A stretch of DNA of 47,198 nucleotides from a virus. Position numbers and translations under genes: made by a program. Positions 1-47,198 of this stretch are shown in pieces; position 1 is the stretch's first letter; each line of letters opens with the position of its first letter. The stretch spans positions 1 through 47,198 of IMG/VR virus record IMGVR_UViG_3300024352_000038, one strand, 5' to 3'. The notes under the pieces are model-generated. The model did no database searches and was not told the origin of the DNA. It saw only the letters and a list, made by a program, of their open reading frames with translations.

Positions 1-1435
1 CAGCACCAGCAAGTATCGGTCTACCTGCGGCGTCCACACCAGGGCTATATCGACCACCAAGGTTCAGGCGCTGTAGTCCCTCATCACCGTAAGGCGTGAT
101 TTCTGACTCTATTGGACGAGCTGGTCTACCTAATTCACGGGACTGTCGAAGCTCTGTAAGCTTATTCAATGCATAGGCAGGATCTGTAATCTTATTCGCA
201 AATTCAAACGACGCCTTGCCAAGTGGAGTTTCGCCACCAAGCAATGCACCAATCGCGCCATTGAATAGAATCTCCTGCGGAGACAAACCAAAGCCACCCT
301 TAGCTTTTGCCGCTTCACTCTGCTGGTACGATTCGAACATACCTTGCGCGGCTTCGATGGAGCGGTCACCAATGTCGCTGACAGTTGCTTGTACCTGTGT
401 ATTCTTTAGTGCTTTGGTCACACCACGACGGGATATCTGACGTGCGGCCTCACGGATACCGACGCCAGGGATTTTTAGGCTAGGCGCAAAGAATGTAAGG
501 TCTCCGGCAAGTGAACCAGCTTGTGACATCAGTGGGTAATCTGCTGCTAATTGACCTCGATAGTCTTCCTTTGCTTTAAGAGCAGCTGACCCTAACATTA
601 GACCAAAAGCTTTGTCATTGATAGCAGAGTTAATGTCTGTACCAATCGTGCCGCCGCCAGCAGCTCCAAGTAAACCAGCCATAAGGTACGCGGCACCCTT
701 GTATTTCTTAGGTGCTAACGCAGCTGCTAATCCACCGGCTCCACGGAAGCCCAGTGTGCCTCCAAAGATGGTTCCTGGCATAGATGCTATGCGTTCTTGG
801 TAAGGTGTACCAAACGCTTCGCCAGCCGCGATGAGAGGGTTGTTACTTTGTTGGTAGGCCAGACTTGGGTCACCACTTTGTCTTCCTTCAACAAAAGCCT
901 GAATGGGTTTGTAAATACCAGAGATCACGCCAACGCCTGCGTCTGGAAGTTGCTGGAAGCCCGTCTGTAAATCCCGGAATGTATATGGCTGTTCATTCCA
1001 TCGCTGCACGTCGTCGCGCGTATACTTTAACTTATCAAGATAAGCTTCTTCGTCCTCGCGAGTCTTCTGTATCTGTTGTCCAAAGTCTTCTTTGGCAGAC
1101 TGCCTTAGTCCATAGATAGCTTCTGGTGATAGGTCTGGACGATACTCGTTATCAGGCGTAAAGTACTGTCGCTTATCTTGGTCATTGACAAGTTCAATAG
1201 CACGACTTGCTTTGAACTTAGCTAATGTAACTTTGTCCTCGCGTGAAACTAAGCCTTCCTTGAACAGCCTGTCTACATTGCGGGTAAATGATTTGGAAAA
1301 TAAAACGTCATCGTATTGACTACCGTTAGCAATATACTCTCGCGCACCTGCTTTAGTAGTTAAGTCCGGGGAATCCCGCAGAGCCTTAATAGTCGGAGCA
1401 ATTGATTGATATTGTCTAAGTTGACGTTCATTCAT
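1..1435 (-). CDS. Large virion-associated protein, N-terminal part (cut by window edge)
   Basis: The frame is open from an ATG at 1435 to the window edge, about 478 codons with no stop, so the C-terminus lies outside. I do not recognise a family. A Gly/Ala-rich, weakly hydrophobic stretch lies near residues 205-260. The protein is last in the tail module, after two other Ala/Gln-rich proteins, which is where short-tailed phages often encode internal or ejection proteins; that role is inference. No Shine-Dalgarno site precedes the ATG. Instead TACAAT lies six bases upstream, and the start codon sits in the arm of a 38-bp palindrome. Confidence 0.85.
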   Translation of the reverse strand, partial: MNERQLRQYQSIAPTIKALRDSPDLTTKAGAREYIANGSQYDDVLFSKSFTRNVDRLFKEGLVSREDKVTLAKFKASRAIELVNDQDKRQYFTPDNEYRPDLSPEAIYGLRQSAKEDFGQQIQKTREDEEAYLDKLKYTRDDVQRWNEQPYTFRDLQTGFQQLPDAGVGVISGIYKPIQAFVEGRQSGDPSLAYQQSNNPLIAAGEAFGTPYQERIASMPGTIFGGTLGFRGAGGLAAALAPKKYKGAAYLMAGLLGAAGGGTIGTDINSAINDKAFGLMLGSAALKAKEDYRGQLAADYPLMSQAGSLAGDLTFFAPSLKIPGVGIREAARQISRRGVTKALKNTQVQATVSDIGDRSIEAAQGMFESYQQSEAAKAKGGFGLSPQEILFNGAIGALLGGETPLGKASFEFANKITDPAYALNKLTELRQSRELGRPARPIESEITPYGDEGLQRLNLGGRYSPGVDAAGRPILAGA

Positions 1436-1470
1436 ACCTGCATTGTACTGTAGAGTACTTTGCAGGTATG
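1433..1470. repeat. 38-bp nested palindrome over the start of the leftmost gene
   Basis: Perfect 10-bp arms CATACCTGCA and TGCAGGTATG enclose a second inverted pair GTACT/AGTAC with a GTAG loop; only a TT/TT pair breaks the stem. It fills the gap between the stop of the 604-aa gene (1478) and the next gene, and one arm contains that gene's ATG. It could be an operator, a terminator without a T-run, or an RNA hairpin controlling translation. Confidence 0.8.
1436..1447 (-). promoter_or_regulatory. Putative -10 element directly before a start codon (TACAAT-N6-ATG)
   Basis: Read on the minus strand, TACAAT (1442-1447) is followed by GCAGGT and then the ATG at 1435. The spacing would place transcription initiation at or next to the start codon. 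No convincing -35 is visible. The prediction is inference from spacing, shared with other starts in the window. Confidence 0.4.
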
Positions 1471-1477
1471 GCTTGCA

Positions 1478-3292
1478 TTACAGGTCTTTAAACTTTGGTG
1501 TACCTACAGGCTTCACTGGTTTAGTAGGTTTAGGTCTCGGTCCACCTGTAGGTTTTGTCGGTTTAGGCTGACCACCGCCGCCAGTGATCTTCACTGGTTT
1601 GACATCAGGTCCAACACGTCCGGTGAACCCGGGCATGAATCCACCGCCACCACCGAAGGCACCCGCCGAATCTGGTTGTCGCCCCTGTCCAAAGTTACCA
1701 CTACGTATGATGTCTTGGATGTAAGGTAAAGCATCTGGACTCAATCCTGGCTGAGTACCAAGGAACTGAGCAACTGGTAGCGGCGCAGATGAACCAAAGT
1801 TCATACTTGTGTAAGGCGTATTAATTATCTTGTTTGCGGCGGCTAACGCAGCTATTGCTTGTGGATTACCCGGATCCCAGGATAGACGCTCTTTGGCTTT
1901 CTCCGCAGATGCTATAGCATTTGCCACATTGACCATTGCGACCTGTGGGTTTCCAGTAGTTTCTTTAACCCATCGATCGACCTGATTGTAAAGCTCGCCA
2001 ACGTCCTCGGATACTTTAAGTATTCTTGCGGCTTCTTCTTTATTGCCGGCTTTCATTGCAGCCGCATACGCACCAGCATTATTACTTTGTGTCAAACGCA
2101 AGTTACCAAGAGTCTGTTGTGCTTGTTGCACAATAGATGCCTGGTTCATATCCTGACGCTCGCTGAACTCACGTTCTTTTAAATCCTGACCAACGTTAAA
2201 ACGACGCATGCGACCAGCTTCAGCATTGGCAGCAATTTGTGCAGACAGATTACGGACAGCAATAGCTGCTTGCTTCAATTGCATCTCAACTGGTTTGAAC
2301 GCGTTAGATAACTTAAGGCCAACTATCTTCTGTTCCAACAATGCGAGTCTTGGTGTAAGCGTCGATTTCAAATCAACAGCACGCTGCCTTGAAAGGTCAG
2401 TAGCGGCTCGCTGCTGGTCAATCTTTGCACGCGTCTGTTCACGCATGCCGTACGTAGCTGTCAGAGGAATCTGCCCCTGTTGTGCTTCTCGCTCACCGAA
2501 CGCAACAACATCCTTTGGAACTTGTGTAGTTGGCTTACGGAAGCGCGAATCAGGAACGCCACGCATGTTGTACGCAGCCACACCAAGGTCACGTTGGTCT
2601 TGTGGCAAAGCATCCACGTTAGGTGGGCCATACAAACCAACCATTCCCTGCTGTGCTGGGTTTAGTGTTTTACGCTCAAATGTCTCGAAACGTCCGGTCT
2701 GCGGGTTGAACTCAGCACCCGATGTCATACCCATGACGCCAGGGAATTCCTTTGCTGCCTTGTCGAGAGGCATGAGACCCTCGATAGCACCACGACCTTG
2801 CCCTTGATCGACTACTGCACCGGGTACGTTCCCAATTGTGTATTGACCAGCAATCTGCTCACCAGGCATAGGAACCATTCCGGCAATCTGCTCCGCCTTT
2901 AGACCATATGGTCTTGATTCAGGGTCATACCCTAGAGCTTGCTGTAATGAATTACGCAAAGCCGCAACGTTAGTCTTGATACTGTCTTCGTCAAGACCTT
3001 CCCACTCTTTGCGGTATTTGTTGATTTCACCAAGCGCGCTACTCAGTGCGTTCTGATTAAGGCTTGCGTATCTGTAATCACGATCGGCAGCAGCATCTTC
3101 ACGCTTAAGCCTATTCTCATTAAGCATAGCCTGAAGTTTTGCGGCTTCAATGGCGTTGCGGGAGCGATCAGACTTAATGCGTTGCATATTGGTCATCGTA
3201 GAGATGCGCTCGCGACGACCTTGATTTATAGCGTTTAGGTAACCGCTACCAATGCCTTTAAAAACACTTGCTAGTCCTGATGATACTGCCAT
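1478..3292 (-). CDS. Virion protein candidate, 604 aa, Ala/Gln-rich
   Basis: A 604-residue protein of unrecognised family, rich in Ala, Gln, Asn and Arg, with helical and coiled-coil-like stretches around residues 30-60 and 280-430. The last ~60 residues are low-complexity, with repeated Gly-Gly and Pro-Lys-Pro-Thr-Lys-Pro units ending in KFKDL. It lies 4 bases downstream of the 437-aa gene in the same operon. Position, composition and size fit an internal virion or DNA-ejection protein of a short-tailed phage, but no motif proves it. Confidence 0.85.
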   Translation of the reverse strand: MAVSSGLASVFKGIGSGYLNAINQGRRERISTMTNMQRIKSDRSRNAIEAAKLQAMLNENRLKREDAAADRDYRYASLNQNALSSALGEINKYRKEWEGLDEDSIKTNVAALRNSLQQALGYDPESRPYGLKAEQIAGMVPMPGEQIAGQYTIGNVPGAVVDQGQGRGAIEGLMPLDKAAKEFPGVMGMTSGAEFNPQTGRFETFERKTLNPAQQGMVGLYGPPNVDALPQDQRDLGVAAYNMRGVPDSRFRKPTTQVPKDVVAFGEREAQQGQIPLTATYGMREQTRAKIDQQRAATDLSRQRAVDLKSTLTPRLALLEQKIVGLKLSNAFKPVEMQLKQAAIAVRNLSAQIAANAEAGRMRRFNVGQDLKEREFSERQDMNQASIVQQAQQTLGNLRLTQSNNAGAYAAAMKAGNKEEAARILKVSEDVGELYNQVDRWVKETTGNPQVAMVNVANAIASAEKAKERLSWDPGNPQAIAALAAANKIINTPYTSMNFGSSAPLPVAQFLGTQPGLSPDALPYIQDIIRSGNFGQGRQPDSAGAFGGGGGFMPGFTGRVGPDVKPVKITGGGGQPKPTKPTGGPRPKPTKPVKPVGTPKFKDL

Positions 3293-3296
3293 GTCA

Positions 3297-4610
3297 TTAC
3301 AACCTTATCTGCTCAATAGAACCAATACCACGATTAGCATCAATAGGTGGAAGGAAACCACCAGCCAATGGCATTTGTCCTAGTGATGGCCTACGACGAC
3401 TAAATTGAGGCATAGATACTCCAGGTTCCTGACCGAAACCAATGCCATTAAGATCTATTGGATGGGTACGAATAGGAGCCATTCCAGGATCAGCACCGGT
3501 TACACCGTAACCTCTTGCCGGAATATTAAACGGTGGAAGAATCTGGTCTATAGGAACTGGTGGGTTAAACCCGTCACCCATAGGTTCAATGTCATCGGCC
3601 GATTTATCACCGTACATATCCATGAAACGGTTCATGTCACGGCGGCTTTGTTCCATACCCATTGCCGTACCGGCTAGGTTTGCAATGCCACCCATTGCCA
3701 TGGCCTCACGATCACGGTTAGCCTGGCTAATAGCCTGATTCTGTCGTTGCTCAGCAGAGTTCATGTTGTACAAGTTTTGGTCCACATTGAACATGCCTTG
3801 CCGACCAGTGTTTACATAGCGGTCGCCGCGATTGATCTGATTACCAATCGCACCTTGTAGTTGACCAATGAGTTGAGGTTGCATCGCAAGGTTACGCCCG
3901 GCGAGGTCGTAAGCACCTTGCGCCATACCACTGACGGCAGCTTGGTTGATACCACCATAGCCAGACAATGCCTGTCCGCCACCAATCATTCCGCCTGTCG
4001 CACGCATACGTGATTCGGCAGCGCGGCGTGCGGCTTCGGTGCCTGCGGCAGCACCTGCCATCTGCGTCGTACCGTAACTAGAACTAAGGCCACGATTCGA
4101 AAGGTCTTGTAGACGCCCGATGGTTTCTTCCATCATCGGGTTATAACGGTCAAGCATTGACTGACCAGTGCCGATGTCGGCACCGTATGCGCCACGCATA
4201 TTTGCTATATTGGCTTTTGCCTCACCCATCGCTATCTGTTCTGGGCTAGGTCCACGATTGCCGCCACCAAACAATGTCCTACCTAGAGATGATATTCCTT
4301 TGGATAGGAATGGCAAAGCGGCCATGCCAAGCTGTACTGCATTAACTCCAGGAATAGCCATCCCAAGAGCCTTCATTCCAGCTCCGCCTAATGCTTGGCG
4401 TAGAGCGTATTGTCCAAGCTGACCTGTCCCGCCAAAGTTATTTCCAAACGCTTGATTTAAAAGATACTGTGGACCAATCTGCCTAGCAGTACTACCGAGC
4501 ATGCCAAGTAGACCGTTAGGTTGCCCCATTGCCGCCTGTCCTGCACGTATACGTCGGGCTAAGTCTGGAAACTGTTGCTCAACTGTGCTATCTGGTCCAT
4601 TTGTACTCAT
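3297..4610 (-). CDS. Virion protein candidate, 437 aa, Gly/Ala/Met-rich
   Basis: The start is taken at MSTNG (4610) because its ATG overlaps the upstream stop as TAATG and GAAGGTGG lies at Shine-Dalgarno distance; an in-frame codon six residues upstream is less likely. The N-terminal third has weakly hydrophobic Gly/Ala/Leu stretches (about residues 25-110). The middle is rich in Gln, Asn and Met with Arg-spaced helices. Such a composition is common in phage internal or ejection proteins. No family is recognised, so the role is inferred from context. Confidence 0.85.
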   Translation of the reverse strand: MSTNGPDSTVEQQFPDLARRIRAGQAAMGQPNGLLGMLGSTARQIGPQYLLNQAFGNNFGGTGQLGQYALRQALGGAGMKALGMAIPGVNAVQLGMAALPFLSKGISSLGRTLFGGGNRGPSPEQIAMGEAKANIANMRGAYGADIGTGQSMLDRYNPMMEETIGRLQDLSNRGLSSSYGTTQMAGAAAGTEAARRAAESRMRATGGMIGGGQALSGYGGINQAAVSGMAQGAYDLAGRNLAMQPQLIGQLQGAIGNQINRGDRYVNTGRQGMFNVDQNLYNMNSAEQRQNQAISQANRDREAMAMGGIANLAGTAMGMEQSRRDMNRFMDMYGDKSADDIEPMGDGFNPPVPIDQILPPFNIPARGYGVTGADPGMAPIRTHPIDLNGIGFGQEPGVSMPQFSRRRPSLGQMPLAGGFLPPIDANRGIGSIEQIRL

Positions 4611-4999
4611 TACGCCACCTTCAACCAACCACTGGTTGTCCCTATAGTTACTCCGATAAACATTACTGTTGCGTACCTCGTTGCGAGACTACTGAAACCT
4701 GCTGGCGCAAAGACACTTTCTCCAGAAATAGGAGTAAAAGTCACGGCGTTAGCCGAAGTATCTGTCTTCACCACAACTAGCAGTTTACCGCCAGCAGCCC
4801 TACCGGAAGGTAACGTAAGCACTACGGCGCCACTTGTAGCGTCAACCGCAACTAAGCTGTTGTAATCAACCAAAGTCTTGCTTGCTGTTACATTCAGTTG
4901 CCTAGATAACGTAAAGCTGTAGTTCTCAGGGGCAACACCTACGGTCAATGTTGTGCTTGCCGTATCTCCAGATGAACCACCTACTAGTACTGAACTCAT
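4610..4999 (-). CDS. Small beta-rich virion protein, 129 aa
   Basis: A Ser/Thr/Val-rich protein with alternating hydrophobic strands and no membrane segment. The central part (AVVLTLPSG, then GKLLVVVKTDTS) resembles a short beta-sandwich unit seen in many phage fibre or spike proteins. It overlaps the end of the nozzle-like gene by 4 bases and the next gene by one base, so it is translationally coupled to both. A minor tail or decoration protein is the likely role; this is inference. Confidence 0.8.
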   Translation of the reverse strand: MSSVLVGGSSGDTASTTLTVGVAPENYSFTLSRQLNVTASKTLVDYNSLVAVDATSGAVVLTLPSGRAAGGKLLVVVKTDTSANAVTFTPISGESVFAPAGFSSLATRYATVMFIGVTIGTTSGWLKVA

Positions 5000-7900
5000 A
5001 CTCTTGGAATCCTCGCATCTGAAGAATGCACATGGGTGGCATATATTACTCCGGGCGTGCGGCCGGATCCGGAAAGACTAATTTGCACACATTGTGAAAA
5101 TACATCGCGATACACATCACGCAAAGCGATTGTCTTGTTTTGCCCCCCAGTAAATGTGAAAGAACTAGGTGTAGCGGCTGGACTAAAGATGCCATCAGAT
5201 GACACTGATTGAATGTTGTAGTTCACTGTGTGGTCAACCAGATGTACAAAAGCACCATCATTTGAAAAGCCAGGATTTGCAACCTCAGCTCCACCCACAG
5301 TTGTCGATATCCTAAACTTATTCTTAGTCAAACCCGTGGCAAGCACGTAGTAGTTAGTGCCAGTGGTTACGACGCCTGACGTTCGCGTGAAACGTATGAG
5401 GTCGCCGGCCTGGAGATCTTGCGTGGCGAAGAAGTCGTTGCCAGTAGAAGGTTGCGTGTACTTAAACGACTTAGCCTTTGACTCATAATGGACATTAACC
5501 TGACTTACCCTGTTGAGGTTATAGTAAGCAATACCCTCGCTGTATGTCTGCCCGTACTGCCTTGTAGTCAATGTCCAGTTAATAGGTGTAGGATTGGATG
5601 TCGGATACAGAATGCGATCAGCAGTGCCAACTAGTTTGTATATCTGGCCAAACTCTGTGCCTATATACATTGTCGAGGTATCTTCACCGCCGGTCAAAGC
5701 AGCCGCAGCGGTAAAACCTGTGGTCGTAGACGTAAGCTCCGGAGCTAACCATCGAGTCCAACCGCCTGTTCTAAGATCGTAAACGTATGCCGCAGAGTTC
5801 AGTGTGTCATATGTGGTCGGTGCAAACACAAATAATCGCATATCGTGTGCAAAGAACGCAATGTTCTTGAAAGGCGCCGCGGCGAGGTCGGCACTATTCA
5901 TACTACTGTTCATACTGAGAAGCTTTCGCAATTGAATACTCTTGTTCTCAGGAACACCATTATTGAACTCTAGAACACCTTGCGGTGACATCCACATAAG
6001 ACGTCCGAATAGACTTATCGTGCCGCGCGGTGATACGCATCCAACAGATGGTTCTCGAAGCATTGACTGAATAGTAAAGTTTGTTGGATCAAAGCCAAGT
6101 ACAGGTAGTACAGAATTTTCCCTTAGTACTAGAAGGACTGCGCTTGTAGTATTGTTGACGAACATCCCGTCACCTGCATAACTGAGCAGGGCTGTAATCT
6201 TTTCGTTGTCATACTTACTACTGACAGTGAACGACGTACCCTTCGTAAAGATATTAGGATCGGATTGATCAGGGACTAACGTCGTGTATACAGGCGCCTC
6301 ATTGATACCGTTAAGCATCCACGTCGCATACACGGTGTTATCCTTGGCTAGGAACAATCGACGTGAATGTTCTGTTATTGCAGTACAACCAATTGGGACG
6401 ATGTCACGACCACTCTCAAATGGGTACCCGGGTTCATAAGGGCCAGCCTCATAAAGGATGTCAGCATCCGGGACTCGATCTATAAACTTGATACGTTTAA
6501 AGGCAGACCCTGCAGTAACCGACGTGTATTCGGCACGCCAGTTTTTACCAATAGTAGCCGAGACTGCATCAGATGGTATTACTGCAATAAGCCGCAGGCG
6601 TCCATCCGGAAATACACCCTGGCCTCTACGATAGATACATATCCAGCTGTACTCAAGACCAGAATAGGCGCAAGTATGCTGGACCCATATAGGAAACGGC
6701 GCACTGGTTACAGACTTTATCGGGAATGTAAGTGTTGTTGGTACATAGGCAGTCACAGCAACGGTACGCGTAGTCCCAGTAGTGTCAACGTAGACCACAG
6801 AACCAGTTGCAGAGGAGACTACACGTTTCTGGTCAAGTGCTGGAACAGTGTTTGTAAAGTCCTGACCAACAGGGGTAGCTGCAACAATTTCAGTGGTGTC
6901 ATATCTCAGATCAAGGTTATTGTTGTTACTGTCTGCTGGATTCAGTATTAACTCAGCCATACTCATAGCTGCGGTAGTCGTGACACTCTTACTTGGCAGA
7001 CTTGGAAGTGATTCAACACCCTGAGCGTAAACTTCGTTTTCAATGTAGTACGGTGGGCGTTCTACGCCACCCTCAGTCTTCCATCGAGTGAATACGTATT
7101 CGTACGTCACGTCAGGCGTCAATCCACCATCAGTTGTAAGTTGTCCTATGGACATCAAGACTGTGTCATGCGTTGTATCAAAGTCTTGCTCAAGTCTGAC
7201 GTAAACAGATGCAACGTTGTTTCGGTTGGCCTGGGATATACCAAAGATATTCCAAGACATGTATCCATACTTAGGATCGTAAATGCCGTACCCTGTCCAG
7301 TTGATCGTACTAGATCCGGTATTCTTGATGCCTAGTGACATGTAAGGCGGGTTTGCTCTATATGCTTCTGGAAACTCCACTTGCAGGCTGACGGTGTCGC
7401 GATTACTTAGATCCGTAACAGCCAGGTTACTTATACGAACAGCAACACCTTTGACGTAACCTGCTCGTAGAGGAGCCAGCGATGTAGTCTGCTGGCGGGT
7501 GCGAATTTGTACTAACCCAGATGCGTTAGTTACTTCTGAGTTAGGCGCTAAATTACTGAGAATTGGATGCAATGCAATATTGTCTACTAGGATTCCACGA
7601 CTATCTCCAGTCGTAGATTGTGCTGCATTAGCGGTCTGAAGCTTAATACGTATTTGAGTCAACGTCCCACGGAATGCACGGAAGTCTATGAATAGACTGA
7701 TCTCTTTCCAGTCGGTGACGCTCTGTGCAACAGTAGGCTGGACAATTTGTGTAAACACACATCCGACAATAGGGTTACCACCAGAATCTAATCCTGTGAC
7801 TGTTACAAATACGCCATGGTTACGACGACTATCCAGTGAGTCGTTGTTGTACATCAAGCAACGCAAGCTGTACATTCCAATCTTATACGTAGTGCCGTCG

Positions 7901-8778
7901 TACGTATACGTCGGCGCTGTCATTGTCTTTTGAATCCAGTCGCCGCCAGCGTCAAGCAGTAATGCCTTATTACCAGTCTGGGAGGCGTAGTTAGATATCT
8001 TTTCTGCCCCACTCAATGCCGCATCAATAAGTGTGTACTGTTTTACGGTAGCCAGGCCGGCTCCACTATTCTGCCAAACTGTAGCATTAGGCACAGCATT
8101 ATCGGTGTCGGATTCAAACGTGTAACCTTCCGACGTAGCGGTAGCCGTAATCATCTCGTATGAAGCAGCTAACGAACTGAAAGCCATGCCAAAGGTTGTC
8201 GCAGCTGAATCGTTATCGATGTCAGATGCGCCTGTTATTCCTTTAGCCTCATATGTCTTTACGTTGGCAACAGGCTGTATATGATCTTTACCATTGATCA
8301 TAGGTGCCTTAGGCATGAACACTTGTGTAACATTGGTGCCGTTGTACTTCCATATAGTCCCACCACTAGCACCAGGAATTCCGTATATGTACTTACCGTG
8401 CTGGACCATTCGTGAGTCTTGTGGGTATCCGTTAACTACAGTCAATGGTGTCAAAGCTGTAGCCCCATCAGACCACTCACTGATCGATGTAGTTGGAACA
8501 GTAGGGTCACCGCTAATAACCAGTATTTTTGATGCTACATTGGACGACTGTCTGTATTGCAGCATGTTGTGAATAGGATCACTTGGGCTAGTCAATTGCG
8601 CGTGCATACCAGGCCTGGTCGTCAAAGCACCACCATCGTTCCATAGGTTGTCTGCTACCTGTACATAACCATCCTGCAACCTATTTGGCGTCGTGTTAGT
8701 ATCGATGCCAATAAACTGACGATCGCCAAACGTATATGTTTGACGCACAGCTTGTGCGTTACGTGTTGTATCTGCCAT
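4996..8778 (-). CDS. Large tail nozzle-like protein, 1260 aa
   Basis: The N-terminus reads like tail-nozzle proteins of short-tailed phages: a conserved QDGYVQVADNLW segment followed by GGALTTRPGM (about residues 35-60), an element typical of T7 gp12-like and related beta-propeller tail proteins. The rest is beta-rich with many Tyr/Asn/Thr repeats. A domain near residues 1130-1200 (DLIRFTRTSG, then NYYVLATGLTKNKFRIS) is a module found inserted in other phage structural proteins and resembles one in the 339-aa protein at 10846. The assignment is by pattern only. Confidence 0.65.
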   Translation of the reverse strand: MADTTRNAQAVRQTYTFGDRQFIGIDTNTTPNRLQDGYVQVADNLWNDGGALTTRPGMHAQLTSPSDPIHNMLQYRQSSNVASKILVISGDPTVPTTSISEWSDGATALTPLTVVNGYPQDSRMVQHGKYIYGIPGASGGTIWKYNGTNVTQVFMPKAPMINGKDHIQPVANVKTYEAKGITGASDIDNDSAATTFGMAFSSLAASYEMITATATSEGYTFESDTDNAVPNATVWQNSGAGLATVKQYTLIDAALSGAEKISNYASQTGNKALLLDAGGDWIQKTMTAPTYTYDGTTYKIGMYSLRCLMYNNDSLDSRRNHGVFVTVTGLDSGGNPIVGCVFTQIVQPTVAQSVTDWKEISLFIDFRAFRGTLTQIRIKLQTANAAQSTTGDSRGILVDNIALHPILSNLAPNSEVTNASGLVQIRTRQQTTSLAPLRAGYVKGVAVRISNLAVTDLSNRDTVSLQVEFPEAYRANPPYMSLGIKNTGSSTINWTGYGIYDPKYGYMSWNIFGISQANRNNVASVYVRLEQDFDTTHDTVLMSIGQLTTDGGLTPDVTYEYVFTRWKTEGGVERPPYYIENEVYAQGVESLPSLPSKSVTTTAAMSMAELILNPADSNNNNLDLRYDTTEIVAATPVGQDFTNTVPALDQKRVVSSATGSVVYVDTTGTTRTVAVTAYVPTTLTFPIKSVTSAPFPIWVQHTCAYSGLEYSWICIYRRGQGVFPDGRLRLIAVIPSDAVSATIGKNWRAEYTSVTAGSAFKRIKFIDRVPDADILYEAGPYEPGYPFESGRDIVPIGCTAITEHSRRLFLAKDNTVYATWMLNGINEAPVYTTLVPDQSDPNIFTKGTSFTVSSKYDNEKITALLSYAGDGMFVNNTTSAVLLVLRENSVLPVLGFDPTNFTIQSMLREPSVGCVSPRGTISLFGRLMWMSPQGVLEFNNGVPENKSIQLRKLLSMNSSMNSADLAAAPFKNIAFFAHDMRLFVFAPTTYDTLNSAAYVYDLRTGGWTRWLAPELTSTTTGFTAAAALTGGEDTSTMYIGTEFGQIYKLVGTADRILYPTSNPTPINWTLTTRQYGQTYSEGIAYYNLNRVSQVNVHYESKAKSFKYTQPSTGNDFFATQDLQAGDLIRFTRTSGVVTTGTNYYVLATGLTKNKFRISTTVGGAEVANPGFSNDGAFVHLVDHTVNYNIQSVSSDGIFSPAATPSSFTFTGGQNKTIALRDVYRDVFSQCVQISLSGSGRTPGVIYATHVHSSDARIPRV

Positions 8779-10415
8779 TAGTCACAAGGTCCTCGGTTCC
8801 ATTGTATTGCACTAGGTGGTTCCTGTTTGTACACGGGCAATGGCAGCTGATTGTTGGTGTAGTTACATGAAACGTTATTTGCTACCGTATATACGTTTAC
8901 TGGTTGATTATTACCAAGTATGTGTAATCTAAACACTGGCAGCGTATAAGGTAATACATAAAGACCTCTAGTTAAATTACCGTCCGGTAGCCAGTTATCG
9001 ACGAGTGTTCCATTACTTGTAAACAAGTATGCTAATGTCTGTGGTTGCTTGAATGCAGATGATAGTGTGCCAAGTTTAGAGAAAGCATTGACGATAGTCT
9101 GTTCAACATTGTATGTCGGTACAACACATGTGTTGACTGTCCAATTACAGGTATTAGCATCAAACGGTATAGCCAGGTCATATATTCGATATACAGGAAT
9201 AGTAAACGGGAATGGGTACGCTTGTTGGCTTACGCCATATCCATTTTGTATCCAACCACATATAGTCTCATCAATGATCTGCCAAGGAGGACAAGTGCAA
9301 AGTTCTATGCCTCCGGACGTTGCATTGGCATTGATAGTGGCAATACCAGTAATGCTTGACGCACTAGACAAAACACATTGCCCAGTACTAGTAATAGACG
9401 CTACGCCGGTTATGCTTGAGGTGACTTGTTTCTCACAAGTACCCACGACAACTATAGATCCAACACCTGTAATTGATGAGCTTACTTGTACTTCTTTTGT
9501 AAACGTACCAGTAACGGATGCTGTGCCTACAAGGCTTGATGAACCACGTTTTTCAGTGACACCATCCGCCGATATGGAAGCAACGCCAGTAACATTCGCT
9601 GCACCGTTTACAACACCACCAATGACGGCATTTGCTGTAACTGTTGCTATACCACTAATACTAGCCGTGGCTCGTTTTTCAACAACGCCTACGGATGTTA
9701 TCGATGCAACACCAGATACATTGGCTGTAGCCGTTACAATGCCGGAGATTATTGCATCTGCATTGACTGTTGCAACGCCTGATATTGATGACGTGGCTCG
9801 TTTTTCAACTAGACCAGCGGATGTTATTGAAGCAACACCACTTAGTGAACCGGTTCCGAGTTTCTCAACAACACCCGCACTAGCAACGGTTGCGATACCG
9901 GTAAGTGAACTACTCCCTAGTTTTTCAACAACACCTGTCGATGTTATTGATCCAATGCCTGTAAGAGAACTGCTTCCTAGTTTCTCAACAATACCCGCGC
10001 TGGCAACTGTTGCAACACCATTGATACTTGCTGTCGCATTGACAACTCCAACAATGGATCCATTGGCTGTAACGGTTGCAATACCAGATAGTGACGATGT
10101 TGCTAGTTTTTCAACAACACCTGCACTAGTGATGGAAGCAATACCACTTAGTGAACTGCTGCCTCGTTTTTCAACGATAGCGGACGATGTAATGGTGGCA
10201 ACACCAGTAAGTGATGATGCGCCTAACTTATCTACTTGACCGGCTGATACTACTGTTGCAACACCAGAAGGATTAGATGTTGCTCGTTTTTCTACTAGAC
10301 CTGCTGACGTAACAGCAGCCAGTGCAACAAGTGACGCACTGGCTGATATGACCCCGGCGGTACTACCTTTACCAAAGGCCCATTTACCCCACCAGGAAAT
10401 ATAACCGTCAGCCAT
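8778..10415 (-). CDS. Tail fibre-like protein with 17 tandem ~20-aa repeats, 545 aa
   Basis: After a Trp-rich start (residues 1-23), residues 24-370 are 17 consecutive units of 20-21 residues with the pattern SSLSGIATVTSAGVVEK, varying mostly at the last few positions (VEKR, VEKL, or GIV/GVV). The C-terminal ~175 residues are unrelated, contain about nine Cys and pairs of PYTLPVFRLH-like motifs. Regular hydrophobic alternation suggests a beta-solenoid or triple-beta fibre shaft with a C-terminal head. It starts with a TAATG overlap to the upstream gene. Receptor binding is a reasonable inference. Confidence 0.75.
   Translation of the reverse strand: MADGYISWWGKWAFGKGSTAGVISASASLVALAAVTSAGLVEKRATSNPSGVATVVSAGQVDKLGASSLTGVATITSSAIVEKRGSSSLSGIASITSAGVVEKLATSSLSGIATVTANGSIVGVVNATASINGVATVASAGIVEKLGSSSLTGIGSITSTGVVEKLGSSSLTGIATVASAGVVEKLGTGSLSGVASITSAGLVEKRATSSISGVATVNADAIISGIVTATANVSGVASITSVGVVEKRATASISGIATVTANAVIGGVVNGAANVTGVASISADGVTEKRGSSSLVGTASVTGTFTKEVQVSSSITGVGSIVVVGTCEKQVTSSITGVASITSTGQCVLSSASSITGIATINANATSGGIELCTCPPWQIIDETICGWIQNGYGVSQQAYPFPFTIPVYRIYDLAIPFDANTCNWTVNTCVVPTYNVEQTIVNAFSKLGTLSSAFKQPQTLAYLFTSNGTLVDNWLPDGNLTRGLYVLPYTLPVFRLHILGNNQPVNVYTVANNVSCNYTNNQLPLPVYKQEPPSAIQWNRGPCD
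9306..10346 (-). repeat. Coding tandem repeat, 17 units of 60-63 bp
   Basis: The DNA encodes residues 24-370 of the 545-aa fibre-like protein. Units differ by many synonymous and conservative changes, so the array is old rather than freshly amplified, but several neighbours (around 9840-10000) stay close in sequence and could still recombine. Confidence 0.85.
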
Positions 10416-10837
10416 TAGGTCACACTAATAGTTAGGTTGCTTGCTAAAAATTTAAATACGTCACCAGATGCAACAACTCTCGGAGTCGTTAATGCTCCAC
10501 CGAATAAAAAGTTACCAGCACTTACAGCATTCCATATACCAACGTGTGTAACTCCGGGAGACGAAGCACTCCATGTGACAGTACCTGACGCAGGAAAAAC
10601 AATTTCGTTAGTATTGGTTGCACTTGCTGTGCCACCAGTAGTTTTAGTCCAACCTGCTGACGTAACAGGAATACGAGCGTAGTTACCACCAGTGACTTCA
10701 TTTGCACCTGTATCTGCTGGGTCTGCGGTATGCAGTGATACCCATACAGTTCCTGTAGTAGGCAGTGTAGCAAACGTGGCGCCTGAAAACGCCCATCCAA
10801 TAATCTGGTCTTCCAAGTAGTTTGAGAATGCTGACAT
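10415..10837 (-). CDS. Phage tail fibre-associated protein, 140 aa
   Basis: It matches a common phage family of ~130-150 residues: an N-terminal NYLEDQIIGW helix, then VWVSLHTADP followed by a Gly-Asn-Glu-Val and Gly-Gly-Asn-Tyr-Ala-Arg stretch, and a beta-rich end with HVGIWNA. Members are usually annotated as tail fibre or structural proteins; the exact role is not established. A strong GGAGG Shine-Dalgarno site lies just before the ATG. The gene ends one base into the next. Confidence 0.8.
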   Translation of the reverse strand: MSAFSNYLEDQIIGWAFSGATFATLPTTGTVWVSLHTADPADTGANEVTGGNYARIPVTSAGWTKTTGGTASATNTNEIVFPASGTVTWSASSPGVTHVGIWNAVSAGNFLFGGALTTPRVVASGDVFKFLASNLTISVT

Positions 10838-10845
10838 AATTCCTC

Positions 10846-11865
10846 CTATGTAGGATCTATACTTATTATAGGGTTAGCCGATGGATCAGAACCGACAGTA
10901 GCAGTCCAAGCAGCCGCTGTGTCATCTTCCTGATAAACAGTCAATGTCCCCGACGCAATGACTGATTTGTTACGAATAGCTCTCATGGCTGAAAGCACGT
11001 CACGTCCAGTTACTTTAGTGGCAGTAAATGCACCAGTTGACGAAGTACCATTTGCTAATCCACCTTGCGTAAGAGCAAGTTGGAATGTGGTAGATGAAAG
11101 GTTAGTCGATACAACCCAATAAACAGTTCCTATTACAAAGTTATTTGGAGCAGTGCCTACGAATGTAACTCTGTCATCGACCACTAATGTGTTAGATGCT
11201 TGAAATACGTTAGCCACAATAGACGTGATTGCAATATTGTTAACTGCACCGGCTGAAGCCAAACTGCGAGTTAGTAATCCATCTGCAATTTTGTCTATTG
11301 CTGATGTTGCAAATTCTGCGGCTGTAAACGCATCAGTAGCAATTGAAGCCGCAGTAATTCCACCAGTTGCTATCGATCCTACGGAACCAGTAACATTACC
11401 AGTAATATTGCCTGTGACGTTAAACGTCTGTGTACCAGACAGTGAGTAGCCAGTCTTGTCGTTGTTAGTCGCAACAATGACTTGTCCAGTTGCACTCGCG
11501 TCTAGTGTACGACCAGCTGTGGTTGGATATAAATAGGCTTGATCACGCATTGTAAAACGTCCAACACATGACCCTACAACGCTAACAGAATCAACTGTTC
11601 CAGTTGTAATAACGCATTCGTACGATGAACCGTCAACGTAAAATGCACCAGTGGTGGCTATAGAAACAAAGTTAAGTCCTGTAACGCCATCGTAGTTCGT
11701 AGTCAATGTAACACCCGCAGTGTCTTGTGTAAGGTTATTGTCCTTATATACAGACACAACGGGCGTTCCTGCTAAAAGAAACGGCGCACCAGTTGATGGT
11801 CTATATGTCGTAAACATAAAAGTAATTGTGTCATTCTTACTGAAGTCACCAATATATTTACTCAT
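10846..11865 (-). CDS. Tail/fibre-associated protein, 339 aa
   Basis: The N-terminus (IGDFSKNDTITFMF) and the central RTLDASATGQV and NNDKTGYSL elements are typical of a phage fibre-linked beta-sandwich family. Residues ~130-190 are Asn-Val-Thr-Gly repeats. Residues ~215-275 hold an inserted module also hinted at in the nozzle-like protein. The C-terminal ~45 residues (LSAMRAIRNK, then TVYQEDDTAAAWTA, ending DPT) are shared with the 330-aa protein at 13207. It starts with an ATGA overlap. Confidence 0.75.
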   Translation of the reverse strand: MSKYIGDFSKNDTITFMFTTYRPSTGAPFLLAGTPVVSVYKDNNLTQDTAGVTLTTNYDGVTGLNFVSIATTGAFYVDGSSYECVITTGTVDSVSVVGSCVGRFTMRDQAYLYPTTAGRTLDASATGQVIVATNNDKTGYSLSGTQTFNVTGNITGNVTGSVGSIATGGITAASIATDAFTAAEFATSAIDKIADGLLTRSLASAGAVNNIAITSIVANVFQASNTLVVDDRVTFVGTAPNNFVIGTVYWVVSTNLSSTTFQLALTQGGLANGTSSTGAFTATKVTGRDVLSAMRAIRNKSVIASGTLTVYQEDDTAAAWTATVGSDPSANPIISIDPT

Positions 11866-12986
11866 CGCACGTACCCCGCTAACGGATTAGCTGCTAGTCC
11901 ACCAGATGTGTATAGTGTAGTCTGTTCAGATGCACCAATGGCTGGTGGGGATGGACGAGTAGTCCCATGCACGTCATCGGTTGGCATACCTGTAGCAGTA
12001 CCATCACCGTTTATGATGTTAGTAACGTATGGCATATACCAAGGCGTACGAGGATCAATATCAAAAAGAAATGATCTACCCATATCTATACTTAGGTTGC
12101 CAACTAGATTCGTGTTAGCTCCATTGGTTGCTATGTTAGAAGTAGGTGTAGAACACATTGTAAACCTATTAAAGTTTTCAGATACCTGCCCAGATGTTCC
12201 AGCCGCTATACCAGTCTGACATTGATAGAACAAAGTGTTTGTTACTACAACTCCTGCTGGGCCAGTTCCGTAAGCGTTAGCTGCCACTTGAATACCTGTT
12301 GCCGAGCGTATAGTACAGTTTTTCACTGTAACAGCAGACGCGACACGACCACTATTTGCAGACGAAAAAAATATTCCACGATTTAATGTAGACGTTATTA
12401 CACAGTTTTCAATATTAAGGTTTAAGTTCCAATCAGAACCGCCACCTAAGTTTGGCACAATCAATATTGCATCCGACAAACCACTTATTATGCATCGTCT
12501 AATATTGCATCCCAACGCAACACTTGCGCCAGATGACATTGCTATTGTGCCTTGATTTTGATTTATAAGAACGCAATCTTCAATGTCTATATTGATTGAC
12601 CCGTTAGGCACATCAATACACCTGGAAACACTTTCCATTCTAATTCCACGAATGGTTATATTGTCTCTCCCATTTAGGTTCAACAGGGTTGTACCAGTAC
12701 CTGACGCGTCATCAGTGGTGAGAAAACCAGACAATCTAACTTCACCAGCCGTACCAAATATAGCACCGTTGTAATCGCCAATGACAAAAGCGCGTGTAGT
12801 CGGAGATGTGTTTAGTGCTGTTACTGTTTCGCGATATACACCAGGTTCAACGTACACCGTGTCACCACTTGTAAATCCAGATGCTGAAAACGCTTTAGTA
12901 AACGTAGCCCAGGCAGTGGTAGTACTAGTCCCAGCAGCTGCATCGCTTCCTCCGTTTGCCGGAGTCCTTACGTAGTACGTAGCCAT
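11862..12986 (-). CDS. Parallel beta-helix protein, tailspike candidate, 374 aa
   Basis: The start (YYVRTPANGGSD, then GDTVYVEPGVYRE) is the classic opening of right-handed beta-helix proteins of the pectate-lyase-like class. Repeated INIDIEDC, LNIENCVI and VTVKNCTI rungs with stacked Asn and Cys run from about residue 105 to 260. Such folds in phages often bind or cleave surface polysaccharide. No catalytic residues can be assigned from sequence alone. It lies among fibre genes with ATGA and TAATG overlaps. Confidence 0.75.
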   Translation of the reverse strand: MATYYVRTPANGGSDAAAGTSTTTAWATFTKAFSASGFTSGDTVYVEPGVYRETVTALNTSPTTRAFVIGDYNGAIFGTAGEVRLSGFLTTDDASGTGTTLLNLNGRDNITIRGIRMESVSRCIDVPNGSINIDIEDCVLINQNQGTIAMSSGASVALGCNIRRCIISGLSDAILIVPNLGGGSDWNLNLNIENCVITSTLNRGIFFSSANSGRVASAVTVKNCTIRSATGIQVAANAYGTGPAGVVVTNTLFYQCQTGIAAGTSGQVSENFNRFTMCSTPTSNIATNGANTNLVGNLSIDMGRSFLFDIDPRTPWYMPYVTNIINGDGTATGMPTDDVHGTTRPSPPAIGASEQTTLYTSGGLAANPLAGYVR

Positions 12987-13207
12987 TACGGAGTTACTTC
13001 ATCCTTGATGTACGTAATGAACATACCAAGAATGTCAAGCTGGAAGTCTTCAGATTGACTGTTCCACCAACTATTGATATCAGTGCCATCTGGCCCAAAG
13101 TCAGCAACTTTGTTGCCTTCTGTGTCATACACGTCTGCTTTTATAATCCAGTTAGGCACGGGTTGTGTCACGCGAATGTACTCTACGTTTTTAAGTACAG
13201 TAGTCAT
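12986..13207 (-). CDS. Small tail-region protein, 73 aa
   Basis: Unrecognised. It is beta-rich at the N-terminus and ends with a helix (DFQLDILGMFITYIKDE). The ATG overlaps the upstream stop by one base (TGATG), and its own stop overlaps the next start, so it is expressed with the fibre genes. It may be a small assembly or capping protein. Confidence 0.75.
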   Translation of the reverse strand: MTTVLKNVEYIRVTQPVPNWIIKADVYDTEGNKVADFGPDGTDINSWWNSQSEDFQLDILGMFITYIKDEVTP

Positions 13208-14199
13208 CAGGTTGGATCCACCGTTACGTTAGCCGTGTTCGATAGCGAGGCAGTCCATGCTGTTGTAGCATCGTCTTCTTTGGTGACAGTCATCACGCCA
13301 GACGCTACAGATACCTTATTACGCATTGCACGTAATGCTGATCGAACTGTGCGTTCGTTTAGCGTATCTGTACCATTACCAGTACTGTCTAAGTTACGAT
13401 TTAATACGGCATCTGCAACCTGAACTGCGGTTGGTGCTGACAGGCCAGTTTGGATTTCAGTAACAAAGGATGAGTCCGTAGCAGCTGCTGTCAACACGTC
13501 TGGCTGAAATTGGTGAATATCGGCTGCCGCATGATTAGACCCAGTGACTTGTATTTTGAAATTCGTATTAGAAGACAACAACGGGTAACCACCAAATGTG
13601 TCAAATGTTATAAACCTGGCGTTACTAGCCGTGGCGTCATTGCCTAATCTCATAGTGATAGCATTATTAGCAATTGTAGTAGCAGTAATAGCACCTGTTC
13701 CAAATGCGGCATTAGTAATTGATCCTGCTGTAAAACCACCTACCGTTACGTTTCCAGATACTGTAACTGGACCAGTAAGTGTACGTGTGGTTGCTGCCCA
13801 AATTTGCGATGCTGTAGGATCCAAAGAAGCAGTCAACTGCCTGTCAGAGTGACTCCAAACCTGTGCAGCAGTAGCACCGCTAGGTTGCATCCAGTCATAG
13901 TTTAAGACTTCAGCCATCAACACTACAGGACGGATATTAGTATCACTGACCGTAACCGTAAGTATTCCAAGGTCACTAAGGTATGTTTGAGGGATTTCGT
14001 AATACCAATGACCAACACTAATGTGGGTTAAAGTTGCTGGAGTCAAAGGCTGTGAGCCAAATGCAACGCCATTACGAAATAAATTGACTGTTGCTCCTGA
14101 GAGAGAAGTTACAGGTGTATACCCATCAGTAGGAGAAGCCAAGAACATATAGATACGTCTATACGTTGCCGTTGTTTCATTTTGCTTGAACTTCTGCAT
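13207..14199 (-). CDS. Tail/fibre-associated protein, 330 aa, related to the 339-aa protein at its C-terminus
   Basis: The N-terminal ~110 residues form a beta domain (RRIYMFLASPTDGYTPVTSL). This is followed by an AAQVWSHSDRQL segment, a Val-Thr-Gly repeat (TVSGNVTVGG), and a C-terminal block ALRAMRNKVSVASG ending in VDPT. That block matches the end of the protein at 10846, indicating a shared oligomerisation or attachment domain. The genes overlap by single bases on both sides. Function beyond tail structure is not visible. Confidence 0.75.
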   Translation of the reverse strand: MQKFKQNETTATYRRIYMFLASPTDGYTPVTSLSGATVNLFRNGVAFGSQPLTPATLTHISVGHWYYEIPQTYLSDLGILTVTVSDTNIRPVVLMAEVLNYDWMQPSGATAAQVWSHSDRQLTASLDPTASQIWAATTRTLTGPVTVSGNVTVGGFTAGSITNAAFGTGAITATTIANNAITMRLGNDATASNARFITFDTFGGYPLLSSNTNFKIQVTGSNHAAADIHQFQPDVLTAAATDSSFVTEIQTGLSAPTAVQVADAVLNRNLDSTGNGTDTLNERTVRSALRAMRNKVSVASGVMTVTKEDDATTAWTASLSNTANVTVDPT

Positions 14200-15302
14200 T
14201 AGTTAATACCTGCGTTTATTGTATACCGAGGGGCTGCCGTTAATGTGCTTGGAGGTGTTGGTCCAGTCGCTGGACTAAAACCATCGATATCCAGGTTCAT
14301 CACATACCTGAAAGTCCCGGACTCCGTCCACGTATTTGCAGTAATATCTGCCTCTACTCCAAACGTCGGAATGTCGGATAGGCAGTTTGCATCCTGCGCA
14401 CGATTGAATGTAAGTTTAGGGATGTTAAAGGCATCCCCACTATTCTGTATTCCAACAACATATTTTACGCCTGTAGTTAAAAGCTGTGGCGTGGTAAATG
14501 GGAAATACGTATGACCATTAGTTGTATAAGTAGCATTTACAAATGAGGGAGCAGCCCCATCTCCTATAACTCTACTAGTTATTAAAGTTGGTGGGTATGA
14601 GGTTGCGTTATATAACCTCAAAGAAGCTGTTACAAAGTTTGGGTTTGCGCCTATAGGTGCAAGTATCCCTTGCAATGTACAAGTACCACCCATTGAGGTA
14701 GGAACCGTAAACGCTACTCCAGCCAACGTGTTAGTACTAAATGAACCAATATTGACAATACTTTGACTTTGCACAGGATACCCATATGTTTTTGTTGATG
14801 AGGCAACTCCGAATCTAAAGGGTCCTATGTCTTGAGTCCACGTTCTTGCAAATGGCTGTGCAGACATCAGCGTGTAGTCACGTTTATTTTGATCCTGCGT
14901 TGACACCAAGCTAAGTCCACCACTCCACGTCCCATACGTTTCAAGACCTATGGCAACTGTATTACCCCTAGTAATATTTTGTGGTGTAGTAAGATTCCAC
15001 CATATAAATGTCGGCGTACTGATGCCTGGTGTAATACTGACTGGATTCGGATCAGTGTAAGTTTTAGTGGTCAGAGGGTTTGCTGGCAATGACTGTCCTT
15101 TGACATATTGCCACATAGCAATCCGGACGGGTGGAGTGCCAGACGAACTAGATACGCACATACCTAGTTGTGTAATAGTCATATCTTCTTCTGCTGTAAA
15201 CACGTTGACTATGTATTGACTAGCAGCAGTGAATGTCCATTGAGAATAACCGAAGGCTGGAACAAAGCCAGTGCCATATCTGCTGACTGTGTTGATAATC
15301 AC
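14199..15302 (-). CDS. Tail-region beta-rich protein, 367 aa
   Basis: The start is taken as the GTG at 15302: it overlaps the upstream stop as GTGA and has GGGTGG at good spacing. A TTG five codons upstream is the alternative. The protein consists of two similar-looking beta domains (about 1-165 and 170-340), each with a pattern of the type TITQLGM...VRIAMWQ and TLQGILAP...ASLRLYN, suggesting an internal duplication of a sandwich domain that may bind carbohydrate. No family is named with confidence. Confidence 0.75.
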   Translation of the reverse strand: MIINTVSRYGTGFVPAFGYSQWTFTAASQYIVNVFTAEEDMTITQLGMCVSSSSGTPPVRIAMWQYVKGQSLPANPLTTKTYTDPNPVSITPGISTPTFIWWNLTTPQNITRGNTVAIGLETYGTWSGGLSLVSTQDQNKRDYTLMSAQPFARTWTQDIGPFRFGVASSTKTYGYPVQSQSIVNIGSFSTNTLAGVAFTVPTSMGGTCTLQGILAPIGANPNFVTASLRLYNATSYPPTLITSRVIGDGAAPSFVNATYTTNGHTYFPFTTPQLLTTGVKYVVGIQNSGDAFNIPKLTFNRAQDANCLSDIPTFGVEADITANTWTESGTFRYVMNLDIDGFSPATGPTPPSTLTAAPRYTINAGIN

Positions 15303-15559
15303 GATGCGACCACCCAAATATTGTCTGGGTCGCTGATTGATAGAGACGCGGTTTTACCATCAACTCTTTGTTCTGAATAGTCCAGCAACAAAAGCGTTCT
15401 CAGTAATAGTTTTATTTGTGGCGTTAAGTCGGTGCAATAATCTAAAAAAGCTTGGTCGTTCTCAAACACCAATGACTCAGATTCATTCCACCAGATAATT
15501 AACCTACCATCCGGCATTTGATCAGCTCGATATATATGTGCAGAATCTTGATACGTCAT
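15299..15559 (-). CDS. Hypothetical protein, 86 aa
   Basis: Unrecognised, acidic, with a helix of consecutive leucines (LLLRTLLLLDY, about residues 51-61) too short for a clear membrane span. It overlaps the next gene by GTGA and ends the upstream coupling chain from the two membrane proteins. It could be an accessory lysis or tail protein; nothing decides between them. Confidence 0.7.
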   Translation of the reverse strand: MTYQDSAHIYRADQMPDGRLIIWWNESESLVFENDQAFLDYCTDLTPQIKLLLRTLLLLDYSEQRVDGKTASLSISDPDNIWVVAS

Positions 15560-15837
15560 TACACTTCAATCTTTTTAATTAACTTTTCAGCTATGGCATT
15601 TACTAATTGAACAGATCTAAGACCTAAAATTCCAACTGCAAATGCAACTCCTACAACTTGATCTGGCGTATTCCAGCCTACTTGCTTAGCAATAATTGGA
15701 GTTAAATAAACTGCTGAGAAGGTGCCAGCAATAACACCAGATAGACCATGCCAAAAGTTTCTGACTTTGGTTTTATCCCACCAGTCTGTACCAGCAACAG
15801 CTCCAACTGCACCTGCAATAAGTTGCTCTTTATCCAT
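15559..15837 (-). CDS. Small membrane protein, holin candidate, 92 aa
   Basis: The start is placed at MDKEQ (15837): GAGG lies 8 bases upstream and ATGGATAA overlaps the end of the preceding gene. Two or three hydrophobic spans are visible (about residues 5-17, 29-51 and 59-80) and the tail is lysine-rich (KLIKKIEV), the usual outline of small phage holins. The endolysin is not adjacent (30875), so lysis function is inferred from topology only. Confidence 0.6.
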   Translation of the reverse strand: MDKEQLIAGAVGAVAGTDWWDKTKVRNFWHGLSGVIAGTFSAVYLTPIIAKQVGWNTPDQVVGVAFAVGILGLRSVQLVNAIAEKLIKKIEV

Positions 15838-16126
15838 CGATGTCCCTCGTCGTTTCACTGACTTTTCTCACCTCCGGTACGTTTATTGAAAACACTGGAA
15901 GGCTGCTATCTTGTCGCATAAAGAAGGCAATCAACGCAGTTGTCATTGCGGGTATACCAGCACGAAGGCCTTCAATGCCAGAAATTAATAGAGCGCGAGT
16001 CACCGTGCCAAAAGATGCTGTATCAGCAATGTGTTGTGCTTTCCAGGCGGCGTCGAATTCTGGTGCAGCTGATGCAACAAATGCACCAAGCCCGATTAGA
16101 ATCATACGACCCCAAGCTACATTCAT
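15830..16126 (-). CDS. Small membrane protein, 98 aa
   Basis: Hydrophobic segments at about residues 5-21 and 48-72 with a polar C-terminal tail. It overlaps the following holin-like gene by 8 bases and the preceding adaptor gene by ATGA, so the two membrane proteins are made together. It may be a holin/antiholin partner or a membrane-attached assembly factor. Confidence 0.65.
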   Translation of the reverse strand: MNVAWGRMILIGLGAFVASAAPEFDAAWKAQHIADTASFGTVTRALLISGIEGLRAGIPAMTTALIAFFMRQDSSLPVFSINVPEVRKVSETTRDIDG

Positions 16127-16869
16127 TTCGGCATCACCGGAGGTATCGCAAAAGGTCCACCTGGCGTTCTTAGTCCAGAGTCAAGCTGAGCATACAACGT
16201 CATGCGAATATTATTGTACATAGCATTAAGAAAGCTACGTTCAGCTATGGTTGGATCATCAACATTCTTCATCACTATCCGATTGGCGGCATAGGCAGCG
16301 AGTGCTTGTCGCAAGATGTCGTCTGGTAGAAATGAGAATGACTTTAAGTTATCTGTTCCAGCTATCCCACTAAGCGCAGTGTCCGGCATTCCATATCCGT
16401 AGACAGTTATAGTTAATGATGCGCTGCAATAGGGATACAAACTGATTGCGTAGTTGTCATGTCGATACCAATGCGTAACGGAAGTTGTTGTCGCTGTAAT
16501 ATTGGCGGCGTAACCTAGATCATGCGCGCGAATACTGGACTCACTAGCATGAGTCAACCTCGTACCAGCAAGATATACATCGGACGGAAACCATAATTGA
16601 CCACTTGCAGGAAGAGTAATACTTAAATCAGATAGTTGTTTTGTGCGAATATTGGCACCATATGCAATTGTTCCACTAGCGGGGATAGCGACGCACGATC
16701 GGCAAAGTTCTGCTACACCCTCCATGATGAACTTGTTAATATTCGAATCACTATCATCACCGGATGCTACTGTGCCAAGTCCCGTAGATAAAGCGCCAAC
16801 AGTACTGTTCGTGGCCTCATTTAGGAGCTTATAGACCTCCTTACGGATAGTCTGAATGGTTTGCGCCAT
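16123..16869 (-). CDS. Head-tail adaptor-like protein, 248 aa
   Basis: An N-terminal helical part (VYKLLNEAT...INKFIMEGVAELCR) is followed by a beta-rich middle with a Tyr-Gly-Tyr-Gly element and a helical end (DDILRQALAAYAANRIV, then ERSFLNAMYNNIR). This helix-beta-helix order is that of phage head-tail adaptors and T7 gp11-type tail proteins. Together with the next gene it occupies the usual adaptor slot after the capsid. Assigned by outline, not by a signature motif. Confidence 0.6.
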   Translation of the reverse strand: MAQTIQTIRKEVYKLLNEATNSTVGALSTGLGTVASGDDSDSNINKFIMEGVAELCRSCVAIPASGTIAYGANIRTKQLSDLSITLPASGQLWFPSDVYLAGTRLTHASESSIRAHDLGYAANITATTTSVTHWYRHDNYAISLYPYCSASLTITVYGYGMPDTALSGIAGTDNLKSFSFLPDDILRQALAAYAANRIVMKNVDDPTIAERSFLNAMYNNIRMTLYAQLDSGLRTPGGPFAIPPVMPK

Positions 16870-17516
16870 TATGGTGTCCTTCGCGCGTACGTGGCGGCGT
16901 ATGACTCTACAAGACCAAGCCGCTCATTATATTGTGCGTTGTAGATAGTGAAGCCGCCTTCATTACCAATCATGGCAGCTTTATTGGCCAACATCCCGTA
17001 TACGACACAGTCGTGCGCTACATCAGGCAACGGGCATTCATCATTGTCTGTAGGATTCTGTGCGACGCCGGCAGTTGAGTAAACCCAGTAATCGCCAGGC
17101 ACGGCATATCCCTCTACTAGTAATCCTTGAGTTACAGCAGCCGTAGGAATCGGATAGACACCTATGCGATTCATTCCATAGATAACTGCGTACTCAGGAT
17201 ACGAAGCGGTTGGGTCGCTTCTAAATTGGTCAACCTTTTGATCAAACGCATCAAACAATCGCATGCGTCGATATTCGCCAAGGTTGTTTTTGGCCTGTAT
17301 GTTACGAATTTTGTATAGGTCTGGCGCACAATACTCTTTAGTATTTGCCACCAGATCGAGATACCGACGGCCAAAATAGCAGTCGGTAGCTCGAGCGATC
17401 TGATTGGTCGTCTCAATAATGAGCAGGTCGAGACCAAACGGATCTTGGTCCGGATCCGAACCAAAGTAGTGCCGACCAAGTAGTCGGAACCGCCGTTTGA
17501 TCTCTCCCCTAGTCAT
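16869..17516 (-). CDS. Head-tail adaptor-like protein, 215 aa
   Basis: It has the same outline as its downstream neighbour: N-terminal helices (FGLDLLIIETTNQIARATDC), a central beta region (YAVIYGMNRIGVYPIPTA, then VEGYAVPGDYW) and a helical end beginning with CPLPDVAHDCVVYGMLANKA. Phage proteins with a Pro-Leu-Pro before a long Ala-rich C-terminal helix are commonly adaptor or connector subunits. A TAATG junction links the two genes, so this is a tandem pair of similar proteins. Confidence 0.6.
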   Translation of the reverse strand: MTRGEIKRRFRLLGRHYFGSDPDQDPFGLDLLIIETTNQIARATDCYFGRRYLDLVANTKEYCAPDLYKIRNIQAKNNLGEYRRMRLFDAFDQKVDQFRSDPTASYPEYAVIYGMNRIGVYPIPTAAVTQGLLVEGYAVPGDYWVYSTAGVAQNPTDNDECPLPDVAHDCVVYGMLANKAAMIGNEGGFTIYNAQYNERLGLVESYAATYARRTP

Positions 17517-18037
17517 TACGAGTAGGCCCCATCCTTACCGGAGACGATAGCCGCGGTAGATGTATAGGTAACGTTTGGAGTTGTTCCACCATTGAAGATT
17601 GGTGTAGCGGTTACACGCAAACGGTTGTAGTTGTCCTGGACGTTATTGCTTGCATCAACAAAAGACTGAGGTACGACTACAGGAAGGAATGCCGTAACGC
17701 CGCCATCAGCAACACCGGATGCAACTGTCATTTTTAGTCCATCTGGAAGCTGTGCAAACGTACCAGTTGTTGCGGCTCCTAGCACCTGGCCTGGCGTAGA
17801 GCTAACAGTGAAGAAGTTAGTTCCATCATCAGATGCTTCTACACTAAAGATCCATGCAATACCAGTAGGAGTGCCGACTGTAGCTGTTGCATTCACGGTG
17901 AAACGAACAACCAACTCACGACGATGTCCCTGAATAAATGGGTCAATAGTCAGTGTGTTTGACGTTTGCTTCGTACCACCTGTTGCGGTAGCTCCTCCAG
18001 TAAATGCAGGAAATACAAGTAATCCATCTCTTGCCAT
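17516..18037 (-). CDS. Capsid-associated protein (decoration candidate), 173 aa
   Basis: A Thr/Ala/Val-rich beta protein immediately downstream of the major capsid gene, with its own Shine-Dalgarno site (GGAG). Segments such as AWIFSVEASDDGTNFFTV suggest a jelly-roll-like or fibronectin-like fold. Position suggests a head decoration or stabilising protein; no family is recognised. Confidence 0.65.
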   Translation of the reverse strand: MARDGLLVFPAFTGGATATGGTKQTSNTLTIDPFIQGHRRELVVRFTVNATATVGTPTGIAWIFSVEASDDGTNFFTVSSTPGQVLGAATTGTFAQLPDGLKMTVASGVADGGVTAFLPVVVPQSFVDASNNVQDNYNRLRVTATPIFNGGTTPNVTYTSTAAIVSGKDGAYS

Positions 18038-18047
18038 AATTTACTCC

Positions 18048-19070
18048 TTAAGCAATCTTGATGTTGAATACACGACCGATTGCGCGAGTATGTGGTACCC
18101 ACAAACCAACGCCCCAATCGAAGACGATATTGTGCAGGACACCGTTTTCTTTCGACAAACCAAGGTATGTCGGTTTAAACGGACCTGGCTGCCAACCTGT
18201 GCAGTAGCCATCACCGTAGCGGACTGCGAACAAAGACTGGAATCCACCTGCACCCGGTACACCTGCCGCGGTCTCAGATCCAAGGATATGAGTTACACCG
18301 TCGGAACGACGTCCAACGGAGCGAATCTTAGCACCCTTGTACATCTCAACAGGTCGGTCAAAGGAGTCCTTAGTGACATCAAATCCAGCACCGATACCCA
18401 TGGTACGGATACCGAATTCGATAGCACGCTTCAGAGCTTCTGAGACGTAGATTACAACACCATCACCATCAGGTGCGTTCATGTTGTCGAGAAGAGCCTG
18501 GAGACGCTCCATAAAGCGGTTTGTACCAGCTGTCGTCGTCAAGTCAGCGCCAGAGGCACCGTTACCGTTGATAGACATTTCGCCGGGGATGTCAAACTGC
18601 TCTGGGTTGGTAAGGCGGTAACGAAGACCAGGGAAGCAGTCAACGTCGTTGCCAGCGGCAGTGGACGTTGGGTCATTGTCTATGAATTTCTGGTTGAAAT
18701 CATAAGCGAGAGCTTCCATAAAATAGTTGATCTGCATCTGAACAGGATCAACGATGTTGTTTGGCTGATCAAGCAGCACATGGTCAACCTGAATCTTGTT
18801 ACGAATCAGGTACATGCTTTCTTCGTACTGCTTTGGCTTACCCTTACTAACAACAGGTTCTTCGTTTACCGTAGCCCAGTTAATGGTTGGAAAAGCGTTA
18901 GCCTGGTTGATCATACGTGTGCCAACCTGGCGGAGAGAAGGGTTGGTGACAAGCGGGATGTCTTTCAATGCATTCCATGTCTGGTGCAGAGATTTTGTGA
19001 TCTCTTTTACCAATGGGTCATTCGAGATAATCGCTTGATCGGCAAGTGTCAATGCATTTGCGTCTGGCAT
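18048..19070 (-). CDS. Major capsid protein, 340 aa
   Basis: Length, position between scaffold and adaptors, and features fit an HK97-fold-type capsid protein: an N-terminal helical arm (VKEITKSLHQTWNAL), an extended loop with the NWATVNEEP segment, a spine-helix region around AGTNRFMERLQALLDNM, and the beta end with RYGDGYCTGWQPG. A strong GAGG site precedes the ATG. The protein would form the shell around the scaffold encoded directly upstream. Confidence 0.8.
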   Translation of the reverse strand: MPDANALTLADQAIISNDPLVKEITKSLHQTWNALKDIPLVTNPSLRQVGTRMINQANAFPTINWATVNEEPVVSKGKPKQYEESMYLIRNKIQVDHVLLDQPNNIVDPVQMQINYFMEALAYDFNQKFIDNDPTSTAAGNDVDCFPGLRYRLTNPEQFDIPGEMSINGNGASGADLTTTAGTNRFMERLQALLDNMNAPDGDGVVIYVSEALKRAIEFGIRTMGIGAGFDVTKDSFDRPVEMYKGAKIRSVGRRSDGVTHILGSETAAGVPGAGGFQSLFAVRYGDGYCTGWQPGPFKPTYLGLSKENGVLHNIVFDWGVGLWVPHTRAIGRVFNIKIA

Positions 19071-19082
19071 TTCTTAATCCTC

Positions 19083-19967
19083 TTATAACGAATTTCGTCC
19101 TCGGTTGATACCAAGAAGATCAGACCATCCAGCACGTCTCTGTTGACCATTATTTACGGGAGCCATACGAGGCGAACCGCTTTGGCCAATAGGTTGTGGA
19201 GCGCGACGGCCCTGACTTACTTTTGCAGCAACCTCAGGTACGAGTGAAGAAACGATTGTGCGAACCTGTTCATGTACTGCCTCTACTGCTTGATATGGGT
19301 CATATCCAGCAGCAATGAGGTTGTCAACAAGCGCAGGTGCGCGCGCAGCCAACGGGAACTGTTCCAATGCAACATCTCTCTGTTGCATCATCATGTAGTT
19401 GTTGACTTCTTCCATCTGTCGTTCATACTGCATCTTGGAAAGCTGAGCTTCCATTTGCATCTGCGCAACATTTGGATCTAACCCTTGTTGGTCAACGAGG
19501 CCTTGGTAATACTGCCGGAGCTGTGCTTCCTCGGCTTTTGCTGCCTGTTCCGCTTGCGCGGCAAGCACTGCCTCAGCGTCTCCGTACCCCTGGCTTTCAA
19601 GCTGTTCAATAACTGAACTCCACTTGCTAAGCTTTGACTCAACATCTTGAAGCTGCCGTGCCTTCTCATTTACCTCACGAAACCTTTCGTAGGGTACAGC
19701 GCCCGGCTGCTCATCGGGTTCTTGTGGTGTTACGGTGCGATTAATACCTAAGACTTCATCAAGGATGTCGTCGTAGTTGTTATCCTCGTAGCCACCATCG
19801 TAATCTTGACTCGCAGCCTGACCATCATGCTCGCTTGTCGCCCATTGCGAGTTATCTCCGGGAGCGGCGTTCTCCTGGATAAAGTCCCGAACCGCGTTCA
19901 TCATTCCTGACTCGCCCGTCGCCGCTGCTGGTGAGTCAGCGGTACGTGTCACCATCTCTTCAGGCAT
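19083..19967 (-). CDS. Scaffolding protein, 294 aa
   Basis: Acidic N-terminal half followed by VPYERFREVNEKARQLQD (residues ~92-109) and a long Gln/Glu/Ala coiled coil to about residue 200, the typical layout of phage scaffold proteins including the characteristic VPYERFREVN-type element. The C-terminus is basic (RRAPQ, RRAGW, GRNSL), as expected for capsid binding. GGAG precedes the ATG. It sits between portal and capsid genes, the standard order. Confidence 0.85.
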   Translation of the reverse strand: MPEEMVTRTADSPAAATGESGMMNAVRDFIQENAAPGDNSQWATSEHDGQAASQDYDGGYEDNNYDDILDEVLGINRTVTPQEPDEQPGAVPYERFREVNEKARQLQDVESKLSKWSSVIEQLESQGYGDAEAVLAAQAEQAAKAEEAQLRQYYQGLVDQQGLDPNVAQMQMEAQLSKMQYERQMEEVNNYMMMQQRDVALEQFPLAARAPALVDNLIAAGYDPYQAVEAVHEQVRTIVSSLVPEVAAKVSQGRRAPQPIGQSGSPRMAPVNNGQQRRAGWSDLLGINRGRNSL

Positions 19968-19993
19968 ATATCAGTTACTCCTATCTTAGCACA

Positions 19994-22210
19994 TCAACTT
20001 TTTTGTTTTGGTACACGGGTACCCTGTTGCTGCGCTTCCCCTGCTCCTTTACCGGAGATTAGGTCCCTACTAACATCAGTGATGGCCTTAGCCGCATAGT
20101 TGTTAGTGTCGATCTTGGCTTGCTCTTGCATCTTCTGTACATCGAGCTGAGCCTTCGCTTGATCCTGTTGCATTTGCAATTGAGCCTTCATCTGCTCTGC
20201 CTCAGGATTGAATTTCTGTTGAGCGGCCATTTGAGCCTGTTGCATCTGCATCATCTGCTCCTGCATTGCCTGCTGTTTTTGAGCCTGGAATGCGAGATTC
20301 TGTAGGATGTCAGATGTTTCCGGCAGTTGTAGCATACGTACAACCATGGCGTTTGTCTCTGGGTCGTTTGGATCTCCGAATAGACCCATCTGCCGAAGCA
20401 TAACGACCTTCTGTAGTTTCTGGTCATCCGACTCGCGTTGCGAAGAACCAGGAATGTACACAACACGATACTGACCACCAGAACGGATTGAATCGTACGT
20501 GATGATCCCCTGTTGGATTTCATTGCGTGGGTTGATGTTGTCATCCACAGAACCGATGAACGGCGCGACAGCGAACTGCTCTACTAGTGCGATCTCCCAC
20601 TCTTTGATAGTGGCGATACTGCGTTCGATATCAGCTCGAATATAACTGTGCTGAGTGTTATCTGCACGCTGTAGCAACTTCACCGCTTCAGCAGGTGTTC
20701 CGGCCTGGGCCTGACCCTGACTAACATCATGAAGACCAGCAATGTCCATCATGTCCTTTTCAAAAGACTGAAGCATTGGGAAGATCTCATTGGAAATGCC
20801 AGGCGCTCGTTGGATTACAGGAGGCTGAGAACCGCGGTTATAGTAAACCTTACGGTAGATACGAGCCTTATCATCGATGTCATCACTTGACTGTTGGAAG
20901 GCATCGGCGCCAATGTTAGCTCCGCGCTCTACCATGATGTAGTCTTTGTTCTGCTCGAACTGTTCGATCATGCGGCTATAAACACGGTTGTATCCAAGCT
21001 GCAATGGGCAAAGGTCGAACGCCAGGCTATGACCATACGGCGTGCCTGATCGTGGCTGCCAGCGCAGAGGGATAAACGGAAACTTATCCTTCTTGTTGTA
21101 TGGCCAATCGCCGGCGTACAACAACGCAGTGTTTGTACTTACGATGTAACGCCCATTAGGGTAAACCGCAGTGGGCTTTTCCCAGTATTCGTAGACAATA
21201 GCACTTGCCTTCTTAATGTCTACGTTATTAAGTCTTGCAGTAGACGGCTGTACCCATCCAGTTCCACTTGCATTAGCGCCTTCAAGGTAAGCATCCACAT
21301 AACCAGCGTTCTGACCAGTGACTGCGTCAGGCTCGACAAGCTTACCAGCATCACCGTAGTTGTCAACGAACCACGAAAGCGGTTTGATTGATGCATGAAT
21401 TATGTAACGAACATCCTCGTCACGTTGGGCTTTTGGATCAAGAAATACATTGAAACATGGGACGATTTCTTCATCCACATCACCAAGCGGTAGTTCTTTG
21501 TAACCGGTAATCTCACCGCTGTCCAAGTCTCGCATTGGAATTACAACCGGCGACTTAGCATTCCAACTGACCTTGACAAAGCTGGTACCAGTGATACACG
21601 CCCAACGGACGCGCTCTTTTGTCTGGGTTTCGCGTGAGAACTTACGTGTGTAATGGCCTGCGATAAAGTTTGCTTCATCGGCTGCTTGTTGATCCTTAGG
21701 ATTGTAAGACAATGGAACAGCGCGACAGTCTGGCGCGACCTGTGTCAGTTTTCCTACTACACCGTCAATCAATGGCCGAATCTTATTGACCGTCATGTAA
21801 CGATGAGGTGGATCTCTGTCGCTCTGAAGTGTAACCAGGTTACGTGTTTGACTGTTGATGCGAAACCACTGACGGCCTTCGAAGAATGCCAAAGCCTGCG
21901 CCCATTCGATTTCCATCTCCTGGCGCGCGCGATACGCTTCATCAAACTGATTACGTACGTACCCGGTGACTTTCTTGGCTTCTTCGGGTTGTTCCTTTGG
22001 ATCAACTGACCATTGGTTTGGCTCGATGTCGATACCAAGGATGTCTTCATCTTCTACATCCGTAGACTTTACTTCAAAGCTACCACGCATACCTGTCGCC
22101 TCTGGGCGTTGCAGGGCAGCCATCTGTGGCGGCTTGCGTAACTTAGCTGTGATATTAGCCAACATCTGTGGGAACAGACTGTTGGGTATCTTTGGCTGCT
22201 TTGGTTCCAT
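19994..22210 (-). CDS. Portal protein, 738 aa
   Basis: Hallmarks of the large P22-type portal family: YRARQEMEIEWAQALAFFEGRQW near residue 90, NKIRPLIDGVVGKLTQ and GTSFVKVSWN in the clip/wing part, and FIPLRWQPRSGTPYG in the core. The C-terminal ~130 residues are a Gln/Met/Ala coiled coil that would form the barrel. Length is at the upper end for portals, as in P22-like phages. The start overlaps the stop of a 47-aa gene (TGATG). Confidence 0.88.
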   Translation of the reverse strand: MEPKQPKIPNSLFPQMLANITAKLRKPPQMAALQRPEATGMRGSFEVKSTDVEDEDILGIDIEPNQWSVDPKEQPEEAKKVTGYVRNQFDEAYRARQEMEIEWAQALAFFEGRQWFRINSQTRNLVTLQSDRDPPHRYMTVNKIRPLIDGVVGKLTQVAPDCRAVPLSYNPKDQQAADEANFIAGHYTRKFSRETQTKERVRWACITGTSFVKVSWNAKSPVVIPMRDLDSGEITGYKELPLGDVDEEIVPCFNVFLDPKAQRDEDVRYIIHASIKPLSWFVDNYGDAGKLVEPDAVTGQNAGYVDAYLEGANASGTGWVQPSTARLNNVDIKKASAIVYEYWEKPTAVYPNGRYIVSTNTALLYAGDWPYNKKDKFPFIPLRWQPRSGTPYGHSLAFDLCPLQLGYNRVYSRMIEQFEQNKDYIMVERGANIGADAFQQSSDDIDDKARIYRKVYYNRGSQPPVIQRAPGISNEIFPMLQSFEKDMMDIAGLHDVSQGQAQAGTPAEAVKLLQRADNTQHSYIRADIERSIATIKEWEIALVEQFAVAPFIGSVDDNINPRNEIQQGIITYDSIRSGGQYRVVYIPGSSQRESDDQKLQKVVMLRQMGLFGDPNDPETNAMVVRMLQLPETSDILQNLAFQAQKQQAMQEQMMQMQQAQMAAQQKFNPEAEQMKAQLQMQQDQAKAQLDVQKMQEQAKIDTNNYAAKAITDVSRDLISGKGAGEAQQQGTRVPKQKS

Positions 22211-22353
22211 CAGATGTAGTGATCCTTAGTGCGCTGGTATTCAACATGAACTTCTTGGCGCTTACGAATTGTATTCAACTCACGCCAAGTAAGTCCAGTA
22301 AAAATAGCCGTAATTAACATCAATATACTTTGGATGATATCAAACAGCGTCAT
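22210..22353 (-). CDS. 47-aa single-span membrane protein between terminase and portal
   Basis: This short gene starts in an ATGA overlap with the terminase stop and ends in a TGATG overlap with the portal start, so it cannot be skipped without breaking the coupling chain. The product begins MTLFDIIQSILMLITAIFTG, a hydrophobic span (about residues 5-21), followed by a charged helix rich in Arg, Lys and Glu. A spanin-like, anti-defence or assembly role is possible; no family is recognised. Confidence 0.75.
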   Translation of the reverse strand: MTLFDIIQSILMLITAIFTGLTWRELNTIRKRQEVHVEYQRTKDHYI

Positions 22354-24071
22354 ATGTACTGGTCCTCGTTATTGTCTTGCATCCACACTGGCTTCCACGG
22401 AGTCTTTCCCTGAGTCTCCGGACATGTCACTGGGTATTCACGCCACATAACACCGTAACGACATGAGTCTAGTGCGTGGTCAGATTTGGTACCACTGTCG
22501 AGGTCTTCTGGATCTTTCGGGTCCGCCATAGCAGCAGTTAATTCACGTATCAAATTAGGGCATGCTCTACGTACAATTCTAAACCTGGGTTGATGCTGGC
22601 CATCCTTGACGCGCACGGATGCTAACCATTCCTTAAGTCGCCGCCAACCAGCTTTACGATCTTTAACCGCAGCAACAGCTGGAAGTCCACGTCGCCACCA
22701 AACCTCAACAGGATATTCACCGATACGTTGTTCGTGATTCTTCGGAGGGAATGTGTTTGCCCAGTCAAAAGCAATAGCCTCGAGTTTTGTCAGCCAAGGC
22801 CCATCGGGTTTGTCTTTATTGACAGGGGCTGCATACCCGCGTTCTTTCAGTAACTGAAGCGTATCTTCTGCTTGTTTAGAACTGACACGGCCGGCTTCGT
22901 ATATCTCACCGATTACGTAAATGTCTTCATTCTCATCCGACGCGTACAATAGCGTTGCTGCCGGCGCCCCAGTACCAAAGTCATGTGATGCCCAAACACG
23001 CCACCATGGTTGCACTTGAACATGATCGATTACATGCCACGGTTTCCCAGTCGTATCGTACTCTTGGAACTCAGGGAAGAACCGACCACCGACGCCGACT
23101 TCATGTTGACACTCACGTAGGAATGAGATGATGCCATAGTCGTCGATCTCTCTTTGGCACACTTCAATACTTTTGTGAGACCAAGTATTTGTGCCACCAG
23201 TAATCCGGTATCCGGTTCGACCATCCTCGCGCTCGAAAGGTTCGTAGGTAAGTCCTTTGATCGCAGGCACAATAGGTGACTGCACGCGATATTGAAGCAT
23301 GTCTAGTTCACCAGACAACACCTGTGCCATAACACTATTGGCATGGATTTTGTTCTGCACAAATACGATTGCGCAGTCCGTACTTTTAGCTGGCAAGATA
23401 GTCTGAGTTATCGTAGCAATCTTCTTATCGACACGATTAACAGAGTCATCAAGTTCATCAATGTCGTCAAGAATGATGAAATCAGGACGCAGGTGATCGA
23501 GCTTGACACCGCGAGCGCCAGTATCCAACCCAAACGCCAACACGTTAAATCCGTTAGCGGTCCGAAGTTTCGAAGCGTTCCATCCCTTTGAAAAACCATA
23601 TTTATTAAGCGCCCTTTCAATCCCACAACGCTCCATTGTGTGTCCAATATCCGATACGTGACGGTCGGCAGCCTCCTGTGTAGAACAGACGTACAAGAGA
23701 AATCGTCTGGTGCCTTTTACTGCGATGCGAGCAGCAATATGCTCCATGGTGGTGGACTTACCACCACCACGAAACCAGCACTCGATCAATGCTGGCGGAG
23801 CGACCCCAGGCTCTATTGACTCAGCCCATTCCCACGCGCGCTTGTGATGCTCACCAAGTGACGACGACATAGCATGCGGTGCATATGTTCTCAACCATGT
23901 GTTGTAATCCAATTTAGATCCATCTATTGCGAATGCTCGCCCACTGTCGTAATCACCAGTCTTAATGACATCAGATATCTGCGCGTCTAACGCTTCCAGT
24001 AGTGCTACTGATAGCGGTTTATCACTGCGCGTAAATTGCTTAAACTCCTTAGGTACTTTCTGGTATGCCAT
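22350..24071 (-). CDS. terL: Terminase large subunit, 573 aa
   Basis: ATP-driven DNA packaging motor and nuclease. A P-loop (RGGGKST, residues 101-107) and Walker B (FIILDD, 198-203) mark the ATPase. The RNase H-like nuclease follows, with candidate metal ligands D364 (SHDFG), D436 (FDWAN) and the DHALD motif (531-535). The gene overlaps the small-subunit candidate by 23 bases and runs into the 47-aa membrane gene by ATGA. Length and motif order are normal. Confidence 0.92.
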   Translation of the reverse strand: MAYQKVPKEFKQFTRSDKPLSVALLEALDAQISDVIKTGDYDSGRAFAIDGSKLDYNTWLRTYAPHAMSSSLGEHHKRAWEWAESIEPGVAPPALIECWFRGGGKSTTMEHIAARIAVKGTRRFLLYVCSTQEAADRHVSDIGHTMERCGIERALNKYGFSKGWNASKLRTANGFNVLAFGLDTGARGVKLDHLRPDFIILDDIDELDDSVNRVDKKIATITQTILPAKSTDCAIVFVQNKIHANSVMAQVLSGELDMLQYRVQSPIVPAIKGLTYEPFEREDGRTGYRITGGTNTWSHKSIEVCQREIDDYGIISFLRECQHEVGVGGRFFPEFQEYDTTGKPWHVIDHVQVQPWWRVWASHDFGTGAPAATLLYASDENEDIYVIGEIYEAGRVSSKQAEDTLQLLKERGYAAPVNKDKPDGPWLTKLEAIAFDWANTFPPKNHEQRIGEYPVEVWWRRGLPAVAAVKDRKAGWRRLKEWLASVRVKDGQHQPRFRIVRRACPNLIRELTAAMADPKDPEDLDSGTKSDHALDSCRYGVMWREYPVTCPETQGKTPWKPVWMQDNNEDQYI

Positions 24072-24840
24072 TTGTTTCTACTACTTCCGCTTCCTGTACA
24101 TCGTCATCGCTAGATGTATACATTCGTATGAGCTTACCGACGCCACTACGTATTGCAATGAGTGTCTCCTGATCTCGTATCGTCTGCTTCATAAGCTCTA
24201 CGATCTGCATAACAAGCATAAGTGCTTGGTCTGCTTCAATTGTATACGCTCTCGTCTGCATCATTCGTTGCTCTGCTTCGACAAGTTCCGCCCGACGTTC
24301 AATTAGATCCAATACGTCTTTACTAGCATCGTACTCGTTCATGCGTTCGTTCAGAAGATCGCCTATCTGTTCGAATGCATCAATGAAGTCAGGAGAACCA
24401 AGCTTTGATTTAGCCAGATGATATGCAGACTCAATCTTTCTATATTGCTCTAATCCAACGCCTTCAGCTGCGGCCTCTGCCCTGACGTCAACTAGTGCAG
24501 TTACGTAAGCAGTATCATCACGTAAACTAAACAAGTCTGGGTCGTCACGATAGTTATCAACTTTCGCTAGTAGTTCTGTGCCGACGCGCTTAAACCTACT
24601 GCGCTCTTTCTGAAATAAGTGTTGTAGGTACTGTGGTTTTTCTGATTTCTTAAGATGTGTTGATCCATGATGCGCGCAATACTCTTTACCTTTTAAGGCT
24701 GGGTTTTTGCATTGTCGGTTTACGTCACCATCACGAATGATAGCGCTGCAACACTTTGCGTAACCGCTACCAGATCTCCTGTATAAGCCGTCATCTTTCT
24801 CGATGAAAAATGGATCGTCAACACCTTTTGAGTCGAACAT
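24049..24840 (-). CDS. Terminase small subunit candidate with zinc-knuckle-like N-terminus, 263 aa
   Basis: The start is placed at MFDSK (24840). Residues ~28-60 contain a Cys/His cluster (CCSA...QCKNPALKGKEYCAHHG), a pattern seen at the start of some small terminase and DNA-binding phage proteins. The rest is helical and charged, with an acidic end. It lies directly upstream of the large terminase, the usual slot. No Shine-Dalgarno site is seen: TATACT lies seven bases before the ATG, and the ATG forms part of a 14-bp palindrome. Confidence 0.65.
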   Translation of the reverse strand: MFDSKGVDDPFFIEKDDGLYRRSGSGYAKCCSAIIRDGDVNRQCKNPALKGKEYCAHHGSTHLKKSEKPQYLQHLFQKERSRFKRVGTELLAKVDNYRDDPDLFSLRDDTAYVTALVDVRAEAAAEGVGLEQYRKIESAYHLAKSKLGSPDFIDAFEQIGDLLNERMNEYDASKDVLDLIERRAELVEAEQRMMQTRAYTIEADQALMLVMQIVELMKQTIRDQETLIAIRSGVGKLIRMYTSSDDDVQEAEVVETNGIPEST

Positions 24841-24861
24841 ACTTGCAAGTATACTGGACCG
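24839..24861. promoter_or_regulatory. Divergent promoter with shared palindromic -10
   Basis: Only 21 bases separate the start codons of the terminase operon (minus) and the DUF3310 gene (plus). They contain the palindrome ATACTTGCAAGTAT (24839-24852), two inverted copies of GCAAGTAT, overlapping the palindrome AGTATACT (24848-24855), which reads TATACT on both strands. TATACT is 6 bases from the plus ATG and 7 from the minus ATG. Neither gene has a Shine-Dalgarno site, so both mRNAs are predicted to be leaderless. Confidence 0.6.
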
Positions 24862-25119
24862 ATGAGTAAAACAGCACCAGACCACTATCGGCAAACATCT
24901 ATCGACACATGTACAGTTGCAGACGCGTGGGACCTTAGTCGATGGCTAACGATGTCACTCAAGTACATTCAGCGAGCCGGCAAGAAAAGCCAAGAGTCTA
25001 AGATGGATGACATACGAAAAGCAGTGTGGTATCTCGTATACGACGTTACAAAAGACCACACTGCTGCTGATGAAGTTTTAAAGGTTTTTCTTGAGCGCTC
25101 TAACAACTCTCTTAAATGA
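24862..25119 (+). CDS. DUF3310-family protein, 85 aa
   Basis: It carries the DUF3310 pattern: HYRQTSIDTCTVADAW at the N-terminus, then a helix with LKYIQRAGKK and a charged DDIRKAVWYL helix. The family is widespread in phages, often near nucleotide metabolism genes; its activity is not established here. It is a lone plus-strand gene and its last 42 bases overlap the end of the convergent minus-strand gene at 25078. Confidence 0.8.
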   Translation: MSKTAPDHYRQTSIDTCTVADAWDLSRWLTMSLKYIQRAGKKSQESKMDDIRKAVWYLVYDVTKDHTAADEVLKVFLERSNNSLK

Positions 25120-26109
25120 GTTAGGTTTACCTGTTGATGCAGCAGCTTTACCGTAAACAGCGTTGCGTGCTGCGTTAAGACCACCAGGCGTTTGCGCGAA
25201 TCGATTAGGAATACGCTGAGTCAAAGTGTTACCTCTGCCTCTAGCTGCTGACATAGCCATCAAGTCACGTACGCTGTCAAGCTGACTATACGAAGGCGCC
25301 ATTTGTGGCATACCCGTGTATCGGTCTGCACCTAACTGCATCCCACGTTCTTCATCGGTACGCTGAGATTTTAGTAACGGCATCGTAATCCTTGGTTGAT
25401 CAAGTTCATCAGGATTACTTAATACACGCTTCCAATCTTGAAGTTTGCCAGCATTGAAGTTAGGCTTCTTTTCAATAAAAGCCTCATTCATAAAAGATTT
25501 GATATCCATAGATGGATCATTATAAATAGCTTGGTAAATCGTGTTTAAGGTATCCCTATCTACAACTCCATCACCAATACGCAGTTTTTTCATTGGCTGC
25601 ATTATGTTGTGGAGTTTTTCAAATTCTGGGTCCCACTGTTGACCACGTTGTTGGTATTCCTTTTGCCATTTACTTAAAGGCTCAATGATACCGAACATCA
25701 TTTGTTCATATTCACGACTGAAGCCAGCAGGGCGTGGATTAAGTATTTCACCTGCGACTATCTGTGCTACTGGACCAATGCGACCAAGTTGGTTACCTGC
25801 CAATTTAGCGGTATCACCAACGACCTTACCTGCGTTTCGAACTGTCTGAACAAGACCGCGTGATCGAGCCATCTTTGGCAAAATATCGGCGGCAGTCTTT
25901 GCATACTTACCGCCAGTTATTCCGCGCAGTAATGCCTTACCACCCTCAATACCACCTTGCGTAAGTGCGGCACCAAGACCAGCACCAAACATACCCGGGT
26001 TCGTACCTTGAAGAAAACCTTTTACATCGTCGCGTGCATCTTCGTAGGCTCCCTGAGCAATTTGCCCAGGGATACCTAGAAGATCACTAAGTACGTTACC
26101 TTGAGGCAC
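25078..26109 (-). CDS. Hypothetical virion-module protein, 343 aa
   Basis: The start is a GTG (26109) with GGAGAAGG upstream, overlapping the preceding gene by 14 bases. The N-terminal ~130 residues are Gly/Ala-rich and basic (GGKYAKTAADILPKMARSR); a Gln/Trp/Lys-rich helical part (SKWQKEYQQRGQQWD) follows, and the C-terminus is strongly basic (KRVVRALKKNL). No family is recognised. Its place beside two basic paralogues suggests a DNA-associated internal or packaging-related protein. Confidence 0.8.
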   Translation of the reverse strand: MPQGNVLSDLLGIPGQIAQGAYEDARDDVKGFLQGTNPGMFGAGLGAALTQGGIEGGKALLRGITGGKYAKTAADILPKMARSRGLVQTVRNAGKVVGDTAKLAGNQLGRIGPVAQIVAGEILNPRPAGFSREYEQMMFGIIEPLSKWQKEYQQRGQQWDPEFEKLHNIMQPMKKLRIGDGVVDRDTLNTIYQAIYNDPSMDIKSFMNEAFIEKKPNFNAGKLQDWKRVLSNPDELDQPRITMPLLKSQRTDEERGMQLGADRYTGMPQMAPSYSQLDSVRDLMAMSAARGRGNTLTQRIPNRFAQTPGGLNAARNAVYGKAAASTGKPNSFKRVVRALKKNL

Positions 26110-27034
26110 TAGCCTTCTCCCTCATCTGCTGTAGCGTTGTGCCTTTAGCATACTTGCCACGATAAGCTTCAAGGAGAGCGCCACGTTTGTTTGGATTCTC
26201 GGCATCAAATTCTTCGGTTACTCCACTTGTCTTGTAACCCTTCAGCGATTCCTGGTTGCCGATTTCATTATCGAAACGCTTCATAAGTCGCATTCCAGTT
26301 TCATTGTCAACACCATCACGTTGAAGCATAGCAGCAAGATGTTTGCGACCCGTAGCTACACCTTTTTGTACAGTAGCGTCGAAAGCCTCACCAAGATAAG
26401 ACTTCGCATCACGTACTGCACGCTGATTACGTTTCATCGTGTCAGTCAATGAAGACTGGCCACCACGATACCCTCCACCACCCTGTCCACCCACAGCGGA
26501 CGATGGTGCAGATCCACCAGCAATAATGCCACCAGTATCAGCACCACGGAAACTTGGTGCGTTTACGCCTGGACGCTTGATGTCTTCGTATGGCGGACGG
26601 ATGACCTTTTCCGGTGCATCTTTCTTACCCTTGACATATCCACCAAGGAAACCGAGTCCTCCACCTACAGCAAGAGCAGATGGAACACCAATGATTGCAG
26701 CACGGCGTAGTTTCTTGTTACCAACCTTAAGCTTGCCTGCAAGTTTAAGTACTTTAGCCGCACGACCTTTATTTGTTTCTGCAATTCGCATTGCTGAATC
26801 GCGAGCTAATTCGGCGGCTTTTCGTGCAGTACGTTCAGCACGACGGCCAGCACCTAAAGCAAGACCACGTCTACGTGTCACATCACGCGCTGCTCGAGCG
26901 GCATCACGTTCACCACCTATACGTACAGCATTGGCAAGTTGTGCTGCGGCACCACGTTCTGCGGTTCTACGTAATGCTCCTTGTCTCCGTGCAGCTGCTG
27001 TCCCTACTATACGGGCAATGCTTTCCAAATCCAT
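26096..27034 (-). CDS. Arg/Ala-rich basic protein with C-terminal paralogous domain, 312 aa
   Basis: The first ~120 residues are extremely rich in Arg and Ala (RRQGALRRTAERGAA), then a hydrophobic span (IGVPSALAVGGGLGFLGGYV, about residues 113-132) and a Gly-rich linker. The last ~110 residues (YLGEAFDA, GVATGRKHLAAML, MKRFDNE, LLEAYRGKY) match the end of the next upstream protein. An Arg-rich part, membrane span and conserved end suggest a DNA- and membrane-linked virion protein; inference only. Confidence 0.82.
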   Translation of the reverse strand: MDLESIARIVGTAAARRQGALRRTAERGAAAQLANAVRIGGERDAARAARDVTRRRGLALGAGRRAERTARKAAELARDSAMRIAETNKGRAAKVLKLAGKLKVGNKKLRRAAIIGVPSALAVGGGLGFLGGYVKGKKDAPEKVIRPPYEDIKRPGVNAPSFRGADTGGIIAGGSAPSSAVGGQGGGGYRGGQSSLTDTMKRNQRAVRDAKSYLGEAFDATVQKGVATGRKHLAAMLQRDGVDNETGMRLMKRFDNEIGNQESLKGYKTSGVTEEFDAENPNKRGALLEAYRGKYAKGTTLQQMREKASASR

Positions 27035-27036
27035 GA

Positions 27037-27873
27037 TTATTTACCTCGGGCCAAATCTGTAATTTCAGCTGCGGTAGCACCTTTACGATATCCACCATAC
27101 TTACCACGATAGGCATCAAGCAATTTCTTTGCTTCGCCGCCCTTTTCATACCCAGCAACAAGACCATCCTTCTTAGACGTAAGTGATTCGTCGTTAGCAA
27201 ATTTCTCTTGGAAACGACCAAGAATTTCCTGTTGCTTCTTATCTGATACGTTATCCTTCGCAAGCTGAGACTTAAGGTATTCTCGTCCTTTACCTACGCC
27301 GCGTCGTAGTGATGCATCAAAAGCTTCACCCATGTAGTCGCGATCGCCTCGAACAACTTTAGCACTTGTCTTCATGTCCTCTTTCATTGACGACAAAGCA
27401 GACCCATCGGTCTTTACTTTCTCTGCCGCCTTTGGAGGAGAACTTGCTTTGATTGAGTTTAACTTCTTGTAATCGCGAAGTGTCTGGCCCATCTGTGTCA
27501 GGCCGACAGCAAACTTAGTAGCCTTATCGTACTTTGGCGCACTAGATACTTGTGCAGGCGCAGGTTTAGGTGCAGTTGATTTACGATTACCACCTGTGTT
27601 TCGTGGGTCGTTGCGGTTTGCATCCTGCGCTTCACGATTCTGGCGCGCACGCAATCGTTGCGTCTCAGCGTCATCTTGCGCTGAAGCCGATACGCGTGTA
27701 GACCTACCACCTGTGCCACCAATATTACGCGGATCGTTTTCATTCTTTATAATGTTGCGATTGCGTACTTCTCTAGCCTCAAGATTACGATAGTACTGAC
27801 GACTACCTTCTTCAGAGACAGGTCTTAGGCGTAATGTCGTTATAGGTACACCAATCGGTGCGCGCCCAGGCAT
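27037..27873 (-). CDS. Basic protein with the same C-terminal domain, 278 aa
   Basis: Arg/Asn-rich N-terminal half with NDPRNIGGTGG/NDPRNTGGN repeats, then a Pro/Ala linker. The C-terminal ~105 residues (YMGEAFDA, GVGKGREYLKSQL, LGRFQEKFAN, LLDAYRGKY) are paralogous to the neighbouring 312-aa protein. No membrane span is present, unlike its paralogue. It starts three bases after the stop of the Cys-rich peptide gene. Function unknown. Confidence 0.82.
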   Translation of the reverse strand: MPGRAPIGVPITTLRLRPVSEEGSRQYYRNLEAREVRNRNIIKNENDPRNIGGTGGRSTRVSASAQDDAETQRLRARQNREAQDANRNDPRNTGGNRKSTAPKPAPAQVSSAPKYDKATKFAVGLTQMGQTLRDYKKLNSIKASSPPKAAEKVKTDGSALSSMKEDMKTSAKVVRGDRDYMGEAFDASLRRGVGKGREYLKSQLAKDNVSDKKQQEILGRFQEKFANDESLTSKKDGLVAGYEKGGEAKKLLDAYRGKYGGYRKGATAAEITDLARGK

Positions 27874-27876
27874 AAC

Positions 27877-27966
27877 CTAGCACTTGCCCTTCTTGCATCC
27901 TGCACACTTACATCCAGCAGGATGTGGTTTCTTGATACCCATGATCTGTGACATAGTCTTCTTCAT
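27877..27966 (-). CDS. 29-aa Cys-rich peptide
   Basis: The product ends GCKCAGCKKGKC, four cysteines spaced C-x-C-x2-C-x4-C among lysines, after a short MKKTMSQIMGIKK helix-like start. GGAAGGG is at ribosome-binding distance, the ATG overlaps the upstream stop as ATGA, and the stop is three bases before the next start, so it lies exactly in the coupling chain. The Cys pattern could bind zinc or another metal. Confidence 0.7.
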   Translation of the reverse strand: MKKTMSQIMGIKKPHPAGCKCAGCKKGKC

Positions 27967-28202
27967 TTTCTTGCCCTTCCTTCGTGACCGCGACCAACAA
28001 TGATTTTCCCATCCCTCTCATGTTCCTTACGCTCCATTTGCAGGAGTTCGGACATGGTAGGTTTCCGTTTAAGTTGATGCTCCTTTTGTTCCATAGACAA
28101 CATCTCTGACTTAGTAGGATTCCTCTTAAGCCCATGTTCCCTACGTTCCAATCCTGGCAGGTCTTGTAAATACAGGTTCCTGTGAAACAAATGTTTGTTC
28201 AT
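27963..28202 (-). CDS. 79-aa Lys/Glu/His repeat protein
   Basis: The start overlaps the preceding stop as TAATG and its stop overlaps the next start as ATGA. Residues ~18-61 hold two near-identical units of about 19 residues (REHGLKRNPTKSEMLSM and KEHQLKRKPTMSELLQM) followed by a partial third (RKEHERDGK). The whole protein is highly charged and helical. No family recognised; a nucleic-acid-binding or scaffold-like role is possible. Confidence 0.7.
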   Translation of the reverse strand: MNKHLFHRNLYLQDLPGLERREHGLKRNPTKSEMLSMEQKEHQLKRKPTMSELLQMERKEHERDGKIIVGRGHEGRARK

Positions 28203-28450
28203 TAACAGTTCCAGGCCCTAAGCGATTTATTAATCCTGCTATTCGGATCGTTTGCAGTCTTAGACGAAGTCAACTTAGCCTTCATTCCAGACATGCGTGC
28301 GCAAAACGATTTGCGTCTTGCAGCATCTTTGGGTGTCTTCGGCTTCGGTGCTGGCGGTTTTAGATTGGCACCAGTTGTACGCTTGAAGTACGCGCGGCCA
28401 GCCGCATTTAGTCCACCTTTAGGGTTCTGCAATTTCTTAGTGACGCCCAT
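28202..28450 (-). CDS. DUF6321-like basic protein, 82 aa
   Basis: The core NPKGGLNAAGRAYFKRTTGA followed by SFCARMSGMKAKL, TANDPNSRINKSLR and a final WNC is the signature of a small basic phage family I know as DUF6321; its function is unknown. The start is taken at MGVTK (28450), where family similarity begins and TACAAT lies six bases upstream; an ATG eight codons earlier (28474) is possible. Confidence 0.75.
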   Translation of the reverse strand: MGVTKKLQNPKGGLNAAGRAYFKRTTGANLKPPAPKPKTPKDAARRKSFCARMSGMKAKLTSSKTANDPNSRINKSLRAWNC

Positions 28451-28462
28451 AGGTTGATTGTA
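28451..28462 (-). promoter_or_regulatory. Putative leaderless promoter -10 (TACAAT-N6-ATG)
   Basis: Minus-strand TACAAT (28457-28462) lies six bases before the preferred ATG at 28450, with no Shine-Dalgarno site between. If the earlier ATG at 28474 were used, this hexamer would be coding, so the two readings exclude each other. Confidence 0.35.
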
Positions 28463-28487
28463 CGTCAAACACATGTTCTATAAACAC

Positions 28488-28513
28488 GCGCAAGTAAGCA
28501 GGTATAATGTACT
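28488..28513 (+). promoter_or_regulatory. Promoter for dut operon: GCAGG-TATAAT, five bases from ATG
   Basis: Two direct motif copies, GCAAGTA and GCAGGTA, precede a consensus TATAAT (28503-28508). Five bases later comes the dut ATG, without any ribosome-binding site. Initiation 6-7 bases downstream of the hexamer would start the mRNA at the start codon. Confidence 0.6.
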
Positions 28514-28972
28514 ATGGATGAAACAATTAAGGTCACATTTTGGCCTATGGATAACATGCAACCAACGCTGCCAACTAAAGCGACTAATGGTGCTGCTGCG
28601 TACGATCTTTATGCATGTGTAGAAAAACCAGTGCCGATTCAACCAGGGAAACGTGTGTTGATCGAAACTGGTTGGAAGTTAAAGATGCCTGTGACGATGG
28701 CTGCTTATGTCATGCCACGTAGCGGATTAGCATGGAAAAACGGCGTAACTGTGCTGAACGCACCAGGTTTAATTGATAGTGATTACCGTGGTTCCATCAA
28801 AGTGTTATTAATCAATCATGGCGACGAACCATTCTTCGTATTGCCAAACATGCGCATAGCGCAGCTGATGTTTGTTCCCTCTGCAAATACCGAATTGGTA
28901 GTGATCGAAACAGGATCTCTATTTGATGATACGCAACGTGGCGCCGGCGGGTTTGGGAGTACTGGTGTATGA
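28514..28972 (+). CDS. dut: dUTP diphosphatase, 152 aa
   Basis: Hydrolyses dUTP to dUMP and diphosphate, lowering uracil in phage DNA and supplying dUMP to the adjacent ThyX. All five trimeric-dUTPase motifs are present: AAAYDLYA (27-34), PRSGLA (68-73), NAPGLIDSDYRGSIKVLLIN (82-101), RIAQLMFV (114-121) and the C-terminal RGAGGFGSTG (142-151). Length is normal. First gene of a three-gene plus-strand operon; its stop overlaps thyX as ATGA. Confidence 0.95.
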   Translation: MDETIKVTFWPMDNMQPTLPTKATNGAAAYDLYACVEKPVPIQPGKRVLIETGWKLKMPVTMAAYVMPRSGLAWKNGVTVLNAPGLIDSDYRGSIKVLLINHGDEPFFVLPNMRIAQLMFVPSANTELVVIETGSLFDDTQRGAGGFGSTGV

Positions 28973-29589
28973 GGCAGCGAGCGCGATTAATTTGGATTAC
29001 TGAAAATGCAGAGAAGCACATTGCTTACTGCGCGCGCGTGAGTAACCCAAAGAACCAGGAAAACGACGAGTTTGGCAAATTGCTAAAGTATTGTAAAAAG
29101 CATGGTCACTGGTCAGTATTTGAGATGGCTAGTGCATGCTTTGAACTTAAAACCACAGTAGCAATTGCTCAGCAGTTAGTACGACACAAGAGTTTTTCTT
29201 TTCAAGTGTTCTCTCAACGTTACAGCCCTGTGTCAGAGAAACCTGATCCTATTCGATTACGCCTAAAACATCCGACCAACCGTCAATCATCCATTGATGT
29301 AAGTGATACTGGCATTCTGCATGAACTCGAGGCCCTAGCTGATGAGTCTGTAGCTCTTGCCTATGATACGTACGACAAGATGATTGCAGGCGGTGTGGCA
29401 CCAGAAACAGCACGTAACGTATTGCCTATGTGTACACCTACTACACTGTATATGGTTGGCACGTTGCGTAGCTGGATCCATTACCTCGAGACTCGCCTTG
29501 CTGAAGGGACACAGGGCGAACATCAAGAACTGGCTAAACTTATTCACGCAGTTCTACGGAATCGATGTCCCACGATATGGAGTGAATAA
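28969..29589 (+). CDS. thyX: Flavin-dependent thymidylate synthase, 206 aa
   Basis: Methylates dUMP to dTMP using FAD and methylene-tetrahydrofolate. The ThyX motif RHRxxSxNxxSxRY is present as RHKSFSFQVFSQRY (72-85), with Lys and Gln replacing the third Arg and the Asn. HGHWSVFEMA (45-54) and the LETRLAEGTQGEHQELA end (about residues 172-188) also fit the family. It follows dut directly, a logical pair, since ThyX consumes dUMP. Confidence 0.92.
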   Translation: MRQRARLIWITENAEKHIAYCARVSNPKNQENDEFGKLLKYCKKHGHWSVFEMASACFELKTTVAIAQQLVRHKSFSFQVFSQRYSPVSEKPDPIRLRLKHPTNRQSSIDVSDTGILHELEALADESVALAYDTYDKMIAGGVAPETARNVLPMCTPTTLYMVGTLRSWIHYLETRLAEGTQGEHQELAKLIHAVLRNRCPTIWSE

Positions 29590-29590
29590 C

Positions 29591-29854
29591 ATGGAAGAGC
29601 AGGAAGTACCAGAAGTCAAAGACGTGGCGACTGCCAACAATGAGTTGCAGTATCCATTGTCGGAACGCGAACTCGAAGTCCTCGAGATGCTGCCACGTAA
29701 CCGCACAGCTAAGATGATGGGCGTCGCTATGGGAATCAGTCACCGTACGGTGCAGTTCCATATGGACAACCTATATTGGAAGCTCGGTGTGTCTGGCCTC
29801 AACGCCAAGGATAGAGCCATAAAGAAAGGCCGATCGCTCGGCCTAATCAAATAA
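29591..29854 (+). CDS. LuxR-type HTH transcriptional regulator, 87 aa
   Basis: The start is the ATG at 29591, one base after the thyX stop, with GGAG upstream; longer in-frame extensions overlap thyX. LSERELEVLEMLPRNRTAKM (residues 23-42) and ISHRTVQFHMDNLYWKLGV (49-67) form the four-helix GerE/LuxR DNA-binding domain. There is no sensor domain. It ends the dut-thyX operon before a strong terminator and could regulate early or late phage transcription. Confidence 0.85.
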   Translation: MEEQEVPEVKDVATANNELQYPLSERELEVLEMLPRNRTAKMMGVAMGISHRTVQFHMDNLYWKLGVSGLNAKDRAIKKGRSLGLIK

Positions 29855-29856
29855 GT

Positions 29857-29885
29857 AAAGGGGAGTTTCCACTCCCCTTTTTTTT
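29857..29885 (+). terminator. Rho-independent terminator after the dut-thyX operon
   Basis: Stem AAAGGGGAGT/ACTCCCCTTT with loop TTCC, followed by a T-run (eight T in all). It lies three bases after the regulator stop and reaches the stop codon of the convergent minus-strand gene. Confidence 0.9.
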
Positions 29886-30183
29886 AGTCCGTGAGGTCTC
29901 TAAACCTTTGGACGATGATTGGTTGATACGGGCCTACAAAGGCTCCGGATATGTTGAACTCGATGTATTCAGCAGCATCTTCGGCTGTGCATTCCTCGTC
30001 AATCATTGACTGCACCATTAAAGTGTAGTCATAAACAGCAACGGTCCGGCGCGTATTATCGCGCCAGACGTCTGCTATACCAATCAAGCAATCCTCGAAT
30101 CCATCAATGTAAAGAGCTTCTTCATCAGCATACTCTTGTACTAGTTCGATTACTGGATTAGGCGAATGGGTCTTCGATGTCAT
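29884..30183 (-). CDS. Conserved phage protein of unknown function, 99 aa
   Basis: Resembles a common small phage family of the type DCLIGIADV...TVAVYDYTLMVQSMI...DAAEYIEFNISGAFVG...PIIV, whose function is not known. The start is the ATG at 30183; its GGAGG Shine-Dalgarno site lies inside the ssb codons for Pro-Gly-Gly, and the gene overlaps the ssb 3' end by 26 bases. Confidence 0.75.
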   Translation of the reverse strand: MTSKTHSPNPVIELVQEYADEEALYIDGFEDCLIGIADVWRDNTRRTVAVYDYTLMVQSMIDEECTAEDAAEYIEFNISGAFVGPYQPIIVQRFRDLTD

Positions 30184-30541
30184 CAAAACCTCCAGGTTGG
30201 GGTCGATTCAACGGTTGCGCTGGCGCGTCACCAGCAGTCTTGTTGCTATCCAGTGGGTACAACTGATCGCACACTACTTCAAACCAACGGCGCTTAGAAC
30301 CATCCTCGGCTTGCCATTCGCGTGTGCGAATCTTGCCGATGACGCCAATCTTACGACCTTTAGCAAGGTACTTAGACGCAAAGTCAGCAGTCGATTGAAA
30401 TGCCGTAAGGTCGATGAAGTCGGATGGTTGATCCTTGCCACGATCAACAGCCAGGCGCATCTTAGCAATGCCCTTGCCGTCACTCATGGTCTTGTATTCG
30501 ACGTCTGCGACCAAGCGGCCGGCTAGTACTACATTATTCAT
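30158..30541 (-). CDS. ssb: Single-stranded DNA-binding protein, 127 aa
   Basis: OB-fold SSB: MNNVVLAGRLVADVEYKTM start, LAVDRG, a DFIDLTAF strand, KYLAKGRKIGVIGKIRTREW, and the acidic C-terminal tip DDIEDPFA that in bacterial SSBs docks partner proteins. The linker is short and Pro/Gln-rich. ATGA overlap with the upstream gene. It coats single-stranded DNA during replication or recombination and could work with the ERF annealing protein. Confidence 0.92.
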   Translation of the reverse strand: MNNVVLAGRLVADVEYKTMSDGKGIAKMRLAVDRGKDQPSDFIDLTAFQSTADFASKYLAKGRKIGVIGKIRTREWQAEDGSKRRWFEVVCDQLYPLDSNKTAGDAPAQPLNRPQPGGFDDIEDPFA

Positions 30542-30807
30542 TCTTCACCATCCAAAACAGACTTACTGATTACAGCAGAAAATGAGCTAATAACGTCATC
30601 TGCCAATTCAAGCAGGACGCGATTTGGGATCTTATAACTAGTGGTCAAACCAAGCAGCAGATTCCATGCCTTTACTGGACTGAGTTGTGTTGCGCATGTG
30701 ATTCCGTCAGTGCCGACGTACTCTACATCGTATTCTGCCAGGCCATTGCGGTGGCTTAGGCGGATAGTGACGTCACTATCGCGCCCGGTCTTACAAATCG
30801 TGATCAT
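30538..30807 (-). CDS. Hypothetical protein, 89 aa
   Basis: First gene of the ssb transcript, preceded by AAAGGA and a promoter. A beta-rich N-terminal half (DVTIRLSHRNGLAEYDVEYV) is followed by a Leu-rich helix (KAWNLLLGL) and a helical end. No family is recognised. Cotranscription with ssb suggests a replication or recombination accessory. Confidence 0.75.
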   Translation of the reverse strand: MITICKTGRDSDVTIRLSHRNGLAEYDVEYVGTDGITCATQLSPVKAWNLLLGLTTSYKIPNRVLLELADDVISSFSAVISKSVLDGEE

Positions 30808-30812
30808 TTGGT

Positions 30813-30848
30813 ATCCTTTAACAGTAAAGTGTAATCACCTTACGTCAA
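30813..30848 (-). promoter_or_regulatory. Promoter of the ssb operon (-35 TTGACG, 16 bp, -10 TACTGT)
   Basis: On the minus strand TTGACG (30843-30848) and TACTGT (30821-30826) are separated by 16 bp, close to a sigma70-type promoter, with a ~7-base leader holding AAAGGA before the ATG. It differs from the -10-only starts elsewhere in the window. Confidence 0.55.
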
Positions 30849-30874
30849 CATGATACCACGCCCAGCAAGTATTA

Positions 30875-31411
30875 CTAGAAGTTTACGCGTAAGATCCCGC
30901 CAAACTGTCCAAGCTCGTTCCATTCACGCATTTTGCGGTAAACGCCATCTCCGTCACGGTTGACTTCTGTAACATCTGATGGTTCTGGGCCAGTGTTACC
31001 CTCAATCGTCCATACACCGTTCTCGAATGACTGCGTCACAATACCGATGTGTGCAATGCGACATTTGGTGCGACTGTAGAACAATGCTAGGTCACCTCTG
31101 CGCGCCGGCGTGTGGTCCAAGGCAAGCTGCGCTCTTGGTATCCAAAGATCGTTTGCTTTTGCATAACGCTCCCAGTCCGGTGTAAATCCAGATCGTGGGA
31201 ACCCAGAGACGTAAGTTGTGTTTAATTCTGTGGCAGCAATCTTCATGCACGCGCGAACAAAAGCTGCGCAGTATGGTGATCCTGGAGTCAGGGCAGGCAC
31301 AGCCATCTTTTGAAACATCTCTACCTCGTCGCCGCGGTTTTCACCTTCTTCTCGGACGTGTAGATATCTCTTTGCTACTTCAACTGTTTTCAGAGCTATT
31401 TGCCGACTCAT
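30875..31411 (-). CDS. CHAP-domain endolysin, 178 aa
   Basis: Peptidoglycan hydrolase of the CHAP/NlpC superfamily. The catalytic Cys lies in SPYCAAFVRAC (C48), preceded by an EEGENRGDEVEMFQ element, and the His in RIAHIGIV (H121), with E137/N139 in TIEGNTG as third-residue candidates. No separate wall-binding domain is present. GAGG precedes the ATG; the gene overlaps the Tad2-like gene by 32 bases. Release at lysis would need a holin. Confidence 0.85.
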   Translation of the reverse strand: MSRQIALKTVEVAKRYLHVREEGENRGDEVEMFQKMAVPALTPGSPYCAAFVRACMKIAATELNTTYVSGFPRSGFTPDWERYAKANDLWIPRAQLALDHTPARRGDLALFYSRTKCRIAHIGIVTQSFENGVWTIEGNTGPEPSDVTEVNRDGDGVYRKMREWNELGQFGGILRVNF

Positions 31412-31727
31412 TGATATCCTCTTGTGTAAAGATTTCTGGCCAGACTTGCCAATCCGTCGCCGTTAAGTCATCAAGTGAGATTATCCAATCCCACGATTCA
31501 AACAATGGTAAGTCCGGCGCACCCGGGCTAATAGAGATAATGTTTTCCTCAGGAACTCCACGAATACATATCCCCTGATTCAACTCCAACTCAAAATCCT
31601 CATCAGACACAAATAATCCGCTATGCAGGTTGTTGCCGTTGAATATGGAGTAAAGATAGCCATCATCCGACATCCTGTGACAAAACCTGCCAGCAATTAA
31701 GTATGGCCGGATCTCTTCAAAGGTCAT
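31380..31727 (-). CDS. DUF2829/Tad2-like protein, 115 aa
   Basis: The start is MTFEE (31727), in an ATGA overlap with the 57-aa gene; this excludes a longer reading. N-terminal TFEEIRPYLIAGRFCHR and C-terminal SLDDLTATDWQVW match the family outline (short amphipathic helix, Gly, basic residue, then a final Asp-Leu...Asp-Trp-x-Val). Tad2 proteins sequester the cyclic ADP-ribose signal of Thoeris defence; whether this member does is unknown. The loop between the ends is longer than usual. Confidence 0.5.
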   Translation of the reverse strand: MTFEEIRPYLIAGRFCHRMSDDGYLYSIFNGNNLHSGLFVSDEDFELELNQGICIRGVPEENIISISPGAPDLPLFESWDWIISLDDLTATDWQVWPEIFTQEDINESANSSENS

Positions 31728-31897
31728 GGGGTGCGTTTGCGAAGCTCCTTGCCGCATGCTGCAAACAATTGTTTGAGTTGTGTCGTAGACATTAGTTCGA
31801 CTTCGCGATCCAGATCCAAACCTAGCATGTATACCGACAGTGAAGTGACTTCTCGATCTACCAGTTTCAATTTCTTCCGTAACCATTCACGCAACAT
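31724..31897 (-). CDS. 57-aa basic protein ahead of the Tad2-like gene
   Basis: The ATG at 31897 has a near-perfect GTAGGAGGTGG ribosome-binding site and the stop overlaps the next start as ATGA. The product is helical and basic at both ends (MLREWLRKKLKLVDREV, and KELRKRTP). No family is recognised. It heads the transcript to the Tad2-like protein and endolysin. Confidence 0.75.
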   Translation of the reverse strand: MLREWLRKKLKLVDREVTSLSVYMLGLDLDREVELMSTTQLKQLFAACGKELRKRTP

Positions 31898-31921
31898 TAT
31901 CCACCTCCTACTGGCCATTCT

Positions 31922-31976
31922 ACAACAAACAGGGACCACGTATACCTACGCAGTCCCTGCCATTTGTGTTGTTGTT
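31922..31976. repeat. Long imperfect inverted repeat upstream of the 57-aa gene
   Basis: CAGGGAC/GTCCCTG arms with a 15-base loop, extended outward by CAACAAA against TTTGTGTTGTTG. It lies upstream of the gene at 31897 in otherwise empty DNA. An operator or terminator-like hairpin is possible; the T-rich flank suits neither strand clearly. The rest of 31898-32160 shows no gene. Confidence 0.45.
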
Positions 31977-32131
31977 GATACCGGGTAACCCGGTTTCCAA
32001 TAAGCTCACTCAGTTACGATGTGGCAATTGATTGTACCTATGAGTGCGATAATATATGCGTCGAAACGCGATGAAAACTTAAAAGTCCACCCATCATGCC
32101 AAAACCTATGACAATTGAGTCGAGCGAATCT

Positions 32132-32156
32132 AAAGCCCCTTCACAGAGGGGCTTTT
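32132..32156 (-). terminator. Terminator after the SNase-like gene
   Basis: AAAGCCCCT/AGGGGCTTT stem with a 6-base loop, five bases past the stop codon of the nuclease gene on the minus strand. The symmetric A/T flanks could let it act in both directions. Confidence 0.7.
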
Positions 32157-32160
32157 CTAA

Positions 32161-32508
32161 TTAGCGTTTACCGCCTTCGTAATCAACACCGTGACCCGCT
32201 AGTTTGAGCGCGTCGGCAAGGCTCTGACCATCAGAAACAACTGTTCCTAGAATACGTCCGTACTTGTCTTCGCGGTGGTTTTTCACGCTGATTACAACGT
32301 CTGACTTCTTGCTAGTGACCCAATTCCACGTAAACTGCTTGGCTGTTACTCCAGCCTCAGTATCCTTCTCAGGGCAGTTAATATGCTCAAGGCGAATCTT
32401 CTTACCCGCAAGTATTACGCCGAAGCCCAGGTCAAGATCAGCCTTAAGCGTGTCGCCATCTACAACAGATATATTCTTCAATGAGTATTGATATAGAGTT
32501 GATTTCAT
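32161..32508 (-). CDS. Staphylococcal nuclease-like protein, 115 aa
   Basis: SNase-type fold: SVVDGDTLKADLDLG (14-28), KIRLEHINCPE (37-47) and DKYGRILGTV (81-90). Residues corresponding to the catalytic Arg, Glu and Arg of the family are R39, E47 and R85, while the calcium-binding Asp is Asn (N44). It lacks a signal peptide, so it would act inside the cell, perhaps on host DNA. The start overlaps the DUF5872-like gene. Confidence 0.8.
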   Translation of the reverse strand: MKSTLYQYSLKNISVVDGDTLKADLDLGFGVILAGKKIRLEHINCPEKDTEAGVTAKQFTWNWVTSKKSDVVISVKNHREDKYGRILGTVVSDGQSLADALKLAGHGVDYEGGKR

Positions 32509-32891
32509 CGGTGCCTTGCCGCCTTACGTGCAATGGATTTTGGCTGTGCTACGAACTGTTTGCCTGCGCGATTACCGGCAGCTTTAGCTCGGTTAGTAGC
32601 AGCTACTTCACCTTTAGACAATGAACCCCACGCCTTGTCTGGTAGGTAGCGTTTCTTTCCTTCACTAGGCGTTCCATCGGATGTGCGCCACTTCTGATCA
32701 GTCCATTTTGCTAAACTGTTGTCAGCCTTCTTTGGACCTACGTAGCCGCCACCAGACTTCTTGTATTGCTGTGTAGCAAGCTGCGCTTTGCGAGCAGACC
32801 ACTCACCAGGATCGCCACCCTTTGTACCAGCTTTAACACTTGCGACGATACGTTTCCACTTAGCGGGATCACGCTTTACAGCACTAGACAT
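32505..32891 (-). CDS. DUF5872-like basic protein, 128 aa
   Basis: DPAKWKRIVASVKAGTKGG, EWSARKAQLATQQYKKSGG, a Lys-Trp-Thr stretch, RYLPDKAW and the end GKQFVAQPKSIARKAARHR match a small basic family I know as DUF5872, found in phages and environmental genomes; function unknown. No Shine-Dalgarno site is seen; TATACT lies five bases before the ATG. Confidence 0.75.
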   Translation of the reverse strand: MSSAVKRDPAKWKRIVASVKAGTKGGDPGEWSARKAQLATQQYKKSGGGYVGPKKADNSLAKWTDQKWRTSDGTPSEGKKRYLPDKAWGSLSKGEVAATNRAKAAGNRAGKQFVAQPKSIARKAARHR

Positions 32892-32902
32892 GTCTCAGTA
32901 TA
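32892..32902 (-). promoter_or_regulatory. Putative leaderless promoter (TATACT-N5-ATG)
   Basis: Minus-strand TATACT (32897-32902) is five bases before the ATG at 32891, right after a terminator hairpin that isolates it from upstream transcription. This geometry predicts an mRNA beginning at or near the start codon. Confidence 0.5.
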
Positions 32903-32918
32903 GCAAAAGCCATAAACA

Positions 32919-32949
32919 GCAAAAAGACCAGCATGGCGGACTGGTCTTT
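32919..32949 (-). terminator. Terminator closing the HTH/Tad2-like operon
   Basis: AAAGACCAG/CTGGTCTTT stem with a 9-base loop, followed on the minus strand by five T. It separates the operon ending at 33001 from the DUF5872-like/SNase transcript. Confidence 0.8.
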
Positions 32950-33000
32950 CTGTTTGCAGAGTTTGTGTGTGTCGGGACTGACCGGGTTTCTGGCCTTTCC

Positions 33001-33177
33001 TTATTGATCTTTCGATCGATCAGATTCTACCATCTTGTTGACATCAACAATATGGTCGTACACGTCCTTGCGCATAAACATAACTGCGTCCCCTTTAATA
33101 AGTGATGCGTCTTTTAACTTATTAGTAAAGGGTTTAGCAAAGGCAACTAGCCTAGTTCGTTTCTGGCCATTTTTCAT
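33001..33177 (-). CDS. 58-aa basic protein
   Basis: The ATG at 33177 lies inside the last codons of the preceding gene (26-base overlap) with AAGGG at Shine-Dalgarno distance; the frame stays open to TAA at 33001. The product is Lys/Arg-rich in its first half (MKNGQKRTRLVAFAKPF) and acidic at the end. No family is recognised. It is the last gene before the terminator at 32919. Confidence 0.65.
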   Translation of the reverse strand: MKNGQKRTRLVAFAKPFTNKLKDASLIKGDAVMFMRKDVYDHIVDVNKMVESDRSKDQ

Positions 33178-33445
33178 TAGTGCTATCCCTTGTTAATACT
33201 GTTCGCTTTGCAGTGTTAAGTTTGTGACGATGCAGTGCGATGTGTACTGCCTCGATCATCTCATCAAACATGGGGTTGTTTATTTTCCCAGATACAACAA
33301 CTTCACCATTGTCTTCCATTACAAACTTAACAAACGGCTCATCTGGATTAGCGTTAAAGTAAGTGACCAGCATACCAGCAGCTTCGTGTAGATCAGGATC
33401 GATGTCCTCGTCAGTTTTGCACACAGGCACAATTTTAAAATTCAT
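33152..33445 (-). CDS. Hypothetical protein, 97 aa
   Basis: Unrecognised, acidic in its first half, with beta strands FVKFVMEDNGEVVVSG and a following helix FDEMIEAVHIALHRHKL. The start overlaps the short Tad2-like gene as ATGA. It belongs to the operon of small regulators and Tad2-like proteins. Confidence 0.75.
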   Translation of the reverse strand: MNFKIVPVCKTDEDIDPDLHEAAGMLVTYFNANPDEPFVKFVMEDNGEVVVSGKINNPMFDEMIEAVHIALHRHKLNTAKRTVLTRDSTNEKWPETN

Positions 33446-33630
33446 TCCATTACCTCCCAGTCATCATGTAATAGGTCATCTATTGTTGGCTTACCATGCA
33501 GTTTCTCGTCTTTGTAGCGACATATGATGACCCTCGAATCTACAACTATTGCGTACGTTCCTGGCAGCCATCTAGCCTGGCGCACGCGCTTGCCGTCACG
33601 TAATGCCTGTAGGGCTTCAATACCTGTCAT
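33442..33630 (-). CDS. Short DUF2829/Tad2-like protein, 62 aa
   Basis: The clearest member of the set: GIEALQALRDGKRVRQARWL at the N-terminus and IDDLLHDDWEVM at the C-terminus, the two conserved ends of the DUF2829/Tad2 family, with only ~25 residues between. It is shorter than the usual ~80-100 residues, so it may be a minimal version. It overlaps its neighbours by 4 and 14 bases. Confidence 0.65.
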   Translation of the reverse strand: MTGIEALQALRDGKRVRQARWLPGTYAIVVDSRVIICRYKDEKLHGKPTIDDLLHDDWEVME

Positions 33631-34024
33631 TCACAGCCTCCCAAGCAAGTACAACCCAGTCCTTTGCCAATAAGTCTTCCAGGCTAAGATCCAGCGTATA
33701 TGTGATGCATTCCATTATTCCTTCTGGACAACTGTAAGCTCGGACAAACCATCTGTTTTCAATGTCGTAGTAGTACCAACACTGCCAACATTTACGTGTA
33801 AACGGCAATCCAGTCTTGATCAACTCCATGCAACTATCTAAGGAAGAACGCTTGAGCTTAACCTCACCGTTACGCATAGCTGACTGGATCCTATATATGT
33901 GTGTTGTACTGACACTCCATTTACGAGCAACCGTTTTAACGTTTACGCCAGCCGTAAGCTCATCCTGAATCCCTTTAATGTCTTTCTCGCTTAACTTCCT
34001 ACGGTTATCGGTACTAGTGGCCAT
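33617..34024 (-). CDS. HTH domain fused to a Tad2-like domain, 135 aa
   Basis: The start is MATST (34024) with GAGGAATACT before it. Residues ~12-57 form a helix-turn-helix (LSEKDIKGIQDEL, then VKTVARKWSVSTTHIYRIQ). The remainder has CMELIKTGLPFTRKCW and SLEDLLAKDWVV, the same ends as the neighbouring Tad2-like protein. A DNA-binding module joined to this domain suggests ligand-responsive regulation, which is speculation. It overlaps the XRE gene by 11 bases. Confidence 0.6.
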   Translation of the reverse strand: MATSTDNRRKLSEKDIKGIQDELTAGVNVKTVARKWSVSTTHIYRIQSAMRNGEVKLKRSSLDSCMELIKTGLPFTRKCWQCWYYYDIENRWFVRAYSCPEGIMECITYTLDLSLEDLLAKDWVVLAWEAVNDRY

Positions 34025-34343
34025 AGTATTCCTCGTCACCGCGAAGCTTAATTACAAAAGCCTTGTAGGCTTCCATAATCGTTTCATGATCGCCATCGAA
34101 CTCATCAATCAGATACTTGGGGAACCGACCAACATAGAAACACAGGATCCAGTCATCGACTAGCAAAGCTTCCGCCAGATCGTCGATGTAAGGCTCATAG
34201 CTGCGGCGCCCATGCTCGATACAGTTCATCATCTGTGGAGAAATGGATCCGTCGCCATCCAGGCGACGAACCCTACGCGCGAGCGCACGCTGTGACATGC
34301 CAAGGGCCTCACGGCGCTGCTTGATGTACTCATGCCCCTTCAT
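34014..34343 (-). CDS. XRE-type HTH regulator, 109 aa
   Basis: The N-terminal 60 residues are a Cro/CI-type helix-turn-helix: EYIKQRREALGMSQRALARR, then ISPQMMNCIEHGRRSYEPYI and LAEALLVDDW. The C-terminal half is acidic with no known domain. GGAGG precedes the ATG, inside the preceding gene. It may control this operon or early phage promoters. Confidence 0.85.
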   Translation of the reverse strand: MKGHEYIKQRREALGMSQRALARRVRRLDGDGSISPQMMNCIEHGRRSYEPYIDDLAEALLVDDWILCFYVGRFPKYLIDEFDGDHETIMEAYKAFVIKLRGDEEYYGH

Positions 34344-34590
34344 CTTTTACCTCCACTCCCCAGATAGGCGATTTGCCCATCGGGTGCCATTTACCAAGGA
34401 CCCAGCAAGGATCGCAAAACGTATCAGCCTCAATCTCAATCGTCTCAAGCAAATGCTCAGACGGACCGTTATGCATAACAAACATCAACTGTAATTCCGA
34501 ATACCGCAGGTATTCATCATCATTCCAACAATCGAGGCGTGCAGGGTACCCATGCATAATCCACTCCAACGCCTTACTGATCGTTACCAT
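34330..34590 (-). CDS. Possible Tad2-like protein, 86 aa
   Basis: The N-terminus TISKALEWIMHGYPARLDCW has the spacing of the Tad2-like neighbours (helix, Gly, basic residue, Trp), but the C-terminal Asp-Trp motif is missing; the end reads SPIWGVEVKDEGA. It could be a diverged member or an unrelated protein with a similar start. It overlaps both neighbours (14-17 bases). Confidence 0.4.
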   Translation of the reverse strand: MVTISKALEWIMHGYPARLDCWNDDEYLRYSELQLMFVMHNGPSEHLLETIEIEADTFCDPCWVLGKWHPMGKSPIWGVEVKDEGA

Positions 34591-34852
34591 TGCGTACCTT
34601 TATCCCTAGCTTATGAAGCAAACCAACCTTCTCCTCTGGCCGAAATTCAGAGTAATCACCAAGCGCTTCAAGCGCATCGATAGCTTTGTGGATAGCCCAC
34701 GTAACGTCACGCGTGTCCTTCAAGAACGACGCCGACTCATACAAATCATCTACAACAATGTCCCTGCGCAGCTTCTCGTACGCGCTCTGGCACGCAAGCA
34801 TAGACGCCAACACACTACGATACTGCGACCACGCAGCTTCTCTCTTATTCAT
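34574..34852 (-). CDS. Hypothetical helical protein, 92 aa
   Basis: First gene of the small-regulator operon with a strong GGAGG site. The product is all helical and charged (QYRSVLASMLACQSAYEKLR, then VTWAIHKAIDALEALGDY). No family is recognised. Confidence 0.75.
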   Translation of the reverse strand: MNKREAAWSQYRSVLASMLACQSAYEKLRRDIVVDDLYESASFLKDTRDVTWAIHKAIDALEALGDYSEFRPEEKVGLLHKLGIKVRNGNDQ

Positions 34853-34867
34853 AACAAACCTCCACCC

Positions 34868-34880
34868 GCAAGTATACCAT
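34868..34880 (-). promoter_or_regulatory. GCAAGTAT motif with minus-strand TATACT before the 92-aa gene
   Basis: The plus strand reads GCAAGTATACC; the minus strand reads TATACT (34871-34876) followed by 18 bases with GGAGG before the ATG at 34852. Here the site would give a short leader, unlike the starts without a ribosome-binding site. Confidence 0.45.
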
Positions 34881-34893
34881 GCAATCGCGCATA

Positions 34894-35445
34894 CTACGCG
34901 ACTTCATTACCCCATACGTCCCAGCCAGGGTACGGTCTACGCGCGAACAACTCGATCTTACGCATGCCCGGATACAACTGATCTATACGCTCATGCACAG
35001 CATCAGGCTTCCTGCTATGCTCCATTCGCGGCGCCATAACTACCTGTCTGACGCTCTCGTCAGACAGCTTCAAAGGCCTACCAGACTTGCAAGGGCTACC
35101 AACCAACACAAGCTCCGTCGTAGGCTTTACAACGCTAGGACGGACGCCCTGCGCGCCCACAGGCGTACCATCCTGCTTCGTCTTCACCCACACAAAGCCA
35201 ACCCCCCTATACGCTAAGCCCCAGCCTCGCAATAAGTCCAGCGCAGCGTCCAGACGCGGACCAGTAGCCCACATAAACACCACGCTGCGCGAATGCAACA
35301 GCTGCTGGACAGGCAACGCCAACAGATCAGCGTCGCTCATCGTTGGGTAGAACTTCGCGGCGGCGCCCCACTTATCCTGGCTACCGCTATACGACCACGG
35401 GGGGTCACACAACACTACGTCATACTGAACGGAAGGGAAATCCAT
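34894..35445 (-). CDS. MT-A70-family N6-adenine DNA methyltransferase, 183 aa
   Basis: The catalytic DPPW motif is at residues 14-17 (VVLCDPPWSYSG), followed by FYPTMSDADLLALP, VVFMWATGP, and late motifs ELVLVGSPCKSGRP and the end PYPGWDVWGNE, the order seen in phage MT-A70 enzymes. It would transfer methyl from SAM to adenine. The start is placed at MDFPS (35445), GAGG six bases upstream. No restriction partner is visible, so it is an orphan, perhaps protecting phage DNA. Confidence 0.88.
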   Translation of the reverse strand: MDFPSVQYDVVLCDPPWSYSGSQDKWGAAAKFYPTMSDADLLALPVQQLLHSRSVVFMWATGPRLDAALDLLRGWGLAYRGVGFVWVKTKQDGTPVGAQGVRPSVVKPTTELVLVGSPCKSGRPLKLSDESVRQVVMAPRMEHSRKPDAVHERIDQLYPGMRKIELFARRPYPGWDVWGNEVA

Positions 35446-35632
35446 ATACACCTCGGTACGTTATAACATGGCTTCTACGGCGGGAGAAAGTCAATTTTGA
35501 GGAGATGTTCCGTAGGCGTGGGGATCGTAAGAAAAAAATAATAAGGGGGCGGGGGCTTGCCATACCCCCCTGCCACACACGGTGTGTGAGGGAGGGAGGG
35601 GAGGGAAGGCACGGCGTCGCGTGCGTAGGGCG

Positions 35633-35776
35633 GCCCGCGGTAGCGGGCTGCTTCTCTTGGAGGGGGAGGCTTCCCCCGAACGGAAGCCATGCGGACGCAT
35701 GGCCGCAGCTCCGCGCGGATGCGCGGGGCTGTAGCTCGCGCGGTAGCGCGATCTATTCCCAGCCGCGGATGCGGCT
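35633..35776. repeat. Cluster of GC-GGNN-GC tetraloop hairpins
   Basis: Perfect 6-bp stems closed by a four-base loop: 35633-35648 (GGTA), 35687-35702 (GGAC), 35711-35726 (GGAT), 35736-35751 (GGTA), 35761-35776 (GGAT), plus a GGCTTCC/GGAAGCC hairpin with a 7-base loop at 35668-35688. Stem sequences differ but every tetraloop hairpin keeps GC on both sides of the loop. Confidence 0.85.
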
Positions 35777-35837
35777 TGTTTGCGTTCCTGTTCAAAAGGC
35801 GGCGGCAGCCGACTTGCGAACAGGAGCATCCATCCCC

Positions 35838-35857
35838 CCAGCAAGTATGCGATACTG
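35838..35857 (+). promoter_or_regulatory. Promoter candidate: GCAAGTAT then GATACT before the 126-aa gene
   Basis: CAGCAAGTATGCGATACTG lies ~40 bases upstream of the ATG at 35897, which has GAAAGGA as ribosome site. The same CAGCARGTATGCGA sequence recurs in the loop of the hairpin at 36762. Confidence 0.5.
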
Positions 35858-35896
35858 TCCCTGTTGGTGGTTGGAACACTCTGAAAGGAAACTAGT

Positions 35897-36277
35897 ATGG
35901 AAAAAGATAGAATGTTTGCTATTTGCCGTGCGGCGAATACCTACTTCAAGAATATCGGTCACATCGACTGGGCGACAGACCGACAGTGCAAGTCATGGAA
36001 TGTGGACTATTGGCGCATAACGCAGTCCGACAATGATTTTGCTGAGCCTACCGCGTACGTTGTCGAATTCGACCTTGCAGTCTTCACCGATTGTGAAGGC
36101 GTAGAAAGTACTTGTGAAGGTACTTGCGACATGGGCGAAAGTGAACAATTCCGCATCCATGTAGAATCCGGTCACGACGCGGAATGTTTGATGAAATACG
36201 CGCTGGCCGACCCAGACTGCTGGATTATGTCCATCAGGTCGGAACCTGATAGCGTGCGAAAGTGGACGACTAGATAG
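35897..36277 (+). CDS. Hypothetical protein, 126 aa
   Basis: First gene of the plus-strand operon. The product is acidic, Cys- and Trp-containing (DCEGVESTCEGTCDMGES), with a C-terminal DPDCWIMSIRSE. No family recognised. The stop is followed within ten bases by a 9-bp-stem GCAA hairpin. Confidence 0.8.
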   Translation: MEKDRMFAICRAANTYFKNIGHIDWATDRQCKSWNVDYWRITQSDNDFAEPTAYVVEFDLAVFTDCEGVESTCEGTCDMGESEQFRIHVESGHDAECLMKYALADPDCWIMSIRSEPDSVRKWTTR

Positions 36278-36286
36278 TTTAGACTG

Positions 36287-36308
36287 CCTGCCCGGGCAAC
36301 CGGGCAGG
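36287..36308 (+). repeat. Intercistronic hairpin with GCAA tetraloop
   Basis: CCTGCCCGG-GCAA-CCGGGCAGG, a perfect 9-bp stem with a GNRA tetraloop, between the stop at 36277 and the ribosome site of the next gene. Only three T follow, so it is more likely an RNA stabiliser, processing site or weak attenuator than a full terminator. Confidence 0.75.
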
Positions 36309-36329
36309 TTTGAAGGAAAGGAAAGTAGA

Positions 36330-36617
36330 ATGAAACTCAAAACAATTGCAGGATTAGACGGGTACGAATTTGCTGGTGCTATCAGCAAGGCGACAGATAA
36401 CGCGGAAATTGCCGAAGCGGCATATCAGCGTGCTAGAAATGCCAAACATAACGCCAATTATCAAATTGAATGTCCGACAGTCTTTATCAGCGAAGCGGCC
36501 GCGGATTGGGATACTGTAATTTCATTGTCTGATATTCGCGCATTGGTAGCAAGCGTTGAAATTATCGCCGCAGAAAACGGTATCTTGCTGCCGCAGAATT
36601 GGCAGGTAATCTATTGA
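36330..36617 (+). CDS. Hypothetical protein, 95 aa
   Basis: Ala-rich helical start (EIAEAAYQRARNAKHN) then a beta/helical end with ISLSDIRALVASVEII. No family is recognised. Preceded by AAGGAAAG and followed by a one-base overlap (TGATG) with a 34-aa membrane peptide gene. Confidence 0.8.
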   Translation: MKLKTIAGLDGYEFAGAISKATDNAEIAEAAYQRARNAKHNANYQIECPTVFISEAAADWDTVISLSDIRALVASVEIIAAENGILLPQNWQVIY

Positions 36618-36721
36618 TGCGGCGGAATAGCCCGGGCAACCGGGCTAGACTTCGCGAGTTTATAGGTTTTGTTCTAATATTCGCGCTCGTAGTATTGGCC
36701 AGTGGCCTAAATAACAATTGA
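36617..36721 (+). CDS. 34-aa single-span membrane peptide
   Basis: The ATG overlaps the preceding stop (TGATG) and AGG is 11 bases upstream. A basic N-terminus is followed by the span FIGFVLIFALVVLASGL (about 15-31). The GCAA hairpin at 36628-36647 lies inside the early codons. The operon terminator follows within ten bases. Real translation is likely but not certain. Confidence 0.55.
   Translation: MRRNSPGNRARLREFIGFVLIFALVVLASGLNNN
36628..36647 (+). repeat. Second GCAA-loop hairpin, inside the 34-aa gene
   Basis: TAGCCCGG-GCAA-CCGGGCTA, 8-bp perfect stem. Its loop and inner stem match the hairpins at 36287 and 36730. Confidence 0.75.
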
Positions 36722-36729
36722 AACTTTAC

Positions 36730-36753
36730 AGCCCGGGCGACCGGGCTTTTTTT
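36730..36753 (+). terminator. Rho-independent terminator, GCGA loop
   Basis: AGCCCGG-GCGA-CCGGGCT followed by TTTTTT. It closes the operon from 35897 and belongs to the same CCGG-GCRA-CCGG hairpin family as the intercistronic ones. Confidence 0.88.
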
Positions 36754-36761
36754 CCGGCCGG

Positions 36762-36798
36762 CCATTGAAGCCCAGCAGGTATGCGAGGGCTTCAATGG
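36762..36798. repeat. 12-bp perfect hairpin with a GCAGGTAT motif in its loop
   Basis: CCATTGAAGCCC and GGGCTTCAATGG flank the 13-base loop AGCAGGTATGCGA. Apart from one base the loop equals the motif at 35840-35852 in the upstream promoter. It overlaps a GGCCGGCC site and follows the terminator directly. Confidence 0.8.
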
Positions 36799-36956
36799 TG
36801 AGAGTAAAAGACAGTGTCACAAAGTGACGGCCTGATTATTTGTAGATAATAGAATCAATATTAGACTCCACAAAAATAGTAATAGTAACCACGCGCTCCA
36901 CTATATAGATCCATATACACATACACACATCGTTCTCTCAACCCTTTCAGTGGCGC

Positions 36957-37302
36957 GTAGCGCTGCGGATGCAGCGGTACGCAGGTCGCGTCCTTCCTCC
37001 CAGCTTTCTTCTACACAGGGCGTAGGTGGCGCGTGTGCGTCGCGGTAGCGTCCACATGCAGTGGGCGGTTGTGCTTTGCGAAGCGTAGGCGGTGCCTGGG
37101 ATCAGGTATAGCCGTAGCGCAGCAGCTTCTCAATTCCCTCGCCGGGCAGTCGCCGGGCAACACATACACGCAGGTAAGCGGGTGCCTCGCCGGGCCGCGC
37201 GGGGCGCCGCGGTAGCGGCGTCCTGCGGCTGCGCGGAGCGCTGCGGATGCAGCGGTCTGCACCCCGCGGTAGCGGGGTTAGCACATAGCTGCGCGGATGC
37301 GC
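36957..37302. repeat. Second cluster of GC-GGNN-GC tetraloop hairpins
   Basis: 36961-36976 (CGCTGC-GGAT), 37205-37220 (CGCCGC-GGTA), 37239-37254 (CGCTGC-GGAT, identical core to the first), 37261-37278 (7-bp stem, GGTA) and a shorter one at 37291-37302 (GGAT). A three-base-stem relative with GGTA lies near 37040. Confidence 0.85.
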
Positions 37303-37460
37303 GGGTATGTATTCGGGGGCCTCACAATTTGCTGTCGCTGTGCTATCCCCCTTGATGCGTTACACAAAGCGTGGAGTAGGGAAAAGGATCGCGAAGCGCA
37401 CATACTTCTTCTCGGCAGCAGTGCGCCCACGCTCGCCTACCTGATTGCGTACTGTTCGTA

Positions 37461-37646
37461 GTGGGGGCAGATCGTATAGACACAAGCCTAAGCGTGGAAG
37501 CACGTCAGCTGCCGGGAAAAATTTTTTGGCCTTTCTGGGGGGAGTCTGGCCAGTTGTCGTACTGCACTAGGTCGCGCGCAATTGTGGAGGGCGCGCGCTT
37601 GGGCTGGCCGTTGGGGTTGTTCGGGCTGTCGATCGTGTCGCGCTAG
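37461..37646 (+). CDS. Doubtful 61-aa frame
   Basis: A GTG-initiated frame without a ribosome site; TACTGT ends five bases before the GTG, the same geometry as the predicted leaderless starts. The product is Trp/Gly/Leu-containing with no recognisable domain. It may be a chance frame in a G+C-rich tract. Confidence 0.25.
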   Translation: MGADRIDTSLSVEARQLPGKIFWPFWGESGQLSYCTRSRAIVEGARLGWPLGLFGLSIVSR

Positions 37647-37761
37647 GTGGTGCGGGTATGTGGCAATTTCGCTGTTGGCTACGTTCGCGCAACCTTGTTG
37701 CATTCTTTCGCGAAGCTCCGCGCGTTTTACACTCCGTTTGTCCGATTGCGTCCACTTGTCG

Positions 37762-37767
37762 TATACT
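37762..37767 (+). promoter_or_regulatory. -10 candidate TATACT before the 103-aa membrane gene
   Basis: TATACT followed by a ~40-base leader with GAAGGGTAA before the ATG at 37812. No clear -35; CTTGTCG precedes it. It would serve the operon 37812-39932. Confidence 0.45.
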
Positions 37768-37811
37768 GTGCTGTGCCTGCGGCGTTGCAGGCCTGAAGGG
37801 TAATAGATCCA

Positions 37812-38123
37812 ATGTTTGATTATCTTACGCGCGCGGAAGTTACGCGGCTGGCTGTCCGGCTGGCGTGGTACGCGCTCTGCTTGCTTGGTTGTTTGTTTGC
37901 CGTTGGGTTGTGTTGTGCGTCCATTCTGGGGGCGTTTGATGTACCGGGCGTTATTCCATCGGATCGCATTAAATACGCGCGCGTTGCGTTGTTGGTGTTG
38001 TCTGGCATGGCGTCCATGGGGGCGTGGTGGTCAATCGATGACGCGCTCCGCGGCGCGGCGTTTCTGTCGTTTGGCCGTGGTTTGTCCCTGCGTGCGCGGG
38101 GTGTAAAGGGTGCAGGTAATTAG
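37812..38123 (+). CDS. Two-span membrane protein, 103 aa
   Basis: Hydrophobic spans at about residues 12-40 (LAVRLAWYALCLLGCLFAVG) and 57-72 (ALLVLSGMASMGAW), with a basic C-terminus. No family is recognised. First gene of a G+C-rich four- to five-gene operon. Confidence 0.7.
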   Translation: MFDYLTRAEVTRLAVRLAWYALCLLGCLFAVGLCCASILGAFDVPGVIPSDRIKYARVALLVLSGMASMGAWWSIDDALRGAAFLSFGRGLSLRARGVKGAGN

Positions 38124-38124
38124 A

Positions 38125-38688
38125 ATGAGTGAACATGACATTGATAAAGTGCGCGCGATAATTAAGGCGTCGTCGGTCTTGGCGTCTGGTATAGAGTGCG
38201 CGCTATTGGCGGCGGGTTGCCATCGCGCTTATGCAAAACAAATAAGCTTTGATGTCGTATTTGAGTGGGCGCGCCTTAGCGGATCGGATCCATACCGCGC
38301 TCCGCGTGCTAGTGTGGGATCTGTGGCCGCTATGGTGGCGGGGTATTACCGGCTGGCGGTGTGCTGGGATTATCCCGATGATGTCGCGGCAGGTGTGACG
38401 GCGCAAAAGCTCTGCGATACGGTCGCGGCTGTGTCTGCGCTTGATGGGCGGTGGTCGTTGGGTATCACATCGCCTCCTGTGCGCATTGTGCCTGTTGGCG
38501 TGTGGCGTTCGATGTCTGCTGATGGGGTCGCGCGCTTATTGGTTGCTGTATCGCATGGTGTCCGAAGTCAAGGGGTGGATAATTTGACGCGGACACATCG
38601 TGATACCGGTTTTGCTCTGGTGTCTCTTGATGGGGAATTGCCGCTGTCGGCATATCTCGATCATGTCGCAGAGAATAAAGGGGAATAG
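38125..38688 (+). CDS. Hypothetical protein, 187 aa
   Basis: The start is MSEHD (38125), one base after the preceding stop. The N-terminal half is helical with VLASGIECALLAAGCHRAYA; the C-terminal half is beta/helix with a Val-Arg-Ile-Val-Pro-Val stretch. No known domain. Base composition is higher in G+C than the structural genes. Confidence 0.75.
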   Translation: MSEHDIDKVRAIIKASSVLASGIECALLAAGCHRAYAKQISFDVVFEWARLSGSDPYRAPRASVGSVAAMVAGYYRLAVCWDYPDDVAAGVTAQKLCDTVAAVSALDGRWSLGITSPPVRIVPVGVWRSMSADGVARLLVAVSHGVRSQGVDNLTRTHRDTGFALVSLDGELPLSAYLDHVAENKGE

Positions 38689-38692
38689 TGTT

Positions 38693-38992
38693 ATGGGATT
38701 GGATTTTGAGGGCGCGTTGTTCGCGTGGTTAGGTTATGATTCCGACGCGGTGAAAAACGTCGTGTATGACATTGTGAAGGATCCAGACACGGGCGAATAT
38801 GCCGATTCATACTTTAGTTGGGCTGGTTGCGATTGTTGCAACCTTGACGGGGCTACGCGTGGCGGGTCTGTCTATGACGTCAACATTATTGCATTCGGCG
38901 CAGGGTCTGAGATCATCGGCCAGACTCTGGCGCAGGTCTGCGGGGATTGCTTGTACGGTCTGGAGTATGGGGAGTGGCCAGATAATGAGTAG
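38693..38992 (+). CDS. Cys-containing hypothetical protein, 99 aa
   Basis: The start is MGLDF (38693) with AAGGGGAA upstream. Cysteines occur in a CDCCN block (about residues 44-47) and a CGDC block (about 83-86), possible zinc ligands. The end is acidic. Its stop overlaps the next start by 8 bases. Confidence 0.7.
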   Translation: MGLDFEGALFAWLGYDSDAVKNVVYDIVKDPDTGEYADSYFSWAGCDCCNLDGATRGGSVYDVNIIAFGAGSEIIGQTLAQVCGDCLYGLEYGEWPDNE

Positions 38993-39818
38993 ACGCGAAT
39001 TACCGGTTTTCACCGATTCGGTGATACCTAAAAGCGGGATAAGTTCCAACGGTAAACTGGGCGGCTGTGGCGCTACCTATCGCGCGGTTGGTTGCGGCGT
39101 CGCGTCTGGTACCTGTCCGGCTACTTGTTCCTATCTTCCAGAGTCCGCAGGCGGTTTGCCTGCGGCGCTTTGGTCGGCGCGTCTGGTAGCGGGGGCGGCA
39201 GGTTTTCCGGCCGTGCAGGCGGCCGCGCTAGAATGGGCGGCGGATCTGGCCGCAGGGCGTGCCAAGCTTGATAGGTGTTACGTCTTGGGGGCGCCTGCGG
39301 AATTCTCCGCGCGGCGCGCGCCGGGGTTGGATTCGTCCACGGGTTTGATTCCGGGCGGGCTTGATGTGCGTTTGCACGTTAGCGGGGATTTCCTCCGGGC
39401 AGATAGGCGGTTTGATGCGGCGCGTCTTACCCGTTGTATTGATTGGGAATATGTCGATCGCGTTTGCGAATTTGCCGCTATGCATCGCGGCCGCTGTTGG
39501 GTTTATACTCACGTTCATTCGGTGCGGTTGTGGCGTACGCTGTCGGCCGCAGGCGTGCAGGTTTGGATTTCCTGCGACACTATGCGGCAGGCGGCGCGGT
39601 GGGTCAAGCGTGGCGCGTGCGTTACCATGGGCGGCCGTCTTAGTTACTTGCAGGCCGTGCGGCAGGCTTTCCGGGGTTTGTCTGTACCGGTGCGCTTTTG
39701 TCCTTGGGATCTAAGCAAGGTGAAAATGGGCGAAGCTCCGCGCGCGATTACTTGCAGGTCTTGCCGTTTATGCATCGATGATATAGCGGCGCGTGTGATT
39801 CTGTTCGTTAGTCATTAG
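38985..39818 (+). CDS. Gp88-like phage protein, 277 aa
   Basis: The start is MSRRE (38985), overlapping the preceding gene by 8 bases. Near residue 125 DVRLHVSGDF is followed ~50 residues later by WVYTHVHSVRLW and WISCDT; this resembles the Gp88 family of mycobacteriophages (arginine-leucine-His-x-Ser-Gly-Asp-Phe). Cysteines near residues 38-43 (TCPATC) and at the end (CRSCRLC) could bind metal. Function of the family is not established. Confidence 0.5.
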   Translation: MSRRELPVFTDSVIPKSGISSNGKLGGCGATYRAVGCGVASGTCPATCSYLPESAGGLPAALWSARLVAGAAGFPAVQAAALEWAADLAAGRAKLDRCYVLGAPAEFSARRAPGLDSSTGLIPGGLDVRLHVSGDFLRADRRFDAARLTRCIDWEYVDRVCEFAAMHRGRCWVYTHVHSVRLWRTLSAAGVQVWISCDTMRQAARWVKRGACVTMGGRLSYLQAVRQAFRGLSVPVRFCPWDLSKVKMGEAPRAITCRSCRLCIDDIAARVILFVSH

Positions 39819-39827
39819 GGGGCGCGC

Positions 39828-39932
39828 GTGTTATTACTAGCAATTGATGTATCGGCGGCCATTTTGGGGGCTGTGCTGTGTGCTGTTGGGTCTTGCTGGC
39901 TGTGGGATATTCTCCGGCCGCGTCGGCGGTAG
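39828..39932 (+). CDS. 34-aa membrane peptide, GTG start
   Basis: GTG at 39828 preceded by AGGGGGCG at ribosome-site distance and open to TAG at 39932. The product begins with the span LLLAIDVSAAILGAVLCAVG and ends LRPRRR, a typical inside-positive single-span peptide. It lies between the Gp88-like gene and a terminator. Confidence 0.5.
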   Translation: MLLLAIDVSAAILGAVLCAVGSCWLWDILRPRRR

Positions 39933-39954
39933 TAGTTGGGGATCTGCCGCTATA

Positions 39955-39982
39955 GGTCGCGCGTATGCGCGGCCTTTTTTTT
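39955..39982 (+). terminator. Rho-independent terminator
   Basis: GGTCGCGC-GTAT-GCGCGGCC (one G-T pair) followed by eight T. It ends the 37812-39932 operon. Confidence 0.88.
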
Positions 39983-40068
39983 GCGCGGGTATCTTCCAGC
40001 CTTGCAAGTATTGCCGCGGCATTTGTGGCCGCGTTTGCTTCGATCGCGTTTCCATTCCGGGCGGCGGC

Positions 40069-40139
40069 GTCTTGTCCTGGCGAATTGTTGCCGTCGCGTT
40101 TTGGGCGCTTGGGTCTTGTCCTGGCGAATTGTTACCGTC
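40069..40139. repeat. 27-bp direct repeat, 44-bp period
   Basis: GTCTTGTCCTGGCGAATTGT followed by TRCCGTC occurs at 40069-40095 and 40113-40139 with a single base difference. The two copies lie in the gene-free stretch upstream of a promoter and could be protein-binding iterons or a local duplication. Confidence 0.85.
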
Positions 40140-40358
40140 AAGCTTTGAGCCGTGGCGGCAGGTTTCGCGCTTGCGCGTACCTGTCGCGCGGCCTTCGCGC
40201 GGATCTCGCGCGGTGATTTCCACCTTGCGCAATTTAGGCAGCTCTAACCTATCCGCCCAGATTCCGGCCCACCGATTCTAGGGAAAATTCCGGCCGGCCT
40301 CCCGGCCACCCGCCTGCGGCGCATTGTTGCGGCTCTTCGGGCCGCCCACCACACACAC

Positions 40359-40369
40359 GCAAGTATAAA
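40359..40369 (+). promoter_or_regulatory. Promoter candidate GCAAG-TATAAA
   Basis: GCAAGTATAAA lies ~95 bases upstream of the ATG at 40464. The leader contains the inverse motif TATACCTGCGGG near 40425 and GAAAGG as ribosome site. Confidence 0.5.
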
Positions 40370-40463
40370 GTTAACTATTGCCGTTGAAAAATTGGCCCTT
40401 TTATGTGAAACTACATTTGGGTTTTATACCTGCGGGTTCCATTCCCACTGAAAGGTTATTAGC

Positions 40464-40886
40464 ATGACTAGAGAACAGATCGCGCTCCTGTCGCCTGTTA
40501 TCCGCCAAAGGACGGAAGGTGAGCATAGGGTCGCATTTATGGCATTCCGGATTCTGTCCGGCCTTGGATTTGAGGATCAATTGCCCGTACCACGCGAAGA
40601 TTTCCGCATTGTGTTGTCTTACGATACTTGGGATGACGACGAATGCTACGATCTCAATTCCATCGCCGATGTTAGAGAGCATCTGCACGCGTGCGACGAA
40701 GAATGGATGTGCGTGGTGCATAACGAAGAGATCGTTTTCTGCGTTTCGTTTGTATGGGGAAACAGCCCGGCCGAATGCATCGCAGATTGGACGGGTTCGC
40801 AACCTTGGTTTGAATTGTACGATAAGCACTTTGACGATCTGTTAGAGGAAGCAAGTGAAGGTAGGTATGACTATGCAACAGTGTGA
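40464..40886 (+). CDS. Hypothetical acidic protein, 140 aa
   Basis: GAAAGG before the ATG. The product is acidic with WDDDECYD and EEWMCVVHNEEIVF segments and a helical, acidic end. No family. First gene of the operon running to 43435. Confidence 0.78.
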   Translation: MTREQIALLSPVIRQRTEGEHRVAFMAFRILSGLGFEDQLPVPREDFRIVLSYDTWDDDECYDLNSIADVREHLHACDEEWMCVVHNEEIVFCVSFVWGNSPAECIADWTGSQPWFELYDKHFDDLLEEASEGRYDYATV

Positions 40887-41310
40887 TTGTCTGGAATACG
40901 GATTCCTGCTGATGGGCCATGCGGCAGGATTACCAAAGGGTTGGAGTCTGATTGAGCGGTGCGACGAATGCGGGATGTACGAATCCGATTGGGACGCCGC
41001 GGCCAACAGCTTTGTCGATTGTCGCCAAGAACAGGATGCGGAAGGCGTTCGCGTAGCCGTGCGCCTTCGGTCTGCCAATGTTGAATTCGAGATCCTGAAG
41101 GTACGTTACGATGAAACCTTCGGAATGCTTGTGACCAATTGGTGGTCGGCCTGCGGGAAGGTTTATAAGACTGCTGAGCAAGCGCGGAAAGAGCAAGGAT
41201 GCGGATGGGAATTGATACGGCCACGGCTGGAATGGGTTGTTGCCCATTGTCAGGATGTAAACGTTATGTATTACATTGAATTAGATTCCGATTCGAACGT
41301 AAAGATCTAA
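40867..41310 (+). CDS. Hypothetical protein with CxxC motif, 147 aa
   Basis: The start is the ATG at 40867 within the preceding gene; AAGGTAGGT is upstream and an ATG two codons later is an alternative. RCDECGMYESDWDAA (about residues 32-46) has a CxxC. The middle repeats LRSANVEFEILKVRYD strands. No known family. A short hairpin follows the stop. Confidence 0.72.
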   Translation: MTMQQCDCLEYGFLLMGHAAGLPKGWSLIERCDECGMYESDWDAAANSFVDCRQEQDAEGVRVAVRLRSANVEFEILKVRYDETFGMLVTNWWSACGKVYKTAEQARKEQGCGWELIRPRLEWVVAHCQDVNVMYYIELDSDSNVKI

Positions 41311-41317
41311 TTGAGAT

Positions 41318-41333
41318 ACCCGGCGCGGCGGGT
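41318..41333 (+). repeat. Intercistronic hairpin ACCCG/CGGGT
   Basis: A 5-bp G+C stem with a GCGCGG loop between the stop at 41310 and the next gene at 41360, one of several hairpins in the intercistronic gaps of this operon. Confidence 0.55.
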
Positions 41334-41359
41334 CGAATCCGCGCATTTAGGATACTAGT

Positions 41360-41839
41360 ATGTTCAACATTAAAGATGATTCGACGGCCGTGACCATGCC
41401 AAAGGTCGCGTACACCGCAATTGAAGTCCCTGTCCACATAATGGCAGATTCCGCCGATGCAGATGCGATTGTAGCAAAGGCATTGCAGATCCCTGAGCCT
41501 TGGTTCACCATTGACCGTTACGGTAATTCTGGCCGCGAATCAGAAGACATGGTTATCATCCACGGTACAGCACCAAACCTGCTGGAGGAAAAAGACCCGT
41601 TTGCAGATCCCCGCGTTGCAACCGTCCTTCCAAGCTTGAAGTTTACTTTGACGTTGGGCCAGACGGTGAAGGCCATCGCGCATTACGCGTTCCACTTTGA
41701 TGTGGACATTCTGCATTCTGCGCTTGGCGGTTACATTCACGGGATGCAGATGATTGTGGATGTTGAAAAGATATCGCCGTGGCAAGCTTCGGCCATTCTA
41801 GAGATCGCCCTATACGGCGACGTGATGTTTACCAAGTGA
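41360..41839 (+). CDS. Hypothetical protein, 159 aa
   Basis: Beta-rich N-terminal half (YTAIEVPVHIMADSADADAI) and a helical end (TVKAIAHYAFHFDVDILHSA). No family is recognised. Ribosome site is weak (AGGAT before ACTAGTATG). Confidence 0.72.
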   Translation: MFNIKDDSTAVTMPKVAYTAIEVPVHIMADSADADAIVAKALQIPEPWFTIDRYGNSGRESEDMVIIHGTAPNLLEEKDPFADPRVATVLPSLKFTLTLGQTVKAIAHYAFHFDVDILHSALGGYIHGMQMIVDVEKISPWQASAILEIALYGDVMFTK

Positions 41840-41841
41840 GG

Positions 41842-41871
41842 CGGCCGGATTCCCTTGACGGATTACCGGCC
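41842..41871 (+). repeat. Intercistronic hairpin GGCCGG/CCGGCC
   Basis: Six-bp G+C arms around a 17-base loop containing TTGACGG, in the gap after the stop at 41839. TTGACG and the following TACTGG/TATCCT could also be promoter elements for the next gene. Confidence 0.5.
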
Positions 41872-41927
41872 ACCATACTGGTTATCCTCTGGTTGTGCTT
41901 CATCGAATTCCTGAGAAAGAAAAGCAA

Positions 41928-42170
41928 ATGAAAGATCCTAACGAAACGATCTCATTGACGTACGCGAAGTATGCCGAATACGTCCGCAATGAAGCCGGGC
42001 GGCAGATCGGCATTCCCGGGTGTATGCTGGCCGACGCCGACATCTCCGGTTATCCGGATGATTGCCCGGTCATGACCCGTGCCGAATGGGTCGCCGCAAT
42101 AAAGGATGCGGCAGAGTGTTTCCTTGATGCGCAGGATGACGCTAGTCTCATCCGGGCGTTGTTCTCCTAG
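41928..42170 (+). CDS. Hypothetical protein, 80 aa
   Basis: The start is MKDPN (41928), preceded by GAGAAAG. Helical at both ends with MTRAEWVAAIKDAAECFLDA. No known family. Confidence 0.7.
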   Translation: MKDPNETISLTYAKYAEYVRNEAGRQIGIPGCMLADADISGYPDDCPVMTRAEWVAAIKDAAECFLDAQDDASLIRALFS

Positions 42171-42176
42171 TTAGCG

Positions 42177-42196
42177 TGGCCCGGGCGACCGGGCCA
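42177..42196 (+). repeat. Intercistronic hairpin with GCGA tetraloop
   Basis: TGGCCCGG-GCGA-CCGGGCCA, an 8-bp perfect stem, seven bases after a stop codon and before the next ribosome site. Same CCGG-GCRA-CCGG core as at 36287, 36628 and 36730. No T-run. Confidence 0.75.
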
Positions 42197-42220
42197 GGCC
42201 TTGTTAGAAAGGGTAGTAGC

Positions 42221-42610
42221 ATGAAGTTTTTAGAGTTTGTGGATCGTATTCTGGCCAAGCCAGAGCGGGATACCGTGCAGGATGTTGTGTACGGCCTTCC
42301 ATACGTAGAGAGCGCAGAGCTTATCGCCGATGTGTGCTGGTTATACGAATGCGGCCGCGTTCGGCCTGTCGAATCCGATGACCCGTCCAATTTCATGGAG
42401 GAGGCCTGCATCGCATGGATCGAATCGATGTTCGTGCATTACGGGATTCTTGATATGGAGACGCTGAAGTTTGATTTGGTGCGCCTTGTTACTTTGCGCG
42501 ACGTTTACCGATTGGATAGAGACGGTAAGGTCGGAAAGGCCCAGAACCTGCTATGTGTCATGCGGGGCGTGCCGCCGACGCATTCTGATCTGTTGGAGGT
42601 AGCACCATAA
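42221..42610 (+). CDS. Hypothetical protein, 129 aa
   Basis: The start is MKFLE (42221) with GAAAGGG. Helical, acidic (FVDRILAKPERDTVQDVVY; EEACIAWIESMFVHY). It ends SDLLEVAP; those last codons contain the GGAGGTAG ribosome site of the next gene, whose ATG overlaps the stop (TAATG). Confidence 0.75.
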   Translation: MKFLEFVDRILAKPERDTVQDVVYGLPYVESAELIADVCWLYECGRVRPVESDDPSNFMEEACIAWIESMFVHYGILDMETLKFDLVRLVTLRDVYRLDRDGKVGKAQNLLCVMRGVPPTHSDLLEVAP

Positions 42611-42894
42611 TGATTTCAATACAGGGCGTCGTCCATGTGCAGGACAACAACAGTCCCGGCATTTGGTTAGAGATCGGGTATGCGTGGTCGAAGGCCGTAC
42701 CTGCCATGCCGTTTGACCAAGTCGAACAAGTGCGGGCTAGGTTGGCTACATCCGGCGTGTTGGTGGATGAGGAGACGAAAAGAGCCGTCTTGGCCTCCTT
42801 TACAAGTAAGTCCAAAAGCGACCGCGTAGTGGTTAAGGCGTTTATTGACAGGGTAAGAGCGACGCATTTTGATTTGTTGGAGGTAGTAGCATAG
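42610..42894 (+). CDS. Hypothetical protein, 94 aa
   Basis: A beta-rich start (ISIQGVVHVQDNNSPGIWLE) followed by helices. It ends FDLLEVVA, again with GGAGGTAG embedded in the last codons, and its stop overlaps a GTG start (TAGTG). No family. Confidence 0.75.
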   Translation: MISIQGVVHVQDNNSPGIWLEIGYAWSKAVPAMPFDQVEQVRARLATSGVLVDEETKRAVLASFTSKSKSDRVVVKAFIDRVRATHFDLLEVVA

Positions 42895-43070
42895 TGTTTG
42901 CGATAACGAATGCGCAGGGTCAAGTCCTGCTAGATAACTACGGTGAAGTCGTCCTGTGTGATGACGCGATGACGGCCCGGTACGTCGCAGACGTACTGAT
43001 GATTGTAGACGCCCGGATTATCCGGTGGGATCCTGAAGTAGACTCAGATGACGTATTGGAGGTAGTGTGA
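42894..43070 (+). CDS. 58-aa hypothetical protein, GTG start
   Basis: The GTG overlaps the preceding stop (TAGTG) and the TGA overlaps the next ATG (TGATG), with GGAGGTAG before the GTG. The product starts FAITNAQGQVLLDNYG and ends DDVLEVV, the same LEV ending as its two predecessors. No family is recognised. Confidence 0.7.
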   Translation: MFAITNAQGQVLLDNYGEVVLCDDAMTARYVADVLMIVDARIIRWDPEVDSDDVLEVV

Positions 43071-43435
43071 TGTCCAAAGCTTATGATGATGCGCTTGAAT
43101 CGATGCGCAAGACGTTCCGCGCGTTTGAAGATGAATTCATCGCGTTACAGCAGAAGTATCCGGAATTCCATCTGTCATTCTGGAATCATGCGGATTACCT
43201 TGAAGCGTTAGAGAGCGTACAATCCGATCTGCATGATGCGCATGATTGGGACGGGCTGGAAGATGAGAATGGCGACGCGCCAGAGTTCGAATTCCGCGCT
43301 CCAGAAGATATGGAAGATTTCTGCCGATTCATGTCCGATTACCTGCTAGAGAATTTTGATGCGGCCAACGGGATCAATTGGGAATTACTCAAGGATGCGG
43401 CCGCCGATTACCTTGGCGATAATACTACAGCATAG
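43070..43435 (+). CDS. Hypothetical acidic helical protein, 121 aa
   Basis: Ribosome site GGAGGTAG lies in the preceding gene. The product is acidic and helical (LESMRKTFRAFEDEFIALQQ; PEDMEDFCRFMSDYLLENF), the kind of small acidic protein that sometimes mimics DNA or inhibits host enzymes; that role is only a possibility. Last gene of the operon, before a terminator. Confidence 0.75.
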   Translation: MSKAYDDALESMRKTFRAFEDEFIALQQKYPEFHLSFWNHADYLEALESVQSDLHDAHDWDGLEDENGDAPEFEFRAPEDMEDFCRFMSDYLLENFDAANGINWELLKDAAADYLGDNTTA

Positions 43436-43455
43436 CGTTCCCGTTTCCAGACCAT

Positions 43456-43482
43456 AACCCGCAGATCACTCTGCGGGTTTTT
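43456..43482 (+). terminator. Rho-independent terminator
   Basis: AACCCGCAGA-TCAC-TCTGCGGGTT followed by T5. It closes the operon 40464-43435. Confidence 0.9.
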
Positions 43483-43831
43483 CTTTGCCTGCCTGATAAG
43501 GTATGCGGCCTTGGCCGCGTGCCGATCGGCAGGTTTGCGCGGATCCGCGCATGGTGCGACGGCCTGCCGCATTTATGCAGCTTGAATCCTATCCCCCCGG
43601 TAACTATTCCCGCCGACCGGGTGGCCGGCCGGGCCGGAAACCGACCTCATGGGCCTCCGGCCTCTCTCTTTGTTCGGCTCGCGCTGCGCGCTCGCCGAAC
43701 GGCCGGGCTACACCGCAAGTATAATGTTACAAATTAGGCACACACACACACCATGGTTCATAAAAACCTGTTCAGGATTACCTGCGGGTATGGTATCCTA
43801 ATCGAAAATCACATTAGAAGGGAGTGTGTTC
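43483..43831. other. 349-bp palindrome-rich intergenic region
   Basis: No gene seen. It holds GCGGCC-TT-GGCCGC (43505-43518), perfect palindromes TGCCGATCGGCA (43520-43531) and GCGCGGATCCGCGC (43537-43550), GGCCGGCC (43623-43630), a GTTCGGC/GCCGAAC hairpin (43672-43700), then promoter motifs and a CA-repeat (about 43738-43751). Confidence 0.7.
43715..43725 (+). promoter_or_regulatory. Promoter candidate GCAAG-TATAAT
   Basis: The motif GCAAG is joined to a consensus TATAAT, ~107 bases before the recombination operon start. A second motif, GCGGGTATGGTATCCT, lies at about 43784-43799. No -35 consensus is visible. Confidence 0.55.
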
Positions 43832-44245
43832 TTGACACACTACGAAATCGCGCAGCAAATAGTGCGCAAGTTAGCAATGGAGGCTGACCCTGAACTGAAG
43901 GGTGGATGGGATGAGTTAGTTGTAAGGACAGGTTTCAATAAAGAAAAACCAGTAGCAACATTAGTGTGGCCATCATGGCGTCTCGAGATATGTACGTTTG
44001 AATTACCACAGCATTACATAGAAGATGAAGTCTGGCATATACGCACATCGGATACCACGTACGAGATCAATGGTAAGTGCGTAACCAGAGCGCACGGAAA
44101 AGATAACTCACACGATTGGGATATGCATCCTAGAGCTTACGTATCAGATGTAGTCGATCAGTTTCTTGATGGGCTGTGGACACCGCCGTGGCGATGCGGA
44201 TTCTGCCGTGATCGTATCTCGGGCAAGGTAAAACCAAACTGGTGA
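43832..44245 (+). CDS. Hypothetical protein with C-terminal CxxC, 137 aa
   Basis: A TTG start at 43832 is preferred since GAAGGGAG is 7 bases upstream; the GTG at 43826 is too close to that site. The product is mixed alpha/beta, with WRCGFCRDRISGK near the end (CxxC). No family. First gene of the recombination operon; a GTGA overlap links it to the next gene. Confidence 0.7.
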   Translation: MTHYEIAQQIVRKLAMEADPELKGGWDELVVRTGFNKEKPVATLVWPSWRLEICTFELPQHYIEDEVWHIRTSDTTYEINGKCVTRAHGKDNSHDWDMHPRAYVSDVVDQFLDGLWTPPWRCGFCRDRISGKVKPNW

Positions 44246-44802
44246 CAAGGCTTCACAATGCAGCAAAAGGCCATCCTAACGCAGTCAATAGCTGGTTCTA
44301 CTTGGTCCGCATCAAAGGACGACACGTCTGGTGTAAAACCAAGATGGAGGCTGAGAAACAGTCAATCATCAGCATTGACATAATGCGCACAAGGAAACTA
44401 ACCGGTCTATTCACGCTGATTCGTGTATGCAAACCAAAGCCAGGTAATGAGAACTTCATTGCCTGGCTGAATGGTGATTGCCAATGGAAACTTGTGCGCG
44501 CAATACAGTTCAGTAACGGTGAGATTGTTGATCGTTACGCAAAGGATGCGTATTTCTGTTTTAATCCTGAGTGGCTCACGCCTGAAATGCATCCTTCCGT
44601 TGCTCACAGTAGCTGGGTGCGGTTATGCAGCGATGATCCGCTGGTTCTTGAGTTAGTAACGCGCGCACCTGATTGGCGTAGCATGCTAACTGCATTCAAA
44701 TTGAGTGGGATTACACTAAGCAAGACGCGGCATAAGATAAATCAAACCATCGCGAAATACTTATGGAATTGGGCGCACAATGTACGCAACGATGTTGATT
44801 GA
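44242..44802 (+). CDS. Hypothetical protein, 186 aa
   Basis: GTG start overlapping the preceding stop. Basic, with RIKGRHVWCKTKMEAEKQSI, a PEWLTPEMHPS segment, and a C-terminal helical, possibly DNA-binding part (GITLSKTRHKINQTIAKYLW). No known family. Confidence 0.7.
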   Translation: MTRLHNAAKGHPNAVNSWFYLVRIKGRHVWCKTKMEAEKQSIISIDIMRTRKLTGLFTLIRVCKPKPGNENFIAWLNGDCQWKLVRAIQFSNGEIVDRYAKDAYFCFNPEWLTPEMHPSVAHSSWVRLCSDDPLVLELVTRAPDWRSMLTAFKLSGITLSKTRHKINQTIAKYLWNWAHNVRNDVD

Positions 44803-44912
44803 TAAAGTTTACTAGGATATTCTACGCAAGTAGATAAGTAGCCAGACTGACGTGTTCGCTGGGAGCCAAATAAGCCAGCCTGGCCGGGGAGGTTATAGAA
44901 AGAAGTATACCA

Positions 44913-45326
44913 TTGACAGAGGCACAGCTTCAGACGCAAGTGCGTCACGTATTCGCTGCATTGGGCTATTACGTTATCGAAGTAGGCAAGACCAGAGCTA
45001 AGTTAAAGTGCGCAAAGTGTGGGTCAATGGCTCACGCTACTGGATGGCAAGGTAACACGCCCGGCGCTCCAGACTTGTACTTTCATGCTCCTTGGTGGAA
45101 GCATCCCATTGCAGTAGCTATTGAACTCAAGATCAAGGGTGGGCGCGTACGCGAACAACAGAAACACCTTGACAATCTAGGAATGACTAAAGTCTGCCGA
45201 TCTGTAGGCGCAGTGTTTGAAGTCATCAAGAATGTGGAACAAGAGTATGGGAATGATATTTCCCGTGAGAATTTAGAAAGGTTCGAGAAACTTAATGGAC
45301 ACCTTATGGCAGTGGGAAAAGACTGA
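44913..45326 (+). CDS. VRR-NUC-domain nuclease, 137 aa
   Basis: The VRR-NUC core is clear: GAPDLYF (51-57) with D54, IELKIKGGRVREQQ (70-83) with E71 and K73, and a following DNLGMTKVCRSV strand. C33/C36 form a CxxC. TTG start with GAAAGAAG upstream. These small nucleases are usually thought to act on branched or structured DNA; here it precedes ERF and Gam-like genes. Confidence 0.85.
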   Translation: MTEAQLQTQVRHVFAALGYYVIEVGKTRAKLKCAKCGSMAHATGWQGNTPGAPDLYFHAPWWKHPIAVAIELKIKGGRVREQQKHLDNLGMTKVCRSVGAVFEVIKNVEQEYGNDISRENLERFEKLNGHLMAVGKD

Positions 45327-46032
45327 CCTGTTCTTCATAACGCCGAAGGCATTGGAGACCGTTTACATCCTTGGAGATATCAAGGATGGGTATCCAAGCG
45401 CAGTCACTAGCAACATCAATGGCAATTCATTGATTGTGCTTGGTGATGATAAAGAGTGCTGTGTCAAAACAGCTAATCAAAAGCACAGTACGTTTGATGT
45501 CGTAGATGACATTGACGTGACAAAGTTCGATGCAAAACCTGTGCAATGGGGCGCCATCTCGCATCTGTTCAGGACTGTCTATTACAAAGGGCAGCCACGG
45601 TGCATCCGTGGTGGCGCTGACTACACTGTTTCCAACCTGCGATGCTGGCCTGGTGGGCCTTTGTTTCCTAGTCCCGTAGAGCAGGCTGGATACGTTGCGT
45701 ACAACAAGCGACCTTACGTGAGTAATGACGGTGTTATGTACCTAACCCCAGATGCTCGCGACTTTGCTGCTTGCATGGAGATAATCAAGGACACAGGTGA
45801 AGGCGGATACGAGTTCGATGGGTATGAGTTCGAATACGTAAACACGAACTTAGGTGAGGTCGTTATTCTAGCTATGAAGCATGAAGTGAACACGATCTTC
45901 TACCGTGGCGCTGAATATGATGCCCGAGACCTAGCGTACAACATGAGATTGTTTGCTGAACTAGAAATGAAGAACGGAATCGGCGACCCTGAAGAGGAGT
46001 TGCTTTCGAAGATAAATGGAGAGAAAAAATGA
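45295..46032 (+). CDS. Hypothetical protein, 245 aa
   Basis: The start (45295) lies 32 bases inside the nuclease gene. The product is beta-rich with repeated Tyr/Gly/Asp motifs (YVLSN-like, GGYEFDGYEFEYV) and an acidic end. No family is recognised. Location in the recombination module suggests an accessory role only. Confidence 0.7.
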   Translation: MDTLWQWEKTDLFFITPKALETVYILGDIKDGYPSAVTSNINGNSLIVLGDDKECCVKTANQKHSTFDVVDDIDVTKFDAKPVQWGAISHLFRTVYYKGQPRCIRGGADYTVSNLRCWPGGPLFPSPVEQAGYVAYNKRPYVSNDGVMYLTPDARDFAACMEIIKDTGEGGYEFDGYEFEYVNTNLGEVVILAMKHEVNTIFYRGAEYDARDLAYNMRLFAELEMKNGIGDPEEELLSKINGEKK

Positions 46033-46724
46033 TTCAAAAGATGTCAGATGAGATTGGTGAATTGATAGCTGCGCTATGCTCAGCACAGGCTGAAATGGGT
46101 AGCATCGGACGCGATGGCAAGAACCCACACTTCAAGTCGCAGTACGCTACATTGGACAACATCCTGGACACTGTCCGTCCGATCCTTGCAAAGAATGGCC
46201 TTGTGTTGATTCAGGGCTGCAAGAATGAGCAGACTGAAAAGATTAGCGGTCTTGATGTGACTACGACATTGGCCCACAAGTCCGGTCAATGGATTGCCAC
46301 ACATGTGTACGTACCTGTCAACAAGCAGGATGCGCACGCTGTTGGATCCGCACTCACGTATGGTCGGCGCTATGGTGCTGCCGCCATCCTCGCTATCAGC
46401 ACAGACAATGATGATGATGGTAACGCTGCTGTTACACAGCACCGAATGCAGCAACAACCACAACAAGTCAAGGTTACAGGTAAGGCTGAAGTAACTCAGG
46501 CTGTCGATGACGCAACCTTGCGCAAGCAGTTCTTTGCTGCGCTCAAGGCATTGAACTCAGACATAACGGCTGACACAGCTAAGGAAGTTTTTATCCGGCT
46601 GATGGGTGATGTGTCCCTGTCAGGCCAAGCATTGAATGACGCGATTACTATGGTCACTGGCCATAAGACGTGGGACGCGTTCTATCAGTTCATGGACAGC
46701 CATGTAGCCGTGGGAGGTAAGTAA
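46029..46724 (+). CDS. ERF-family single-strand annealing protein, 231 aa
   Basis: ERF superfamily recombinase: an N-terminal helix (LIAALCSAQAEMGSIGRDGK), NPHFKSQYATLDNILDTVRP, a core with LTYGRRYGAAAIL, and the acidic DNDDDG end of the annealing domain. The C-terminus is a Gln-rich linker and a helical end. It pairs complementary single strands in phage recombination, likely with SSB. ATGA overlap with the preceding gene. Confidence 0.9.
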   Translation: MIQKMSDEIGELIAALCSAQAEMGSIGRDGKNPHFKSQYATLDNILDTVRPILAKNGLVLIQGCKNEQTEKISGLDVTTTLAHKSGQWIATHVYVPVNKQDAHAVGSALTYGRRYGAAAILAISTDNDDDGNAAVTQHRMQQQPQQVKVTGKAEVTQAVDDATLRKQFFAALKALNSDITADTAKEVFIRLMGDVSLSGQALNDAITMVTGHKTWDAFYQFMDSHVAVGGK

Positions 46725-47198
46725 TGGAAGACATAACGCAGATTGAGTGGGTCGAGATACCCGATGAAGAGGGACGTGTACATCTGTACCATCCAGAAAC
46801 AGGCGAGTGGGCCGGCCCCAAAGGGGGCTGGCTTCCAGCCAGCATTGAGACGGATGATGACGTACATGTCGTGATGCGTCTGCATGCCAAGACTTGTGCG
46901 CAGATTAAGGCACAGCGCGAAGTTATCAAGCGCATCGTTGAGCAGGAGAGTCGCATGCTTCGCGGACTAACATCCCGCATCGAACGCATCGAATCCATGT
47001 ACGCAGAGCAGTTGGGTAATTGGGCTGAACAGAACTTGCCACGCGATAAGAACGGCAACCTTCGTACCAAGACCATGAAGTTGCCATTCGGCGATATTGT
47101 CCTACGCGAAACAAAGGACAAGGTCGTTGTCACGAATCCTGAGTCGGCGATCCTGTGGGCAGAGGATTTCTGTCCCGCCGCAGTCTCGGTGAAGAAAA
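46724..47198 (+). CDS. Gam-like host-nuclease inhibitor candidate, partial
   Basis: The TAATG overlap marks the start; the frame stays open to the window edge (158 codons). After a ~50-residue N-terminal part, a long charged helix (QIKAQREVIKRIVEQESRML and RIERIESMYAEQLGNWAEQN) is followed by RTKTMKLPFGDIVLRETKD and AEDFCPAAVSVKK, the outline of Mu Gam-like proteins that shield DNA ends. Next to ERF, this is the expected pairing. The C-terminus is outside the window. Confidence 0.75.
   Translation, partial: MEDITQIEWVEIPDEEGRVHLYHPETGEWAGPKGGWLPASIETDDDVHVVMRLHAKTCAQIKAQREVIKRIVEQESRMLRGLTSRIERIESMYAEQLGNWAEQNLPRDKNGNLRTKTMKLPFGDIVLRETKDKVVVTNPESAILWAEDFCPAAVSVKK

Follow-up and report, generated by a model that had tools for sequence, protein, structure and literature searches.

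The window, that is, the whole stretch of 47,198 nucleotides analysed here (IMG/VR record IMGVR_UViG_3300024352_000038), represents 47.2 kb of the genome of a tailed phage of about 60 kb. Genomes G001–G003 are identical to it at ≥99.99%, and a sister phage (G004) shares 80% identity with the window phage. Two gene-free stretches, separated by two rightward ORFs (35897–36277 and 36330–36617), hold about a dozen near-identical stem-loops (Table 1). Among the matches listed in the scans, these arrays are carried by two distinct genomes only, that of the window species and that of G004.

Table 1. Features of the two hairpin arrays and their surroundings (positions in the window; pair changes are given from the window to G004).
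Feature	Position	Strand	Description	Basis
Array 1	35540..35830	+	noncoding structured stretch, chain of near-contiguous hairpins; flanking genes diverge (a leftward methyltransferase gene and rightward ORF 35897)	inferred extent
Hairpin 1	35633..35648	+	loop GGTA; outer pairs G.T, C-G, G-C; one C-G to G-C double change, one G-C to G.T	seen in sequence
Hairpin 2	35662..35677	+	related; loop GGCT, A-T closed, not GC-ended	two Watson-Crick double changes in G004
Hairpin 3	35686..35703	+	loop GGAC (G004: GTAT)	G004 comparison
Hairpin 4	35711..35726	+	loop GGAT; 11-bp stem, T.G at pair 7 (G004: G.T)	
Hairpin 5	35736..35751	+	loop GGTA	G004 comparison
Hairpin 6	35761..35776	+	loop GGAT	G004 comparison
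Long hairpin closing array 1	35785..35826	+	loop GGCA (G004: GG-A); T.G to G.T double change in outer helix	G004 comparison
Further related hairpin	35800		loop GGCA	
Intrinsic terminator	36730..36753	+	loop GCGA, T run; between small ORFs and array 2	
Possible promoter region	36761-36850		upstream of array 2	87% identical to G004
Array 2	36945..37527	+	predicted noncoding RNA of ~580 nt, 5' end uncertain	identity, consensus fold, fold z
Hairpin 7	36961..36976	+	loop GGAT (G004: GGTA); G.G at pair 7, 5-bp outer stem	
Related hairpin in array 2	37042		loop GGTA; 3 pairs only	
Related hairpin in array 2	37095		loop GGAT, G-C closed	
Hairpin 8	37205..37220	+	loop GGTA; in the outer stem, two double changes (G-C to A-T) and loss of two G.T	G004 comparison
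Hairpin 9	37239..37254	+	loop GGAT (G004: GGTA); G.G at pair 7	
Hairpin 10	37261..37278	+	loop GGTA; 7 bp	G004 comparison
Hairpin 11	37291..37302	+	loop GGAT (G004: GGTA)	two Watson-Crick double changes
Hairpin 11, extended	37283-37310	+	with T.G, C-G, the pair-7 G.G, and the outer stem added	
3' domain of array-2 RNA	37413..37527	+	~100-nt long-range hairpin, then T6	94% identity, consensus helix
T6 tract	37522-37527	+	terminator-like	checked in sequence

All ten tetraloop hairpins of the type GC-GGWN-GC described in the first-pass annotation are present where it had placed them, except that the unit assigned to 35687 starts at 35686 and has a 7-bp stem. The 4-bp Watson-Crick stem of the hairpin at 37291 is lengthened by a T.G pair. 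Such hairpins are far in excess of chance: with stems of at least 4 bp, region 35460–37500 contains ten, compared with a mean of 0.05 and a maximum of 2 in 1000 shuffles, none of which reached ten; with stems of at least 6 bp, there are nine compared with 0.005. Across the whole window, there are ten hairpins, a count reached in none of 60 shuffles (mean 0.55). The proposed loop rule GG[AT][ATC] describes 19 of the 20 main hairpins compared (ten units in each of the two genomes), but not one G004 loop, which reads GTAT; the loops are GGTA (11), GGAT (7), GGAC (1), and GTAT (1), all closed by C-G. The unit also extends beyond the initial description, because most members continue past a weak pair 7 into an outer stem.

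A covariance model (R1) was trained on the ten window hairpins and nine G004 copies; the G004 copy of hairpin 1 was missing from the training and from the first count, which was redone with all 20 hairpins. The hairpins at 35662, 35800, 37042, and 37095 lie outside both the 19- and the 20-hairpin sets and were compared with G004 only. The family proved as localized as had been claimed: all seven matches of R1 in the window with E < 1e-3 are training members and fall into the two clusters, and the remaining three training members score lower (E 0.024–0.37) because their outer stem is poor. Beyond the clusters, the sole match with E < 0.01 (39951–39978; E 0.0026) is an intrinsic terminator with the loop GTAT followed by T8.

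When the 20 hairpins are aligned as paralogs, 88.6% of the pair cells are paired, compared with 61.7% in shuffles (reached in 0 of 500) and 24–47% when the alignment is slid. The six inner pairs are formed in all 120 cells (115 Watson-Crick, 5 G.T, no A.C), whereas the 100 outer cells comprise 63 Watson-Crick, 12 G.T, 3 A.C, and 22 other combinations. Pairs with a double change among paralogs are no better than in shuffles (173/500), and the paralogous units are not independent of each other as evidence of covariation.

Comparison with G004 shows that array 1 is 91% identical, with three 1-nt gaps. Array 2 occupies a noncoding island that is conserved: its identity is 83% (36945–37315), 77% (37316–37412), and 94% (37413–37527), whereas the sequences directly to the left and right are only 39% and 51% identical and the adjacent ORFs 47–51% at the nucleotide level. 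Both arrays contain indels of one and two bases and are therefore read as noncoding. All 14 loops examined occupy the same places in the two genomes, and no unit has been gained or lost, which speaks against spreading.

Pairing is maintained while the sequence changes, and the + strand is the strand that pairs; just two distinct genomes carry the arrays, so the covariation consists of one pairwise comparison plus the paralogs. The helices, whose limits are the author's judgement, contain nine double changes between Watson-Crick pairs, a single inversion of U.G to G.U, and six one-sided changes, which all pass through G.T on the + strand and never through A.C. The long hairpin of array 1 contributes another inversion of U.G to G.U. 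Some double changes, such as those at 37245, could stem from a single gene-conversion event. Five outer pairs are lost in G004; in the outer stem of the hairpin at 37211 (hairpin 8), two G.T pairs became G.G, and the end pairs at 35639, 35742, and 37245 face a one-base gap.

A genome-wide control places these figures in context. Among window-defined stems of at least 5 bp outside the arrays, 342 changed pairs comprise 19 Watson-Crick double changes, 66 G.T, 104 A.C, and 153 broken pairs; by the same definition, the eight changed pairs inside the arrays comprise five Watson-Crick double changes and three G.T, with neither A.C nor broken pairs. Stems defined on G004 include two broken pairs in array 2. 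The consensus fold of array 2 contains 168 pairs, seven of them double-changed, and the 3' domain forms a consensus helix with few varying pairs. Loops changed as well: in the window, GGTA and GGAT each account for three of the six C-G-closed loops of array 2, all of which are GGTA in G004. The earlier view that structure rather than sequence is conserved is supported by the changes relative to G004 and by those among paralogous units, and covariation and noncoding indels, the marks of a structured RNA, are both present in the two genomes.

For region 35600–35860, the fold z is −4.63 for RNA of the + strand, −5.16 for RNA of the − strand, and −6.20 for DNA of the + strand, so that the − strand RNA of array 1 folds at least as well as the + strand RNA. 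With 20 shuffles per genome, array 2 gives a fold z of −3.8 (window) and −5.0 (G004). None of the 20 hairpins has a GNRA or UNCG loop, which stabilize RNA, whereas neighboring intergenic hairpins have GNRA. Promoter-like sites, which are no more common than in shuffles, are located downstream of the arrays at 35841 (ORF 35897) and 37762 (ORF 37812); none was identified upstream of array 1.

A cmscan of the window against Rfam yielded no match at the gathering score, and the five weak matches in 35400–37850 at E ≤ 10 (E 1.2–9.4) are not convincing and include neither GOLLD nor ROOL. The latter are described as large, highly structured phage-encoded noncoding RNAs without known function (PMC12286853); unlike these RNAs, which are often found near tRNAs, the arrays repeat a single module, and no tRNA gene was found across the window. 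Another likeness, by description, is that to phage ICP1, where a gap of about 1 kb without ORFs is reported to give rise to an abundant ORF-less transcript of about 800 nt (PMC7567579); the arrays are known from their sequence alone.

In 37 pieces of 15 records (several of them fragments), R1 detected nothing beyond G004 at E ≤ 5; contig G022 ends at the array locus. Of 38 sources compared with a model of the 3' domain of array 2, the window and G004 alone gave matches with E < 0.01. The loop series GGAT-GGTA-GGAT, spaced by 8–38 nt, occurs in 91 stretches of genome contigs (80 listed), and scans of viral contigs returned at least 119, at least 120, and at least 120 stretches, with 8 and 4 in two further scans. 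Among the matches listed, arrays of distinct hairpins occur only in the window species and G004 (up to 581 loci screened, with criteria and locus sets differing between screens). The 40 rows listed for loci numbered 180 or higher contain no genome locus with an array; in the nearest genome locus among these rows (L221), a GGAT and a GGAA hairpin are separated by about 380 nt. In another locus (L107), 5 kb lie between two such hairpins, and five loci contain tandem copies of one identical unit. Phage records gave no match to 35460–37500 (distant mode) or to 1–25000 (near mode) and four weak matches to 37300–37560 (E 0.9–3). A literature search found no mention of a GGUA or GGAU tetraloop or loop, by which absence from print is not shown.

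Of the three roles originally proposed (RNA structures, origin elements, and spreading repeats), covariation supports the first. REP elements and GC clusters are likewise GC-rich, short palindromes that lie in gene-free DNA and differ in their stems, and the units of the arrays do have the look of paralogs: two 38-nt blocks, at 36953 and 37231, agree at 84%, the G004 copy of the hairpin at 37245 resembles its neighbor at 37211, and the same change occurred in three loops of array 2. It is nevertheless distinctly improbable that the hairpins are palindromes without function, of selfish or mutational origin (REP-, MITE-, or GC-cluster-like), whose perfection is due to template switching or gene conversion. 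No unit differs in presence between genomes that are 80% alike, the only match of R1 below E 0.01 outside the clusters is a terminator, and strand-biased G.T intermediates are not expected from palindrome repair at the DNA level. Unlike REP elements and GC clusters, the arrays show neither dispersal nor turnover between the two genomes, no further array is among the matches listed, and the Y1 transposase (PF01797) is found in none of three records (8 of 14 control genomes were positive). A part in the replication origin is very improbable, although the cumulative GC skew of the composite genome reaches its minimum at 35454; this turn coincides with the switch in gene direction. Origins of the lambda-O type consist of iterons and an AT-rich stretch within the initiator gene, and three 24-bp palindromic iterons with an AT-rich stretch are indeed located inside an initiator-like gene elsewhere (L317:4725–4796). 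Hairpin promoters for an N4-type virion RNA polymerase are described as short, strand-asymmetric hairpins whose C-G-closed loop starts with G and ends with A (PMC4496689), and the phage encodes a giant protein of 3301 amino acids. This protein lacks the motifs looked for and has no phage-RNA-polymerase match in Pfam, PHROGs, or PDB, even as an eight-member profile; bacterial RNAP beta' is among the weak hits of the profile (E 0.58, in the coiled-coil part). PF00940 gave no hit in three records, nor in any control genome. Moreover, the hairpins are clustered rather than single, have 4-nt rather than 3-nt loops, and lie on the coding rather than the template strand of the adjoining ORFs; if they served as template-strand hairpins, transcription would run leftward, antisense to those ORFs that lie to the left of array 2, which makes such promoters extremely improbable. 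Just as hard to credit is a sponge for CsrA/RsmA. CsrB and RsmZ also repeat one type of hairpin with G-rich loops in one RNA, but the ligands of CsrA are reported to have mostly six-base loops and short stems (PMC7652899), whereas the arrays have long, stable stems and 4-nt loops and do not keep GGA, which is present in 8 of the 20 loops, absent from 12, and replaced by GGTA in the G004 copies of three GGAT loops of array 2. A retron was rejected (reverse transcriptase PF00078 in none of three records; 4 of 14 control genomes positive). Kissing of loops (GGUA/UACC, GGAU/AUCC), with candidate partners identified by eye only, was dropped because the change in three GGAT loops was not matched by one in an AUCC of array 2.

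Two further readings concern the molecule and its mode of action. The hairpins might act as single-stranded DNA or extruded cruciforms of the + strand that are recognized by a protein in DNA entry, replication, or transcription, similar to N4 promoters. Reportedly, cGNNAg and cGNABg are stable DNA tetraloops; each of the 20 main hairpins has a loop that fits these motifs, on the + strand only, and the switches between GGAT and GGTA and between GGAC and GTAT remain within them. Also, the fold z of + strand DNA is lower than that of RNA (−6.20 and −3.49 vs. −4.63 and −2.97). By contrast, the many G.T pairs and the two U.G to G.U inversions are usual in RNA but weak in DNA, the island of array 2 has a 3' domain and T6, and the family-like hairpin at 39951 is an RNA terminator; in addition, the motifs are not matched by two minor members (A-T-closed GGCT and G-C-closed GGAT), and GGAA, an equally good DNA loop, is absent, all of which renders this reading unlikely. 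Quite unlikely, too, are leader RNAs that act in cis on RNA polymerase, by antitermination, where early units start, even though both arrays are located upstream of rightward genes and on their sense strand. Such leaders are exemplified by the put RNA of phage HK022, a structured RNA with which early transcription begins and which works as a nascent transcript (PMC9378689); the arrays, likened to it by description, differ in having many units and, in array 2, a U-tract of their own. According to the motif readings, array 1 is located upstream of the probable promoter and array 2 ends in U6 before the promoter-like TATACT of the next gene. The put RNA, which suppresses pausing and termination in cis, has two stem-loops, compared with five to seven units in the arrays.

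Because paired bases changed together in G004, the arrays are most likely structured noncoding RNAs in which a single hairpin recurs over and over; random palindromes and mobile repeats are less likely. The molecule is probably RNA, as suggested by the G.U pairs, the two U.G to G.U inversions, the 3' domain with its U6, and the family-like hairpin at 39951, an intrinsic terminator. The best explanation, to which about an even chance is given, is that the + strand encodes two noncoding RNAs that present a repeated hairpin module. These RNAs (array 1, ~290 nt; array 2, ~580 nt) are predicted to be transcribed rightward, and both would stand at the head of a variable early region. Each would display five to seven copies of a module that consists of an outer stem, the weak pair 7, a 6-bp stem with a terminal GC, and a loop that is mostly GG[AU][UA]. 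The repetition might allow multivalent binding of one RNA-binding protein of host or phage, or self-assembly; if the molecule is RNA, the guess that, during early infection, it thereby serves as a sponge or scaffold falls somewhat short of even.

If the arrays acted as DNA, they would reveal a hairpin recognition system in a phage in which no N4-type polymerase was found. If they are RNAs, they may, as a tentative and rather doubtful possibility, represent a class of phage RNA that is built by repetition, with two early RNAs each containing a module of about 28 nt five to seven times and either sequestering one protein or assembling. The concerted loop switch in array 2 in one lineage would then look as if the preference of the partner had changed. 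GOLLD, ROOL, and the ICP1 transcript are striking examples of large structured phage RNAs, for which a function is mostly not established. A single repeated module whose loop was switched between sister phages would provide a small and directly testable ligand in the search for a partner, whether protein or RNA.

The ten palindromes of the form GC-GG[AT]N-GC recognized in the first-pass annotation exist and far exceed chance, with 0.05 expected from shuffles of 35460-37500 and ten reached in 0 of 1000 shuffles. They form two clusters separated by two rightward ORFs, and the loops of the first cluster are spaced 24-29 nt apart, a GGCT hairpin counted in. A covariance model trained on 10 hairpins of the window and 9 of the sister phage G004 had a single window match outside the clusters at E < 0.01, an intrinsic terminator; of its ten window training members, it recovered seven at E < 1e-3 and three at 0.024-0.37. 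Over 37 pieces of 15 related or sister records, several of them fragments and one (G022) ending at the array locus, the model matched G004 alone (7 matches at E ≤ 5). Among the viral-contig matches listed, the array carriers are two distinct genomes, and further carriers may exist.

The described architecture, a GC-ended stem with a tetraloop, holds, but the unit is larger than first described, with an outer part of up to five pairs. In the 20 hairpins of both genomes, the six inner pairs are formed in 120/120 cells (innermost C-G in 20/20; next G-C in 19/20, G.T once), and pair 7 is weak (G.G in 7/20, G.T or T.G in 5/20, C.T in 4/20, Watson-Crick in 4/20). The loops are GGTA (11), GGAT (7), GGAC (1), and GTAT (1); among these, the window and G004 differ at three loops of array 2 (GGAT vs GGTA, respectively) and at one loop of array 1 (GGAC vs GTAT). 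GNRA loops are an RNA-stabilizing tetraloop class. Because none of the 20 array loops belongs to it, unlike those of the adjoining intergenic hairpins, they seem to be maintained for a reason other than the stability of RNA. Three relatives (G027, G029, and G028; loci L327, L330, and L593) carry repeated hairpins in the matching region that look intergenic, with - strand loops TTCG or GAAA. Short tandem arrays on other viral contigs at L435:14449 and L372:5853 (reverse strand count) differ in layout from those of the window, repeating one identical GGTA-loop unit.

Outside the arrays, G004 is 79.9% identical to the window over 35401 aligned positions. Within helices whose limits were set by judgement, the two genomes differ by nine Watson-Crick double changes and one U.G to G.U inversion (a second lies in the long hairpin of array 1), and all six one-sided changes remain paired via G.T, none via A.C. 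Pairs lost in G004 comprise two G.T to G.G changes in the outer stem at 37211 and three end pairs at a one-base gap. Window-defined stems of at least 5 bp elsewhere, serving as the genome control, have 342 changed pairs (19 double, 66 G.T, 104 A.C, 153 broken), as against eight in the arrays (5 double, 3 G.T); stems defined on G004 have three double changes in array 1 and two broken pairs in array 2. Across the 20 aligned hairpins, which include paralogs and are not independent, 88.6% of the pair cells are paired vs 61.7% in shuffles (0/500) and 24-47% in slid versions. Cells with a double change number 62 vs 21.7 in shuffles (0/500), whereas the number of pairs with such a change is no better than in shuffles (173/500); counts from 19 hairpins agree with the recount from all 20. 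The double changes and the exclusive use of G.T in one-sided changes indicate that the hairpin structure is kept in two distinct genomes while its sequence changes, as had been proposed.

Positions of features in the window and on the sister contig L317, which extends beyond the right end of the window
Feature	Position	Strand	Remarks
GCARGTAT motif	28498, 34868, 35841, 36775, 43715, and others		often at gene boundaries
Methyltransferase gene	34894-35451	-	DPPW motif
Array 1	35540-35830	+	hairpin cluster 35633-35776
GGGAGGGAGGGGAGGG run	35590-35605		directly upstream of first hairpin; last run shorter in G004
Long hairpin	35785-35826	
ORF pair	35897-36277, 36330-36617	+	
Intergenic hairpins	36289, 36629, 36730		loops GCAA, GCAA, GCGA; in G004 GAAA
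Palindrome GTCACAAAGTGAC	36816-36828		upstream of array 2
Array 2	36945-37527	+	hairpin cluster 36961-37302
Contig breaks	~37.7-39.5 kb		G002 37733, G004 ~37.7 kb, G001 39511
Third GC-rich stretch	39820-40463		doubtful ORFs; repeated CTTGTCCTGGCGAATTGTT block
Intrinsic terminator	39951-39978		loop GTAT, then T8
Tandem iterons	L317:4725-4796		three, 24-bp, palindromic
3301-aa protein	L317:8081-17986	-	start in window 1-1435

Because G.T exceeds A.C (5 to 0 in inner and 12 to 3 in outer cells of the 20 hairpins), the pattern says that the + strand pairs; strand choice is undecidable from RNA fold scores alone (z of + and -: -4.63 and -5.16 for array 1, -2.97 and -2.03 for array 2). RNA is the simpler reading of the arrays, because G.U pairs are ordinary in RNA, U.G/G.U inversions are typical of RNA covariation, and array 2 lies in an island with a 3' domain and a T6 at its end. 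Identity to G004 within this island is 83%, then 77%, then 94%, and drops to 51% past the T6; to its left lie an indel-rich stretch at 39% and, farther left, 36761-36850 at 87%. Array 1 has no such 3' domain or T6 end, no promoter was identified for it, and its conservation is, by comparison, not special, because the adjoining methyltransferase gene is equally conserved (92% vs 91% for the array). Indels of one and two bases within the arrays argue against a conserved reading frame. The arrays may instead act as DNA hairpins, a less likely reading: the tetraloops cGNNAg/cGNABg, reportedly stable in DNA going by the title of Nakano's 2002 paper, fit all 20 loops, although these motifs leave out two minor members, a GGCT loop with an A-T closing pair and a GGAT loop with a G-C one.

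Other readings fared less well. The suggestion of spreading repeats is not borne out, since all 14 loops examined occupy the same places in the window and G004 (one with a loop base lost), and a CsrA sponge conflicts with the absence of GGA from 12/20 loops. An Rfam scan of the window returned no family at gathering score. Nor are the arrays the obvious origin: the iterons in the initiator-like gene, followed by AT-rich DNA, are probably an origin of the lambda-O type. N4-type promoters are unlikely because the giant 3301-aa protein has no phage-polymerase match. Promoter-like sites, called by motif reading only, are at chance level (3 vs 2.0 expected).

Several elements nearby deserve mention. 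The GCARGTAT motif, extended at two places to GCARGTATAAT (resembling an extended -10), is a possible phage promoter element; the palindrome, which lies in DNA that G004 shares without any change, is a possible repressor site, and the GGGAGGGAGGGGAGGG run is a possible G-quadruplex. The third GC-rich stretch has a fold z of only -1.26. Flanked by the well-conserved noncoding arrays, the ORF pair diverges fast (47% and 51% DNA identity to G004; 37% over 66 aa and 36% over 95 aa), and its first member has two matches in G004. The DNA methyltransferase, whose motif we take to be of the MT-A70 type, is 95-96% identical in G004 and 55-69% identical in loci without a detected array.

Judging from matches to terminase large subunit, portal, and major head protein in the 47198-nt record, the virus is a tailed phage. 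Both window ends are present on contig G001 (56064 nt; 99.997-100% identity), which adds 13 kb encoding the initiator-like gene, a DnaB-type helicase, and most of the 3301-aa gene, for a composite genome of ~60.2 kb. The contig breaks of this phage group adjoin genes unmatched in the relatives searched. Phage records compared by DNA with 35460-37500 and 1-25000 gave no match; 26 matched by terminase, the 12 listed at 27-32% identity over about one-third of the protein, and relatives with common gene order came from IMG/VR contigs. The 3301-aa protein carries an HEVVH motif, and its C-terminal part is conserved; several of the family's phages have relatives of it, and Pfam, PHROGs, and PDB gave no noteworthy one.

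Gene order suggests that the arrays lie in an early region. As RNA, they would form two molecules, each displaying one hairpin five to seven times, and such repeated display suggests multivalent binding. Given RNA, our guess, held at somewhat below even chances, is that each may serve early in infection as a scaffold or sponge for one putative protein partner or, alternatively, may self-assemble.
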